Assembly (NCBI GenBank): GCA_007693535.1 | Contig: REDK01000078.1 | Coordinates: 1-64,000, forward strand | Direction of reading: 5' to 3' | DNA from: Chromatiaceae bacterium | GTDB taxonomy: Bacteria; Pseudomonadota; Gammaproteobacteria; Chromatiales; Chromatiaceae | DNA: 64,000 nucleotides | Shown: piece after piece, positions 1-64,000 of the stretch | Layout: each line of letters begins with the position of its first letter | How positions within the stretch are numbered: position 1 is the first letter of the stretch | Translations under genes and position numbers: made by a program | The notes under the pieces: model-generated | The model's database searches: none | Seen by the model: the letters and a program-made list of their open reading frames with translations, nothing else | Told to the model about the DNA's origin: nothing

Positions 1-419
1 CCGCGGGCGCTTCCCGCCCAAGAGGATCTAGTCACCGCCGCCTCTCGCTATCTCTGACGGCACCACGGCCGACCGCCACACCGCGTACCTGCCCGGCCAG
101 CGCACAGCGTTGCAGCGCCACTGTCCGGAAGCCAACCCGGCAAACCAAGTCGGCTCCATCAACCCTGGCGCCGGGTCGGACGGGTGCCCGCCGCCAGCCC
201 GGCACGTTGGATTTGTGGCGGCGTTCAAGGCGAAGGTTGGTCTGGGGGCGATTCGCGGGAGCTATTGTCAAATCTGGTGTACAGCCCCCTAGGCGGCGAC
301 CCTGTCTTTCTGATCGACGACTTGCTCTCCGGTGCGGAACTGGCTGCGACTCGTCCTAGAACCTTGCGACGGGCGACAACTGACCACAGAGGCCGCTGAT
401 CACAACGGCAGGCCGCAAT

Positions 420-968
420 TCAGCTGGCCGCAGTTGCTGTCACCTGTTGCAGGCTCGGTTTGACGCGCGCCGCGTCGTAGCCCTGCGCCGCGGCGATGGT
501 CATGGCAAGTTCGTAATCGGTAGGGTCGAGAGGCGGGGAGCGGGCGATGAGCCACAGCCGCTTTCGGCTCGGGGTGCCCATCAGTGCCCAGCGATACTCG
601 GGGTCGAGACCAATCACCCAAAGGTCACCCCGAATCAGTTTGAAAAATCTCAGAATCAACTTTGATCCGCTCGGGTCCGCCGGCTGCACCAGACCGTTCA
701 CCTGGGAGCGCCGCATCCCCGCCTTTGCGTTGTGGGACACCGTTTCCACGGTGATACAGCCGTCGGGGCGCCTCGCATAGGTTGCGGTGACGTCCACACT
801 GTGCTGGCCGAAACCGTCTGCTTCGAGATTAGGCAGCCTTGCGACTTCGAACCAGGTCCCCAGCAGACGGTCAAGGTCGACCTGCGCCACGGTCTCCGGC
901 GGATGGCGGGGTTTGCCGGAGCCACCCAGCAGTCGCTTGAGCAAGGCGAAACGAGGATGCTTGATCAT
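420..968 (-). CDS. Lipocalin family protein (Blc-like)
   Basis: ORF 420..1238 (-) with internal ATG at 968; GTWFEVARLPN and LWVIGLDPEYRWALMG lipocalin motifs. Confidence 0.8.
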   Translation of the reverse strand: MIKHPRFALLKRLLGGSGKPRHPPETVAQVDLDRLLGTWFEVARLPNLEADGFGQHSVDVTATYARRPDGCITVETVSHNAKAGMRRSQVNGLVQPADPSGSKLILRFFKLIRGDLWVIGLDPEYRWALMGTPSRKRLWLIARSPPLDPTDYELAMTIAAAQGYDAARVKPSLQQVTATAAS

Positions 969-1249
969 GCCCTGAGAATTGGGCGTGCACTGCGTGGAAG
1001 CAACCCGCGATCCGGTCCGGTTGGCATCCCCAAATCCGTCACGCGTTGCGGGTCCGGCTGTCGAGCAGGTCGAAGCGGACGAGCGTGGTCGAGAGTGGCT
1101 GCCCGGTCTCGGCCGCCCTCCAGGTCCACGGCGGCTCCGGCGCCGGCAGCCATGGCGGTGCCGCCTGGGCGGCGCCAATCTGTGGACAAGCTGCGCGGCG
1201 AGATGATCGATCAGCTTCAGCGGTGTGGGCGTCAGCACCGTGGCGCCAT

Positions 1250-1381
1250 TGCGCTGTAGCAGAGAATCCGCTCGACGGGCGCGGCGTCGGTGATCAAGGC
1301 GATGATGCGCACCTGCCTGCCAGCAGGCAGGTATTCGCCCCGCAGTTCGGGCAGGTCAGCGGGAGGGACTCGAACAGGCGC
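1250..1381 (-). pseudogene. IS91-like transposase C-terminal remnant
   Basis: Minus-strand RLFESLPLTCPNCGA then, in another frame, QVRIIALITDAAPVERIL, resembling the C-terminal zinc-finger/tail of IS91-type transposases; broken by a palindromic insert. Confidence 0.5.
1311..1332. repeat. Perfect 22-bp palindrome ACCTGCCTGC-CA-GCAGGCAGGT
   Basis: 10-bp arms fully complementary, 2-nt centre. Confidence 0.9.
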
Positions 1382-1394
1382 GCCAGCAGATCAG

Positions 1395-1440
1395 TGGCCG
1401 AATGCCCGTGGAATGGGTGGCCGAATGGGCGTGGAATAAG
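1395..1440. repeat. Two tandem 23-bp near-identical repeats (tggccgaatgNgcgtggaat)
   Basis: tggccgaatgcccgtggaatggg / tggccgaatgggcgtggaataag. Confidence 0.8.
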
Positions 1441-1449
1441 TAATCACGG

Positions 1450-1562
1450 CGGTGGCCCCCTGCGCGAGGGGGGCCCTGCTGCAGGGCCTCGCCCGCTGCG
1501 GTCATTGCGGGCGCAAGCTGCTGGTGGCCGATAGCGGTCGCTACGCCGCCCCGACCTACGAG
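1450..1562 (+). pseudogene. Serine recombinase zinc-ribbon fragment
   Basis: ALLQGLARCGHCGRKLLVADSGRYAAPTYE, typical of the recombinase zinc beta-ribbon; similarity stops abruptly. Confidence 0.6.
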
Positions 1563-1636
1563 ATTGGGCAAGAATTCTGCCCCGTCTCCCGCCGAGCGGT
1601 AAAATGGGGCGCAATTCGGAACCGAGCGTTCGAGCG

Positions 1637-2395
1637 ATGGTTAGACGATACAAACAAGGCACGGCACGGTCGCAGGTGGCCCTGTTGCCGCCGCGCATCG
1701 AGGACTAGGTGGGGGCGGACAACCCGGTGGTGGCGATCGACGCCGATGTCGACACGCTCGACCTGGCCAGGCTGGGGTTCGTCAACGCGGAGGGTGGTCT
1801 GACGCCGGGACAGCCGGCATTCGATCCGGCGAGCCTGCTCAAGCGCTACCTCGACGGCTACATCAACCGCGTGCACAGCTCGCGGCGCCTGGCGCGGGAG
1901 TGCCGTCGCAACCTGGAGGTCATGTGGCTGCTGGAGGGGCTGACGCCCGGCTACCGCACCATCGCCGAGTTTCGCAAGGTCAAAGGCCGCGCCTTGCGCG
2001 CAGCCTGCAAGGACTTCGTGGTCCTGTGCAAGGAGTTCGACCTGTTGGGTGGAGAGGTCGTCGGCATCGACGGCAGCTTCATCAACGCCTCGGCCAGCGA
2101 CGCGAGCGTGGCCACCAAGCGCGGGTTGGAGAAGGCCCTCGAGCAGCTGGAGCAGGACATCGATGCCGACTGCCGGCGGCTTGATACGCAGGACACGCAA
2201 GAGCAGCAAGCCCCTCGGGGCACTCGACAGCGAGCGCGACCTGCCCCGCAAGATCGAGCAGCTCAAGGCCCGTCAGGCGCGCATGCAGGCGGAGATCGAG
2301 CGGCTGCAGGAGAGCGGCGAGACCCAGCGCTGCACCACCGACCCGGATGCCCGCTCCCTGAGCAAAGGCAAACCGCACACGGTCGGCTATAACTT
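1637..2395 (+). mobile_element. Degenerate IS1182-like transposase (in-frame TAG, frameshift, 3' truncation)
   Basis: MVRRYKQGTARSQVALLPPRIED*VGADNPVVAIDADVDTLDLARLGF...VVGIDGSFINASASD..., then frame change to KPLGALDSERDLPRKIEQLKARQARMQAEIERLQE...KGKPHTVGYN. Confidence 0.8.
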
Positions 2396-2638
2396 GACGC
2401 ATCTGCAAACATCTGGCTCGGTCAAGCAATCTAGGGCGCGACCTGGAAGGGCGACCTCTTTGTGATCCGGAGCAACTCGAGGGCGAGCGCGGGGCTCAGG
2501 CTAAGGCAAGGGAGGCCATCGGAGCGAAGCGCTGTCAGATGCTCGCCGAGATAGGAGTCGCAGCCGATTTGGCGGTCCGTTAATTTCCAGGGTGCTTCAC
2601 GGCCCGGATCACCATCTCGGGCTCGCAATCGACCACCT

Positions 2639-2990
2639 TCAAATGCTCTTCCCACTGCGGTTTCTCCAATACCCATTCAGGTCATTAACGAACGAGCGGA
2701 GTTCCTGACGCTCCGCTATGGACCGGTCGGCCTTCTCGTTCTTCGCGAACAAGGCTAACAAGTAGAGCGGCATACGCTCCCCACCGATGCAATAGATCAC
2801 GCGGGTACCGCCACGCTTGCCGCGCCCTTCGGCCCCCAGCGAAGCTTCCGAATGCCGCCCGTCCCCTCAATCAACACCCCAGCCGTCGGATGCTCGGCCA
2901 GATAGGCGATGAGATCCTCGCGCTGCGCCGGGCTGAGCAGCAGCAGATGCGCGGCGGTCTCTGCCATCCGCCGGGCATCGCACGATGGAC
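2639..2990 (-). pseudogene. RelE/HigB-like toxin, frameshifted
   Basis: Frame 1: EDLIAYLAEHPTAGVLIEGTGGIRKLRWG; frame 2: GRGKRGGTRVIYCIGGERMPLYLLALFAKNEKADRSIAERQELRSFVNDL; joined at a G run. Confidence 0.75.
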
Positions 2991-3558
2991 ACCGCCCAAG
3001 AGCCTTGCATGAGGGGGCGATCACGAATTCAGGCCCGCCGTCCGGACATCTGCCCCGAGCAGAACCGGCGGGAAGGAGGCTGCATGCGAGGTCGCGGCGG
3101 CCTGATTGCATGCCTTCGATCCCTGCATCGCGGTCACCGTGCACGTCGCCGATCCCGCCACTGGCGAGACGATCGCGATCCAGGTCAACTGAGGCCCGCC
3201 ACCGCGGCGCCGTCCCGGCCAGCGCGGCCGGCGGCGCCGGCTAGCCCATCCCCGGCTTCCGGCACGGACGCCGACCATCCTCGCCCGGCCGCCCTGGCTG
3301 GGGCATACTCCGTGTCCGCGGTCCGCCCAACCGTCCACCCCCGATCGATGTGGTCCCAGATGTGTGGCCGGCGTGGCCACAGCCGCGCCGACCCGCCCAG
3401 CCCATCCAACCGGGCCGGCGGGTTGCATGCGGATGGCCGGTAAGCATGACCGCCCAATCGGCTTCTCCCCAAGTGCTCCATGCAGGCAGACCGGTCAGCA
3501 TCGGCGCTGCCGCGCCGGCCCCAGCCGCCTGCCGCCCCATCTAACCATTGAGGTCCAG

Positions 3559-4893
3559 ATGACCAACACCCGTGTCCGCGCCCCGCGCCGGGAGATCTTC
3601 GGCTGGGCCATGTTCGACTTCGCCAATCAGGCCTACACCCTGTTGATCATTACGGTGGTGTTCGGCGACCTCTTCACCCGGGTCATCGTCGGCGATGCCC
3701 CCGACTATCAACTGGGCAATCTGCTCTGGAGCCTGGCCCTAGCCACCAGCTATCTGTTGGTGGTGCTGACCGCACCGGTGGCCGGGGCGATCATGGATTA
3801 CCATGCCAGCAAGAAACGCTTCCTGTTCGCCAGTTATCTGCTCACCGTGGTGACCACCGCGGCGCTCTGGTTCGTCACCCCCGGCCTGGTCTGGCTCGGG
3901 GTCCTGTTATTGATCCTCTCCAATTATGGTTATGCCATCGGCGAGGGCTTCATCGCGAGTTTCCTGCCAGGGCTGGGACCGCCCCAGGATCTGGGCAAGA
4001 TCTCGGGCTTCGGCTGGTCGCTGGGTTACCTGGGCGGTATGGCCTCGGCGATCTTCGTGCTGCTGGTCCTCGGCGAGGTCAGCGCCGCCAACTTCGAGCG
4101 CATCCGCTGGGTTGGTCCCTGGGCCGCCGGGTTCTTTCTGGTCACCGCCATCCCGACCTTCCTCTGGGTGCAGGAGCGGGCCAGCCCGCGCCCCCTGCCG
4201 CCCGGCCGGGGCTATTTGGGCATCGGCCTGACGCGGGTCCGCCAGACCCTGCAGCATCTGCGTCAATATCGCGATCTGGCGGTGCTGCTTGCGGCCGCCT
4301 TCTTCGCCATGAGCGGCATCTCGATCATCATCACCTTCTCGTTCATCTACGGGGCGCAGGTGATCGGCTGGGAAGAGTCGGTGCGCACCCAGATGTTCAT
4401 CATCGTGCAGATCACCGCCGCCGGCGGGGCCTTGGGCTTCGGTGCGCTACAGGATCGCATCGGCGCCATGCGGACCTTCCGCATCACCCTGCTCCTGTGG
4501 ATCCTGGCCATTGGACTGATCTATCTGACCCCGGCCCTGACCGCCTGGCTGCATCGCCTGCTGGGGGTGGCCTGGCAGGCCCAGCATGTCTTTCTGGCCG
4601 TCGGCTGCGTCGCCGGGCTGAGCCTGGGCTCCTGCCAGTCGGCCATCCGCACCCTGGTTGGGCTGTTCTGCCCGCTGGCGCGCGCCGCCGAGTTCTTCGG
4701 CTTCTGGGGGCTATCGATGAAACTGGCCAGCATGTTCGGACTGCTGGGCATCGGTCTCCTCCAGGTGCTGGTTGGCCTGCACGCCGCCATCCTGTTCTGC
4801 ATCCTGCTCTTTGCCACCGCCCTCTGGATCAGCCTGGCGGTGGATGAGGCGCGCGGGCGGATCACGGCCGAGCAGGCCGACGGCATCGGCTAG
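3559..4893 (+). CDS. MFS transporter (UMF1/Atg22-like)
   Basis: ORF with ATG at 3559; EIFGWAMFDFANQAYTLLIITVVF and 12 hydrophobic segments. Confidence 0.8.
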   Translation: MTNTRVRAPRREIFGWAMFDFANQAYTLLIITVVFGDLFTRVIVGDAPDYQLGNLLWSLALATSYLLVVLTAPVAGAIMDYHASKKRFLFASYLLTVVTTAALWFVTPGLVWLGVLLLILSNYGYAIGEGFIASFLPGLGPPQDLGKISGFGWSLGYLGGMASAIFVLLVLGEVSAANFERIRWVGPWAAGFFLVTAIPTFLWVQERASPRPLPPGRGYLGIGLTRVRQTLQHLRQYRDLAVLLAAAFFAMSGISIIITFSFIYGAQVIGWEESVRTQMFIIVQITAAGGALGFGALQDRIGAMRTFRITLLLWILAIGLIYLTPALTAWLHRLLGVAWQAQHVFLAVGCVAGLSLGSCQSAIRTLVGLFCPLARAAEFFGFWGLSMKLASMFGLLGIGLLQVLVGLHAAILFCILLFATALWISLAVDEARGRITAEQADGIG

Positions 4894-5289
4894 CACCGCG
4901 CTGGCCTGCGCCGCGTAGCCGGCCAAGTGGGCGGCCGCGGCCAGCCGCTTGCCCGAAAGCCCGTTTTAATACGCTTAAACACGGTGGACATGCTATCGCA
5001 GCGAGGACTTCTTGACGCCGTGATTGCCTGCAAGACAATTGAAGTGCGCCTCTTAGAGCCCTTCTGTCGATGGCTAGGTTGCGTGATCCTGCGGCATGTG
5101 CTAGCGTCCGCGCAACCAAGCGGTCGGTCGGTGAATTGTACGCTGCGGGGTGCGCTGCCAGCCACGCGAGACGCGAGAACGGAGCGGATGCGACGCATCA
5201 ACTATACGGTCCCACCTCGACCCAATCTTCCTGGCACACCTGACCGACCTGCTGGGCACTCGCTAGCCCAGATAGCAGAACAACAAGAG

Positions 5290-5472
5290 ACAACCAAGAA
5301 CGGTCATTCCCGGCTAAAGAACCAAATCGCTTGGACGAGATTTTATCTCGCGAAAGGTGGCTGCATCGAGCCATCCGAGCGTGGCATCTGGCAGCTCACG
5401 AAACGAGGAGAAACCGGCGGTAAATCGTTTATAAGATTGACGGCAGATTCTTCGACGAATATCGATAGCTAA
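5290..5472 (+). pseudogene. Mrr-type restriction protein N-terminal winged-helix fragment
   Basis: RLKNQIAWTRFYLAKGGCIEPSERGIWQLTKRG resembles the Mrr_N motif; no nuclease domain follows. Confidence 0.5.
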
Positions 5473-5570
5473 CTGGCGCGGAGTGATGATCAAGGCCGAA
5501 AACCGAAAATCTGTATCGGCTAGGTATCTATCCTCGAGCGCAAACCATTGCTCCTTGTTCAGGACGCCCT

Positions 5571-6617
5571 ATGTTCATCGCTGTCTCGTCATTTGCCCGC
5601 CCTCTCATCGGCTGCCTGCCGCTCCTGCTGGCCTTCACTGCCGTTACTGCCGCTACTGCCGACGATTGCCAAGATAATCCGACGGCCGCGGATCACCCGC
5701 TGGCGCCGCGCTATCAGGGCGCCTGCCTACTGGCTTCACAGACCACTGCTTACGACTCCTACCGCCTCGTTCTCGCTAAACCGGTGAGCGTCGGCCATAT
5801 GCAATGGGAAGTGCCCGCGAGCGAATCGCTCGAAGGCCGACTGACCCGCGTCCTCTATGCCGCACCGCGCGAACGCTCGGTCCTGGAGGTGTTTCGCAAT
5901 TACGAACAGGGACTGCAAGCGCGCGGATTCGAAATCATCTACCAGTGTAGTGGAGGCGACTGCGGCAAACGCGGTTTGCTGGAAACCATTATCCCTTTTG
6001 AAAGGCGGCAGCGGTTTGCCGATGCCGCCGGCAGCGGCCGCCGTGACCGGGCGTTCTACTCCTTTCCCAATCGCTTCGATGACATGCGCTATCTCGCGGC
6101 GAAAACGGCCGACGGTTCTGCCTACGTGAGTTTGTTACTGGCTTTCAACAGTAACACGTCGATCCGCGACACCGCCAATCGGGTCATCGTGTTGATCGAT
6201 GTCTTGGAACCGGCAGCCATGGAGACCGACCAACTCATCGATGCCGAACAGATGGCCAAGGCGATTAGCGAGAGCGGCCGCATCGTGTTGCGCAATATCT
6301 ATTTCGACTTTGCTCAGGCGACCTTAACCCCCGAATCGGCGCCAGCGCTGGTCGAGATTGCCGCGCTGTTACGCCAGTCGCCTGAGCTGTCGCTCTATGT
6401 CGTCGGCCATACCGATGCGGTGGGTGGCTATGAGTCCAATCTGGCCCTATCGCGCCAGCGCGCCGAGACCGTGGTAGCTGCTTTGGTACGGCAGCACGGG
6501 ATCGACGCCGCGCGCTTGACCCCGGCAGGCGTGGGGCCGCTCGCTCCCGTCGCCAGTAATGCAAGCGAAAGCGGTCGGGCGGAGAATCGTCGCGTGGAGC
6601 TGGTCGAACGCCCTTGA
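5571..6617 (+). CDS. OmpA family protein
   Basis: Signal peptide; C-terminal NIYFDFAQATLTPES...VVGHTDAVGGYESNLALSRQRAETV. Confidence 0.85.
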   Translation: MFIAVSSFARPLIGCLPLLLAFTAVTAATADDCQDNPTAADHPLAPRYQGACLLASQTTAYDSYRLVLAKPVSVGHMQWEVPASESLEGRLTRVLYAAPRERSVLEVFRNYEQGLQARGFEIIYQCSGGDCGKRGLLETIIPFERRQRFADAAGSGRRDRAFYSFPNRFDDMRYLAAKTADGSAYVSLLLAFNSNTSIRDTANRVIVLIDVLEPAAMETDQLIDAEQMAKAISESGRIVLRNIYFDFAQATLTPESAPALVEIAALLRQSPELSLYVVGHTDAVGGYESNLALSRQRAETVVAALVRQHGIDAARLTPAGVGPLAPVASNASESGRAENRRVELVERP

Positions 6618-7044
6618 CCCGTCGACCCTCCGACATGACCCTATCGGAGCAATCAATTGCCGGACAGAAGGTGCATCTGATGACCAACCAGCATCCTGGC
6701 GCCCGCGCACAGGATCAGGCGTAGCCGAGCGCCGCCGCCCACGCTGCCAGACGCAGCAATATCTTGATCGCTGTGCGACCATTCCGACGCGCAAACCGGC
6801 CTCAAGGCCGCTACACGAGTGCTTGACAGGGTCTCAGATCTCCCCCGCAGATCCGCGCATAGATTCCGCGACGTCCAGGCCAGATGCATCCGCGACGACG
6901 CGCCTTGGAGAGAATTGAACGATCTCGTCAATGCGGTTGGCCTGGGATCATCTAAGGTGATACTCATTTCTGCACGGGGCCCCAAACGACTAAAGAAGGC
7001 ACGATAAGCGATTGAATGATGCGCGCCGCCCCGCATCGCGACAG

Positions 7045-7230
7045 CCGCATCGACTTCAATCCCGTGCGCGCCCGCCTGGTTCAGACTCCGGAGGATGACC
7101 GAAACTCGAGTGAACGCTGCAACGCGCCAGGAGCCGCGGGGTCTCTGATCGCCCCGCACCCGCGGTGTCTGGGCCTGGCCGAGGTAGCGGAAGTAGCCGG
7201 TCGACGGGAATCCGCTCAAGCTGCCGATAT
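7045..7230 (+). pseudogene. REP-associated tyrosine transposase (RayT/Y1_Tnp-like) fragment
   Basis: IDFNPVRARLVQTPEDDRNSSERCNAPGAAGSLIAPHPRCLGLA matches the typical IELNPVRAGLV..P.DY.WSSYR.NA.G....L..HP. Confidence 0.55.
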
Positions 7231-7446
7231 AGCACGGAGACCGTGGCCTGTGCCCGTTCGGTGCTGGCCTCGGCATTGCGCAGACTTGGCCGCAGGCTTA
7301 TAGTGCTAACCCGCCGCGGATAGCGGTATTGTGAATAAATGCAGGCGCCGGACGATGATCCGGCGCTGGGAACGCGAAAACAGTTTACTTGGAATGGCTA
7401 ATCGGGGCCACCCAGGTCGCTATTGACGAACAGGAGGAAAACGACT

Positions 7447-7743
7447 GTGAAATTATTAGCCCCTTCGGCATTGATCTTGGCTGTCGTCGGCTGGGCGCTC
7501 ACTGTGTACGTCGGCAGCGTGCTACTCTCCGGAACCACGCTTGCCGAACGTAGCTGCCAGACCGGCTGTATACAGGTGCTGTTCTTCTCGACTCTAGGCG
7601 TCGGCGCCGCTGCGTTCATCCTCGCCGGCGTGGCGGTGTGGAAACAAAAGACCGCCCGCGTCTTAAGCTATACGTCCCTGATATTGGCCGCCGGCGTGCT
7701 CGGCATCAATGGCGGTATCGTTGTGATCGGAGTGCTGGCCTGA
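7447..7743 (+). CDS. Small hypothetical membrane protein
   Basis: GTG start after aggagg; three hydrophobic segments. Confidence 0.6.
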   Translation: MKLLAPSALILAVVGWALTVYVGSVLLSGTTLAERSCQTGCIQVLFFSTLGVGAAAFILAGVAVWKQKTARVLSYTSLILAAGVLGINGGIVVIGVLA

Positions 7744-8022
7744 GGGCCAGCTCAGTCTTCGGGACCGCATCTCGACAACAGGGGCACGCTCGATTTCTAC
7801 TGTGCTCCGCGCCTATCGGGAGGTCGAGGCCGGCATTGATCGTCACGCGGACCGCAGCGGCGGCCGACTGCATAATCAGGCCATCCCAGCCTGACGCGAT
7901 CAAATAAAAACGCCCTGACGACGCACACTACCCGATCCGCTGGCCACGATACCGATCAAGGCCGTCGCGGCAACGCACCCGCTCGGCATCGACCAACCTG
8001 TATTGCGGGCTCCGCTGCCTGA

Positions 8023-8346
8023 TCAGCACGGTCCTCGGCGCCGCCGATGGGCAATCCACCAATGCCGCACCAGTGGCAGTGACAGGGTTGAAAGATAATA
8101 TCCGGTGGTGGGTATTAAGGCGTTCAGCAGTGGGTACGGGGCGCCGATCAGCCAAAAGACCAGCGAACAGATCAGGTAGGTCAAGATCAGCAGCAACAAG
8201 GCCCGCGCATTCGAGACCTCCCAGGATTTCTCCAGTTCGACGCGACGATTGCGCTCGTCAATTCGCCCGAGCCGGCGCTCGAGTGCCTCGACTCGGTCCC
8301 TGAGTTGCACCAGTTCCGGATTGTCCCGATCGTGTTGGGCCGTCAT
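8023..8346 (-). CDS. Hypothetical two-TM protein with N-terminal coiled coil
   Basis: ORF 107 aa, LVQLRDRVEALERRLGRIDER then two TM segments. Confidence 0.6.
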   Translation of the reverse strand: MTAQHDRDNPELVQLRDRVEALERRLGRIDERNRRVELEKSWEVSNARALLLLILTYLICSLVFWLIGAPYPLLNALIPTTGYYLSTLSLPLVRHWWIAHRRRRGPC

Positions 8347-8687
8347 CGCTGATTCTCGTGCGCATCATCTGCTCAGGCCGGGTCCTCAAGCCGGGCACTC
8401 AGGCCGGCCGGCGGCCGGACAAGCGGCAGTCGGAGAACAACCGCCGTGCAACCCCGCCAGGGCCCGGCACCCATTGCGGCCAGCCACAGGTGGCCATGTC
8501 GAAGGCACCGGGCGGCCCTGGACGCAGGATCAGGCCTGGCGGGGGCGGTTCAGTTTGGTGCATGGGCTCGGTTACCTGCCACAGATTACGGGGCAATGCC
8601 GCTGGAACACCGGCGGCCGAGGGCCGCCTAACTGGCAGCGACCGCCACCGGGGCGGCGCCCTTACCGTCACTGTTTCACTACCGGCC

Positions 8688-9605
8688 ATGACGCGCAAGA
8701 CCCAGCCTCTCCTCGTTCCGATCAGCCTCTCCGCGCTGACCTTCGCCATCGGGCTCGGCACCGGCAGCCTGCTGGCATCCCATCCGTCCGACGGGCCGGC
8801 CGGGGCCGCAACGGCCCCTGACCCATCCCGCGATCCGCCCGCGACCGCGACACCGGCCGCGGGCACGGCGGCGCTGGTTGGCGCAGCGCAACCGACGGCG
8901 TCGTCCGCGACCGACCCGGCAACCACCGCCAACCCGGACCCCGAGTTACTTGCGCGGGTCGAGCATCTCAGTGAGGGCTGGGGCCGGATGGAGGCAGAAC
9001 TGGCGGAGTTGCGGGCCCGGCTGGCGGTGCTGGAACGCCGCCCGTCACCGGTGGAGACGGCTGCCAGCGAGGCCGAACGCCGGCGCGCCCTGCGCCCGCG
9101 CACGCCGGAGCAGCAGCGCGACGCCCTGCTGCGCGCCGGGGTGCGCCTGCAGCAGGCCGAAGACATCCTCTGGCGGCGCTCCCAACTGGCGCTGGAGCGG
9201 CTGGAGCTACGCGACCAAGCCATCCGTGAAGGCTGGATCGGCAGCGAGCAGTTTCGCGAGGAGATGCGCCGGATCAGCGGCCAGCAGGTCTCCCTGCGCG
9301 ACGAACTCGACCCAAACATCTACGACCGCTACCTGTTCGAGACCGGTCAGGACAACCGGGTGCGCATCGACTCGGTCATCGCTGGCTCGCTGGGCGAGGA
9401 CATTGGTCTGATGCCCGGTGACCTGGTCGAGGCCTATAACGAACAGCCCATCTTCGATCCCGGCGAACTACGCACCGCCACCACGGTCGGCGAGCGGGGG
9501 GAACTGGTGCCGGTGCGCATTCGCCGCAACAACCAGCCGCTGGAACTCTGGCTGCCGCGTGGCCCGATCGGCATCCGGCTGGACACGGACCGTATCGCAC
9601 CCTGA
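8688..9605 (+). CDS. PDZ domain-containing protein
   Basis: ATG 8688; N-terminal hydrophobic segment; VRIDSVIAGSLGEDIGLMPGDLVEAYNEQPIFDPGEL. Confidence 0.7.
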   Translation: MTRKTQPLLVPISLSALTFAIGLGTGSLLASHPSDGPAGAATAPDPSRDPPATATPAAGTAALVGAAQPTASSATDPATTANPDPELLARVEHLSEGWGRMEAELAELRARLAVLERRPSPVETAASEAERRRALRPRTPEQQRDALLRAGVRLQQAEDILWRRSQLALERLELRDQAIREGWIGSEQFREEMRRISGQQVSLRDELDPNIYDRYLFETGQDNRVRIDSVIAGSLGEDIGLMPGDLVEAYNEQPIFDPGELRTATTVGERGELVPVRIRRNNQPLELWLPRGPIGIRLDTDRIAP

Positions 9606-9658
9606 TGTTCCCGTTGCTTCCATCCCCGCAGCTCGCTGTGCTGCGGGACAGGACTGGC

Positions 9659-11101
9659 TCAATCCCACTGCAGGGCGCCGCCAGTCTGATACTCGGTGAC
9701 GCGGGTCTCGAAGAAGTTCTTCTCCTTCTTGAGGTCGAGCACCTCCGACATCCAGGGGAAGGGATTGACAGCGCCCGGGTATTGCTCCGGCAGGCCGATC
9801 TGGGCACAGCGGCGGTTGGCGATGAACTGCAGATACTCGGCGAACATCGGCGCATTCAGGCCCAGGACACCGCGCGGCATGGTGTCCTCCGCATAAGCGG
9901 TCTCCAGCGCCACCGCCTCGCGGATCATCGCGACGAGTTCCTGCCGGAACGCCGTGGTCCACAGGTGCGGATTCTCGATCTTGATCTGATTGATGACGTC
10001 GATGCCAAAGTTCATGTGCATCGACTCGTCGCGCAGGATGTACTGGAACTGCTCGGCGGTGCCGGTCATCTTGTTGCGCCGCCCCATGCTGAGCACCTGC
10101 ACGAAGCCAACGTAGAAGAAGATGCCCTCGAAGACGAGATAAAAGGCGATCAGCTCGCGCAGCAGTTTTTGATCGTTCTTAGGGGTGCCGGTGTGAAAAT
10201 GGGGATCGGCCAGATACTGGGTGAATGGCAGCGCCCATTCGGCCTTGCGCGCCACTGCCGGGACCTCTCGATACATGTTGAAGATCTCGCCCTCGTCCAG
10301 CCCCAGGCTTTCCACGACATACTGGTAGGCATGGGTGTGCAGGGCCTCCTCGAAGGCCTGCCGCAGCAGATACTGCCGACACTCGGGGTTGCTGATGTGG
10401 CGATAGACCGCGAGCACCAGGTTATTGGCTACTAGTGAATCGGCAGTGGCAAAGAACCCAAGGTTGCGCTTGATGATGGTGCGCTCGTCCTCGGTCAGGC
10501 CCTGAGGATCTTTCCATAACGCGATGTCCGCGTTCATGTTGACCTCCTGGGGCATCCAGTGATTGGCGCAGGCGTCGAGGTATTTCTGCCAGGCCCAGTC
10601 GTATTTGAACGGCACCAGTTGGTTGAGGTCGGCACGGCAGTTGATGATGCGCTTGTCGTCCACCCGCACGCGCCCGGCCCCCATCTCCAGGGTTTCCAGC
10701 CCAGTGGCGCCGCCAGCGCCGCCGGCAGTTGCCGCCGGCGCGCTCGCGCGCAGGGTCGGTTCGGCATCGAGATCATCGAGCAGGGCCGGCTGAACCGGCA
10801 GCGGGTTGGGGTTCACCACCGGCGCCGCCCCGGCGGTGGCCATCAGCGCGGCATTGGCAACCAGCCCCTGCCCGGGGCGGGGCGCGCCCGCGGCACTCAT
10901 CGGGCCGCGCGCAGAAGCAGTCGCGCCGGCCGGAGCACCCTGCGTGCATGGTGCCGACGCCGGATCCGCTGTGGCGGTGCGCTGCGCGGGTGCTGCCAGG
11001 ATCGAATCCGAGTCCAGACCCGCAGCGGCATCCGGGCCCGGCGCGGGGATCACGGCCGAACGCGGGCGGGCGGCAGCAAGGGGGTCATCCCAGTTCAGCA
11101 T
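9659..11101 (-). CDS. nrdB: Ribonucleoside-diphosphate reductase subunit beta
   Basis: [40 protein letters not shown] motifs; start MLNWDDP. Confidence 0.93.
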
Positions 11102-11112
11102 CTCGTCTCTCC

Positions 11113-11148
11113 GGTGTTGTGGTTTCCGCGGGTGTTGTGGTTGCCGCG
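11113..11148. repeat. Two tandem 18-bp repeats in the nrdB/ferredoxin intergenic region
   Basis: ggtgttgtggtttccgcg / ggtgttgtggttgccgcg (17/18). Confidence 0.85.
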
Positions 11149-11242
11149 GGTCATAGCGGTTCGGCAGGCACTGCGGGCTACAATGCGGACCCTTGGCCGT
11201 TGCGCCCCGCCCGTTCAGTACGCATCTCAGAACGCATCGCTT

Positions 11243-11509
11243 ATGATCAAGAAACTCGACGTCGACCAACCCTCCTGCATCGGCTGCGGCACCTGCTGGG
11301 TGTCTAATCCGACGCTGTTTCGGGAGGATCGCCCGAACGGTGAACTGAAGGCCGCGGCCACCGGGCAGATCATCGATGACGCTGCCCGTCTGCGACTGAT
11401 TGCCGAGGGTTGTCCGACCCTGTCGATCTACCTGATCGACGAGGCCGAGCAGATCATCTATCCCACTGCCGAGCAGCGCGCCGCCCGCGATCAGGCCGCC
11501 GAATGGTGA
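11243..11509 (+). CDS. 4Fe-4S ferredoxin
   Basis: [15 protein letters not shown]...EGCPTLSI. Confidence 0.8.
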
Positions 11510-11605
11510 GTCGATCCGGGTCGTCAGGGCTCATCGCGGCCTGGCTGCTCCATCCTGATTGACCCTGGCGGCCTGCTCAGCACCGTCGGCGGCAGGCTGG
11601 CCGGT

Positions 11606-12703
11606 TCAGGGCAGCACGAATTCTTCTGGATCAGCCGCTGTCGGTTGGGTCTGCGCTGCCTCCCCGGGTCCAGTCTTCCCACGGGTCTCCCCGCGGGCGC
11701 CGCGGACATTCCCCGGGGCATCCGCGGGCGGATGCTCCCGATCGTCTCGAACATGCGGTGGCGGAGGTGCATCAGGTGCTGTCGTCGACCCTACGGGCTC
11801 CGCCCCATTCGTCGCTGCTGATCCGGCTGCTGGTTCTCGTTCTGGTTCCGGTTCTGGTCGGGGACCGGGCGCAGCGACGGCTGCCGGCTCCGGTTGCGGC
11901 TCCTGTTCCGGTTCGGAATCCGGCACGGGTTCCTGCGGCGGAAACAGTTCCGGGTTCAGGATCTCGGCCAATTGTGCATAAGGGATCAGCACCTGATGAA
12001 AGCCGATGGCGAAGGGGCCGATCTGATATTGCTCGAACGTGACCTGCAGCCCTTCGGCAAGTGGCAGTAGTACCCGATAGTTGTCTGCCACCGGCGCGGT
12101 CCCTTCGCGCAGCCACGCGTCGTCTTCGGAGAAGGCGACGCGCCCGGTCAGGTCGGAGAAACACGCCTCCGCCAGGGCCGTCACCCAATCTGCGTCCGCT
12201 CGAAACAGCTGGGCCGGCGGCACGCGTTCTCCAGTGGCTTTCGAAAACACCAGTGGAACATGGGCGGTCCCGCCGTGGGCACCGCCGCTGTAGTGATAAA
12301 AGGATAGCCCGACCGACCAGAATCGCTCGCTGGTATAAACCGGATCGTATTGGATCTGCAGTTGCCAGGGCGCCCCCTCGTGATCTCCCTCGGAGGTGAC
12401 GAACTCTCGATAGTCGCGCCGAAATCCGCCCAAGATATCGTCGATATGAGCAGCGATCGCCGCATTGGCCTCCTGTACCGCTGGTTCATTGCCCGGCAAC
12501 CGCGGGTAGACCACGTCGATCTTGAGCGTCGGACGGGTCTCACTCATCCGCACTTCACGCCCATCCTTACTGATTACCTGAGTCAATCCGGCACGCGCAT
12601 CCGTGACCAGCGCCGCGTCCGGAATCTCGGCGATCACTGGTAGCGCGATGGTCAGCAGGACCAGCATCAGCGCGGTTGTTAACGGGTGCGATTGCATCGG
12701 CAT
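11606..12703 (-). CDS. DUF3298/RsiV-like secreted protein with Pro/Glu-rich C-terminal tail
   Basis: Signal peptide; VGLSFYHYSGGAHGGTAHVPLVFSKATGERVPPAQLF; PEPEPEREP repeats. Confidence 0.65.
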   Translation of the reverse strand: MPMQSHPLTTALMLVLLTIALPVIAEIPDAALVTDARAGLTQVISKDGREVRMSETRPTLKIDVVYPRLPGNEPAVQEANAAIAAHIDDILGGFRRDYREFVTSEGDHEGAPWQLQIQYDPVYTSERFWSVGLSFYHYSGGAHGGTAHVPLVFSKATGERVPPAQLFRADADWVTALAEACFSDLTGRVAFSEDDAWLREGTAPVADNYRVLLPLAEGLQVTFEQYQIGPFAIGFHQVLIPYAQLAEILNPELFPPQEPVPDSEPEQEPQPEPAAVAAPGPRPEPEPEREPAAGSAATNGAEPVGSTTAPDAPPPPHVRDDREHPPADAPGNVRGARGETRGKTGPGEAAQTQPTAADPEEFVLP

Positions 12704-12766
12704 AGACCTTTATTACTGGCTTAGATCGATCGGGCTTAGGCCGGGATGACAGCGATACCGTTAGAC

Positions 12767-13357
12767 TCAGGACAAGTCGCGGTCGCTGCGGCTGGCATGG
12801 TCGCGCGGTGATGCCCGCCGCGGCACCGCGCCACGTGCGCGTGATGCGGGCGGGGCATCCGGCGGGTTGTGCATGTCAATGGCTCCACGCTGGGCCGGCC
12901 CGGTGCGCAGATCAGCCATCGCGACCAGCCAGTAGGCGAGCCCCAGCCCCAGCAACAACGCACCCATGCCGATCAGTTCACCTTGGGCGTAGTCGTCCAT
13001 CACGATGATCTTGCGCGCCACCGCCATCATGGCAGTGGCCAGCACCAGCTTCAGCGGGAAGACGTCGGTGCGGATATAGAGGGTGATATTGGCGAAGATC
13101 TCGTAGGCGATCAGCACCGCGAGGAAGGCGCCGAAGGTCTGGACGATGTTTGGGATGATGAACCATGGTTCCGATACCAGGTGCTTGTACACCGTCATGA
13201 CGACGCTGGCGACCCCCTCAAGGATTACCACAACCATGGTGATGGCCAGCGCATAGGCAGCCATCCGCAGGATCCAGTGCAGCAGCCGTAGGAGCCGGTC
13301 CGGCCCCCGCATCGGCAATTCTTCATGGCCCATATCGGAACTCACTACCACCCCCAC
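12767..13357 (-). CDS. Phosphate-starvation-inducible PsiE family protein
   Basis: Four TM segments with VIAYEIFANITLYIRTDVFPLKLVLATAMMAVARKIIVMD. Confidence 0.75.
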   Translation of the reverse strand: MGVVVSSDMGHEELPMRGPDRLLRLLHWILRMAAYALAITMVVVILEGVASVVMTVYKHLVSEPWFIIPNIVQTFGAFLAVLIAYEIFANITLYIRTDVFPLKLVLATAMMAVARKIIVMDDYAQGELIGMGALLLGLGLAYWLVAMADLRTGPAQRGAIDMHNPPDAPPASRARGAVPRRASPRDHASRSDRDLS

Positions 13358-13360
13358 CCG

Positions 13361-16321
13361 CTACTGGCAACTCTCGCAGCCGGGATCTAGCAGGGAGCAG
13401 GCCGCCGCCGGCTCGGCAGTCTGCAGGGCGTCACCGTTGGTACGGCCCCGTCCACCGCCATAATCGCCCCCCACCGCAGCGAGCCGGTTGGCCCGGCTGG
13501 CATCGGCCATGGTGGACTTCTCGACGTGGGTCGCCCCTTGGGAGCGCAGATAGTAACTCGTCTTCAGCCCCCGCACCCAGGCCAACTTGTAAAGGTTGTC
13601 GAGCTTGCGGCCGTTGGGTTCGCGCAGATAGAGGTTGAGGCTCTGTGCCTGATCCAGCCATTTCTGCCGGCGGCTGCCGGCCTCCACCAGCCAGCGCGGA
13701 TCGATCTCGAAGGCAGTGGCATACAGGGCTTTGAGTTCGTCGGGGATGCGGTCGATCTGCTGCACCGAGCCGTCGTAGTACTTGAGATCGTTGACCATCA
13801 CTGTGTCCCACAGCCCCTGCTCCTTGAGGTCGGCCACAAGATAGGGATTGACCACCGTGAACTCTCCGGAGAGGTTGGATTTCACGAACAGGTTCTGATA
13901 GGTCGGCTCGATGGACTGACCGACGCCGACGATATTGCTGATGGTGGCAGTGGGCGCAATCGCCATGCAGTTGCTATTGCGCATGCCGACGGTCTGTACT
14001 CGCTCGCGTAGTCCCTGCCAGTCGAGGGTAGTACTAGTGTCCATCTGCAAATATCCATCGCGACCAGCAGCCAGCAGGGCAATGCTGTCGATCGGCAGGA
14101 TGCCGCGGCTCCACAGGCTGCCGTCGAAGCTGGGATAGCGCCCGCGCTCCTCGGCCAACTCGCTGCTGGTCTGGATCGTATAGTAGCTCAGCACCTCCAT
14201 GCTGTGATCGGCGAAGGCCACCGCGTCCTGACTGGCATAGGGCAGGCGCAACTGGTAAAGGGCATCCTGAAAGCCCATGATCCCGAGTCCGACCGGGCGG
14301 TGCCGTAGGTTCGACTTGCGTGCTTGGGGAACATTGTAGAAGTTGTAGTCGATGACATTGTCGAGCATGCGCATCGCGGTGCGCACGGTCCGCTGCAACT
14401 TGGCGGTATCCAGCCCGCGATCGCCAACATGATTGGCAAGATTGACCGATCCCAGATTACAGACCGCGATCTCTTGGTCATTGGTATGTAGGGTGATCTC
14501 GGTGCACAGGTTGCTACTATGTACGACACCGACGTGCTGATTGGTATAGCGCAGGTTGCAAGGGTCCTTGAAGGTGATCCAAGGGTGGCCGGTCTCGAAT
14601 AGCATCGCCAGCATGCGCCGCCACAGATCGACCGCCTTGACCTGCTTGCTCACCTGTAATTCACCACGCGCCGCGCGTGCCTCATAGGCGACATAGGCCT
14701 GCTCGAAGGCCTGTCCAGTCAAATCGTGCAGGTCCGGGGTCTCGTCCGGGGAGAACAGGGTCCAGTCGCCTTCCTCGGCCACCCGCTTCATGAACAGGTC
14801 CGGCACCCAGTTGGCGGTGTTCATATCGTGGGTGCGGCGGCGATCATCACCGGTGTTCTTGCGTAGATCGAGGAATTCCTCAATATCGATGTGCCAGGTC
14901 TCGAGATAGGCACACACTGCGCCACGCCGCTTGCCCCCCTGGTTGACCGCCACCGCGGTGTCGTTGGCGACCTTCAGGAACGGCACCACGCCCTGGCTGC
15001 GGCCGTTGGTGCCCTTGATATGAGCACCCATGCCGCGCACCCGGGTCCAGTCGTTGCCGAGGCCGCCGGCAAACTTGCTGAGCAGGGCGTTGTCCTTGAC
15101 CGCGCTGTAGATTCCATCGAGATCGTCCGGCACCGTGGTCAGATAGCAGGAACTCAGTTGCGGACGCAGGGTGCCGGAATTGAACAGGGTCGGCGTGCTG
15201 CTCATAAAATCGAACGACGAGAGCAGCTCGTAGAATTCGATGGCCCGCTCCTCGCGGTCGATCTCGTTGATCGCCAGGCCCATCGCCACACGCATGAAGA
15301 AGGCCTGCGGCAGTTCCAACCGTATACCTGCGGCAGTATGGATGAAATAGCGGTCGTAGAGGGTCTGCAAACCGAGATAGGTGAATTGCAGGTCACGCTC
15401 AGCGTGCAGGGCCGCGCCCAGGCGGGCCAGATCGAAGCGGCTGAGTTGCGGATCGAGCAACTCCAGATCGACCCCGGTACGGACATAGGCAGCGAAGTAA
15501 TCGGCATAGCGCTCGACCAGGTCGGCCTGGGTCTCGACCCCGCTTGCCATGCCCAGCAATCCCAACGCCTCGCGCCGCAACAGGTCCAACAACAATCGCG
15601 CGGCGGCCTGGCTATAAGCAGGCTCGCGCTCGACCAGGGCGCGCGCTGCCATGACCAGTGCCTGGCCAACATCGGCCTCGTCGATCCCGTCGAAGAGGTT
15701 GCGCAGCGCATCGGCCAGGATGGCATCCGCGTCTACCCCCGTCAGGCCGCGCGCGGCCTCGTCCACCAGGCGGCGTAGGCGTTCGGTATCCAGCGGCCGG
15801 CTGCTTCCATCGGTCAGCCGCACTGTCAAAGGCTGCGCGAGTTGGGTTGGGTCGGCCTCGGCAGCTGCCGCCGCTCGCGCCGCGCGCTCGCGGGTGCGTG
15901 CCTCACGATATAGCACATAGTCGCGCGCAACCCGGTGTTCACCGGCACGCATCAGGGCCAGTTCCACTTGGTCCTGAATGTCCTCGATATGGACGGTACC
16001 CCCGCCCGGCAGCCGCCGGGTCAGGGCCGCGACCACCTGATCGGCGAGTTCTTCGACGCGCTCATGGACACGGCTGGAGGCCGCTGCCTGGCCCCCCTCG
16101 ACGGCCAGGAACGCCTTGGTCATCGCCACTTTGATCTTATTCGGATCGAAATGGGTCACCTTGCCGTTGCGGCGGATCACCTGCACCCGCCCCGGCTGCC
16201 GAGCGGCGATCTCGGGGCTGGGGGTGGTTGCCTCGGCCGCCGTTGGCGCCGGCGACGGCGTGGCGATGGCATCCTGAGGGTTTGCAAACGAGGCGTCGGC
16301 GCGGGCGTTGGCAGCGGCCAT
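13361..16321 (-). CDS. nrdA: Ribonucleoside-diphosphate reductase subunit alpha (two N-terminal ATP-cone-like domains)
   Basis: QLSSCYLTTVPDD, NLGSVNLANHV, MRNSNCMAIAPTATISNI, C-terminal CESCQ; two ATP-cone-like segments. Confidence 0.93.
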   Translation of the reverse strand: MAAANARADASFANPQDAIATPSPAPTAAEATTPSPEIAARQPGRVQVIRRNGKVTHFDPNKIKVAMTKAFLAVEGGQAAASSRVHERVEELADQVVAALTRRLPGGGTVHIEDIQDQVELALMRAGEHRVARDYVLYREARTRERAARAAAAAEADPTQLAQPLTVRLTDGSSRPLDTERLRRLVDEAARGLTGVDADAILADALRNLFDGIDEADVGQALVMAARALVEREPAYSQAAARLLLDLLRREALGLLGMASGVETQADLVERYADYFAAYVRTGVDLELLDPQLSRFDLARLGAALHAERDLQFTYLGLQTLYDRYFIHTAAGIRLELPQAFFMRVAMGLAINEIDREERAIEFYELLSSFDFMSSTPTLFNSGTLRPQLSSCYLTTVPDDLDGIYSAVKDNALLSKFAGGLGNDWTRVRGMGAHIKGTNGRSQGVVPFLKVANDTAVAVNQGGKRRGAVCAYLETWHIDIEEFLDLRKNTGDDRRRTHDMNTANWVPDLFMKRVAEEGDWTLFSPDETPDLHDLTGQAFEQAYVAYEARAARGELQVSKQVKAVDLWRRMLAMLFETGHPWITFKDPCNLRYTNQHVGVVHSSNLCTEITLHTNDQEIAVCNLGSVNLANHVGDRGLDTAKLQRTVRTAMRMLDNVIDYNFYNVPQARKSNLRHRPVGLGIMGFQDALYQLRLPYASQDAVAFADHSMEVLSYYTIQTSSELAEERGRYPSFDGSLWSRGILPIDSIALLAAGRDGYLQMDTSTTLDWQGLRERVQTVGMRNSNCMAIAPTATISNIVGVGQSIEPTYQNLFVKSNLSGEFTVVNPYLVADLKEQGLWDTVMVNDLKYYDGSVQQIDRIPDELKALYATAFEIDPRWLVEAGSRRQKWLDQAQSLNLYLREPNGRKLDNLYKLAWVRGLKTSYYLRSQGATHVEKSTMADASRANRLAAVGGDYGGGRGRTNGDALQTAEPAAACSLLDPGCESCQ

Positions 16322-16403
16322 AGGAGACTCCGGGGGTGAGGATCGAGGCCTACCGGCAAGGGCCGGGCAGCGGCCGATGTAGTGGGCGAGTCCGCCCTTG
16401 AGG

Positions 16404-16451
16404 ACACAATATATACGCCATTCAATCGGAGTCAACCACAACATATGGTTT
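16404..16451 (-). promoter_or_regulatory. Two NrdR-box-like sites 32 bp apart upstream of nrdA
   Basis: acacaatatatacgcc (16404) and ccacaacatatggttt (16436) vs acaCwAtATaTwGtgt. Confidence 0.65.
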
Positions 16452-16680
16452 CCAGTCCCTGTCGCGCTCCCGATCGCGTTAGGCCTTCCCAAGGGCCGGA
16501 ATCCCTGTCCGCACCGCGTCATCGGTCAGATGGCCAGCCGAACAGGACCGGCCTCGTCGGTCAGGATCATCACTGCGGTGCAACCCGGGCAGCTATACTC
16601 TGCGCCTGATCGCGGTCAGCGCGTCCCGACCGGCGACGCACCCACCATCGCTGCCTTGGCGGGGCGGGCGCGCGGCCTTG

Positions 16681-16835
16681 GGCGATTTTCGTCAACTTTC
16701 ATGCCATCCGACTGATCTTGATGCCCGCCTTGGCGTCGCACTGGCGGTCAGCGAGTTTGCGATGCGTCCGCCAGTCCGCCTTGAAGGCGAACGTCAATCC
16801 TGCCTGATCTGGCATGAAAATTTCCGGCGATCGCC
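16681..16835 (-). repeat. Dispersed 155-bp repeat, copy D
   Basis: Reverse-complement alignment with 43001-43155; termini ggcgat...atcgcc; TIR 20/26. Confidence 0.8.
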
Positions 16836-16922
16836 TTCACGTTGTCCCTGTCAAACCGCAGGGCAGCCATTTCGAGACAGTGCCGGCGCTGGCGACGACC
16901 AGGCCGGAAACACTGCTAATGA

Positions 16923-16946
16923 CCCGGGCCGGCAAGCCGGCCCGGG
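16923..16946. promoter_or_regulatory. Perfect inverted repeat cccgggccggc-aa-gccggcccggg upstream of cytochrome c
   Basis: 11-bp complementary arms. Confidence 0.75.
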
Positions 16947-16966
16947 CACTTCGTCTGGAGGAGACC

Positions 16967-17698
16967 ATGTATCAGATCACTCCTGCCTGCATCCTGGCGG
17001 CGGGCCTCTTGGTCGCGCCGCCGCTGTTGGCGCAGACCCCGGCCGAGGTGGCCGATCGCGAGTATGCGGACGTCATGACCCGCAGCCCCAACCTGGAAAA
17101 CGGCCGCCAGGTCTATCTGACCTGCGCGGTCTGCCATCTGCCCGAGGGTTGGGGTACCGCCGACGGGACCTATCCGCAGATCGCCGGTCAGTTGCGCACG
17201 GTGATCATCAAGCAATTGGCCGATTTCCGCGCTGGCAACCGCATCAACCCACTGATGTATCCTTTCTCGGTGCCGCAGGTGCTCGGCAACGCTCAGGATA
17301 TCGCCGATGTGGCCGCCTACGTGGCGCAACTGCCGATGACGCCTCACAACGGCCTGGGACCGGGCACCGACCTGGAGCGCGGCGCGGCCCTGTATCGCGA
17401 CAACTGTGCCGACTGCCATGGCGCGCAGGGCGAAGGGGACGACGAAGAGCACATCCCCGCGATCGCCGCACAGCATTATCTGCATCTGATGCGCCAGTTC
17501 GACAGCATCCGCAGCGGCGCGCGCACCAATGCTGACCCGGAGATGGTCGAGCAGATTCAAGGCTTTACCCCGGCAGAGCAGGCGGCGGTGCTCGACTACA
17601 CCGCACGCCTGCGCCCGCCGCCGGAGCGGCTGGCTGCCGACGGCTGGCGCAATCCGGATTTTCCGGACTTCGTCCGCGAGCGGCCGGCGCAGCCGTAG
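16967..17698 (+). CDS. Diheme cytochrome c (c4-like)
   Basis: Signal peptide; CAVCH and CADCH motifs. Confidence 0.85.
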   Translation: MYQITPACILAAGLLVAPPLLAQTPAEVADREYADVMTRSPNLENGRQVYLTCAVCHLPEGWGTADGTYPQIAGQLRTVIIKQLADFRAGNRINPLMYPFSVPQVLGNAQDIADVAAYVAQLPMTPHNGLGPGTDLERGAALYRDNCADCHGAQGEGDDEEHIPAIAAQHYLHLMRQFDSIRSGARTNADPEMVEQIQGFTPAEQAAVLDYTARLRPPPERLAADGWRNPDFPDFVRERPAQP

Positions 17699-18109
17699 GT
17701 GCCCCACTGTCAGTCAACGCCGAGGCACCCAGCCCGATCGCCCGGCTGCTGCGCGCAAGCTGATTTAGCGTCGAGGAAACGCCCGGACAGTGCTGATCGC
17801 GTTGAATAAAGCGACGCTTCTTGCCTTGTTTTTCGAGGCCTGGCTGCCTATGCTGAAGGTGCCGACGGTCGGGGGCTGTCGGTGCGGCGTGCGCCACCTT
17901 ATGAAGAGCCCCAATGTAAGAGTCCCAAGGGGGACGCCGAGCCTGTCGACACGGCCTTGACGGGTGCCATCCGGGTGCGATCAAAACAGGTGGTTACGCC
18001 GTTACGCTTTGACCTCAGGGTTGTCGGCGCCATCAGCGCGTCGCGGCGCCAGTCGCTAGCGTGCTGGCTGGGTTGGCGTGCAACCCTTTTTGACGTTTGG
18101 GGGATCACA

Positions 18110-19159
18110 ATGAACGCAGCAGGGCATGGGGTCGGCCTGACCACAGACCGGATACCGGATGTGCCGCGCGCACCGCGGCTGACAGCGAACTCGGGGGCGT
18201 CGTCGCCGGGCTCGGATACGGGGCTGCAGGCTGTATCGGATACTGAACGGCAAGGGGCATACAGCCTGAACCGGCGCACCTTCGCTGCCGGACTCGGGTT
18301 GCTCTCCGGGGCACTGCTGCTCGGGCTGCCGGTACCAGCCGATGCCGCCCGGCGCATGACCCTGCAGGGCCAGGTGGTGGCCCATGTGCGACGTCTGCGC
18401 GCCCAAGGCGCCATCGCCCGGGACGAAGAGACCTCCTGGTCGGTGTATGACTTCACCGGCCGCAAGAAGCTGGTCTCCATCAACGAGGAGGCGCCACGGC
18501 AGGCCGCCAGCATGATGAAGCCCTTCGTCGCCTTGGCCTTTTTCTACACTGTCTCCGGTCGCGGCTCACCGGTCCGCTACACCAGCAGCATGCGCGACGT
18601 GATGGAGCGGATGATCCGCGTCAGCAACAACCCCGCCACCAACGAGGTCATGGAGATCGTCAGCCGCCATAATGGTGGCAATGGGCCGCGCGACGTCGAA
18701 CTGGTCCTGCGCCGCAATGCCCCGCAGATCTTCCAGCAGACCCGCATCGTGGAATACATCCCGGCGAACGGGCGGACCTACCGCAACCAGGCCTCCGCGC
18801 GTGATTACAGCCGCTTCCTCTACGCTCTCTACCACAATCAGTTTCCCTACTCCGGCGAACTGCGCGAGATCATGGGCCTGCCCAACGGCAACCGCATCAC
18901 CCGCGGCGTCCCCGGCATTCCGCAGAACACCAGGGTGATTCACAAGACCGGCTCCACTGCGCACCTGTGCGGCGATATGGGCATCGTGGAATGCGTCGAC
19001 CGCCGCGGCCGCCCGCGGCCCTACACCTTCGTCGGCATCATCGAGAAGGCGACCCGCACCGATAACTATCCGGTCTGGATCCGCGCCCGGGGAGACGCGA
19101 TCCGCTCGGTCTCCGGGGTAGTCTTCGCCTACATGCGCGATCAGCATCAGCTCGTCTGA
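18110..19159 (+). CDS. Serine hydrolase (class A beta-lactamase/PBP-like fold), possible Tat signal
   Basis: NRRTFAAGLGLLSGALLLG; SMMK (SxxK), SNN, HKTGS motifs. Confidence 0.7.
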   Translation: MNAAGHGVGLTTDRIPDVPRAPRLTANSGASSPGSDTGLQAVSDTERQGAYSLNRRTFAAGLGLLSGALLLGLPVPADAARRMTLQGQVVAHVRRLRAQGAIARDEETSWSVYDFTGRKKLVSINEEAPRQAASMMKPFVALAFFYTVSGRGSPVRYTSSMRDVMERMIRVSNNPATNEVMEIVSRHNGGNGPRDVELVLRRNAPQIFQQTRIVEYIPANGRTYRNQASARDYSRFLYALYHNQFPYSGELREIMGLPNGNRITRGVPGIPQNTRVIHKTGSTAHLCGDMGIVECVDRRGRPRPYTFVGIIEKATRTDNYPVWIRARGDAIRSVSGVVFAYMRDQHQLV

Positions 19160-19165
19160 CCGTCA

Positions 19166-19260
19166 GGCGATTGCCGAAAACCGTTATGCCAGATGACGCA
19201 GGATGGACGTTCGCCTGCAAGGAGGTGGCTGGCGGGAGCCGAGAAACGCAGCAGAAGCTG
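19166..19260 (+). repeat. Dispersed 155-bp repeat, partial copy C
   Basis: ggcgattgccgaaaaccgttatgccagatgacgcaggatggacgttcgcctgcaaggaggtggctggcggg. Confidence 0.7.
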
Positions 19261-19576
19261 CGGCATCCCACCGGTTAATGATCAGCAGGTTGCGCCCGTG
19301 CGGAGCGGTCGCCGAAGAGCGTTACCACAAGACGTGCGCAGTCGGCTCGTGGCAAGCCCCGTCAGGCGCCGCGAAGGGCCGGGGTGCCGGGTCTCTTTAC
19401 CATAAAAAACAAAATCTTGTGCAAAGCCAGTCCGGGGCAATCGAAATCTGCACAGCGCCCCTTGCAATCCGGCTCAACCTACGCTACTTTACATAATACA
19501 GGCGCTCGTCACGAGGCCTGCAACCACTGGCGGTTCGCAAGAACGCCACCCAATCCATATTGCTCGTTTGGAGGAT

Positions 19577-20083
19577 ATGACCATGACGACGATCGACTTC
19601 ACCCCCCTGTTCCGGTCCATGATCGGCTTCGACCGGATGGCTTCCTCGCTGGAAAACGCCTTCCGCAATGAAGCCGGCGGATATCCGCCGTACAACGTCG
19701 AGGTCGAGGACGAGAACAAGTATTGCATCACCATGGCGGTCGCCGGTTTCTCGGAGCGCGAACTCGCGATCGAGAGTCACGACAACCTGCTGACCATCTC
19801 TGGTGCCCGTCGCGATGACGAGGACACTCAGGGACGCCGGTTCCTCTATCGCGGCATCGCCAACCGCAGCTTCGAGCGCAAGTTCCAGCTCGCGGACTAT
19901 GTGAAGGTGGTCGATGCCAGACTGGAGAACGGCCTGCTGCATATCGATCTGGTGCGCGAAGTTCCGGAGGCCATGAAGCCACGCAAGATCGGCATCCGCG
20001 GCCAGGAAGGCGGCTACATCGAGGGCACCACTCCGGCGGAGGGTACCACCGCTGCCGCGACGCGCCAGGTCGAGGCTGCCTGA
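19577..20083 (+). CDS. Hsp20 family small heat shock protein
   Basis: YNVEVEDENKYCITMAVAGFSERELAIESHDNLLTISG; ANRSFERKFQLADYVKV. Confidence 0.9.
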   Translation: MTMTTIDFTPLFRSMIGFDRMASSLENAFRNEAGGYPPYNVEVEDENKYCITMAVAGFSERELAIESHDNLLTISGARRDDEDTQGRRFLYRGIANRSFERKFQLADYVKVVDARLENGLLHIDLVREVPEAMKPRKIGIRGQEGGYIEGTTPAEGTTAAATRQVEAA

Positions 20084-20238
20084 TGCAAGCCACTGATGTG
20101 CCAGCCCGGGCTGGCGGCATCTGAGCGGATGGTAAGCGGCTTCTCGCCGGGGCGCCTGCCCCGCGGGGTCAGCGAGCCCGCGGTGGGTCCGCCTGCAGCC
20201 GCTCCTAGGCAAGTCAGTCCATAGGTCTATCGTTGTAC

Positions 20239-20267
20239 AAGGCCGGGCCAACGCCCGGCCTTTTTTG
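20239..20267 (+). terminator. Rho-independent-type terminator hairpin
   Basis: aaggccgggccaacgcccggccttttttg. Confidence 0.85.
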
Positions 20268-20269
20268 TC

Positions 20270-21640
20270 ATGAAATCCGTGCGCCTGCTGATCTGCTCCC
20301 TACCTCTGCTGTTGTCGACTGCCCAGGCCGCCTTGCCACCGGCAGTCGCTGGCGAACCATTGCCCAGCCTGGCCCCAATGCTCGCGCGCGCGATGCCCGC
20401 GGTGGTGAACATCTCTAGCATCAGCCAGATCGCCGCTGAGGCCCACCCGCTGCTGCGCGACCCCTTCTTCCGGCGGTTCTTCGATGTCCCCGGCCAACAA
20501 CGCCAGCGCGAGAGCCAGAGCCTGGGTTCCGGTGTGATCGTCGATGCCGAACGCGGCCTGGTCCTGACCAATCATCACGTGGTGCGTTCCGCCGCAGCCA
20601 TCCGCGTCACCTTCCACGACGGCCGCCGGCTGGATGCCGAACTGGTCGGCTCCGATCCCGAGACCGACATCGCGGTACTGCGCGTCCCCACTGACCACGA
20701 CCGCAGCGCCCTCAGCGCCCTGCCGATTGCCGATTCAGACCAGCTTCAGGTCGGCGATTTCGTCGTCGCCATCGGCAGTCCATTCGGGCTCGCCCATACC
20801 GTGACCTCCGGCATCGTCAGTGCATTGGGGCGCACTGGACTCGGCATCGAAGGCTATGAGAGCTTCATCCAGACCGATGCCTCGATCAATCCGGGTAACT
20901 CCGGCGGTCCGCTGGTCAATCTGCGCGGCGAACTGGTCGGGATCAACACCGCCATCCTGGCGCCGGGCGGTGGCAATGTCGGGATCGGCTTTGCCATCCC
21001 GGCCAATATGGCTGCCAGCATCGTCGGTCAGATTATCGAACATGGGGCCGTACGCCGGGGCCTATTCGGGATCGGCGTGCAGGATCTCACGCCCGACATC
21101 GCCGCCGGGTTGGGCATCGACCTCTATCGCGGTGCGGTGATCGCCTCGGTGCAGCCGGATTCGGCCGCCGCGCGCGCCGGGCTGCGCGCCGGGGACGTGG
21201 TGACCAACCTCAATGGCGCCGTGGTCGCGAGCGCGGGCGATCTGCGCAATCGCATCGGCCTGCTGCGCGCCGGCAGCGCGATCGAACTGGACATTCTGCG
21301 TGGCCAACGTCGACTCCGCTTGCGCGGCGAGATCGCCGACCCCTATGCGGATTTCGTCCACGGTGAGCAGCTCAGCCCGACCCTGGAGGGAGCCTTGATC
21401 GGCGAAGTCAGGATCGGACAGGGCGGGCGCGGGCGCGATCGGACGATCATGATCGGCAGCCTGCTGCCCGGCAGCCCCGCCTGGCTCTCGGGACTGCGCG
21501 AGGGCGACCTGATCCTGCGCGTGAATCAGCAGCCAGTGGCGGGCCTGGACGACCTGCGCCGGGCGGTTCAGGGCGCCGGTGGTCTCTACAGTGCCCAGGT
21601 GATGCGCGACGGACAGCTCCTGCTGCTGGCGCGGCGATAA
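20270..21640 (+). CDS. degP: DegP/HtrA-type periplasmic serine protease (Do)
   Basis: NHHVV, DIAVLRV, GNSGGPLVN catalytic motifs; two PDZ segments. Confidence 0.9.
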   Translation: MKSVRLLICSLPLLLSTAQAALPPAVAGEPLPSLAPMLARAMPAVVNISSISQIAAEAHPLLRDPFFRRFFDVPGQQRQRESQSLGSGVIVDAERGLVLTNHHVVRSAAAIRVTFHDGRRLDAELVGSDPETDIAVLRVPTDHDRSALSALPIADSDQLQVGDFVVAIGSPFGLAHTVTSGIVSALGRTGLGIEGYESFIQTDASINPGNSGGPLVNLRGELVGINTAILAPGGGNVGIGFAIPANMAASIVGQIIEHGAVRRGLFGIGVQDLTPDIAAGLGIDLYRGAVIASVQPDSAAARAGLRAGDVVTNLNGAVVASAGDLRNRIGLLRAGSAIELDILRGQRRLRLRGEIADPYADFVHGEQLSPTLEGALIGEVRIGQGGRGRDRTIMIGSLLPGSPAWLSGLREGDLILRVNQQPVAGLDDLRRAVQGAGGLYSAQVMRDGQLLLLARR

Positions 21641-21767
21641 AGCAGCTTAGCCTGCTGGATGCACTGGGGCGACTGCCGAGCGCCGCTGGCAGCGCCTCGG
21701 CAGCGCCAGCCAGGCTGGCCGCACCCGGCGCGCCCGGTCCCTCTTCCCGGGGTGACTGACGAGGCAG

Positions 21768-22973
21768 TCAGGGACTGGTATCGAACCGCGCAATCAGGTC
21801 ATTGAGAAAGCGCAGTCCCAGGGCGCTCGGTCGCAGGCGCGGCTGGCCATGGGCGGTTGGCCATTGCTCCATCAGGCCATCGCCGACCGCTTGGCGAACG
21901 ATGCCGGCGATGGTTGCCGGCGCAAGCCCGGTGCGATCCTGAAACAGATCCAGCGTGAAGCCCTCGGGCAGGCGCAGCACATTCAGTGCAAACTCCAGCA
22001 CCAGATCGGCATCGTCGAGAATTCTAACCCCACTGGTTGGGTCGACCGCGGCCAGATAGCGGCTGGGGGAGCGCTGCTTGGTCCGCCGCTGCACCCGACC
22101 GCTCGCCGGATCGGTCAGCTTGCCATGAGCACCGGCCCCAAGGCCGAGATAATCACCAAAGGTCCAATAGTTCAGATTGTGGGCACAGCGCCGACCGGGC
22201 TGCGCGAAACTCGATATCTCATAGCGGGTATAACCGGCCGCGGCCAGCATAACCAGGCCCTGCTGATGCATGTCGTCGATCAGGTCGGGATCGGGCAGCA
22301 GCGGTGGCAAACGCTGAAACTCAGTATTGGGCTCCAACGTCAACTGATAGTAGGAGACCTGCGCCGGTGCCCACTCCAATACCTCGGACAGGTCGGCCCT
22401 GGCGCTAGCCAGATCCTGACCGGGCAGGCCAAACATCAGGTCGAGATTGAGATTGGCTAACCCAGCCTGCCGTGCCATGGCCACGGCGGCCCGCGCCTGC
22501 TGCGGGTCATGGATGCGCCCGAGCCGCTGCAGTTGCTCCGCCACCAACGATTGTACGCCGATCGACAGGCGATTGATCCCGGCTGCGGCATAACCGGCAA
22601 AGCGCTCGGCATCGGCTGTCCCCGGGTTTGCTTCCAGGCTGATCTCGGTTGCGGCCGGCAAGGGCAGCAACGCATTGATACCCGCTAGCAGCCGGGCAAT
22701 CGTGGCAGCGGAAAACAAGCTCGGCGTGCCACCGCCAATGAACACAGAGACCAGTGGACGGGTCTCATCGAGCCGTGCGAGTTCCTGTTCCAAGTCCCGT
22801 AACAAGGCGTCCACGTAGGCCACCTCGGGCAATCCCGCTGGTTGAGCATGAGAGTTGAAATCGCAATAGGGGCATTTGCGCACGCACCAGGGTAAGTGGA
22901 TATAAAGTGCCAGTGGCGGCGCCCCGGCCGCACAGCACTGCCCGTTCACCCACCGGTTGGTCGTCGTGCTCAT
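21768..22973 (-). CDS. hemW: Radical SAM heme chaperone HemW
   Basis: LYIHLPWCVRKCPYCDFNSH; FIGGGTPSLF. Confidence 0.9.
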   Translation of the reverse strand: MSTTTNRWVNGQCCAAGAPPLALYIHLPWCVRKCPYCDFNSHAQPAGLPEVAYVDALLRDLEQELARLDETRPLVSVFIGGGTPSLFSAATIARLLAGINALLPLPAATEISLEANPGTADAERFAGYAAAGINRLSIGVQSLVAEQLQRLGRIHDPQQARAAVAMARQAGLANLNLDLMFGLPGQDLASARADLSEVLEWAPAQVSYYQLTLEPNTEFQRLPPLLPDPDLIDDMHQQGLVMLAAAGYTRYEISSFAQPGRRCAHNLNYWTFGDYLGLGAGAHGKLTDPASGRVQRRTKQRSPSRYLAAVDPTSGVRILDDADLVLEFALNVLRLPEGFTLDLFQDRTGLAPATIAGIVRQAVGDGLMEQWPTAHGQPRLRPSALGLRFLNDLIARFDTSP

Positions 22974-23014
22974 TGGCCACTGCTGGACCGAGTTGCTGCG
23001 ACCCACGTCCCTGC

Positions 23015-24088
23015 TCACGCCCGATCGCGGGCCTGTAGAAAGGCCAATTCCGATAAGCTGGTCCAGTCCCGGGCCTGGCGCAGAAATCCCTGGTAGGAGT
23101 CATGTACGCGGCGTGCGAACGCGTCCTTGTCGCCCAGTTCCGCCACCACTTCCACCGCAAGATCCCGCAGCCGGGCGATCACATCGGGCGGAAAGGCCCG
23201 CAACTCGACGCTGTGTTCCGCCAGCAGGGTGCGCAGGGCAACCGGATTACGCGCAGTATATTCGGCGAGCATGTCCTGATTGATCACCTTGCAGGCATTG
23301 AGTACGATCGACTGCAGGTCCGCTGGCAGAGCGGCGAAGGCCTTCTGATTGATCAGGGCCTCGAGCGTTGTACCTGGTTCATGCCAGCCAGGATAATAAT
23401 AGTATTTTGCCGCATTGTGCAGCCCGAACGCGAGGTCATTGTATGGCCCGACCCATTCCAGAGCATCGATCGCCCCTGCATGCAACGCGCTATATAATTC
23501 CCCACCCGGCAGGTTGACCGGGGTTGCACCAGCTCGCCGCAGAACCTCGCCACCAAGCCCCGGCACCCGGATCTTCAGCCCGCGCAGATCATCCAGAGAG
23601 CGGATCTCCCGCTTGAACCAACCGCCCATCTGTACCCCAGTGTTGCCGGCCGGTGCCGGTATCAGACCAAAGCGCTCGTAGAGTTCCTGCCATAGGTCCA
23701 GCCCACCGCCGTGATAAAGCCAGCCATTCATCTCCTGGGCAGTCATCCCAAATGGGACCGAGGAGAAGATCTGCGCAATCTCACTCTTCCCTTTCCAATA
23801 GTATGCGGCACCATGGCCGAGTTCAGCAGTACCGCTCGCTACCGCATCGAACACCTCGAAGGCGGGCACCAGTTCCTGCGCACCATACACCCGCACCTGG
23901 ATGCGTCCGCCGCTCATTTCCCCAATCAGTGCGGCAAGCCTGCTGGCACTGGTCCCAAGGCCGGGGAAGTTCTTGGGCCAGGTGGTCACCATCTTCCAGC
24001 GATGCTCGGCCTGAGCAGCAGCGGGCTTGACACCGGCGCCAAGCGCCAGCCCGGCGGCGGCACCCTGCAATAAGGCACGGCGATGCAT
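23015..24088 (-). CDS. TRAP transporter substrate-binding protein (DctP family)
   Basis: MHRRALLQGAAAGLALGAG; WKMVTTWPKNFPGLGTSASRLAALIGEMSGGRIQVRVYGAQELVP. Confidence 0.85.
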   Translation of the reverse strand: MHRRALLQGAAAGLALGAGVKPAAAQAEHRWKMVTTWPKNFPGLGTSASRLAALIGEMSGGRIQVRVYGAQELVPAFEVFDAVASGTAELGHGAAYYWKGKSEIAQIFSSVPFGMTAQEMNGWLYHGGGLDLWQELYERFGLIPAPAGNTGVQMGGWFKREIRSLDDLRGLKIRVPGLGGEVLRRAGATPVNLPGGELYSALHAGAIDALEWVGPYNDLAFGLHNAAKYYYYPGWHEPGTTLEALINQKAFAALPADLQSIVLNACKVINQDMLAEYTARNPVALRTLLAEHSVELRAFPPDVIARLRDLAVEVVAELGDKDAFARRVHDSYQGFLRQARDWTSLSELAFLQARDRA

Positions 24089-24256
24089 GGCGATCTCGAC
24101 CTCGTCGTGTTGAGTTGGCAATAGCATTGGGTGGCGCGCGCGGCAATGATACCGCCCTGCCAGCCTGCACCATGACACCCGGGTCAGCGGGCCGGTGGCG
24201 GAGCCAGTCCGGGCAGCGTGCGCGCCGCTGGACCGACCAACCACAACCGCAGCCGC

Positions 24257-25327
24257 CTAGGGTGCTGGCCAAGGCAGTCGCAGCGCGGCGCGGATCGGAT
24301 GGTGGTCCGATGGCGGCGGCTCGGCGCGACGCCCCAGAAACTCGTAACCCTGCACCCGATAGCTGTCCGGGCGCAGCCAGTCCCGGGCTGGCCCACCCAG
24401 GACCAGATGATCGATGGCATAGGGGAAACGAGGATTGTAAGGGTAGGGAAAGGGTTGCCCGGCGCCGACCAGCACCAGCTCGGCATGGACGCTTGGTCTG
24501 CTGGTACCGGAGCGGCAGCGGCGCCCCAGGTCAGCATGGGGCTGCCAGTCGCAGACGGCGCCATCGGCGATCGCCTGCCAGAAATCATCGTTGCGCTGAT
24601 CCAGTTGGCGATTGAAGTCCCCAAGTAGGACAAAGGGCTGCGCCGCTGCGGCCCTGGCATCGATCCATTCCTGCAGGATACCGCGCTGGCGACGCAATAC
24701 CAGGCATTGGGTACGGCGGATGGGCAGCACCGCGTTCGCGTCACCGAGCCGCCCCCAGGCACAACCAGACTTCAGGTGCAGGGCTATCAGTTCCAGCGAC
24801 GCCGGCGCCGCGGTTGCGGGGGCAACGATGGGTTCGATGGCGATGCGTGTCCCCCAGCGCCGTCCGCCGACGCCGATCTCCTGAAACGGCGGCAACGCAC
24901 GATAGCGCAGCCCCAGGGAGGCCAGGCGCTCGCGGTCGATCGCAAAACCGGTCCGCTGGGCGGAGCGCCGCTGCCCGGGCAGGTGGCGACAGGTCTGTTG
25001 CATCCTCACCGGACGCGGCGAGATCACCAAATCATAGCGATCCGGCGGAAACACCCGCGCCGCGGCGTCGGCATTCTCGATCTCCTGCAGGGCGATGATG
25101 TCGGCGCCGAGCCGAACGACCACCTCCCGCAGGATGGCATAGTCGGCCTCGCCCCGCGGCCGGCAGCCGGCCCCATCGGCCGCCGCCAGATGCTCGATAT
25201 TCCAGGTCGCGATGGCCAGTTCCGCCGCAGCTGGGGACGCGGGTGCGCAGACAGGCAACCCCGGCAGCAGCACCAATAGTAACAGCAACAACCGCAGAAC
25301 CATGCCACACCGACCTCGGTTAGCCAT
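24257..25327 (-). CDS. Endonuclease/exonuclease/phosphatase family protein
   Basis: IATWNIEHL, IALQEIEN, LLGDFNRQ, SDHHPI motifs. Confidence 0.85.
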   Translation of the reverse strand: MANRGRCGMVLRLLLLLLVLLPGLPVCAPASPAAAELAIATWNIEHLAAADGAGCRPRGEADYAILREVVVRLGADIIALQEIENADAAARVFPPDRYDLVISPRPVRMQQTCRHLPGQRRSAQRTGFAIDRERLASLGLRYRALPPFQEIGVGGRRWGTRIAIEPIVAPATAAPASLELIALHLKSGCAWGRLGDANAVLPIRRTQCLVLRRQRGILQEWIDARAAAAQPFVLLGDFNRQLDQRNDDFWQAIADGAVCDWQPHADLGRRCRSGTSRPSVHAELVLVGAGQPFPYPYNPRFPYAIDHLVLGGPARDWLRPDSYRVQGYEFLGRRAEPPPSDHHPIRAALRLPWPAP

Positions 25328-25355
25328 GCCACCCGCGCTGGCGCCTCTGGCCTGC

Positions 25356-25399
25356 GCTTGATAGGTGCTTGATGGGTGCTTGATGAGTCCTTGATGGAT
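25356..25399. repeat. Four tandem 11-bp repeats (gcttgatgggt-like)
   Basis: gcttgataggt gcttgatgggt gcttgatgagt ccttgatggat. Confidence 0.85.
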
Positions 25400-25618
25400 A
25401 CAGGAGCAGCCCGGACCCAGACTCACGCCGAACCAGGGAGCCAACCGTCGCGACCGGGCGGCCATCAACCAGGCACCTCGCTACCGAACTTTGGTGGCGG
25501 GCAAGCGTTGGCTATCTGTGACGACAACCGGCGCGATCTGCCGATCAGGTCGATTGGGGCCTGATGAGAGTGCCTGCGGCAGGAGTTTTCCGCGTCAGGT
25601 CATTGGCAGCACGTAAAC

Positions 25619-25632
25619 GTCTAAACTTAGAC
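25619..25632. promoter_or_regulatory. Dyad GTCTAA-ac-TTAGAC
   Basis: Perfect 6-bp arms upstream of the 25800/bioA gene pair; TTGGCA -35-like element nearby. Confidence 0.4.
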
Positions 25633-25799
25633 TATACCGGCGGCACCCCATCAAGTGCCACCCGCGCGCGCCGCAGCCGGGATGGCCCGCCCACAGCCTG
25701 CGTTGCCCGGGAGTCAGCGCCAGGATGCTGTTGGTCCGCCTGCGGCAGGCGCCGGGAGCGGTCCCGACCGGCCCCATCCGACTCAGTGAGGTCTCGATC

Positions 25800-26147
25800 A
25801 TGCCTATGCCCCGTATCCATTACCGCGTCATTGGTCAGGACGACTACATGCTGATGATCGATGTCGCCGCCGATGGCAGCTTTGTCATCGAGAGCGGCGA
25901 TTACACCAGCCATGCCCCCCGCAAGGGGCAGCTGGATGCCGAGCATCGAAGCCGCCTGGAGGCGGCCATCGCCGGGCTCGGCGACTCCCGCGACCATCCG
26001 GCTCCGGAGGGTGCGCCGGGTTTCCTCGCCGAACTGACCATCGGCGACGGCCCTCATGTGCAGCACTACCGCTTCTGGGAGGGGGCGCTGACGGCTGAAC
26101 CAGATCTGCGCACCCTGGTGCGCGAACTCGAGGTCATCGATGCCTGA
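25800..26147 (+). CDS. Conserved hypothetical protein overlapping bioA
   Basis: ORF with ATG at 25800, 8-bp overlap with bioA. Confidence 0.6.
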   Translation: MPMPRIHYRVIGQDDYMLMIDVAADGSFVIESGDYTSHAPRKGQLDAEHRSRLEAAIAGLGDSRDHPAPEGAPGFLAELTIGDGPHVQHYRFWEGALTAEPDLRTLVRELEVIDA

Positions 26148-27480
26148 GCCGGGGTCGGCCGACCAAGCTCCCACGACCGCGGCCGCGGCCGGCGACCGCC
26201 TGCTGACCCTGGATGCCGCCCATGCCTGGCATCCCTACAGCGCCGCTGGTTCCGCCGACCCACTCTACCCGGTGCGCGCCGCCGCCGGCTGCGAGATCGA
26301 ACTCGTCGATGGCCGTCGCCTGATCGACGGCATGGCCTCCTGGTGGTGCGTGATCCATGGCTACAACCATCCACGCCTGAACCAGGCCGCTGCCGAACAG
26401 CTTGGGCGCATGGCTCATGTGATGTTCGGCGGCCTCACCCATGCCCCGGCGGTGGACCTGATCGAGCGCCTGGTGCATCTGACCCCGGCGCCACTGACCC
26501 GGGTCTTCTTGTGCGACTCGGGCTCGGTGGCAGTCGAGGTGGCGATGAAGATGGCCCTGCAATATCAGCAGGCGGCTGGTCGACCCCGGCGCACCCGCTT
26601 CCTAAGCCTGCGCGGCGGCTATCATGGCGACACCTTGCACGCCATGTCCGTGTGCGATCCGGTCACCGGGATGCACCGGCTGTTCGACGGGCTATTGCCG
26701 CAGCAGGTATTTGCCCCGCGTCCGGCCGCTGCCTTCGGGGCCCCCTGTCCGCCCGCCGCCATCGCCGCCTGTGCCGAGCTGATCGCCAGCCATCGCGACG
26801 AGCTGGCGGCGGTGATCCTGGAGCCGATCGTCCAAGGCGCTGGTGGCATGCACTTTTACAGTGCCGACTATCTGGCCCAGGTCCGCGCCCTATGCGACGT
26901 GCATGATGTCCTCCTGATCGCCGACGAGATCGCCACTGGATTCGGCCGTACCGGCCGCCTGTTCGCCTGCGAGCATGCCGGCATCGCGCCGGATCTCATG
27001 ACCGTCGGCAAGGCCCTGACTGGAGGCTATTTGACACTCGCGGCGACGCTCACCACGGCGAACGTGGCCGCCACTATCGCCAGCGCCGCTCCCGGCGTCT
27101 TCATGCACGGCCCGACCTTCATGGGCAATCCGCTGGCCTGCGCCATCGCCAATGCCAGCATCGATCTGCTGCTGGCCACCGACTGGTCGGCCAACATTGC
27201 CCGTATCGAGGCCGCTCTGCGAGCTGGTCTCGCCCCCTGCCAGGGCCTCTCCGGCGTGGTCGACGTGCGCGTGCTCGGCGCCATCGGCGTGGTCGAACTG
27301 GCGCAGCCGGTGCCGATGCCGTTGGTGCAAAAACTGTTTGTCGACCATGGCGTCTGGGTGCGGCCATTCGGACGCCTGATCTATCTCATGCCGCCCTACA
27401 TCATCAGCAGAGTCCAGTTGCAGCGCCTGACCGATGTGGTCTGCGTGGTCGTGAACGGGCTGTCGGCACAGCGGCCCTAA
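26140..27480 (+). CDS. bioA: Adenosylmethionine-8-amino-7-oxononanoate aminotransferase
   Basis: HAWHPYSA, GMASWWCVIHGYNHPRLN, FLCDSGSVAVEVAMKMALQY, GPTFMGNPLACA. Confidence 0.93.
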   Translation: MPEPGSADQAPTTAAAAGDRLLTLDAAHAWHPYSAAGSADPLYPVRAAAGCEIELVDGRRLIDGMASWWCVIHGYNHPRLNQAAAEQLGRMAHVMFGGLTHAPAVDLIERLVHLTPAPLTRVFLCDSGSVAVEVAMKMALQYQQAAGRPRRTRFLSLRGGYHGDTLHAMSVCDPVTGMHRLFDGLLPQQVFAPRPAAAFGAPCPPAAIAACAELIASHRDELAAVILEPIVQGAGGMHFYSADYLAQVRALCDVHDVLLIADEIATGFGRTGRLFACEHAGIAPDLMTVGKALTGGYLTLAATLTTANVAATIASAAPGVFMHGPTFMGNPLACAIANASIDLLLATDWSANIARIEAALRAGLAPCQGLSGVVDVRVLGAIGVVELAQPVPMPLVQKLFVDHGVWVRPFGRLIYLMPPYIISRVQLQRLTDVVCVVVNGLSAQRP

Positions 27481-27694
27481 CCAGCACGCGGGGCAGTTCT
27501 CCCGTCGTAAACGCCCACCCGGCGATCCCCGCCGACCACCGCCTGGACGAGCAGCAGTCATCGCGAGCAACCCGAGTCGAGACGCATCGGCCGTGCGTAA
27601 AGTCAATCAATTCCACTCCCCGTGCATGGCTGAAGCCGAGGCCCTATGCTAAGGTGCCGGCTCCAGCGGAACCCTCGGGGCGATGTCGATCAGT

Positions 27695-27724
27695 AGGCGT
27701 TGCCAACCAGTGTCGGCAACGCCT
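27695..27724 (+). promoter_or_regulatory. Stem-loop in the tryptophanase upstream region
   Basis: AGGCGTTGCC-aaccagtgtc-GGCAACGCCT, perfect 10-bp arms. Confidence 0.7.
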
Positions 27725-27800
27725 TGCCGGCCGGCGGCAACCGCTTGTCCATCTGCATCGCCCTGCTGATCCGTGCCACTCACCGCGCCATGGTCCCATC

Positions 27801-29249
27801 GTGTCCGACGTCAAACTCTATTCCGGCGAAACCTTACCGCTAGAGATGCACAAGGTTCGCATCGTCCAGAAGCTCAATCTCATTCCGATCGAGCAGCGCT
27901 ATGCTGCGATCACCGCGGCCGGCAATAACACCTTCCTGCTCAAGAACCGCGATGTATTTCTGGACATGCTGACTGACAGCGGCGTCAACGCCATGAGCGA
28001 TCAGCAGCAGGCGGCGATGATGATCGCCGATGACAGCTATGCCGGCTCAGAGACCTTCTATCGCCTGGAGGCGAAGATCGAGGAACTCTTTGGCATGCCC
28101 TACTTCCTGCCGGCACATCAGGGGCGCGCCTGCGAGAGCATTATCGCCCAAGTCTTCGTCAGGCCGGAGACGATTGTCCCCACCAATTATCACTTCACCA
28201 CCACCAAGGCCCATATCACGCTGAACGGCGGCACGGTCGAGGAGATCTTTTGCGACGATGCCCTTGAGGTCACCAGCGACAAGCCCTTCAAGGGCGATAT
28301 CGACCTTGCCAAGCTACAGACGCTGATCGAACGGCACGGGGCCGGCAAGATCGCCTTCCTGCGTATCGAGGCCGGTACCAATCTGATCGGCGGCCAGCCG
28401 GTCTCGCTTGCCAACATGCGGGCGGTTAGCGAGGTCTGTCGCGCACACGACATCCTATTCGTGCTCGATGCCAGCCTGCTCGCCGACAACCTCTATTTCA
28501 ACAAGACTCGCGAGGCCGCCTGTCGCGACATGGATTTGCGGCGCATCACCCGCGAGATCGCTGGGCTGTGCGACCTGATCTACTTCTCCGCGCGCAAGCT
28601 CGGCTGCGCCCGCGGTGGCGGTATCTGCATGCATCGAGAGGATCTCTACAAGCAGATCCGCGACAAGATCGTACTCTACGAGGGTTTCCTCACCTATGGC
28701 GGCATGTCGGTGCGCGAGATCGAGGCGATCCGCGTCGGGCTCGATGAGACCATGGACATGGACATGATCAGCCAAGGGCCGCAGTTCATCCGATTCATGG
28801 TCGAGGAAATGGCGGCCCGCGGCATCCCGGCCATCACCCCTCCGGGTGGTCTCGGCGCCCATATCGATGCCCGCGCCTTCCTATCGCATCTGTCGCAGGC
28901 GGAATATCCGGCGGGAGCGCTCGCGGCCGCCCTGTATCTGGTCAGCGGGGTGCGTGGCATGGAGCGCGGCACCCTCTCGGAACAGCGTCATCCGGATGGC
29001 AGCGAGCGCTTTGCCGACATGGAACTGCTGCGTCTTGCCCTGCCTCGGCGCGTCTTTACGATGTCCCAGGTGAAATACGCGGTCGATCGTATCGCCTGGC
29101 TTTACGAGCATCGCACCCTGGTGGGTGGGCTGCGCTTCACCGAGGAACCCAGCGTGCTGCGCTTCTTCTTCGGCCGCCTGACACCCACCTCGGCCTGGCA
29201 GGAGGCCTTGATCGAGCGCTTCCGCGTAGACCTCGGCGACAGCCTGTAA
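27801..29249 (+). CDS. tnaA: Tryptophanase / beta-eliminating lyase family
   Basis: GTG start; NAMSDQQQAAMMIADDSYAGSETFYRLE; FLPAHQGRACE; YFSARKLGCARGGG PLP-Lys region. Confidence 0.85.
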   Translation: MSDVKLYSGETLPLEMHKVRIVQKLNLIPIEQRYAAITAAGNNTFLLKNRDVFLDMLTDSGVNAMSDQQQAAMMIADDSYAGSETFYRLEAKIEELFGMPYFLPAHQGRACESIIAQVFVRPETIVPTNYHFTTTKAHITLNGGTVEEIFCDDALEVTSDKPFKGDIDLAKLQTLIERHGAGKIAFLRIEAGTNLIGGQPVSLANMRAVSEVCRAHDILFVLDASLLADNLYFNKTREAACRDMDLRRITREIAGLCDLIYFSARKLGCARGGGICMHREDLYKQIRDKIVLYEGFLTYGGMSVREIEAIRVGLDETMDMDMISQGPQFIRFMVEEMAARGIPAITPPGGLGAHIDARAFLSHLSQAEYPAGALAAALYLVSGVRGMERGTLSEQRHPDGSERFADMELLRLALPRRVFTMSQVKYAVDRIAWLYEHRTLVGGLRFTEEPSVLRFFFGRLTPTSAWQEALIERFRVDLGDSL

Positions 29250-29432
29250 CCAGCCGCCCGCCCAGCTCGGGCCGCCTTCCCACGACCGGGCAGCCCGCGG
29301 CGGCAGATCCTGGACGAGACTCGGAACGATGCGCCACTGGCAACAGCGGCCCCAGCAACGCCATCCGCACCGGTTGCAGCAGTCGGCACTTGCCAACCAA
29401 CCACAGGTTCTGTACTCTTGCCGGCTTGCGAC

Positions 29433-29509
29433 AGGCGCGTAGCTCAGCTGGTTAGAGCACCACCTTGACATGGTGGGGGTCGGTGGTTCGAGTCCACTCG
29501 CGCCTACCA
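29433..29509 (+). tRNA. tRNA-Val (GAC)
   Basis: Cloverleaf AGGCGCG TA GCTC...CCACC TTGACAT GGTGG...TTCGAGT...CGCGCCT A CCA. Confidence 0.95.
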
Positions 29510-29843
29510 ACGCACCAGGCCGCCAGGCTTCACGGATCGTCGGTCAGCATCGGCCCCCTCGCCGCATGCCAACCGCTGACCGGAACTGGCGGCTTTTCTG
29601 TTGTTCCCCATCGAACCGTCCGGGAACTGCCCGGCAAGTACTGGATGGCCATCAGGCCCCTCCCGCAAAGTCAGGCCAAGTGGCTGTTATCAGTGCCGCA
29701 TTCAGTACTGGCACCATCGGTGGTCTCTCGTCTTGGGCTCGGCGGATCTTGCTGCTCCCGGCGGGCGGCCCTGGGGAGGCGCGGTTTTTGCACACATCAT
29801 GTGATCCTTGGTATCGATCACCACTGACAACGCAGGTCTTCCC

Positions 29844-31766
29844 ATGCCCCAGATCACCCTCCCTGATGGCTCTCGCCGCGACTTCGATGCCCCGGTCCGA
29901 GTGCAGGACATCGCCGCTGCGATAGGCCCTGGCCTGGCCAGGGCAGCCCTGGCAGGGCGGGTGGATGGTCGACTGGTCGACCTCTCCTATCTGGTCGAGC
30001 AGGATGCCGAGGTCGCTATCGTGACCCGCAAGGACGAGGCCGCACTGGAGCTGCTCCGGCACGATGCCGCCCATGTGATGGCCCAGGCGGTGCAGGAACT
30101 CTACCCGGGCACCCAGGTCACGATCGGGCCGGCTATCGAGAACGGCTTTTATTACGATTTTGCCCGTACCGAGCCCTTCACTCCCGATGACCTGACGGCG
30201 ATAGAGTCACGCATGCACGAGATCGTCAAGCGCGATCTGCCTGTCGTCCGCGAGATCTGGGACCGTGACCATGCCCGCCAGACCTTCGCCGCCATCGGTG
30301 AGACCTACAAGGTCGAGATCATCGACGAGATCCCAACGGATGAACCGCTGTCGGTCTACCGTCAAGGCGACTGGTTCGATGTCTGCCGTGGACCACACTT
30401 GCCCAGCACCGGCCGCCTCGGCGATGGCTTCAAGCTGACCAGGGTGGCTGGCGCCTATTGGCGCGGCGATGCCCGCAACGCCATGCTGCAGCGTATCTAC
30501 GGCACGGCTTGGCGTGATCGTAAAGAACTGGCGGCCTGGCTGCACCAGCTAGAAGAGGCCGAAAAGCGTGATCACCGGCGCCTGGGCCGCAAGCTGGACC
30601 TGTTCCACTTCCAGGACGAGGCCCCCGGCATGGCCTTCTGGCACGAGAAAGGGCGCCGACTCTATCGCCAGATCGAGCAATACATGCGCAGCCGCTTGGA
30701 GCAGTACGGCTACCAGGAGGTGGAAACCCCGCAGGTGCTCGATCGCTCGCTGTGGGAACGTTCCGGCCACTGGGAAAAATTCGCCGCGGACATGTTTACG
30801 ACGCATCTGGACGATCGCGACTACGCAATCAAGCCGATGAACTGCCCCGGCCACATCCAGCTCTACAACCAGGGTCTGCGCAGCTATCGCGACTTGCCGC
30901 TGCGGCTGGCCGAGTTCGGCGTCGTACATCGTAACGAGCCCTCTGGTACCCTCCACGGGCTGATGCGGGCGCGCCGTTTCACTCAAGACGATGCCCACGT
31001 CTTCTGTACCGAAGAGCAATTGCAGGGCGAGGTCGCGACCCTGATCGAGATGGTCTTCGAGACTTACCGGGACTTCGGGTTCAACGACATCGAACTGGCA
31101 CTGTCGCTGCGCCCGCAACAACGCGTCGGCAGCGATGACCTCTGGGATAAGGGCGAGGCAGCCCTGGAGGAATCGCTGCGGGCCAAGGGCCTTGACTTCA
31201 GCATCAAGCCCGGCGAGGGGGCCTTCTACGGACCGAAGATCGAGTTCACGTTGCGTGATAGCATCGGGCGCACCTGGCAGTGCGGGACTATCCAGGTGGA
31301 TTTTTCAATGCCCGGACGTCTAGGCGCCCACTATATCGCCGAGGACAACAGCAAGCAGGTGCCGGTGATGATTCACCGGGCCATCCTCGGCTCGATGGAG
31401 CGCTTCATCGGCATCCTGATCGAACACTATGCTGGGGCACTGCCGGTCTGGCTGGCACCGGTGCAGGCGATGGCCATGAATATCACCGACCGCCAGGCCC
31501 CGTATGTCGAGCAGGTCACTAAGACATTGCGTGACAAAGGATTCCGTGTCCATGCAGACTTGAGGAACGAAAAGATCGGCTATAAAATCCGCGAGCATAC
31601 GCTGCAGAAAGTGCCGTATCTGTTGGTCATGGGCGACCGCGAGGTCGATAGCGGCACCCTCGCGCTGCGCGATCGTGACGGTCGTGACCTGGGCAGCCTC
31701 GGGATCGATGAGTTTGTCGACCGGTTACACGACCAGGTGTCCCGGCGCACGCCGTTGCTGGAGTGA
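29844..31766 (+). CDS. thrS: Threonyl-tRNA synthetase
   Basis: [17 protein letters not shown] domain, KPMNCPGH, full-length aaRS. Confidence 0.97.
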
Positions 31767-31823
31767 GCTAGCGTTGGAGTGATGTGCAGAGGCGGCGCAG
31801 CCGCAGGCCCGGCCAAGGCCTTA

Positions 31824-31990
31824 GGAGGTTGCTGGAAACCTTGATGCCAGATGACGCAGGGTTGACGTTCGCCTTCCGTCCACCCTCAAGGAGGGCTGGC
31901 GGGAGCATGGCAAGCTCGGTGAGCGCCAGTGCGGCGCCGAAGGCGGGCGTCAAGACCAGTCAGATGGTCTGCAAGTTAACAGAGGTCGAC
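31824..31990 (+). repeat. Dispersed ~155-bp repeat, copy A (between thrS and infC)
   Basis: ttgatgccagatgacgcagggttgacgttcgcc...gggctggcgggagcatggcaag...cgccagtgcggcgccgaaggcgggcgtcaagaccagtcagatggt. Confidence 0.8.
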
Positions 31991-32234
31991 TTAATCAGGT
32001 CCTCCTCGCCGCCCTGCCTCGCCGCTGATCGGCATGTTGGCCGCAGCAACCTGGCCAAGTCCGCCTGCCCAGGGCTTGCCTGATGAGCAGAGCGGTCACA
32101 ACGGCCGACAGCGTCCGTTGACGTCGCCTGTGAAGCCGCCTGCCCGGCTGCGAACCGAGTTCGATAGGAATCCTGGCCCAAGCGGGGCGTTGGCACGATC
32201 GCCAACCCAGACCGCCCAATGCCGGAGTTGACGG

Positions 32235-32261
32235 CGCGCGCAACCCGCGCGGCATTTTTTT
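32235..32261 (+). terminator. Terminator/attenuator-like hairpin upstream of infC
   Basis: cgcgcg-caacc-cgcgcg-gca-ttttttt. Confidence 0.6.
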
Positions 32262-32281
32262 GATCTTTGGAGGAGCCTGCT

Positions 32282-32800
32282 ATCGCTGCGCCAAAACGTA
32301 ACCGCGTCAATGACGAAATCACCGCCAGCACGGTCCGGTTGATCGGCGCGGATGGACAACAGGTCGGGGTCATCGATCTCGCCACGGCGATCGAGCGTGC
32401 CAATGCCGACGGCTTTGATGTGGTCGAGATCGACCCGAATGCCGATCCGCCGGTGTGTCGGCTCATGGACTTTGGTCGCTTTCTGTTCGACCAGAAGAAG
32501 AAGAAGGCCGAGCAGCGTAAGCGGCAGAAACAGGTCCAGGTCAAAGAGGTCAAGTTTCGTCCCGGAACCGATATCGGCGACTACCAGGTCAAGTTACGTA
32601 ACCTGCAGCGGTTTCTCGCCGATGGCGACAAGGCCAAGGTCACCATGCGGTTTCGTGGCCGAGAGCATGCCCATCGGGAATTGGGACTGGACCTGTTACG
32701 GCGGGTAGAAAAAGATCTCGCCGAAGTCAGTGTCGTGGAGCAGCAGCCGCAGATGGAAGGGCGGCAAATGGTGATGGTGCTCGGCCCGAAAAAACGCTGA
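32282..32800 (+). CDS. infC: Translation initiation factor IF-3 (probable AUC start)
   Basis: [28 protein letters not shown]...[18 protein letters not shown]; ggagga SD then ATC GCT GCG. Confidence 0.93.
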
Positions 32801-32906
32801 ATCTTCTGCCATCGCGCAAACCACTGAATCGCTGCCGATACGCAACACCCCGGGCCGGGCTTCCGGTAGGTGCTGCCTCCAACAATACTCCCAACGGAGA
32901 CGACAA

Positions 32907-33104
32907 ATGCCCAAGCTCAAGACCAACCGCGGTGCGGCGAAACGCTTCGCTACCACTGCCTCCGGACTGTTCAAGCGCAATGCCTCGCATCGCCGCCATA
33001 TCCTGACCAAGAAGGCGTCTAAGCGCAAACGCCAGTTGCGTAACCCGCACCTGCTGCATCGTGCTGACGAGCGCGCGGCGCGGCGCATGCTGCCCTATTG
33101 CTAA
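32907..33104 (+). CDS. rpmI: 50S ribosomal protein L35
   Basis: [14 protein letters not shown]...[19 protein letters not shown]. Confidence 0.97.
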
Positions 33105-33128
33105 CGCTACTCAGACCGGAGATCATCC

Positions 33129-33494
33129 ATGCCTAGAGTCAAACGCGGCGTTACCGCGCATGCCCGTCACAAAAAGGTTCTGAAGGAGGCGAAGGGCTAT
33201 TACGGCGCCCGCAGCAAGGTCTATCGTGTCGCCAAACAAGCCGTCATCAAGGCTGGCCAATACGCTTACCGAGATCGGCGCCAGCGCAAGCGTCAATTCC
33301 GCGCCCTGTGGATTACCCGCATCAATGCCGCCGCCCGTCTGCACGGCCTCTCCTATAGCCGGCTGATGGATGGGCTCAACAAGGCGGGGGTCGCAATCGA
33401 CCGCAAGATGCTGGCCAACCTCGCCTTTAACGACGAACCGGCATTCGCGGTGCTGGCCAAGCAGGCCAAGAACGCCTTGGCCGCGACAGCCTGA
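33129..33494 (+). CDS. rplT: 50S ribosomal protein L20
   Basis: [51 protein letters not shown]. Confidence 0.97.
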
Positions 33495-33594
33495 GCAGCT
33501 GGCAGCAAAGGCGGAACAGACGCCCAGGTCCACGCGGCCTGGGTTGTTTGGGCTGGGCCCGATGCTGATCGTTCAGCGCGGCCAGAAGTCCTAA

Positions 33595-34854
<1,260 letters not shown>

Positions 34855-35020
34855 CCAGATCCGCCCGCCATGTATGCACAAGCCCGCCACGCGCCGACCC
34901 TGGCCCTGACCGCCACGCGCCCGGCTCCCTGCCCGCCCGGCCAGTCCAACATCGGTGACGGTCCAGCGCCCGCCAACGACCAGGCGACCCGATCCAGCGC
35001 CACCGACAAGGGAGACCGTC

Positions 35021-37423
35021 ATGCGCTTCAGTGAGGCCTGGTTGCGGGAATGGGTGGATCCCCCGGTCAATACCCCGACCCTGGTGGAACAACTCACCAT
35101 GGCGGGCCTGGAGGTGGATGCGCTCGTACCGGTGGCGCCACCCTTCAGCGGCGTAGTGGTCGGTGCAGTCATGTCGGTCACGGCGCATCCCGATGCAGCC
35201 AAGTTGCACCTGTGCCAGGTCGATGCCGGTACGGGAGAGCAGCTGCAGATCGTCTGCGGGGCACCGAATGTCGTTGCCGGGATGCGGGTACCCGTGGCGT
35301 TGATCGGGGCGCGGCTACCGGGCGACCTGCGTATCAAAAGGGCCAAACTGCGCGGAGTGGAATCCCGCGGCATGATCTGCTCGGCAGCCGAGCTGGGCCT
35401 GGCCGAGACCTCGGACGGCATTCTCGGTCTCCCTGCCGACGCGCAGATCGGCCGCGACCTGCGCGACTGGCTCGCGCTCGACGATCAGGCGATCGAGGTG
35501 GACTTGACCCCGGACCGGGGAGATTGCCTGAGCGTTGCCGGGATCGCCCGGGAGGTCGGGGTACTGAACCAACTGCCGGTGAGTGGACCGGACCTATCGC
35601 CGGTCGCACCGGTCAACAACGACCGCCAGCCGGTGGAACTGCTTGCCGGGGCGGCCTGCCCGCGCTATCTGTGCCGCATCGTGCGCGGCGTGGATGCAAC
35701 CGCACCGACACCATTGTGGATGCGCGAGCGACTGCGCCGCAGCGGCGTGCGCCCGCTCTCGGCTGTCGTCGATGTCACCAACTACGTGCTGCTGGAACTT
35801 GGCCAACCGCTGCATGCATTCGATCTGGACCGCCTGGCAGGGTCGATCCAGGTGCGCATGGCCGTCGCCGGTGAGCAACTGACCCTGTTGAACGGCGACA
35901 CCCCGACCCTGCGCGAAGATACGTTGATCATCGCCGATACCGCACGGCCGCTGGCCATGGCCGGCATCATGGGGGGTGCCGACAGCGCCGTTTCCGCAGA
36001 TACCCGCGACATCCTGCTGGAAAGCGCCTTCTTCAACCCAACCGCGATCAGTGGACGCGCCCGGGGCTATGGGTTGCACACCGATTCGTCCCATCGCTTT
36101 GAGCGCGGCGTCGATCCGAACCTGCAAGCCCGCGCGCTGGAACGGGCAACTCGGTTGCTGTTAGAGATCTGCGGCGGCGCCCCAGGCCCAGTGGTATCCG
36201 CCCTCGCCGCCGAGCAACTACCGGCGCTGCGCCGCCTGCATCTGCGTCGCGCACGCATCGCCGCAGTGCTCGGTCTGGACCTGGACGGCGATCAGGTCAG
36301 CAGCATCCTGACGCGGCTGGGCCTGACCTTGACAGCAACCGCCGCGGGCTGGGAGGCGACCGTTCCGAGCCATCGCTTCGATCTGCAGCGCGAGGTCGAT
36401 CTGATCGCCGAACTGGGACGGGTGCATGGCTATGACCAGATTCCCATCACGCATGCCAGCTCTGCGGCCGTCCCGCGTGCCAACCCAGAAATGGCCTTCG
36501 ACCTGGAGCGCGCGCGGCTGGCCCTGGTGGCCCGCGGCTATCACGAGGCGATCACCTACAGCTTCGTGAGCCCCGAATTCCAGGCCCTGATCGACCCCGC
36601 GGCGTCTGCCCTGGCGCTCGCCAACCCGTTGTCGGCCGACTTGGGGATGATGCGTACCAGCCTGTGGCCCGGTCTGATCCAGGCGGCCCGCCATAACCTT
36701 GCCCGGCAACAGACGCGGGTGCGTCTGTTCGAGAGCGGACTGCGCTTTCGTCAACAACCGGACGGACTGGCGCAGGAACCAATGCTGGCTGGCATTGTGG
36801 TTGGCCCGGTGCTGCCGGAACAGTGGGGCACAGATGCCCGTCCCGCCGACTTCTTCGACCTTAAGGCCGACCTGGAGGCAGTGGTCAGGCAGGCTGGCGG
36901 TGGCCGCGCCCTGAGCCTGGTGCGCCCAACCACAGATACCGTTACGGCGGTGGGCCATCCGGCGCTGCATCCAGGCCAAAGTGCCGGCATCGAATGCGAC
37001 GGGGTCCGGCTGGGCTGGATCGGCAGCCTGCATCCGGCCCTCACCGCCCGGCTGGAACTCCCGCCCGGGGTGCAGCTATTCGAGTTGGCGACCGCGGGTC
37101 TGAGCGACGGAGCGCGGCCGGCCTTCATGCCGCTGTCGCGTTTCCCGTCCGTGCGTCGCGATCTGGCCATTGTCGTGGATGCCAGGCTGAGTTTCGCCGC
37201 GGTGCGCGCCAGCGTCGAGGCAGCGGCTGGCGAGCTGCTCCGGGAACTGGTGTTGTTTGATGTCTATCAGGGCGAGCACATCGAGGCCGGGCACCGCAGC
37301 ATGGCCCTGGGATTGATTTTACAGGACACATCTCAGACACTTACCGACGATGTCGTAGAACAGGTCAGGGTTCGGGTTGTCGCCCGCCTGGCAGCCGACC
37401 ATGGTGCTCGCCTGCGCGCATGA
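35021..37423 (+). CDS. pheT: Phenylalanyl-tRNA synthetase beta subunit
   Basis: MRFSEAWLREWVDPPVNT...full-length PheT. Confidence 0.97.
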   Translation: MRFSEAWLREWVDPPVNTPTLVEQLTMAGLEVDALVPVAPPFSGVVVGAVMSVTAHPDAAKLHLCQVDAGTGEQLQIVCGAPNVVAGMRVPVALIGARLPGDLRIKRAKLRGVESRGMICSAAELGLAETSDGILGLPADAQIGRDLRDWLALDDQAIEVDLTPDRGDCLSVAGIAREVGVLNQLPVSGPDLSPVAPVNNDRQPVELLAGAACPRYLCRIVRGVDATAPTPLWMRERLRRSGVRPLSAVVDVTNYVLLELGQPLHAFDLDRLAGSIQVRMAVAGEQLTLLNGDTPTLREDTLIIADTARPLAMAGIMGGADSAVSADTRDILLESAFFNPTAISGRARGYGLHTDSSHRFERGVDPNLQARALERATRLLLEICGGAPGPVVSALAAEQLPALRRLHLRRARIAAVLGLDLDGDQVSSILTRLGLTLTATAAGWEATVPSHRFDLQREVDLIAELGRVHGYDQIPITHASSAAVPRANPEMAFDLERARLALVARGYHEAITYSFVSPEFQALIDPAASALALANPLSADLGMMRTSLWPGLIQAARHNLARQQTRVRLFESGLRFRQQPDGLAQEPMLAGIVVGPVLPEQWGTDARPADFFDLKADLEAVVRQAGGGRALSLVRPTTDTVTAVGHPALHPGQSAGIECDGVRLGWIGSLHPALTARLELPPGVQLFELATAGLSDGARPAFMPLSRFPSVRRDLAIVVDARLSFAAVRASVEAAAGELLRELVLFDVYQGEHIEAGHRSMALGLILQDTSQTLTDDVVEQVRVRVVARLAADHGARLRA

Positions 37424-37553
37424 TCGCTCAGCGGCCGACCTGCAACACGTCGCTCCAGGCCCACCAACGGCGCTATGGTAACCCACTGCAAGACCAGTGG
37501 CGGCTAGCAAACAACAACCCACGCGACGGGCACGGCGCGGAGACTACGACGAC

Positions 37554-37853
37554 ATGGCATTGACCAAGGCAGATATGGCCGAGCACCTGTTCGAGGTTCT
37601 CGGACTCAACAAGCGCGAGGCCAAGGACGTCGTAGAAGGCTTCTTCGAGGAGATCCGCACCGCGCTGGAACGGGGCGAACAGGTGAAGCTGTCCGGTTTC
37701 GGCAATTTTGATCTCAGAGAGAAAAAACAGCGGCCGGGAAGAAACCCCAAGACCGGCGAGGAGATCCCGATCACGGCCCGCCGCGTAGTGACCTTTCGGC
37801 CTGGTCAAAAGCTAAAATCACGGGTCGAAGCCTATGCCGGACGAGAGCAATAG
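37554..37853 (+). CDS. ihfA: Integration host factor subunit alpha
   Basis: [35 protein letters not shown]...[12 protein letters not shown]. Confidence 0.96.
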
Positions 37854-38202
37854 CGGCAAGGAGTTGCCGCCCATCCCGGGCAAACGCTACTTCACCATCG
37901 GCGAGGTCAGCGAGCTGTGCGACGTGAAGCCGCATGTCCTGCGCTATTGGGAACAAGAATTTGCCCAGCTCCGACCCGTGAAGCGGCGCGGCAATCGCCG
38001 TTACTATCAGCACCATGACGTGCTGATGGTGCGCCAGATCCGCAACCTGCTCTATGAGCAGGGTTTCACCATCAGCGGTGCCCGGCAACAGCTCTCCGGG
38101 GAACAGGCCAAGCAGGATAGTTCCCAGAGTCATCAGATCATCCGCCAGTTGCGGCTTGAACTTGAGGATATCTTGCAGGATCTGCGCCGTCGGACCCATT
38201 GA
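37834..38202 (+). CDS. MerR family transcriptional regulator
   Basis: [41 protein letters not shown]; overlaps ihfA 3' end. Confidence 0.93.
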
Positions 38203-38237
38203 CAGCAGGCCGCCCATCACGTAATCTGCACGGCTTT

Positions 38238-38314
38238 CCGGGCGTAGCGCAGTCTGGTAGCGCACCACAATGGGGTTGTGGGGGTCGCAGGTTCAAATCC
38301 TGCCGCCCGGACCA
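38238..38314 (+). tRNA. tRNA-Pro (GGG)
   Basis: CCGGGCG TA GCGC AGTCTGGTA GCGC A CCACA ATGGGGT TGTGG...CGCCCGG ACCA. Confidence 0.95.
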
Positions 38315-38649
38315 TCTTCGGCAGGCAAACGTTCGCCGGCGCCGGTCGCATGACCATGCTGGCTGGCATTTCATCGGCGACTTGACGATGGCAGCCGCCA
38401 TGATGGGCCACTCCGATCATTTGGCCCGGCCTCGTCGCCTCGTCGCCTCGACCATCCACGGTTCGGCAAACCCTCCGGATTATCGCTACAGTCACCCGAC
38501 GGGATCGTCGCCATTCATCGGCATCTCCCTGACGAAGATTTCTGAGCTTTCCGGAGCCGGTTGCCACCCCGAGCCAGTCTCCCTTGAGCCAGTCTCCCAG
38601 GCAGTCCTCAGACCAGTCTTCAGCCCGGCCCAGCAGTGAATCGATCGCC

Positions 38650-38850
38650 ATGAAAGACAAGATCCACCCCGCCTACCATGAGATCAAGGTGGTGTGCAGT
38701 TGCGGCAACGAGTTTATGACCCGCTCGACCCTACACAAGGAATTGCACATCGAGGTCTGCTCCGCCTGCCATCCCTTCTATACCGGCAAACAAAAGATTG
38801 TCGATACCGCGGGTCGGGTCGATAAGTTCCGCCGCAAGTACGGCCGCTAG
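38650..38850 (+). CDS. rpmE: 50S ribosomal protein L31 (zinc-binding type)
   Basis: [22 protein letters not shown]...[12 protein letters not shown]. Confidence 0.96.
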
Positions 38851-39063
38851 GGAAACGCCGAGGAATTCAGGTTGACCTACGAAGTTGGGTTTCGTGCTGA
38901 TTTGGGCCAGGACGGCTCATAATTGGCATCTCTCAAGGCATCTTCCCAGTACAAGTTCACAGTACAAGCCGGTCAATCTGCTGTAATTTGCTGTTGTGAT
39001 TGACTAGGTAGGTCGGTATCGGTCGCAACACCGAGCAACCTCTGGCGACCCGTGGCAGCACTG

Positions 39064-39858
39064 CTACCAACCCTCCCGCATCGGCTCCCGATAGAGGATT
39101 GCCTTCAACCCGGTGCGTTCGAATGGGCGCCAGGCCCCCTCCGGCTGGGCCAGCCGATCGGCGATCACGTAGAGCACCAGCGGGTTGACCACCAGGCCCA
39201 AATGGCTCGATTCAACCTCGATGTTCTCGGTCTGCGGCCCTTCCGACTCCAGACTCGCCCTCCAGGGGACCACGCCGTCGGTGCGGCTGTAGATCGAGGT
39301 GGTTGGCACCGGCGGCGGTGCCAACAGCGACCCCTCCAGGAGACCCTCGGCACCATCCAGCTCCATCGGATCGCCGGTCAGCATCTCGTACAGACGCCAA
39401 GTCTCGGCTGGAGATGGCTCCAGATGGAGTGGTGTCCCCAGTCCGATCAGGCAGCGCACCGCCTCCGGTACCTCCTTGGCCAGCTGCCTGGCGAACAGCC
39501 CACCCAGGCTCCATCCAATTAGACTGACCTGCTTGCCATGGATGCGCTGCAGCGACTCCAGCCGCTGCCGGCATGCAGCCATGACCCCGGCCCGCGGTCC
39601 CAGATTCAACCCCTGTCCCCATGGGCTGGCGGCATAGCCCAGCCGATTCAGGAAGGTACGCAAGGGTTGCGTTGACAGATCGCTGCCCAGCATGCGCGGC
39701 AATACCAACACCGGATGGCCATCGCCAGCGGGCGCCTGAGACAGCAGAGGCACACTCGCCAACAGGGCGCCAAACTCCCAGCCTGCGCGGGCTTCGAGGG
39801 CGAGCCGCAGCGGCGCAGTCAACTGCTCGTGCAGGCGGTCTTCCGAGGATTGGGACAT
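39064..39858 (-). CDS. Alpha/beta hydrolase
   Basis: LIGWSLGGLFARQLAKE nucleophile elbow; SSHLGLVVNP. Confidence 0.8.
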   Translation of the reverse strand: MSQSSEDRLHEQLTAPLRLALEARAGWEFGALLASVPLLSQAPAGDGHPVLVLPRMLGSDLSTQPLRTFLNRLGYAASPWGQGLNLGPRAGVMAACRQRLESLQRIHGKQVSLIGWSLGGLFARQLAKEVPEAVRCLIGLGTPLHLEPSPAETWRLYEMLTGDPMELDGAEGLLEGSLLAPPPVPTTSIYSRTDGVVPWRASLESEGPQTENIEVESSHLGLVVNPLVLYVIADRLAQPEGAWRPFERTGLKAILYREPMREGW

Positions 39859-40008
39859 AGTGCTGATTCTCGTTGCTGGCACTGGTAATACCTTGCGCTG
39901 GTGACGCGCTCGCACGCCGGTGGCGTACCTGATTGGCCGCCGCGCAGTCTCGGCGCCCAGAACATGAAGCCAGGTCCTGTCGAGCGGCGCAGAGAGCCGG
40001 TCCGGCAG

Positions 40009-41190
40009 CTACTCGCTGCCGTCCAGGATGCGCCGCTTACCGTCCAGGATAAAGCTAATCGCCCGTTCCAGATCGTGCAAGGCGACCACCCGCTCGGCAC
40101 CGCTGCGCATAGAGGCGTAAGAGGCCGCCAGCAGGACCGCGTTCTGGATATCCCCCCCGGCAGCACCCTCAGAGAAGCGGGCCAACTCGGTCAGGTCCAC
40201 ATCTGCGGCCAGTGGCAACTGGGGGGGGAGATGGCATTGCCAGATGGCCTGGCGCTGCTCGGCGGCAGGCAGGCGGAAGGCAACATGGGCCAGCATGCGG
40301 CGCAGAAACGCGCTGTCATAGTTCTTCACCAGGTTGGAGGCGAAGATTACCACCCCGTCGAAGTTGTCCAGTTCGATCAGGGTGGTGCTACGGGCGACGT
40401 TAATGCTGTTGTCAGCCGATTGGCTGATGCTGGTCAGCCGCTTGCCGAGGATGGAATCAGCCTCGTCGAAGAACAGCAGGGCGCCGCTGGTGGCGGCACT
40501 GGCAAACGCCGCCTTGATGTTCTTGGGCGTTTCGCCGACGTATTTCGATTCCAGCTCCGCATAGCTGATGGTCAAGATCTCGCGGCCGAGCAGATCGGCG
40601 ATGGCGTCGGCGGCCAGGGTCTTGCCGGTACCGGGCGGCCCATAGAAGTTCAGCGCCACACGTCGCCCGGTGCGGGCCACCGCGGCCAGGTTCCAGACGT
40701 CGAACAGCAGGTCCTGGGCCAGCAGCACATTGACCGCTTCGCGGATACGCCCCAGGGTATCCACATCCAGCACCAGTTGGTCAAGACTGTGGCGCGGCTT
40801 GCGCGGCCGGAAACTGCCGATCGACTCCCCCGCTTCGCTGGACTCGGCCACCGGCTGCCCGCCAGCACTGTAGATCACACCACCGGCCGGCCCTGGCGGC
40901 TCCGCTCGACGGGGATTGAAATCCACCTGGACCAGCGGGCGCTGCAACTCCCCGGGAAAATCGCTGGACTCGATCAGCCGCTCCAGTTTGCGTAAAAAGG
41001 CATTGGACGCGGCCGCTTCCGCCTCTACCGAGGTATCGCGCCCCTGAGCCAGACAGGCCGGGCAATAGCGGATCGGCGCCCCCCGCACCTCGATCAAGGG
41101 ACTACCGGTATTGGACTTGGTCCCATGATGAGACAGCACCAGCGGGGTGCCATGGTACGGGCAGATCGGGGGCCGTTTCAGCAGTGACAT
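40009..41190 (-). CDS. AAA+ ATPase with N-terminal Cys/His motifs
   Basis: YGPPGTGKT Walker A; LLFFDEADSILGKR Walker B; N-terminal CPYHG...CPAC. Confidence 0.85.
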   Translation of the reverse strand: MSLLKRPPICPYHGTPLVLSHHGTKSNTGSPLIEVRGAPIRYCPACLAQGRDTSVEAEAAASNAFLRKLERLIESSDFPGELQRPLVQVDFNPRRAEPPGPAGGVIYSAGGQPVAESSEAGESIGSFRPRKPRHSLDQLVLDVDTLGRIREAVNVLLAQDLLFDVWNLAAVARTGRRVALNFYGPPGTGKTLAADAIADLLGREILTISYAELESKYVGETPKNIKAAFASAATSGALLFFDEADSILGKRLTSISQSADNSINVARSTTLIELDNFDGVVIFASNLVKNYDSAFLRRMLAHVAFRLPAAEQRQAIWQCHLPPQLPLAADVDLTELARFSEGAAGGDIQNAVLLAASYASMRSGAERVVALHDLERAISFILDGKRRILDGSE

Positions 41191-41320
41191 CGGATGCCTG
41201 ATCGAACCATGCAGGGATCGCGGCAACTGGCGCACCGGCCTGTCGTCCGCCCGGGGGAAACGGGGGAAAACCAGCCGGCAACCAGGGCTAACGCCTAATC
41301 AACCGGAGTATCTCTCACCA

Positions 41321-42013
41321 CTAACCACCCTGCTGCGCGGTGCGCACGAAGGCCTCGCCCGGGAAGCCCTTGGCAGTGAATTCCGCCAGCCAGCCGGTGA
41401 TGGCGGGCTCCGGCGGACAGGGCTCGCGTGCCAGCACCCAGCCGCGGCGGCGAGTAGCCTGACCGATCAGCGCGTAATCGTAGGCCTCGCCCAAGCCGAT
41501 CACCCAAAAATCGTCCCAGAAAACATGTACGCCATAAAGCATCCGGAAGCTGATCTCCAACCGGGTATTGGCAGGCGGATCGGTGACCCTGGCGATGCCT
41601 TGGGCAACCCCATGGCTGCCATCGTGGCGGACGCAGCAGTTGGTCACATAGACCAGGCCGTCGCCACCAAGCACATAGTCAGCGTAGATACTGCGCGCGC
41701 AGCGCCGCTGGGTGAAATAGGGTAATCGCGCGATCTCGTACCAGCGCCCCATGAAACGCGCCAGATCGAGCTGCGGCACCGTTGCCGGCGCAGTGAGATG
41801 GACGCGGGGCTTGCGCAGCCGGGTGCTGACCGTGACGCGGGCATCAGCACCGGCGGTCTCGCGCTGACCTGGCGGTGCAGCGTAGATCTCTTTGGCCCAG
41901 GCGGATGGATCACGGGCACGCCGCCGGGCCTGATCGGGACGGGGCGAATTAGCGCGAGATGCCGTGACCTGCCGCTGCTTCTCGTCGGGGTCATTGCCCC
42001 CGGGCGCTGTCAT
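41321..42013 (-). CDS. Lipocalin family protein
   Basis: MGRWYEIARLPYFTQRR; FWVIGLGEAYDYALIGQ. Confidence 0.85.
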   Translation of the reverse strand: MTAPGGNDPDEKQRQVTASRANSPRPDQARRRARDPSAWAKEIYAAPPGQRETAGADARVTVSTRLRKPRVHLTAPATVPQLDLARFMGRWYEIARLPYFTQRRCARSIYADYVLGGDGLVYVTNCCVRHDGSHGVAQGIARVTDPPANTRLEISFRMLYGVHVFWDDFWVIGLGEAYDYALIGQATRRRGWVLAREPCPPEPAITGWLAEFTAKGFPGEAFVRTAQQGG

Positions 42014-42232
42014 GGGCACACCCAGCGGCCCCGGGAGCAACCAGCCCTGTGCGCATTGGCCGTGGGAGCAAGCTGCCTGCACGGGCCTGACGGTGCCCCC
42101 GCTAGCGACCGGTCGGACTGGTTCGACCGGGGACGCGGACGCTCCGCGGCACGGTCTGGACGCTGGCGGTCATGATCCCGGAGCAGGCCGGTATCGATGG
42201 GGACAGATTGGTTGCGACGACACCTTGGAATC

Positions 42233-42283
42233 ATGGTCTTGGGAGGGCGTAGTTAAAACACGATTTTACCCTCCCGAGACCAT
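42233..42283. repeat. Long inverted repeat/hairpin between lipocalin and iscR
   Basis: ATGGTCTTGGGAGGG ... TAAAA-cacga-TTTTA CCCTCCCGAGACCAT. Confidence 0.8.
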
Positions 42284-42472
42284 CGACGTGGGACCTGGTT
42301 GCAGGGCTTGCTGGCGGCGGGGCGGCATCCAGCCTGTGCCGAGTCTGCCGGCGCGGATCGCGGGCAACCCCCGCCTGTGCGCCACGGATCGATTGACCCT
42401 GCTAAATTGATGGTCTTGCTGGGTTATTGTAGGATGTCCCGGATGACCGAACCGCGAGGAGGCAAGACCACA

Positions 42473-43000
42473 ATGAGACTGACGACCAAGGGCCGCTACG
42501 CCGTGACCGCGGTGCTGGATCTGGCCATCCACGAAGGCGCTGGCCCCATCGCCCTGGCTGACATCGCCCAACGCCAGGGCATCTCCCTGTCCTATCTGGA
42601 ACAGCTGTTCGCCAAGCTGCGTCGACGCGCCATCGTGGCTAGCGTACGGGGTCCTGGCGGCGGCTACAACCTCGCTCGGGATGCCGGCACCATCTCCGTG
42701 GCCGAGGTCATCACCGCGGTCGATGAGCACATGGACACCACCCGCTGCGGCGGTGCCCTCAATTGCAAGAGCGACGGACCCTGTCTGACCCATGACCTCT
42801 GGATGGATCTGAGCAATCGCATCCACGGCTATCTGAATCAGATCAGCTTGAAGGACCTGGTAGAACGCCAGCCCGGGGCCGAAGACAACGAATGCGCCCA
42901 GCGCCGAGCCGAATTGCGTGCCCAGTTCCGACCCGCCACGGAGGGCAAGGTCGAGGTCAAGATCGAGCCTTTGCGCCCGCGCAGTCCAGCGCGGGCGTAA
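42473..43000 (+). CDS. iscR: Rrf2 family iron-sulfur regulator (IscR-like)
   Basis: [34 protein letters not shown]; three Cys in [22 protein letters not shown]. Confidence 0.88.
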
Positions 43001-43155
43001 GGCGATTGCAGGAAGCGTTGATCCCAGATGACGCAGGCTTGATGCTCGCCTCCAAGGAGGGCTGGCGGGGGCATCGCAAACGCTGTGACCGCCAGTACAA
43101 CGCTGAAGGCGGGCGTCAAGACCAGCCAGATGGTATGGAAGTTGAGAAAAATCCC
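43001..43155 (+). repeat. Dispersed 155-bp repeat, copy B (abuts iscR stop)
   Basis: ggcgattgcaggaagcgttgatcccagatgacgcaggcttgatgctcgcc...gaaggcgggcgtcaagaccagccagatggtatggaagttgagaaaaatcccc. Confidence 0.8.
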
Positions 43156-43193
43156 CTGAGGCCGGATTCACCGCGCGAGCCGGCCGCGCCGGC

Positions 43194-43553
43194 TCATTCC
43201 GCGACGACCATGCGCTCCATCTCGGCGATGTGTATGCGCTGGCCATCGAGGGTGCGGAAGCTGCGTCCCTCGACATCGCGGCGACGGCTCCGATAGGTCT
43301 GTACCGCGCCGGTGTAAGGATTGATCACCGATACGGTCACCACCTGCCGGCCCTGCTGCCAACCCGAATACAGGTAGATAGCACTACCGATCAGCAGCAG
43401 GGCGAGCAACCCTGCTGCAACCGCGCGTACGACCGCCGCCGGGAGCAGATCGGGCGCCGGCGCAGCGCCGGGCACCGCGGCCCGGTGTCGCGCCCGCAAG
43501 ACGACCCAGGCGATGGCAACGACGGCCACGGTGAGCAGGAGTTTGGCGAGCAT
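43194..43553 (-). CDS. Hypothetical membrane protein
   Basis: ORF, two hydrophobic segments, start MLAKLLL. Confidence 0.55.
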   Translation of the reverse strand: MLAKLLLTVAVVAIAWVVLRARHRAAVPGAAPAPDLLPAAVVRAVAAGLLALLLIGSAIYLYSGWQQGRQVVTVSVINPYTGAVQTYRSRRRDVEGRSFRTLDGQRIHIAEMERMVVAE

Positions 43554-44118
43554 TGGTGACAGAGCGGTTGCATGGGCGCTGAGCGGCGTGCTAACGACGG
43601 GCCCCAGGTGCTGCTGGTCCGGGCCGCTCCGGAATTCGACAGTCGCGTAGCGTGCCAACCCCAGAAGCGGGAGCAGGAAACCGGGAGCAGGAACCGGGGG
43701 GTAGCGACCGCCAGGGCCATACACTGCGCCACGGCCAGCGGCAACGCTATCACGCGGCGACCTTAGCACCAACTCCCCGACCCGGCCAGGGCATCCTGCC
43801 GGGTCGACTTGTCGCCCTCAGGGTCAGGGCTTACTATCCGAGATTGGGGTGACTGCGGTTCGGATTACTTCAGCCTGGAGTGGCCGCTTGCGCACGCTAG
43901 CCTGCAGCAGCGCGCGCAGCGAGATCCAAGACCGGCCGGTGCCTGCCGCCGCGCTGGCTTGGCCCGCCCCGACTCTGAGCGCGCCCCAGATGCCGATGCG
44001 GTTGCGCCATGGCAACGCGCGGCAGCGGCTCGCTGCCAGCGGTGGCCCGGAAGTGCTGGCCCAAATCAGCACGTGCGGCTCACCAGACTCAAGTACATGC
44101 AGCCCACACAGGTAACGG

Positions 44119-44778
44119 ATGTCGTTTCTTCGCCTGGCCAGCGCGGTGCTGGTCGCTACTCTGCTCCTCGGCGGCTGTGATGAGCCTCCACGCCCGACCC
44201 TGAACCTTTACCGGGCCGTCACCGTTGGGGATGTGGAGCAGATTCGCCGCCACCTGTATTGGCGCACGCAACTCAACGAGCCTGGCCCGGATGGCGCTTA
44301 TCCGCTGCATATCGCGGTACGCCAGGGCAGCGTGACCGTGGCCCGCGACTTGCTACGAGGCGGTGCTCGGCTTGATGTGCAAGACGGCGACGGGCACACG
44401 CCGCTGTACCTGGCGCTCGCCAATGGTCGCATCCCGACCGCGCGCCTGCTGCTCGATGCTGGCGCCGCGGATGACCTGCAACAGCTCTTCCTGGCCCTGG
44501 TCGCGGCGGATGCCATCGATCGCGAGGGCATCGCCCTGCTGCTCGCAAACGATGTCGGGGTCAATGTGCTGGGACCGGATGGGCGCGCTGCCCTGCACGT
44601 CGCCGTGGCCCATGGCTATGTCCGCCTGGCCCGCCGGTTGCTTGTGGCCGGCGCCGATGTGAATCTGCCGACCGGCGACGGGGTCACCCCCGCTCACCTG
44701 GCCGCCGCCAGCGGCGAACCGGCGCTGATCACCCTGCTCAGGCAGTACGGCGCCGAGGACCCAGACGCCGCCGATTGA
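44119..44778 (+). CDS. Ankyrin-repeat lipoprotein
   Basis: LLLGGCDE lipobox; GDGHTPLYLALANGRIPTARLLLDAGA and similar repeats. Confidence 0.85.
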   Translation: MSFLRLASAVLVATLLLGGCDEPPRPTLNLYRAVTVGDVEQIRRHLYWRTQLNEPGPDGAYPLHIAVRQGSVTVARDLLRGGARLDVQDGDGHTPLYLALANGRIPTARLLLDAGAADDLQQLFLALVAADAIDREGIALLLANDVGVNVLGPDGRAALHVAVAHGYVRLARRLLVAGADVNLPTGDGVTPAHLAAASGEPALITLLRQYGAEDPDAAD

Positions 44779-44957
44779 GCGCCAGCGCACCCCAGGTACG
44801 CCCATGGGCGTGCAACGGCTGCAACCGAGACGCCAGCAAGACGCCGAATCCTTCGCCAGCGCTGACGCGCAACCGGGTCGTGCGGTCTTCCCAGCGGCCC
44901 TACCCGCAGCGCCTCCAAAGCTGAACTCCACAGCCTGCACTCCAATCGGAGCAACAG

Positions 44958-45254
44958 ATGGCAGAACGTGTCGAAGACCTGACCGTCACCTATGTCGAGG
45001 ACGGCGTCGCGACCACCAAAGAGTTGGACAAGGTCATCCTCTCCAAGGGCGGCTGGGCTACGGTGCTGTTTCGCTACCAGGACTGGGACCGGGCCAAGGC
45101 AGAGTACGGCCCGGAGCGCTATACCATTCGGCGTTACCAGAAACGCGGCGGTGAATATCGCCAGCAGTCCAAGTTCAACATCTCCAGCCGCGCCCAGGCC
45201 CAGGCCCTGGTGGACGCACTGTCCGGTTGGCTGGCCGACCCCGGTGAGGATTGA
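44958..45254 (+). CDS. Conserved hypothetical protein
   Basis: 98-aa ORF, immediately upstream of the SDR gene. Confidence 0.6.
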   Translation: MAERVEDLTVTYVEDGVATTKELDKVILSKGGWATVLFRYQDWDRAKAEYGPERYTIRRYQKRGGEYRQQSKFNISSRAQAQALVDALSGWLADPGED

Positions 45255-45259
45255 TCGCC

Positions 45260-46012
45260 ATGTCTGATCTCACTGGATACTGTGCAGTGGTCACAGGCGC
45301 CAGCCGTGGCCTCGGTGCCGGGCTGGTGGCACGCTTCCTTGAGTGCGGGCTGAATGTCGCCGCCTGCGCCCGCACCGCACCGCGGCCGCCAGCAACCCCC
45401 GCGCTGGCGGCACGCATGCTCGCGCGTGCCGCCGATGTCACTGATCCCACGGCGATGGCCGACTTGGCCGCAGCCGCCTGCGAGCGCTTCGGGCGCATTG
45501 ATCTGTGGATTAACAATGCCGGCCTGCTCGAGCCGATCGGCCCGCTGCACGACAACGATCCGGCCGCCTTCGCCCGACATATCGAGGTCAACGTGGTGGG
45601 CGTCTTCCATGGCAGCCAGGTCTTTATCCGCCACCTCCATCAGCGTGGTGGCGAGGGGGTGCTGGTCAACATCAGTTCTGGGGCCGCCCGCAATGCCTAT
45701 GCCGGCTGGTCCGCCTACTGTGCCGGTAAGGCCGCGGTGGAGCGCATGAGCGAGGCAATCGCCCTTGAGGAGGCCGGCACCGGTCTGCGGGTGCACGCGG
45801 TCGCCCCCGGCATCATCGACACCGAGATGCAGGCGATGATCCGCGCCTGCACCCCGGAGCAGTTCCCGCGGGTGCAGAAGTTCCTCGATATCAAGGCCAG
45901 CAATGGCTTCAGCTCGCCAGCCTTCATCGCCGACCGTCTGCTGGAGCTGGCCTTCGACCCAAACCATCGCTGCATGCAGGTCTTGCAGTCGCTGCCCCCG
46001 GAACAGACCTGA
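45260..46012 (+). CDS. SDR family oxidoreductase
   Basis: VVTGASRGLGAG; NNAG; YCAGKAAVERM. Confidence 0.92.
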   Translation: MSDLTGYCAVVTGASRGLGAGLVARFLECGLNVAACARTAPRPPATPALAARMLARAADVTDPTAMADLAAAACERFGRIDLWINNAGLLEPIGPLHDNDPAAFARHIEVNVVGVFHGSQVFIRHLHQRGGEGVLVNISSGAARNAYAGWSAYCAGKAAVERMSEAIALEEAGTGLRVHAVAPGIIDTEMQAMIRACTPEQFPRVQKFLDIKASNGFSSPAFIADRLLELAFDPNHRCMQVLQSLPPEQT

Positions 46013-46093
46013 AGCGGAGGAGAACTGAATCGGAGCAGGCCTAAATCGGAGCAGGCCTGAACGGATTCCCCGTCTCCACCCAGCCACTCAGAC

Positions 46094-46852
46094 ATGTGCA
46101 CGCTGGTCATTCTGCGCCGCCCACACCATCACTGGCCCTTGCTGCTAGCGGCCAATCGCGACGAACTGGTCGCGCGACCAGCGCGTCCGCCGGGGCGGCA
46201 CTGGCCTGATCGCCCCGAGGTGATCGCGGGTTACGATGAGATCGGCGGCGGCAGTTGGCTCGGCATCAACGATCACGGCCTGGTGGCCGCAGTGCTCAAC
46301 CGCACCGGCAGTCTCGGCCCTGCGGCCAGCCGCCGCAGCCGCGGTGAGCTGGTCCTCGAGGCGCTCGACCATGCCGAGGCCAGCAGTGCCGCCGGCGCCC
46401 TCGCCGACCTGTATCCAGCCGCCTATCGCCCGTTCAATCTGGTCGTTGCCGATCCCCGTGCCGCCTATTGGCTGCGCCACGGCGATGATGGCGAAGTGCG
46501 CGTCCATCCCATCGCCGAGGGCCTGCACCTGCTGGCGGACAGCGAACTCGACGATCCCCAGCACACCCGCATCCGCCGCTTTCTGCCCCTGTTTCGCCAA
46601 GCCCCAGTGCCGGACCCAGAGCAGAACGCCTGGGATGCCTGGATCGCACTGCTGCAGCAGCGCGGCGATGCCACCGGCCCTGGGATGAACCTGGAACTCA
46701 GTTTGCCCGAGGGCCGCTTTGCCAGCGTCGCCAGCAGCCTGATCGCGGTACCAGCCTATCCCGGCTTTGCCCAGCCGCCGAGCTGGCTGCATGCCCAGGG
46801 CGCCCCGGATCGTGTACCCTTCGCGCCGGTTGACCTCACGCGCAGGCCCTGA
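46094..46852 (+). CDS. NRDE (TANGO2-like) family protein
   Basis: MCTLVILRRPHHHWPLLLAANRDELVARPARPPGRHW. Confidence 0.9.
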   Translation: MCTLVILRRPHHHWPLLLAANRDELVARPARPPGRHWPDRPEVIAGYDEIGGGSWLGINDHGLVAAVLNRTGSLGPAASRRSRGELVLEALDHAEASSAAGALADLYPAAYRPFNLVVADPRAAYWLRHGDDGEVRVHPIAEGLHLLADSELDDPQHTRIRRFLPLFRQAPVPDPEQNAWDAWIALLQQRGDATGPGMNLELSLPEGRFASVASSLIAVPAYPGFAQPPSWLHAQGAPDRVPFAPVDLTRRP

Positions 46853-46905
46853 GGTGGCAAGGTCAGTCCATCCCCACTCGACGACTCCAGAGCATCCACG
46901 GCGCC

Positions 46906-47418
46906 ATGATCATCCAGCCCGTCGCCCCGACCGACCGCACCATCCACCCTGCCCGGCAGCGTCACCGGCCTGCGCGGATGCTGCCGCGCCGGCGGTTACC
47001 GGCAGCCGCCTTGCCGTCGGTGCTATTACTGATGCTGACCGCTGGACCCGTCACGGCCGCTGCCGACCGGCTTGACCTGATCTGTACCGAGCAGATCAGC
47101 CGGCAGGTGGTGTTCGGTGACCAGGGCAAGGTGCACTACGAGGAACGCACACCGGAGGCACCGGAGGAGGTCAGCCTCACCCTGCTACGCCCGGCGCCAA
47201 GCGCCGACGCCGACCCGGATGCCGCCCGGATCGAAAGCAGCGCCCCTTATCTGGCCAGCAACGCGGCCACTTGGATCGCAGACCGGCAGGTCGAGAGCCA
47301 CTCCGGCCAGGTGCGAATCGATCTTCTCACCAACGTCCTCAGTGTCGCCGACATCGCCGACTCCGGCAGCGCCAGCTTCCGGCGCTTCCAATGTCGGCCG
47401 GCAGCGGCGCAGGACTAG
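46906..47418 (+). CDS. Hypothetical secreted protein
   Basis: ORF with internal signal-like hydrophobic stretch, directly upstream of the glycosyltransferase. Confidence 0.5.
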   Translation: MIIQPVAPTDRTIHPARQRHRPARMLPRRRLPAAALPSVLLLMLTAGPVTAAADRLDLICTEQISRQVVFGDQGKVHYEERTPEAPEEVSLTLLRPAPSADADPDAARIESSAPYLASNAATWIADRQVESHSGQVRIDLLTNVLSVADIADSGSASFRRFQCRPAAAQD

Positions 47419-47496
47419 ATGCCACCGGGGCAGGTCGAGGTTCCCGGCGGGCCCATCCTCGCCCGACCCGCCAGTCGGCTTGGCCATCCGCTCAGC

Positions 47497-48993
47497 ATGC
47501 GGACCAGACGCCTGGCCCGCCGTCCGGACCCTCGCGTCATCCTCGGACTAGGCGCCTATTTTCTGACCTTTGCCCTGGTACGCTGGCTGATCTCTCCAGC
47601 CCTGGAGCTGGACGAGGCCGAACAGGCCCTGCTCTCGCAATGGTGGCAATGGGGGTACTCAGCCCAGCCCCCGCTCTACACCTGGCTGCAGGCCGGCCTC
47701 AACGCCATTGTCGGCCCCAACCTGTTATCGTTGTCGCTGCTGCGCCAGGCACTGCTGTTCGCAACCTATTACCTGGTCTATCTAGTCGGCCTGCGCGTGC
47801 TGCGCCGGCATGATCTGGCCCTGGCGGCAACCCTGAGTCTGCTGCTGCTGCCGCAGGTAGTGTGGGAGAACCAGCGCGAGCATACCCATTCGCTGCTGGT
47901 GCTCACACTGGCCGCAGCCACCCTATGGCAAGTGCTGCGCTTGCTGGAGCAACGGACCCTGAGCGGCTATCTGGCGCTCGGCCTGCTCGGTGCCCTAGGC
48001 CTGCTGGCCAAGTACAACTATGCCCTGTTCGCCGCCGCCCTCGGTCTCGCCTTGCTGAGCCTGCCGGCCGGCCGTCGGCTGTTGCTCGATCTCCGACTCG
48101 CGGCCACGGTGGCACTCGCCCTGCTGGTGCTGACTCCGCATCTGCTGTGGTTGCTGGAACATGCGGAGGTTGGAGCAGCGGTGGCCGAAAAGTTGCAGAA
48201 TCAGGCCCAACCGACCGGCCCAGCCAATGGTTTCGGGCGGTTGCTGCTCAGCACGCTGACCTTTCTGACGCCGCTCTGGCTGGTTTTTCTAGGCCTGTTT
48301 CCAGGCGCCCCAGCCGCGCTAGCCGCGCGCCGCCACCAGCTACCGCACATCGACCTACTGCTGCGCTATCTGGCCCTGGTGTGGCCCTTGTTGATGCTGA
48401 CGCTATGGACCACGGACGCCGATCAGGTCAAAGACCGTTGGCTGCAGCCACTGCTGTTCGTCGTACCGATCGTCCTCTTTGCCGGGGTCGTGCCGACGCC
48501 AGCGGCGCAGCGGCAACTGCGCTGGTTCCGCGCGCTGGCCCTGGCAGCCGGACTGCTGGTACTCCTGATCGGCGCCCTGCGCATCCCCCTCGCCCCCTGG
48601 ACCGGGGTCTACACCCGGCTACATCAGCCCATCGCCGAACTGGCTTGGGAGATCGACGCCCGCGGCGATCGCGCTAACCTGGTACTGACCGACCACTATC
48701 ACTTGGCCGGGATGCTGCGCACTCGCTGGCCACACCGGCGTACGCTCGGACCCCGCGCCGACTACCTACTACCAGACCCAGCCACCCTGATCGCCGCCGC
48801 CGACGGCGTCTTGCTGATCTGGGATGCCGGTCGTCACCCGGACCTGCCGACGGCGTTGGCGGCGCCAGCCCAGGCCGCTGGCCTGATGCCAGAAGCGGTC
48901 GCGCCGGTCTATCTCAGTGCCCCGCTGCGGTTCAGCAGCGACCGGATGTTTCAGCTCGGGCTGATCGCCCTGCCGGGCGTCGAGCACCAATGA
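47497..48993 (+). CDS. Glycosyltransferase family 39-like membrane protein
   Basis: SPALELDEAEQALLSQWWQWGYSAQPPLYTWLQ; multiple TM segments. Confidence 0.8.
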   Translation: MRTRRLARRPDPRVILGLGAYFLTFALVRWLISPALELDEAEQALLSQWWQWGYSAQPPLYTWLQAGLNAIVGPNLLSLSLLRQALLFATYYLVYLVGLRVLRRHDLALAATLSLLLLPQVVWENQREHTHSLLVLTLAAATLWQVLRLLEQRTLSGYLALGLLGALGLLAKYNYALFAAALGLALLSLPAGRRLLLDLRLAATVALALLVLTPHLLWLLEHAEVGAAVAEKLQNQAQPTGPANGFGRLLLSTLTFLTPLWLVFLGLFPGAPAALAARRHQLPHIDLLLRYLALVWPLLMLTLWTTDADQVKDRWLQPLLFVVPIVLFAGVVPTPAAQRQLRWFRALALAAGLLVLLIGALRIPLAPWTGVYTRLHQPIAELAWEIDARGDRANLVLTDHYHLAGMLRTRWPHRRTLGPRADYLLPDPATLIAAADGVLLIWDAGRHPDLPTALAAPAQAAGLMPEAVAPVYLSAPLRFSSDRMFQLGLIALPGVEHQ

Positions 48994-49012
48994 CGCCTGC
49001 CGCGGCCTGCTC

Positions 49013-50065
49013 TCAGATCGTAAAGGCCTCGAGCCCCGACAGATGCATACGATGATCGGGCACCTTGGGCCGGCGCGGCGGCTTGCCGGCAACCGCGGCA
49101 GCGATCGCCCGGATATGCTCGGGGGTACTGCCGCAACAGCCGCCAACGATATTGATAAAGCCCGATTCGGCCCATTCGCCAACATGTCCGGCCATCTCCT
49201 CCGGGCCCATGTCGTATTCCCCCATCTCGTTGGGCAGGCCGGCATTGGGGTGAAATGAGGTGCAGAACTCCGAGACCCGCGCCATATCCTCGACATGGGG
49301 CCGCAGGGCATCCGGGCCGAGGGCACAGTTAAGCCCGATGGAGATGGGTCGCACGTGTCGCAGGCTGTTATAGAAAGCCTCGACTGTCTGCCCGGAGAGG
49401 GTGCGGCCGGAGGCGTCGGTGATGGTGCCCGAGATCATCACCGGTAGGACGATCCCATCCTCTTCGAAGACGACATCGACGGCAAAGGCGGCGGCCTTGG
49501 CATTGAGGGTATCGAAGATCGTCTCGATCATGATCAGGTCCACGTCGCCGGCGAGCAATGCCCGCGTCGCCTCAGCATAGACTGCGATCAGTTCGTCGAA
49601 ATGGGTATTGCGGGCACCGGGGTCGTTGACATCCGGTGATATGCTTGCGGTCTTGCTGGTGGGGCCGAGGACACCAGCAACGAAACGCGGCTGCTCCGGG
49701 GTCAGCGCCGAGTACTTGTCGGCGGCCGCCCGGGCCAGTTGTGCCGCCGCAGTGACGATGTCGGCGGTATAGTCCTGCAGCCCGTAATCGGCCTGCGACA
49801 GGCGATTACCGTTGAAGGTATTGGTCTCGATGATATCGGCGCCGGCCTCCAGGTATTGCTCATGGATACCGCGGATCACCCCGGGGTTGGTCAGCACTAG
49901 CAGATCGTTGTTGCCCTTGAGATCGCTCGGCCAGTCCTTGAATCGCTCGCCGCGGTAGTCGGCCTCGGATAGCTTGTGCCGCTGGATCATGGTACCCATC
50001 GCGCCATCGAGGATCAGGATGCGTTTTTGGAGCAGAGCGGTCAGTCGGGACAGACGATCGGGCAT
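49013..50065 (-). CDS. Homocysteine S-methyltransferase module of methionine synthase (MetH N-terminal domain only)
   Basis: [39 protein letters not shown]; stop after LSGLEAFTI. Confidence 0.88.
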
Positions 50066-50342
50066 GCGGTTGCCTCCAGAGGTGGTGCAGGATCAGAGAT
50101 GTTACATATTAACGTTGTGCGCCGAGGTTAGCGAGGGGAACGGCCAGCCGCGGGCCGCATCCTAGTCAGCCGCACTGGCCAGGTCGCCAACTTCTAGCGC
50201 TGATCAGTACTGGAAGCCGGCGCGCCGGCACCATGCACCAGCCACCCAGATACGATAACGATGTTGACCGGGATGGTCGATCATCGGCATCTCCCTGGCG
50301 ATCGCACTGGGCTCAGGACCAGGCTCAGGTTCAGGGCCAGGT

Positions 50343-50891
50343 TCAGGGCAGGCTGATACGCTCCATCACATTGTCTTTGAGCCGCCAATGCTTGACAGCG
50401 GCGCCGATGTGCAGTATTAGCAGGGCGGCAATGACCAGGCCACCGATCCCGTGCAGCGTGAACACCAAGGCGCTCAGTTCCGGGTCTTTACCGACCAGCC
50501 CCGGCAGTTCGAAATCGAAAAACTGGATCGGATAACCGCCGGCGGCAGTCGCGATCCAGCCGCCGATTGGCATGCCGATCAGCAGGGCGTAGAAGAGTAT
50601 ATGTACGGCTCCACCGACAAAGCGCTCTAGTCCGCTCATCGGGGGATCGTAAGGCGGTGCCGGACGCGCCCGCCGCAGCGCCACCCGCGCCAGCATCAAC
50701 AACAGGACCAGGATACCGAAGGTCTTGTGATATTTGTACAGGGCGCCGGTCACCTCGTTGCCGAAGGTCTGCACGGTGCCGTCATATCCGAGTGTCCAAA
50801 GCGTAAACCCGATCGCTAGCAGGCCGAATACGAACACCGCGATCAACCAGTGTAACAGTCGCTGAGCTAGGGTATAGCGATAGGTTGCCAT
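50343..50891 (-). CDS. Cytochrome b561
   Basis: YRYTLAQRLLHWLIAVFVF; YKYHKTFGILVLLLMLAR; LHGIGGLVIAALLILHI. Confidence 0.88.
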   Translation of the reverse strand: MATYRYTLAQRLLHWLIAVFVFGLLAIGFTLWTLGYDGTVQTFGNEVTGALYKYHKTFGILVLLLMLARVALRRARPAPPYDPPMSGLERFVGGAVHILFYALLIGMPIGGWIATAAGGYPIQFFDFELPGLVGKDPELSALVFTLHGIGGLVIAALLILHIGAAVKHWRLKDNVMERISLP

Positions 50892-51299
50892 CGTCGTCTC
50901 TCCGAACGGTTGGTGAGGATGGGGCTGGAGCTGCCGGCCACTGCGCGGGCACCAGCGTCAAAGGTCGCGGCGCCCTGGCGATCAATGCACCCGCAGCGTC
51001 TCGCGCGCGATGGTAGCCGAGCGCCGCCCGGGCACCAACAAGCGTGGTCGCCAGGTGAGCCGCTCGTCACAAGCCGGCGGGCCTGGTTAACGGCATTGAC
51101 CGCTTGCGGGCCTGCGCGGATGCAATCGTCAACAAAAGCGCCAGTCATCCGCTCGGCCTGCGGCGGCACCCCTGCCCCGCATTTATGGCGAATCCGCAGA
51201 CAAACACAAGGGGCCAACCGGCAGCGAACCTACCAACGCCCGTGCCTTACCCCGATCCGGCCCCCATGTGGCGCGAACCGAAGGCCAGGAGAGATCCAG

Positions 51300-52355
51300 A
51301 TGCAAGCGCCCGTTCCCAACCATCTACCGCCATCAACATCGACACACGCCAGCATGCCGGAGCGGGTTGTCGACGCACCGGCCACTAGCCAGTCCGGCCC
51401 GATCGGCACCGTCCCGCCACGGGGAGCGCTGGCAGAGACTATCGGCTACCTGCACTGGCTCTACAATCCGTTCCAGCGCTTGGAGGTGACCGCCGTCTAT
51501 GACCTGCTGGCCACCAGTGCCGCCACCGAGCGTGGGCTCTATCTGAACCTTGGCTACTGGCGTGACGCCGCCGATCTAGACGCGGCCAGTGCCGCCCTCG
51601 CGATACTGGTCGCCGACACCGCCCGGCTGGGACCGGACGATACCCTGCTGGATGTCGGCTTTGGCTTTGCCGATCAGGACATCCTGTGGACCCAGACTCA
51701 TCGGCCGGCGCAGATCATCGGGCTGAATATCACAGCCTCCCAGGTGGCGGTCGCCAGCCGCCGCATCGCCGAGCTGGGGCTTGCCGACCGGGTCCGGCTG
51801 GAGCAGGGCTCAGCGACCGCGATGCCGCTGGCAGACGCTTCGGTGGACAAGGTGGTGGCGCTGGAGTGCGCCTTTCATTTCGACACCCGCGAGGCCTTCT
51901 TCCGCGAGGCCTGGCGGGTCTTGCGCCCGGGCGGGCGGCTGGTGCTGGCAGACATCATTCCGCTGCCGACGCGCCAGCGCCTCGGGATGCGGCTGCGGCA
52001 GCAGCTTTCTTGGGGGTTGGTGGTGGGAAAGTTCGCGATTCCGCCTGAGAACGCCTACACCCGTCCGACCTATCGGGCCAAGCTGGCGCTGCTTGGGTTC
52101 GAGGAGATCGGCGTGGAATCCATCCGGGAGCAGGTCTACGCCCCGCTCCATCGCTGGCTAGCGGCCCATCCACAGGCCTTGGCACGGTTGCATCCGCTCG
52201 TGCGACTGGCGGCCCGCTTTGCGCTGCGTTTCGACGCTGAGGATGTCTATGCGGGACTCGACTATGTGCTGGCTAGCGCGAGGAAGCCGGCTGCTCACAC
52301 CTCATCCCGACCATCAACTCAACAGACGCAGCAACATCAGCACCAGGGTCGATAG
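51300..52355 (+). CDS. Class I SAM-dependent methyltransferase
   Basis: LLDVGFGFADQDILW; ECAFHFDTREAFFREAWRVLRPGGRLVLADI. Confidence 0.85.
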   Translation: MQAPVPNHLPPSTSTHASMPERVVDAPATSQSGPIGTVPPRGALAETIGYLHWLYNPFQRLEVTAVYDLLATSAATERGLYLNLGYWRDAADLDAASAALAILVADTARLGPDDTLLDVGFGFADQDILWTQTHRPAQIIGLNITASQVAVASRRIAELGLADRVRLEQGSATAMPLADASVDKVVALECAFHFDTREAFFREAWRVLRPGGRLVLADIIPLPTRQRLGMRLRQQLSWGLVVGKFAIPPENAYTRPTYRAKLALLGFEEIGVESIREQVYAPLHRWLAAHPQALARLHPLVRLAARFALRFDAEDVYAGLDYVLASARKPAAHTSSRPSTQQTQQHQHQGR

Positions 52356-52520
52356 CAGCAGCAGGCCGAAACCGAGCGCGACCGGCTGCAGCGGGGTGAT
52401 CACCTGGGTCTCCGCCCGCCGGCAAGCTACAGTCTCGATGCGCGAGCAGATCGGGGCGGCAGCGATCGGCATGTCCGGCCGCCGGGGCGGGACCATGAGC
52501 AGGCTGCTATGCGGTTTCAT
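52314..52520 (-). CDS. Small hypothetical membrane protein
   Basis: 68-aa ORF ending in one TM helix; overlaps the 3' end of the methyltransferase. Confidence 0.35.
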   Translation of the reverse strand: MKPHSSLLMVPPRRPDMPIAAAPICSRIETVACRRAETQVITPLQPVALGFGLLLLSTLVLMLLRLLS

Positions 52521-52634
52521 CGTATCGTCCTTTCGGCACAGCCAGCGCGGAGCAGCGCCGGCCTTCATCATTAGCATAGCTCATCGATGAGATCATGCAC
52601 GAAGCGGTCAACTGCCGTCTCTAGGTTCCAGCCC

Positions 52635-53834
52635 TCAGTCCGGCCGATGCTCGCTCCAGGTCGCCAGTTCCCGCAGCAGAGCGGTGGCATAGCTGCCTGC
52701 CGGCAGGCTGAAGCAGATCAGCAACTGGTCGTCACCGTGCTGCTCGTAGCCCAAGTCTTCAGGGTCAAGCCGCAGCGGCCGCCGCTCCTGGTTCAGCCCG
52801 GCGTCGGCCAGGCCAGCGATCCAGGCGGGAAAGGCGGCGGCAGTGCCCTGCTCCAGTTCAGCGACAGCACCACTGCTCAGCGGCAGACCGGCACCGAACA
52901 GTGGGCCGGTGGGGCAAACATCGCCGCTGGCGACGCGTTCGAGTAGGGTCTGGTCAATGGTCTCGGCGAGAAAATGCGAATGACTACCAAGCAATTGCAG
53001 GCGCTCGCCTGGCAGCGGCTCGTCCCAGTCGCAGCGCTCGATGCGCCGCGCCAGCACCTCGTTGAACAACTGCGAGCGCACCGCCGACAACCACAGGCCT
53101 CGCAAGTGTTGATTGACCCGTGGCGGAGCGATGGCAGGGTCGGCCGCGGCCAGCGCATGCTGGCGGAACAGGGCATCGGCACGCTGCAGGTTGCCCTGGG
53201 CGCGGCCAAAGCGTTGCGCCCCGAAATAGTTAGGCACGCCGCGGCGAGCAATCAGGGCGATGCGCGCGGCCACGCCGGCCCGATCGCCGCTGACCTCGCG
53301 CAGTCGAATCTCGAAGCGGTTGCCAGCCAATAGCCCACGGCGCAGCTTGCGCCGGTGCCGGTGTACCTCCAATACCTCGATCCCCTCCCCGGACAACGCC
53401 TGCCAGCGTGGCTCGCGCGCCTTGCCCAAGTGTACCGAGAACCATTGGGTCGCGAGGGCATGGCGATCCTTGAGGCCGGCATAGCCAATCGTGCGGATAG
53501 AGACGCCGGCCAGCGCGGCCAGCCGGCGCGCCACCCATTCGGTATTGGCGCCGCGCTTGCGCACCCGTAGCAGGCAATGCTCGCCCTCTCCGTCCGGGCC
53601 GAAGGCGAGCACCTCATCGACGACGAAATCCTCGGGGCAGGTGCGCAGTTGCCCCTGCACCAGGGCTGGGCCGTGCGCGGTGGGCAGGTCGGCAAAGCTG
53701 CGCCACTGGGGCAGCGGTTGGGGCAGCGGTTGGGGCAGCGGAGTTGCGGCGGGGACGGCCGCGGCGAGTCGGGCAGGAGCGGCGGCGGTGCCCGCCGTGC
53801 GGTCGGGGGCGGTAGACAGGGTCGGATACATCAT
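52635..53834 (-). CDS. truD: tRNA pseudouridine(13) synthase
   Basis: GYAGLKDRHALATQWFSV; GVPNYFGAQRFGR. Confidence 0.93.
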   Translation of the reverse strand: MMYPTLSTAPDRTAGTAAAPARLAAAVPAATPLPQPLPQPLPQWRSFADLPTAHGPALVQGQLRTCPEDFVVDEVLAFGPDGEGEHCLLRVRKRGANTEWVARRLAALAGVSIRTIGYAGLKDRHALATQWFSVHLGKAREPRWQALSGEGIEVLEVHRHRRKLRRGLLAGNRFEIRLREVSGDRAGVAARIALIARRGVPNYFGAQRFGRAQGNLQRADALFRQHALAAADPAIAPPRVNQHLRGLWLSAVRSQLFNEVLARRIERCDWDEPLPGERLQLLGSHSHFLAETIDQTLLERVASGDVCPTGPLFGAGLPLSSGAVAELEQGTAAAFPAWIAGLADAGLNQERRPLRLDPEDLGYEQHGDDQLLICFSLPAGSYATALLRELATWSEHRPD

Positions 53835-54310
53835 GACTCCTGTTCGTCGAGCAAGACCACGGCAAAGGCGGCAATGCCCTCGCCACGGCCGGTGAAGCCC
53901 ATGCGCTCGGTGGTCGTCGCCTTCACATTGACCCGCGCCGGCGGGCACTGCAGGTCGGCGGCCAGGCAGGTGCGCATGGCAGCGATGTACGGGGCGAGCC
54001 GCGGCGTCTGGGCGGCGATAGTGAGATCAGCATTGTGGACTGCGAGCCCGTCGGCGGTCAGACTGACCATGACCCGGCGCAGCAGGATCCGGCTGTCGAT
54101 GTCGCGATAGGCGGCATCTTGATCGGGGAAGTGATGGCCGATGTCCCCGCGACCTGCTGCCCCGAGCAGGGCATCGCACAGGGCATGGATCACCACATCG
54201 CCATCGGAATGGGCGGCCAGTCCCTGGTCATGGGGGATGCTCACCCCGCCCAGTACCAGGCGGCGGTCGGGGGCGAAGCGATGGGCGTCGATACCCTGTC
54301 CAATCAGCAT
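53831..54310 (-). CDS. ispF: 2-C-methyl-D-erythritol 2,4-cyclodiphosphate synthase
   Basis: IGQGIDAHRFAPDRRLVLGGVSIPHDQGLAAHSDGDVVIHAL. Confidence 0.96.
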   Translation of the reverse strand: MLIGQGIDAHRFAPDRRLVLGGVSIPHDQGLAAHSDGDVVIHALCDALLGAAGRGDIGHHFPDQDAAYRDIDSRILLRRVMVSLTADGLAVHNADLTIAAQTPRLAPYIAAMRTCLAADLQCPPARVNVKATTTERMGFTGRGEGIAAFAVVLLDEQES

Positions 54311-55038
54311 AGTCGACCCTGCTGGGTGAGGAAGAACTGCGCCAGGGGGAGATCCTCCGGGCGGGTGATCTTGAGATTGTCGGCCTGCCCCTCGATCAGC
54401 CGCGGCTGCAGCCCGAGGAGTTCGACCGCGCTGGCATCATCGGTGACCGCCAGTCCCGCGGCGGCGGCCGCCGCGAGGGCGCGCCGCAGCAGGCCGAGGC
54501 GGAACGCCTGCGGGGTATAGGCGCGCCAGAGCAACTGCCGCGGTACCGTCGTCGCCACCCGCGTGATCGGCCCAGCGGCAGCCGCCGCCGCCTGCTTGAC
54601 GGTATCGTGCACCGGCACCGCCAGCAGCGCCCCCACCGGCTCGTCCACCAGCGCAGCCAGCAGCCGGTCCAGATCGGTGCGGCGCAGGCAGGGCCGCGCA
54701 GCGTCGTGCACCAGCACCCAGTCCGTTGTTGCCGCCTGCGCCCCGAGCCGGGCCAGGGCACTAGCCACCGAATCACAGCGTTCGGCCCCGCCAGGGGCAC
54801 GCTGCACACGCGGATCATCGCAGTGGGCGCTGTCGCCCCACCAATCATCCTCCGCGCTCAGGGCGACCACGCAGCCGAGGATGGCCGGATGCCCCAGAAA
54901 GAGGTCCAGGACCCGATCGAGCACGGTGCGCCCAGCCAAGTCGAGATACTGTTTGGGCACCGCGGCACCGAAGCGCCGCCCCGCCCCGGCGGCCGGGATC
55001 ACGACCCAGACCGCAGCCCCGTCAATGGCCTCGCTCAC
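54304..55038 (-). CDS. ispD: 2-C-methyl-D-erythritol 4-phosphate cytidylyltransferase
   Basis: VWVVIPAAGAGRRFGAAVPKQYLDLAGRTVLDRVL; VLVHDAARPCL. Confidence 0.96.
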   Translation of the reverse strand: MSEAIDGAAVWVVIPAAGAGRRFGAAVPKQYLDLAGRTVLDRVLDLFLGHPAILGCVVALSAEDDWWGDSAHCDDPRVQRAPGGAERCDSVASALARLGAQAATTDWVLVHDAARPCLRRTDLDRLLAALVDEPVGALLAVPVHDTVKQAAAAAAGPITRVATTVPRQLLWRAYTPQAFRLGLLRRALAAAAAAGLAVTDDASAVELLGLQPRLIEGQADNLKITRPEDLPLAQFFLTQQGRLC

Positions 55039-55328
55039 TGCCCCTCCGGCTCCAACGGCTTCTCGATCACCTGCAGAAAGACCTCGCCACGCTGGATCAT
55101 GCCCAGCTCGCTGCGGGCGCGCTCCTCCATCGCCGAGAGGCCAGTCTTGAGGTCATCCACCTCCGCGGCCAGGTCGCTGTTACGCGCCCGCAGTTGCGCC
55201 AGTTCCACCTCCTGAGCAGCCATCTGCGCACGCAGGGCATGCAGTTCTGCCAGGCTCCCCTCGCCGACCCAGAGCCGGTACTGCAGGAGCGCAAACAACG
55301 CGATGAGGGTGACGACAACCCAACGCAT
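55035..55328 (-). CDS. ftsB: Cell division protein FtsB
   Basis: Small TM + coiled coil upstream of ispD; SAMEERARSELGMIQRGEVFLQVI. Confidence 0.92.
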   Translation of the reverse strand: MRWVVVTLIALFALLQYRLWVGEGSLAELHALRAQMAAQEVELAQLRARNSDLAAEVDDLKTGLSAMEERARSELGMIQRGEVFLQVIEKPLEPEGQ

Positions 55329-55438
55329 AGGCCTCTCCGCCCGCGGGCGGTCACTGCTTCAGGTCAGGTGGCCGCGGCGGCCGGATGCCCGGCGCTGGCG
55401 GCCGCATTCGACCACCAGCGCCCAGCCGACAACCGGCC

Positions 55439-56836
<1,398 letters not shown>

Positions 56837-57170
56837 CTATGGTCGCACGGCCGATGGTCGCACGCATGACCATCCGCGACCGCCCAAAGCACTCATCCTC
56901 GTGGCCGGCGTGTTTCGGTGCACCCCGGCGAGAGGAGACGACCTGCTGTTCCAGCTCGGGACGGTCGGGGCCGGATCGGGGCCGGATCGGGGATAAAACC
57001 CAGAGGCAGAACGCATCACAGCAACAGCTTCGCACGGTTGCATTGATCTTTCGCAATATGCGTCACAACGGATCTGCCCAGAAACCGGCCTGCGGCAATG
57101 CAAGCACTGCTGCCAAAGCGGGCACATGCCCTCTGTACGCACCGCTGCACCGCCTGCACCGCACGGCCCA

Positions 57171-57212
57171 ATCTTACCGTATGCCCGCGGGATCTTACCG
57201 CATGCCCGCGGG
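57171..57212. repeat. Two tandem 21-bp repeats
   Basis: atcttaccgtatgcccgcggg / atcttaccgcatgcccgcggg. Confidence 0.85.
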
Positions 57213-57733
57213 GGACGCCGGTCGGCGCGGGCGTCGCAGCAGCGGACCGGGCCGCCGACAACCTGCAGCAGCCGAGCCGGCAACCATGCCAATTGCCATG
57301 CTCGCGGCAGCGTTGAGCGCGGCCGCAGGCACAGACTAAACCACCCCGGCCCCATTGCTATTGGTCGCCTGCCTGCGCGCGCCATCTCCGGAGCCGCTTG
57401 GGCCGCCTCTTCGCCCTTGCCGGCCGCAGTGGCGGCAGCGTGATCCTGGCCACCCACGTGCGCGGCCGGGTACGCGCCCACGGCCTGCGCACGCTGCGGG
57501 CACGGGCGCTGGCCGCCGCACCTGGCGACCGGCTTTGTGCTGGCACCAGCCGCGCCGGCCGCATCCGGCCCGCCTGCAGCCGGCGTGCTGACTGCGTCGC
57601 CAGCACAACACGCGCCGGCCGCCCCTCGTAGCCAGCGCCACCGACCGCATATGCTGACGGGCGCGGCCCGCGGCGGTGCCCGGACCGTGTCCTCGCGCCG
57701 GCCGCTGCCGGCGCCCATACTGGATCATCTACC

Positions 57734-58528
57734 GTGCTAAAGAGGATCGTTGTCATGGCCGCACCCGATCTCGCTGCCATTCGCCCACTGCAGCAGGAAC
57801 TCGACGCCCATCCCATCTACGGAGCCCTGCGCAACCTCGCCGATCTACGCGTGTTCATGCAGCACCATTGCTTCTCGGTCTGGGATTTCATGTCCCTGAT
57901 CAAGTATCTGCAGCAGCAGGTGGCGCCGACCACGGTACCCTGGATGCCAGTGGGAGACCCAGCCGTGCGCTACTTCATCAACCAACTGGTGCTGGAAGAG
58001 GAATCCGACACGCTGGAGGCCGCGGAGGGTCCCCGCCACAGCAGCCATTTCGAATTCTATTGCGCGGCCATGCACGAGATCGGCGCCGACGGCGACCTGC
58101 CGCGACGCTTTCTGGAGCGGGTGCGGTCCGACGGGCTCGATGCCGCCCTGTATTCCGATCTGGTGCCACTGCCGGCGCGCTACTTCACCGAGACCACCTT
58201 CTGCTTCATCCGCGAGGACAAGCCTCATGCCGCCGCCGCGGCCTTGGCGGTAGGCCGCGAGCGGGTGATCCCGGAGATGTTCCGGCAATTGATCGGACGC
58301 ATGGGGATCGGCCCGGCGCAGGCGCCCTCGTTTCACTACTATCTGAACCGCCATATCCATCTGGACGAGGACTTCCACGGCCCGCTCTCGCTGCGCCTGC
58401 TGGAGACCCTGTGCGGGGATGATCCGGTGCGGCTGGAAGAGGCCGCCACGGCCGCGGAGGAGGCGATCTGCGCCCGCCTGCGCTTTTGGGACGGGGTGCT
58501 GGAGGCGATCGAGGCAAGCCGGGGCTGA
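57734..58528 (+). CDS. DUF3050 family protein
   Basis: HPIYGALRNLADLRVFMQHHCFSVWDFMSLIKYLQ; LVLEEESD; HYYLNRHIHLDEDFHGPL. Confidence 0.8.
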   Translation: MLKRIVVMAAPDLAAIRPLQQELDAHPIYGALRNLADLRVFMQHHCFSVWDFMSLIKYLQQQVAPTTVPWMPVGDPAVRYFINQLVLEEESDTLEAAEGPRHSSHFEFYCAAMHEIGADGDLPRRFLERVRSDGLDAALYSDLVPLPARYFTETTFCFIREDKPHAAAAALAVGRERVIPEMFRQLIGRMGIGPAQAPSFHYYLNRHIHLDEDFHGPLSLRLLETLCGDDPVRLEEAATAAEEAICARLRFWDGVLEAIEASRG

Positions 58529-58908
58529 ACGGGGGCCGACCTGGCCTGGGAGCTGGTCCCGAAGCCTGGCCCAAGCCGACCAGCTGCGCGCTCCGCGGGA
58601 GTCCTCCAGGTCCAGGGCCTGGTGAACGGCCCAGACCAGGGTGCCGATCCACATGCCACCCAACAGGGTGTAGCCGATACCGACCAGGGCGACGAATTAA
58701 GCGGCAATCCACCCCAGATGGGGCGGAATCATCAGGACAGCTGCAGTGATTTCCGCACGGCGATCGAAGCGGCCACGGACGCGGGCCGGCAGCGGCGCAT
58801 TCGGGCAGCCGGTCATCAACCCCGCCACTGTTGCACCGCGCGCACGGTGCCCGTACCTTCCCGGCCAATCCCGAGTCTTTTGCTACACAATCGCCGCCGA
58901 GACCCGCC

Positions 58909-60438
58909 ATGACCACCGCCGCGCCCCGACTCGCCACCGCACCGGCCGCCGCCATCCCCCCGTTCGAGCACAGCTATGCCACGCTGCCTGAGCGGTTCTT
59001 CGCCCGCATCGCGCCGACACCGGTGCGCGCGCCGCTGCTGCTGCGGCTGAACCTGCCGCTCGCCGCGGAACTGGGGCTCGACGCCGACTGGCTCGCCGGA
59101 CCACACGGGGTGGCGATGTGTGCCGGCAACCGGCTCCCGGCGAGCGCCCAGCCGCTCGCAATGGCCTATGCCGGGCATCAGTACGGGCAGTTCGTGCCGA
59201 GCCTCGGTGACGGTCGGGCGCTCCTACTCGGCGAAGTCATCGACCACGCCGGCCAACGCCGCGACCTACAGCTCAAGGGGGCCGGACGTACGCCCTTCTC
59301 GCGCTCCGGCGATGGGCGCGCCGTGCTCGGTCCGATGCTGCGCGAATACATCCTAGGCGAGGCGATGCAGGGGCTTGGCATTCCCACCACCCGCGCGCTG
59401 GCGGTGGTTGCCACCGGCGAGCCGGTATTGCGCGAGCGCCCAGAGCCCGGCGCCGTATTGACCCGCGTCGCCGCGAGCCACATTCGCGTCGGCACCTTTG
59501 AATATTTCGCCCGCCGCGGCGATCTCGACGCCGTCCGCACACTGGCGGATTACGTCATCGACCGGCACTTCCCGGCGCTGACGGAGCACGCTGCCCCGTA
59601 TGTCGAGCTGCTCGCCGCCATTGCCGCGCGTCAGGGCGAGCTAATCGCCCGCTGGTTGCTGGTCGGCTTCATCCACGGTGTCCTGAACACCGACAACGTC
59701 GCGCTGTCCGGCGAGACCATCGACTTCGGCCCCTGCGCCTTCATGGACCGCTACGACCCCAACCAGGTCTACAGCTCCATCGACCACTTCGGCCGCTATG
59801 CCTATGCGCAGCAGCCCAGCATCGGGCTGTGGAACCTCACCCAACTGGCCAACTGTCTGCTGCCGCTGCTCGACCCTGACAGCGAGGCGGCCAAGGCCCA
59901 GGCCCGCGGCGCGCTGGAGGCCTACGGCCGCGCCTTCGCATCCGCCTACGCGGGCGGGCTGCGCGCGAAGCTCGGCCTGCTCGCCGCGGCGGGCACCGAC
60001 CAAGACGCCGATGACGAACTGGTGCAGGACCTGCTTGGCCGCATGGCCGCCCACCATGCCGACTTTACCAACACCTTCCGGGCTCTGAGCGACGCGCGCC
60101 CGGATCAACCGCACACCCTGGCAGCCGTCCGTACCCAATTCGACGAGGCGGCCGCCTTCGATACTTGGGCCGAGGACTGGCGCGCCCGGCTCGCCCGGCA
60201 GGCCGAGCCCGACGCCGCCCGCCAGGCCCGCATGCGCACCGTCAACCCCGCCTTCATTCCGCGCAACCATCGCGTGCAGCAGGTGATCGACGCCGCCACC
60301 GAGCGCGGCGATCTGGCGCCCCTGGAGCAGTTGCTCAGCGTCGTCTCGCGCCCCTATGACGACCACACCGGGCTGGCCGCCTACCGCCAGCCACCACAGC
60401 CGCACGAGGTCGTCCGACAGACCTTCTGCGGCACCTGA
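58909..60438 (+). CDS. selO: Protein adenylyltransferase SelO (YdiU)
   Basis: AYAGHQYGQFVPSLGDGRALLLGE; GFIHGVLNTDN; C-terminal TFCGT. Confidence 0.94.
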   Translation: MTTAAPRLATAPAAAIPPFEHSYATLPERFFARIAPTPVRAPLLLRLNLPLAAELGLDADWLAGPHGVAMCAGNRLPASAQPLAMAYAGHQYGQFVPSLGDGRALLLGEVIDHAGQRRDLQLKGAGRTPFSRSGDGRAVLGPMLREYILGEAMQGLGIPTTRALAVVATGEPVLRERPEPGAVLTRVAASHIRVGTFEYFARRGDLDAVRTLADYVIDRHFPALTEHAAPYVELLAAIAARQGELIARWLLVGFIHGVLNTDNVALSGETIDFGPCAFMDRYDPNQVYSSIDHFGRYAYAQQPSIGLWNLTQLANCLLPLLDPDSEAAKAQARGALEAYGRAFASAYAGGLRAKLGLLAAAGTDQDADDELVQDLLGRMAAHHADFTNTFRALSDARPDQPHTLAAVRTQFDEAAAFDTWAEDWRARLARQAEPDAARQARMRTVNPAFIPRNHRVQQVIDAATERGDLAPLEQLLSVVSRPYDDHTGLAAYRQPPQPHEVVRQTFCGT

Positions 60439-60525
60439 CAGGGGCTGTCAGGCTACAATGGGCATTTTACGGTAAGGCAATGAAATAATTGGCTCTTCTC
60501 AGCCGATCCCATCCCCTCTCAAGAC

Positions 60526-61299
60526 TCATGCTGGTCCGGCAAAGCGGCGCTGGCGTAGCGCCTCGTACAGGCAGATACCGGCGGTGACCGCCACATTCAG
60601 GCTCTCCACCGCGCCATACATCGGCAGGTGCACCAGGGTATCGCAGCGCTCGCGGGTAAGCCGGCGCAGTCCCTGGCCCTCGCTGCCCAGCACCAATGCC
60701 ACCGGGCCACGCAGGTCGGTCGCAAACAGCGGGGTGGCGGCCTCGCCGGCGGTGCCGATCAGCCACAGCCCCTGTGCCTGCAGCCAGGCCATGGTGCGCG
60801 CCAAGTTGGTCACCGCCACGAACGGAACCGTCTCCGCCGCCCCGCTGGCAACCTTCACCGCCACCGGCGTCAGCCCGGCCGCCTGGTCCTTGGGGGCGAT
60901 CACCGCCTGTACCCCGGCCGCATCGGCACTGCGCAGGCAGGCTCCCAGGTTATGCGGATCGGTGACCCCGTCAAGCAGCAGCAGCAACGGCGGAGCCAGC
61001 GCCGAAGCGCGGTCTGCCGCGCACCAGGGGGCCAAGATGTCGGCTAGGGCGCCCTCGTCGCGTGCCGCTGGCGTCTGCACCCAGGCCAGCACACCTTGAT
61101 GGTTGGCCCCACCAGCGGCCTCATCGAGGGCTGCGCGCGTGACCTGCTCGGTCTCGATCCCGGCCGCGTGGGCCAGTTGCACCAGTTCTGCCAGGCGCCG
61201 GTCGCGGCGCTGGCGGTCCAGCCACAGCCGCGTCACGCCGCCGCGGCCAAACCGCAGCGCGGTACGCACGCTGTTGATGCCGACGACGGCCTGGGTCAT
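60526..61299 (-). CDS. rlmB: 23S rRNA (guanosine(2251)-2'-O)-methyltransferase RlmB
   Basis: LLLLDGVTDPHNLGACLRSADAAG; LVLGSEGQGLRRLTRE. Confidence 0.92.
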   Translation of the reverse strand: MTQAVVGINSVRTALRFGRGGVTRLWLDRQRRDRRLAELVQLAHAAGIETEQVTRAALDEAAGGANHQGVLAWVQTPAARDEGALADILAPWCAADRASALAPPLLLLLDGVTDPHNLGACLRSADAAGVQAVIAPKDQAAGLTPVAVKVASGAAETVPFVAVTNLARTMAWLQAQGLWLIGTAGEAATPLFATDLRGPVALVLGSEGQGLRRLTRERCDTLVHLPMYGAVESLNVAVTAGICLYEALRQRRFAGPA

Positions 61300-61366
61300 G
61301 GGTTACTCGCGGGAAATCGGTAGCGGGTGGCGCCGGGGCCGGAACCGGCTGTTCACCACCGGCGGT

Positions 61367-62575
61367 TCAGAACACCAGCTCGTTGGCGCCGAGAATGGCC
61401 ATCAGGATGCTGATGATGATCCCGGCGACGATGATGCCGAGCCCGATGATCAGGGCTGGCTCCAGCAGGGTCAGCAGGCGCTGCACGCTGGCGCGGGTCT
61501 CGCGGTCGAAGATGTCGGCCACCTTGGCCAGCATCCCATCGAGCGCCCCGGACTCCTCGCCGACACGGATCATCTGCAGCGCCAGTTGCGGCAGCACCGC
61601 GCGGCTGGTCAGGGGTTCGGCCAGGCCGCGGCCGTGCTTGAGCCCCTCCCCCACCGCGTCCAGGCCTTCGCCGATCTTGCGGTTCTCCACCACCTCCTTG
61701 GCCAGGTTCAGACCGCTGAGCAGCGGCAGGCCGTTCTTGAGCAGGGTCGCCAGGGTATGGCAAAAGCGCGCGGTCTCAAGCTTCCAGACCAGATCGCCCA
61801 GCAGCGGCAGATCCATGAGCCGGTAATCGAAGGCGCGGCGGTGGTCGGGATTCTGCAGCCAACGCTCGATCAGCACCGCGATCAGTGCGACCGCTACCAG
61901 CATCCCCCACCAGTAGGCGCGAAAGACCTCCCCGACCCCGACCACGATGCGGGTCGGCAACGGCAGCGCTGCGCCCATATCGTCGAACAGCACGGTGAAC
62001 TGGGGTACCACAAACACCAGCAGCATGATCACCGATAACCCGGCCACCACTAGCAGGATGATCGGATAGACCAGGGCCGAGCCGATGGTGCCGCGCAGTT
62101 CGGCGCTACGCTCCAGATAATCGGCCAGGCGGACGAGCACCTCATCGAGCGCCCCGCTCGCCTCGCCAGCGCGGACCATGTTCACATACAGGCGCGGGAA
62201 CTGCCCATCCTGGGCCTCCAGCGCGGCCGAGAAGGTCGCCCCGCCGCGCACCCGCTCCTGCAGGTCAGCCAGCACCCGGACCACGTGCTCCTCGGCGGTC
62301 AGCTCCCCGAGCACCCCGAGGGAGCGATCCAGGGTCAGGCCCGACTCCAGCAGGGTCGCCAACTGGCGGGTCAAGATCTCGATATCCTTGGGGGACAGGG
62401 TCCGGCGTCGGCGCCGCGCCCACTGCGCGGCCAGGCCACCGGCGGAACGGGTCTGGATCGGAATCAGCCCCTCCGACTGCAGGGAACGGATCAGCGCCTG
62501 CTCATCGGCGGCCTCCTGTTCCCCCTCGACGGCATCGCCATCGGGCTTGACGGCCTTGTAATAGAAACGGGGCAT
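61367..62575 (-). CDS. gspF: Type II secretion/pilus-type inner membrane protein GspF
   Basis: RFYYKAVKPDGDAVEGEQEA; LTRQLATLLESGLTLDRSL; MIRVGEESGALDGMLAKVADIFD. Confidence 0.9.
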   Translation of the reverse strand: MPRFYYKAVKPDGDAVEGEQEAADEQALIRSLQSEGLIPIQTRSAGGLAAQWARRRRRTLSPKDIEILTRQLATLLESGLTLDRSLGVLGELTAEEHVVRVLADLQERVRGGATFSAALEAQDGQFPRLYVNMVRAGEASGALDEVLVRLADYLERSAELRGTIGSALVYPIILLVVAGLSVIMLLVFVVPQFTVLFDDMGAALPLPTRIVVGVGEVFRAYWWGMLVAVALIAVLIERWLQNPDHRRAFDYRLMDLPLLGDLVWKLETARFCHTLATLLKNGLPLLSGLNLAKEVVENRKIGEGLDAVGEGLKHGRGLAEPLTSRAVLPQLALQMIRVGEESGALDGMLAKVADIFDRETRASVQRLLTLLEPALIIGLGIIVAGIIISILMAILGANELVF

Positions 62576-63062
62576 GTTTCGCCTGTTCAGGGTGACCGTG
62601 AGGGTAAGGGGCCGCGATCACTCGGCGGGATCGCAGAGCTGGCCGCGGCAGGCCGCGGCCTGGACGTGCAACATGGCCGCCGCCGGGCGCAGCCGGGCGA
62701 CGCGATGCGATGTTCGGCAGCCGCGAACAGTTGCTCCCAACGGGCGAGTCTGGCGAGTGCATCACGCACATCGGCGCGGCAGATCGACCGCTCAAGGGCC
62801 TACTCCAGGTTATGGCGCAGGTTCCAATGGTCCGTGGCCGCGACACCGAACACCAGCAGGTCCGCGTCGGAGCCCGGGGGTCAAGGTGATGATGAACTCG
62901 ACCATCGCCGCTCAAGTTGCCCTGTAGGGGTGATGATAACGCGATTGCCGAAGACGGTAAGCGGAACCGAGCGCTTCGCCTGCTCCAGCGCCGGGTCCAG
63001 ATTCGGGCCCCGAATGCGGGTGCAGACCGCGGGTCAGGCCCAGGATGGATCCGGCCGTGGCC

Positions 63063-63086
63063 GGGGCCGGGGCCGGGGCCGGGGCC
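63063..63086. repeat. (GGGGCC)4 tract
   Basis: ggggccggggccggggccggggcc. Confidence 0.95.
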
Positions 63087-63252
63087 TGGACCAGCCCCCA
63101 CGTCGCCGAGATCCACCGGAATCCAGCACCGCGACGGCGAGGATCGAGGGCGAATTGGCCGGCGACCATTCAGCAATTGGCGATCGCCCCGTTCATCTGG
63201 GTCAGCACCCCAGCCGAGGTGCAACCGCCGACATCCGAGAGGACCTTCCCCA

Positions 63253-64000
63253 CTACCAGCTCGGCCTGATAGGCGCAGCCGACCCTGCCGCCGCAGCCCG
63301 ATTCAGCGCCGAGATGAGCGCCCGCAGCGCGGCGCCGACGCTGTCGCGATCGATCGCGGCCCCGACGACCAGCCGACCGTCGAGGTCGAGCTGCACATAG
63401 GCCGCCGCCTCGGCATCGGTCCCGGCACCGATCGCGTGCTCCTGATAGTCGCGCACATCGATGCTCTGCCCATAGGCGGTAGTCCAGGCTGCGGCAAAGG
63501 CGGCAATGGCGCCCTTCCCTGCCCCGACGATGGTCTGCTCGCGCCCATCCCGCCGCAGCCGCGCCTCGATGCGGTCCTGACCATTGCGGCGCAGGCGATA
63601 GCCAAGCAGGCCGACGGGATCGCGGTCACGGATATATTCAGCGCGGAACAGCGCATGGATGCGCTCCGCATCGATGACGCCGCCGCGCTCCTCACTCTCG
63701 CGCTGCACCACCGCGGCGAATTCGGTCTGCAGCCAGCGCGGCAGACTCAGGCCATAGTCGCGCTCCAGCACGAAGGCGATGCCGCCCTTGCCGGACTGGC
63801 TGTTGACCCGGATCACCGCCTCGTAGCTGCGCCCGAGATCCTGCGGGTCGATGGGCAGATAGGCCACCTGCCAGGGTTGATCGGGCTGTGCCTGCTGGCG
63901 CTGCAGGCATTTGCGAATGGCATCCTGATGGCTGCCGGAGAAGGCGGTATAGACCAGCTCCCCGACCCAGGGATGGCGCGGATGACAGCGGATACCGGTG
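63253..64000 (-). CDS. leuA: 2-isopropylmalate synthase, C-terminal part (truncated by window end)
   Basis: WVGELVYTAFSGSHQDAIRKCLQ...DLGRSYEAVIRVNSQSGKGGIAFVLERDYGLSLPRWLQTEF. Confidence 0.93.
   Translation of the reverse strand, partial: TGIRCHPRHPWVGELVYTAFSGSHQDAIRKCLQRQQAQPDQPWQVAYLPIDPQDLGRSYEAVIRVNSQSGKGGIAFVLERDYGLSLPRWLQTEFAAVVQRESEERGGVIDAERIHALFRAEYIRDRDPVGLLGYRLRRNGQDRIEARLRRDGREQTIVGAGKGAIAAFAAAWTTAYGQSIDVRDYQEHAIGAGTDAEAAAYVQLDLDGRLVVGAAIDRDSVGAALRALISALNRAAAAGSAAPIRPSW

Follow-up and report, generated by a model that had tools for sequence, protein, structure and literature searches.

Several families of short repeats in bacteria resemble the element described here. REP and BIME elements, which are associated with RAYT transposases, are short, palindromic, dispersed and non-autonomous, and they form strand-specific hairpins. 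Their units are 20-40 nt long and insert without duplicating the target. IS1031-type insertion sequences, which belong to the IS5 family, duplicate 3-bp TNA targets, and the DUF4096 domain is typical of part of this group. The Correia element (NEMIS) of Neisseria has TA duplications, and its inverted ends are shorter than those of our element. In Correia transcripts, RNase III cleaves at the inverted ends (review PMC10969869). ERIC sequences or IRUs (127 bp) are short, gene-free and intergenic, form an imperfect palindrome over their whole length and are flanked by a short target duplication, and the mechanism of their transfer is not established (PMC2759123). Palindromic repeats of the ERIC kind have long lacked a known transposase and an explanation of their hairpins.

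Here we describe a repeat family found in a window of 64,000 nucleotides from a Chromatiaceae bacterium. The family has inserted with duplication of TNA targets, has multiplied in several species to copy numbers in the tens or hundreds and has kept its hairpin at the level of lineages.

Results

Four copies of the repeat are located in the window. The full-length copy D (156 bp) occupies 43001..43156 on the forward strand directly 3' of iscR, which belongs to the Rrf2 family. As an earlier note on this DNA had stated, it begins right after the TAA of iscR. This TAA (42998..43000, forward strand) is both the stop codon and the left TNA target site. The right target site is a TGA (43157..43159, forward strand), and the mismatch at the middle base is consistent with an old insertion. 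Copy A (155 bp, 16681..16835, reverse strand) has a ribonucleotide reductase gene on one side and a cytochrome c gene on the other. Copy B (167 bp, 31824..31990, forward strand) is flanked by TTA on both sides and lies between thrS and infC, a kind of location at which control over the expression of translation genes is common. Its previously noted small internal insertion comprises 11 bp. Copy C (19166..19239, forward strand) retains only the left part of the element and is situated just 3' of a gene with a beta-lactamase-type domain. The earlier note was right about the presence of this fourth copy and about the repeat at 43001-43155, but its lengths need correction: copy D extends to 43156 instead of 43155, copy C measures about 74 bp instead of about 95 bp, and the unit 156-157 bp instead of about 155 bp. 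Additional units rich in CCTTC/GTTCG were found at one shared point of the left arm in the window (31877-31887) and in L006, L017, L021, L023 and L027, as if they had arisen by slippage.

The window copies resemble each other far more than chance would allow. BLASTN comparisons between them gave E-values from 1e-32 to 6e-11, and a covariance model based exclusively on 24 other lineages recovered the three long copies with E-values of 2.7e-23 (copy D, 105.7 bits), 2.2e-20 and 8.3e-16. The proposal that the unit folds into one long imperfect hairpin was borne out by folding z-scores of -5.0, -3.2 and -3.1. In the window genome (4.16 Mb, 186 contigs) there are about 40 distinct copies with 78-98% identity to the consensus, matches that were pieces of one copy having been merged by eye. 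This is not the chance-level similarity that the earlier note had named as a refutation. Its other refutation, that the copies are parts of a coding gene, is also ruled out, as the copies occupy unrelated, mostly intergenic places and the fixed-length copies of foreign genomes vary by paired stem changes.

The family is defined by a length of 157 bp and the ends GGCGATTGCCGG...TTGACAGAAATCGCC. Its terminal inverted repeats read GGCGATT.../...AATCGCC, and the two arms pair over the whole length. In an alignment of 29 copies of the window genome the unit starts with GGCGAT, ends with ATCGCC and has TNA on each side. The 3-bp TNA duplication was perfect in 19 of 19 near-identical copies checked in Halochromatium glycolicum, and the element thus inserts as DNA. 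Among 246 instances with both ends, 182 were exactly 157 bp long and 172 had perfect duplications. A C was found at position -4 in 62% of 237 left flanks, and the middle base was T or A in 81%, which makes the target C-TNA-G-like. Two of the TNA triplets, TAA and TGA, are stop codons. Elements most often lie at a distance of zero from the stop of a neighboring gene, and among the gene ends that could be scored the duplication coincides with the stop codon in 4 of 13 and in 7 of 51. In the case of copy D, the insertion shares the TAA of iscR and leaves the protein intact.

The element has no coding capacity, since the stems vary by paired changes and not as codons, and its length is below the limit of about 600 bp for MITEs. 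It is thus short and gene-free, has terminal inverted repeats and a target site duplication, and forms a dispersed multi-copy family, in agreement with the MITE-like nature proposed earlier. A conserved TTGACA lies close to the right end, yet no -10-like sequence was enriched at the right spacing, and an outward promoter at this end was therefore dropped.

The element occurs across the purple sulfur bacteria (Chromatiaceae) and sporadically in other bacteria. With one mismatch allowed, 39 of the 194 family genomes, from 19 of 61 genera, contained the right end, with 478 matches in G193 and 253 in G039. Halochromatium, Thiorhodococcus, Thiococcus, Thiohalocapsa and Lamprobacter are among the hosts. 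H. glycolicum DSM 11080 (G001) had 263 end matches, corresponding to about 130 near-identical copies. Hosts outside this group were Sedimenticola, Candidatus Accumulibacter and a Burkholderiaceae MAG. Among 369 sampled members of the class, one genome beyond that of the window was positive (G388, from another family, 147 matches). The G001 consensus shares up to 99.4% identity with elements of G002 and G005 and about 75% with the family of the window genome. The patchy, bursty distribution and the 99.4% identity between genomes fit horizontal spread. The plasmids and phages searched gave no match, except for one viral contig whose match was taken as chance, as it does not fold like the element. 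In Rfam, the window repeats had no match at gathering scores, and four loci had none at E-values up to 1. No published description of this family was found in the open-access literature searched, which is no proof of novelty. G388 also carries a form of 235 bp with an insertion of about 80 bp that contains predicted extra hairpins and is flanked by GCGCCGG repeats (L334-L363); its TNA duplications are mostly intact.

For the analysis of the fold between lineages, 24 representatives clustered at 88% identity were used. All are 157 nt long and align without gaps, so the alignment itself cannot create covariation. In the hairpin of 60 pairs, 91.5% of the cells were paired as compared to 80.5% after shuffling. 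Changes on both sides were seen in 31 of the 60 pairs (19.6±2.2 shuffled) and in 155 cells (53±6 shuffled), and the covariation score was 0.359 against 0.167±0.009 for shuffled controls, which carry no phylogeny correction. Sliding the arms by 1-3 bases abolished the covariation, with scores of about 0.10 or less. In helix 3, the apical stem that reaches up to the loop, 12 of 18 pairs covaried. While the stems vary, the internal loops are fixed and rich in G·A or purines. Tandem G·A faces G·A at 12-13/145-146 in 23 of the 24 lineages, at 37-38/121-122 in 19 and at 57-58/100-101 in 16; the pattern is weaker at 27-28/130-131 and 69-70/88-89.

In 22 of 24 representatives and 28 of 29 copies of the window genome, one strand folds better than its complement, an asymmetry that is partly due to shared ancestry. 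Single-base departures from Watson-Crick consensus pairs between lineages gave G-U in 64 and A-C in 30 cases. Compared with the 59 G-U and 69 A-C of an earlier count in the window genome that included flanking bases, Fisher's test yielded P = 0.002, the lineages not being independent.

The copies residing in the window genome behave differently. For 38 aligned matches, one of which is the reverse strand of another, the covariation score was 0.096 as compared to 0.094±0.004 after shuffling, and 10 pairs had changed on both sides (10.4±2.2 shuffled). Single changes gave G-U in 52 and A-C in 59 cases. As covariation within the genome equals that of the shuffles and G-U is about as frequent as A-C, landed copies decay neutrally and the fold is kept in lineages that are still moving. 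An RNA function of each single copy was rejected because of this neutral decay. The alternative that the earlier note had offered, a structured RNA or DNA element, thus holds between lineages, where the hairpin covaries strongly, but not among the copies of the window genome. Target duplications, the spread across genera and the keeping of the fold only at the level of mobile lineages were beyond what that note could see.

Based on gene calls from a simple codon-score script, the orientation relative to neighboring genes was even (10 to 9 in the window genome, 29 to 29 in the G001-like set). In the latter set and with the same gene calls, 27 copies lay between convergent gene pairs and 11 between divergent ones, as expected if promoters are avoided. 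A 20-bp remnant, GGCGATTGACAGAAATCGCC, was found flanked by TNA at 11 sites (L131, L225, L227, L228, L236, L272, L279, L286, L289, L305 and L313), 8 of which had a perfect TNA duplication. It corresponds to what would be left after a deletion between the two TTG close to the hairpin ends. Such a deletion is the usual outcome when replication slips past a hairpin. These recurrent scars look like hairpin deletions, which suggests that the hairpin forms in vivo.

Discussion

We consider it likely that these repeats constitute a non-autonomous 157-bp MITE family whose hairpin is maintained in mobile lineages and decays in resident copies. The element would be moved by a cut-and-paste DDE transposase supplied in trans. 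This enzyme is probably IS5-like, because IS5-like elements are generally known for TNA duplications. The hairpin may be required for moving or for being tolerated, presumably as a folded single strand, either transcript or single-stranded DNA, since one strand folds better than its complement. Once landed, copies would be freed from selection on the fold and would then decay. A more specific version, in which a strand-specific hairpin of transcript or single-stranded DNA is recognized by the spaced tandem G·A loops and is obligatory for TNA-duplicating movement, is a tentative proposal that we would not yet favor. To our knowledge, no such folded-hairpin route has been described for elements that make target duplications.

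The main competing explanation also regards the element as a MITE, but assumes that the arms covary because a single transposase, whose specificity varies between lineages, binds both ends as double-stranded DNA, the pairing of the arms being without function. Inverted ends that share their sequence are the rule in DNA transposons, and conservation of our element is highest in its outermost 15 bp. We nevertheless regard this as unlikely. Covariation extends into the apical stem up to the loop (12 of 18 pairs in helix 3), the loops keep G·A facing G·A rather than matching ends, and single changes favor the pairs that let one strand fold (64 to 30), a preference that end binding does not predict.

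Mutation instead of selection could also make the arms alike, if template switching during replication of the hairpin copied one arm onto the other. Hairpins of this size obstruct replication, and the 20-bp deletion scars at the hairpin base at 11 sites would fit such events. Copying between arms should, however, erase internal mismatches, yet the G·A loops persist in most lineages, and no covariation is seen among the roughly 40 resident copies of the window genome, on which the process would act as well. This origin of the paired changes is therefore rather improbable. That every copy serves a function in the host, for instance as a regulatory or terminator RNA, is least credible of all: the hairpins are stable and often lie directly after genes, but copies in the window genome mutate regardless of pairing, prefer no orientation relative to genes and match no Rfam family.

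Under the favored reading of a MITE mobilized in trans, a parent element may be expected. The whole-genome search for it covered the end pattern and two transposase families and found no autonomous element with these ends, neither as distant paired ends in all fetched loci nor as solo ends in G001 and G002. Transposases of the Pfam families DDE_Tnp_4 and DUF4096 were absent from the high-copy genomes checked. The window genome has only two DUF4096 genes, neither with element ends nearby, and H. glycolicum has none.

Two candidates for a partner or parent were rejected. The one in G388 proved to be the 235-bp variant with its insertion of about 80 bp in the hairpin, and the one in G001, a repeated unit attached to the element, turned out to be a separate insertion sequence that had landed inside it. 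In at least six copies (L082 1-274, L083 1-274, L098, L103, L110 and L116), this insertion sequence, possibly IS200/IS605-like and ending in ...CCAGGCTTTGCCTGGCGCAA, adjoins the element at one and the same point, behind nucleotide 10, as if the element served as its landing site. Two larger units with matching TNA ends, TAA and TTA, were also observed, one of 912 bp (L162 ~606-1518, reverse strand) and one of 857 bp (L249 ~658-1515, reverse strand). Between the two element halves they contain a DUF805 gene and a Uma2 gene, which are possible gene cargo.

Comparison with known systems

Like the Correia element, our family is a high-copy MITE with inverted ends. With REP and BIME elements it shares the short palindromic, dispersed and non-autonomous nature, but it differs from them by a clear 3-bp duplication. 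The 3-bp TNA duplication links it to the IS1031-type insertion sequences, which are a plausible source of the missing transposase, although none was found with the ends of this element. The likeness to ERIC sequences lies in a short, gene-free, intergenic unit that is palindromic over its whole length and has a short target duplication. In contrast to our element with its 3-bp TNA, ERIC sequences have a TA duplication, Enterobacterales as hosts and presumably another sequence. In comparison to such repeats, the present family combines fresh copies and clean duplications with hundreds of insertions, and its diverged lineages are numerous enough to tell selection in moving elements from decay in resident ones. 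With it the need of a hairpin for moving becomes directly testable.
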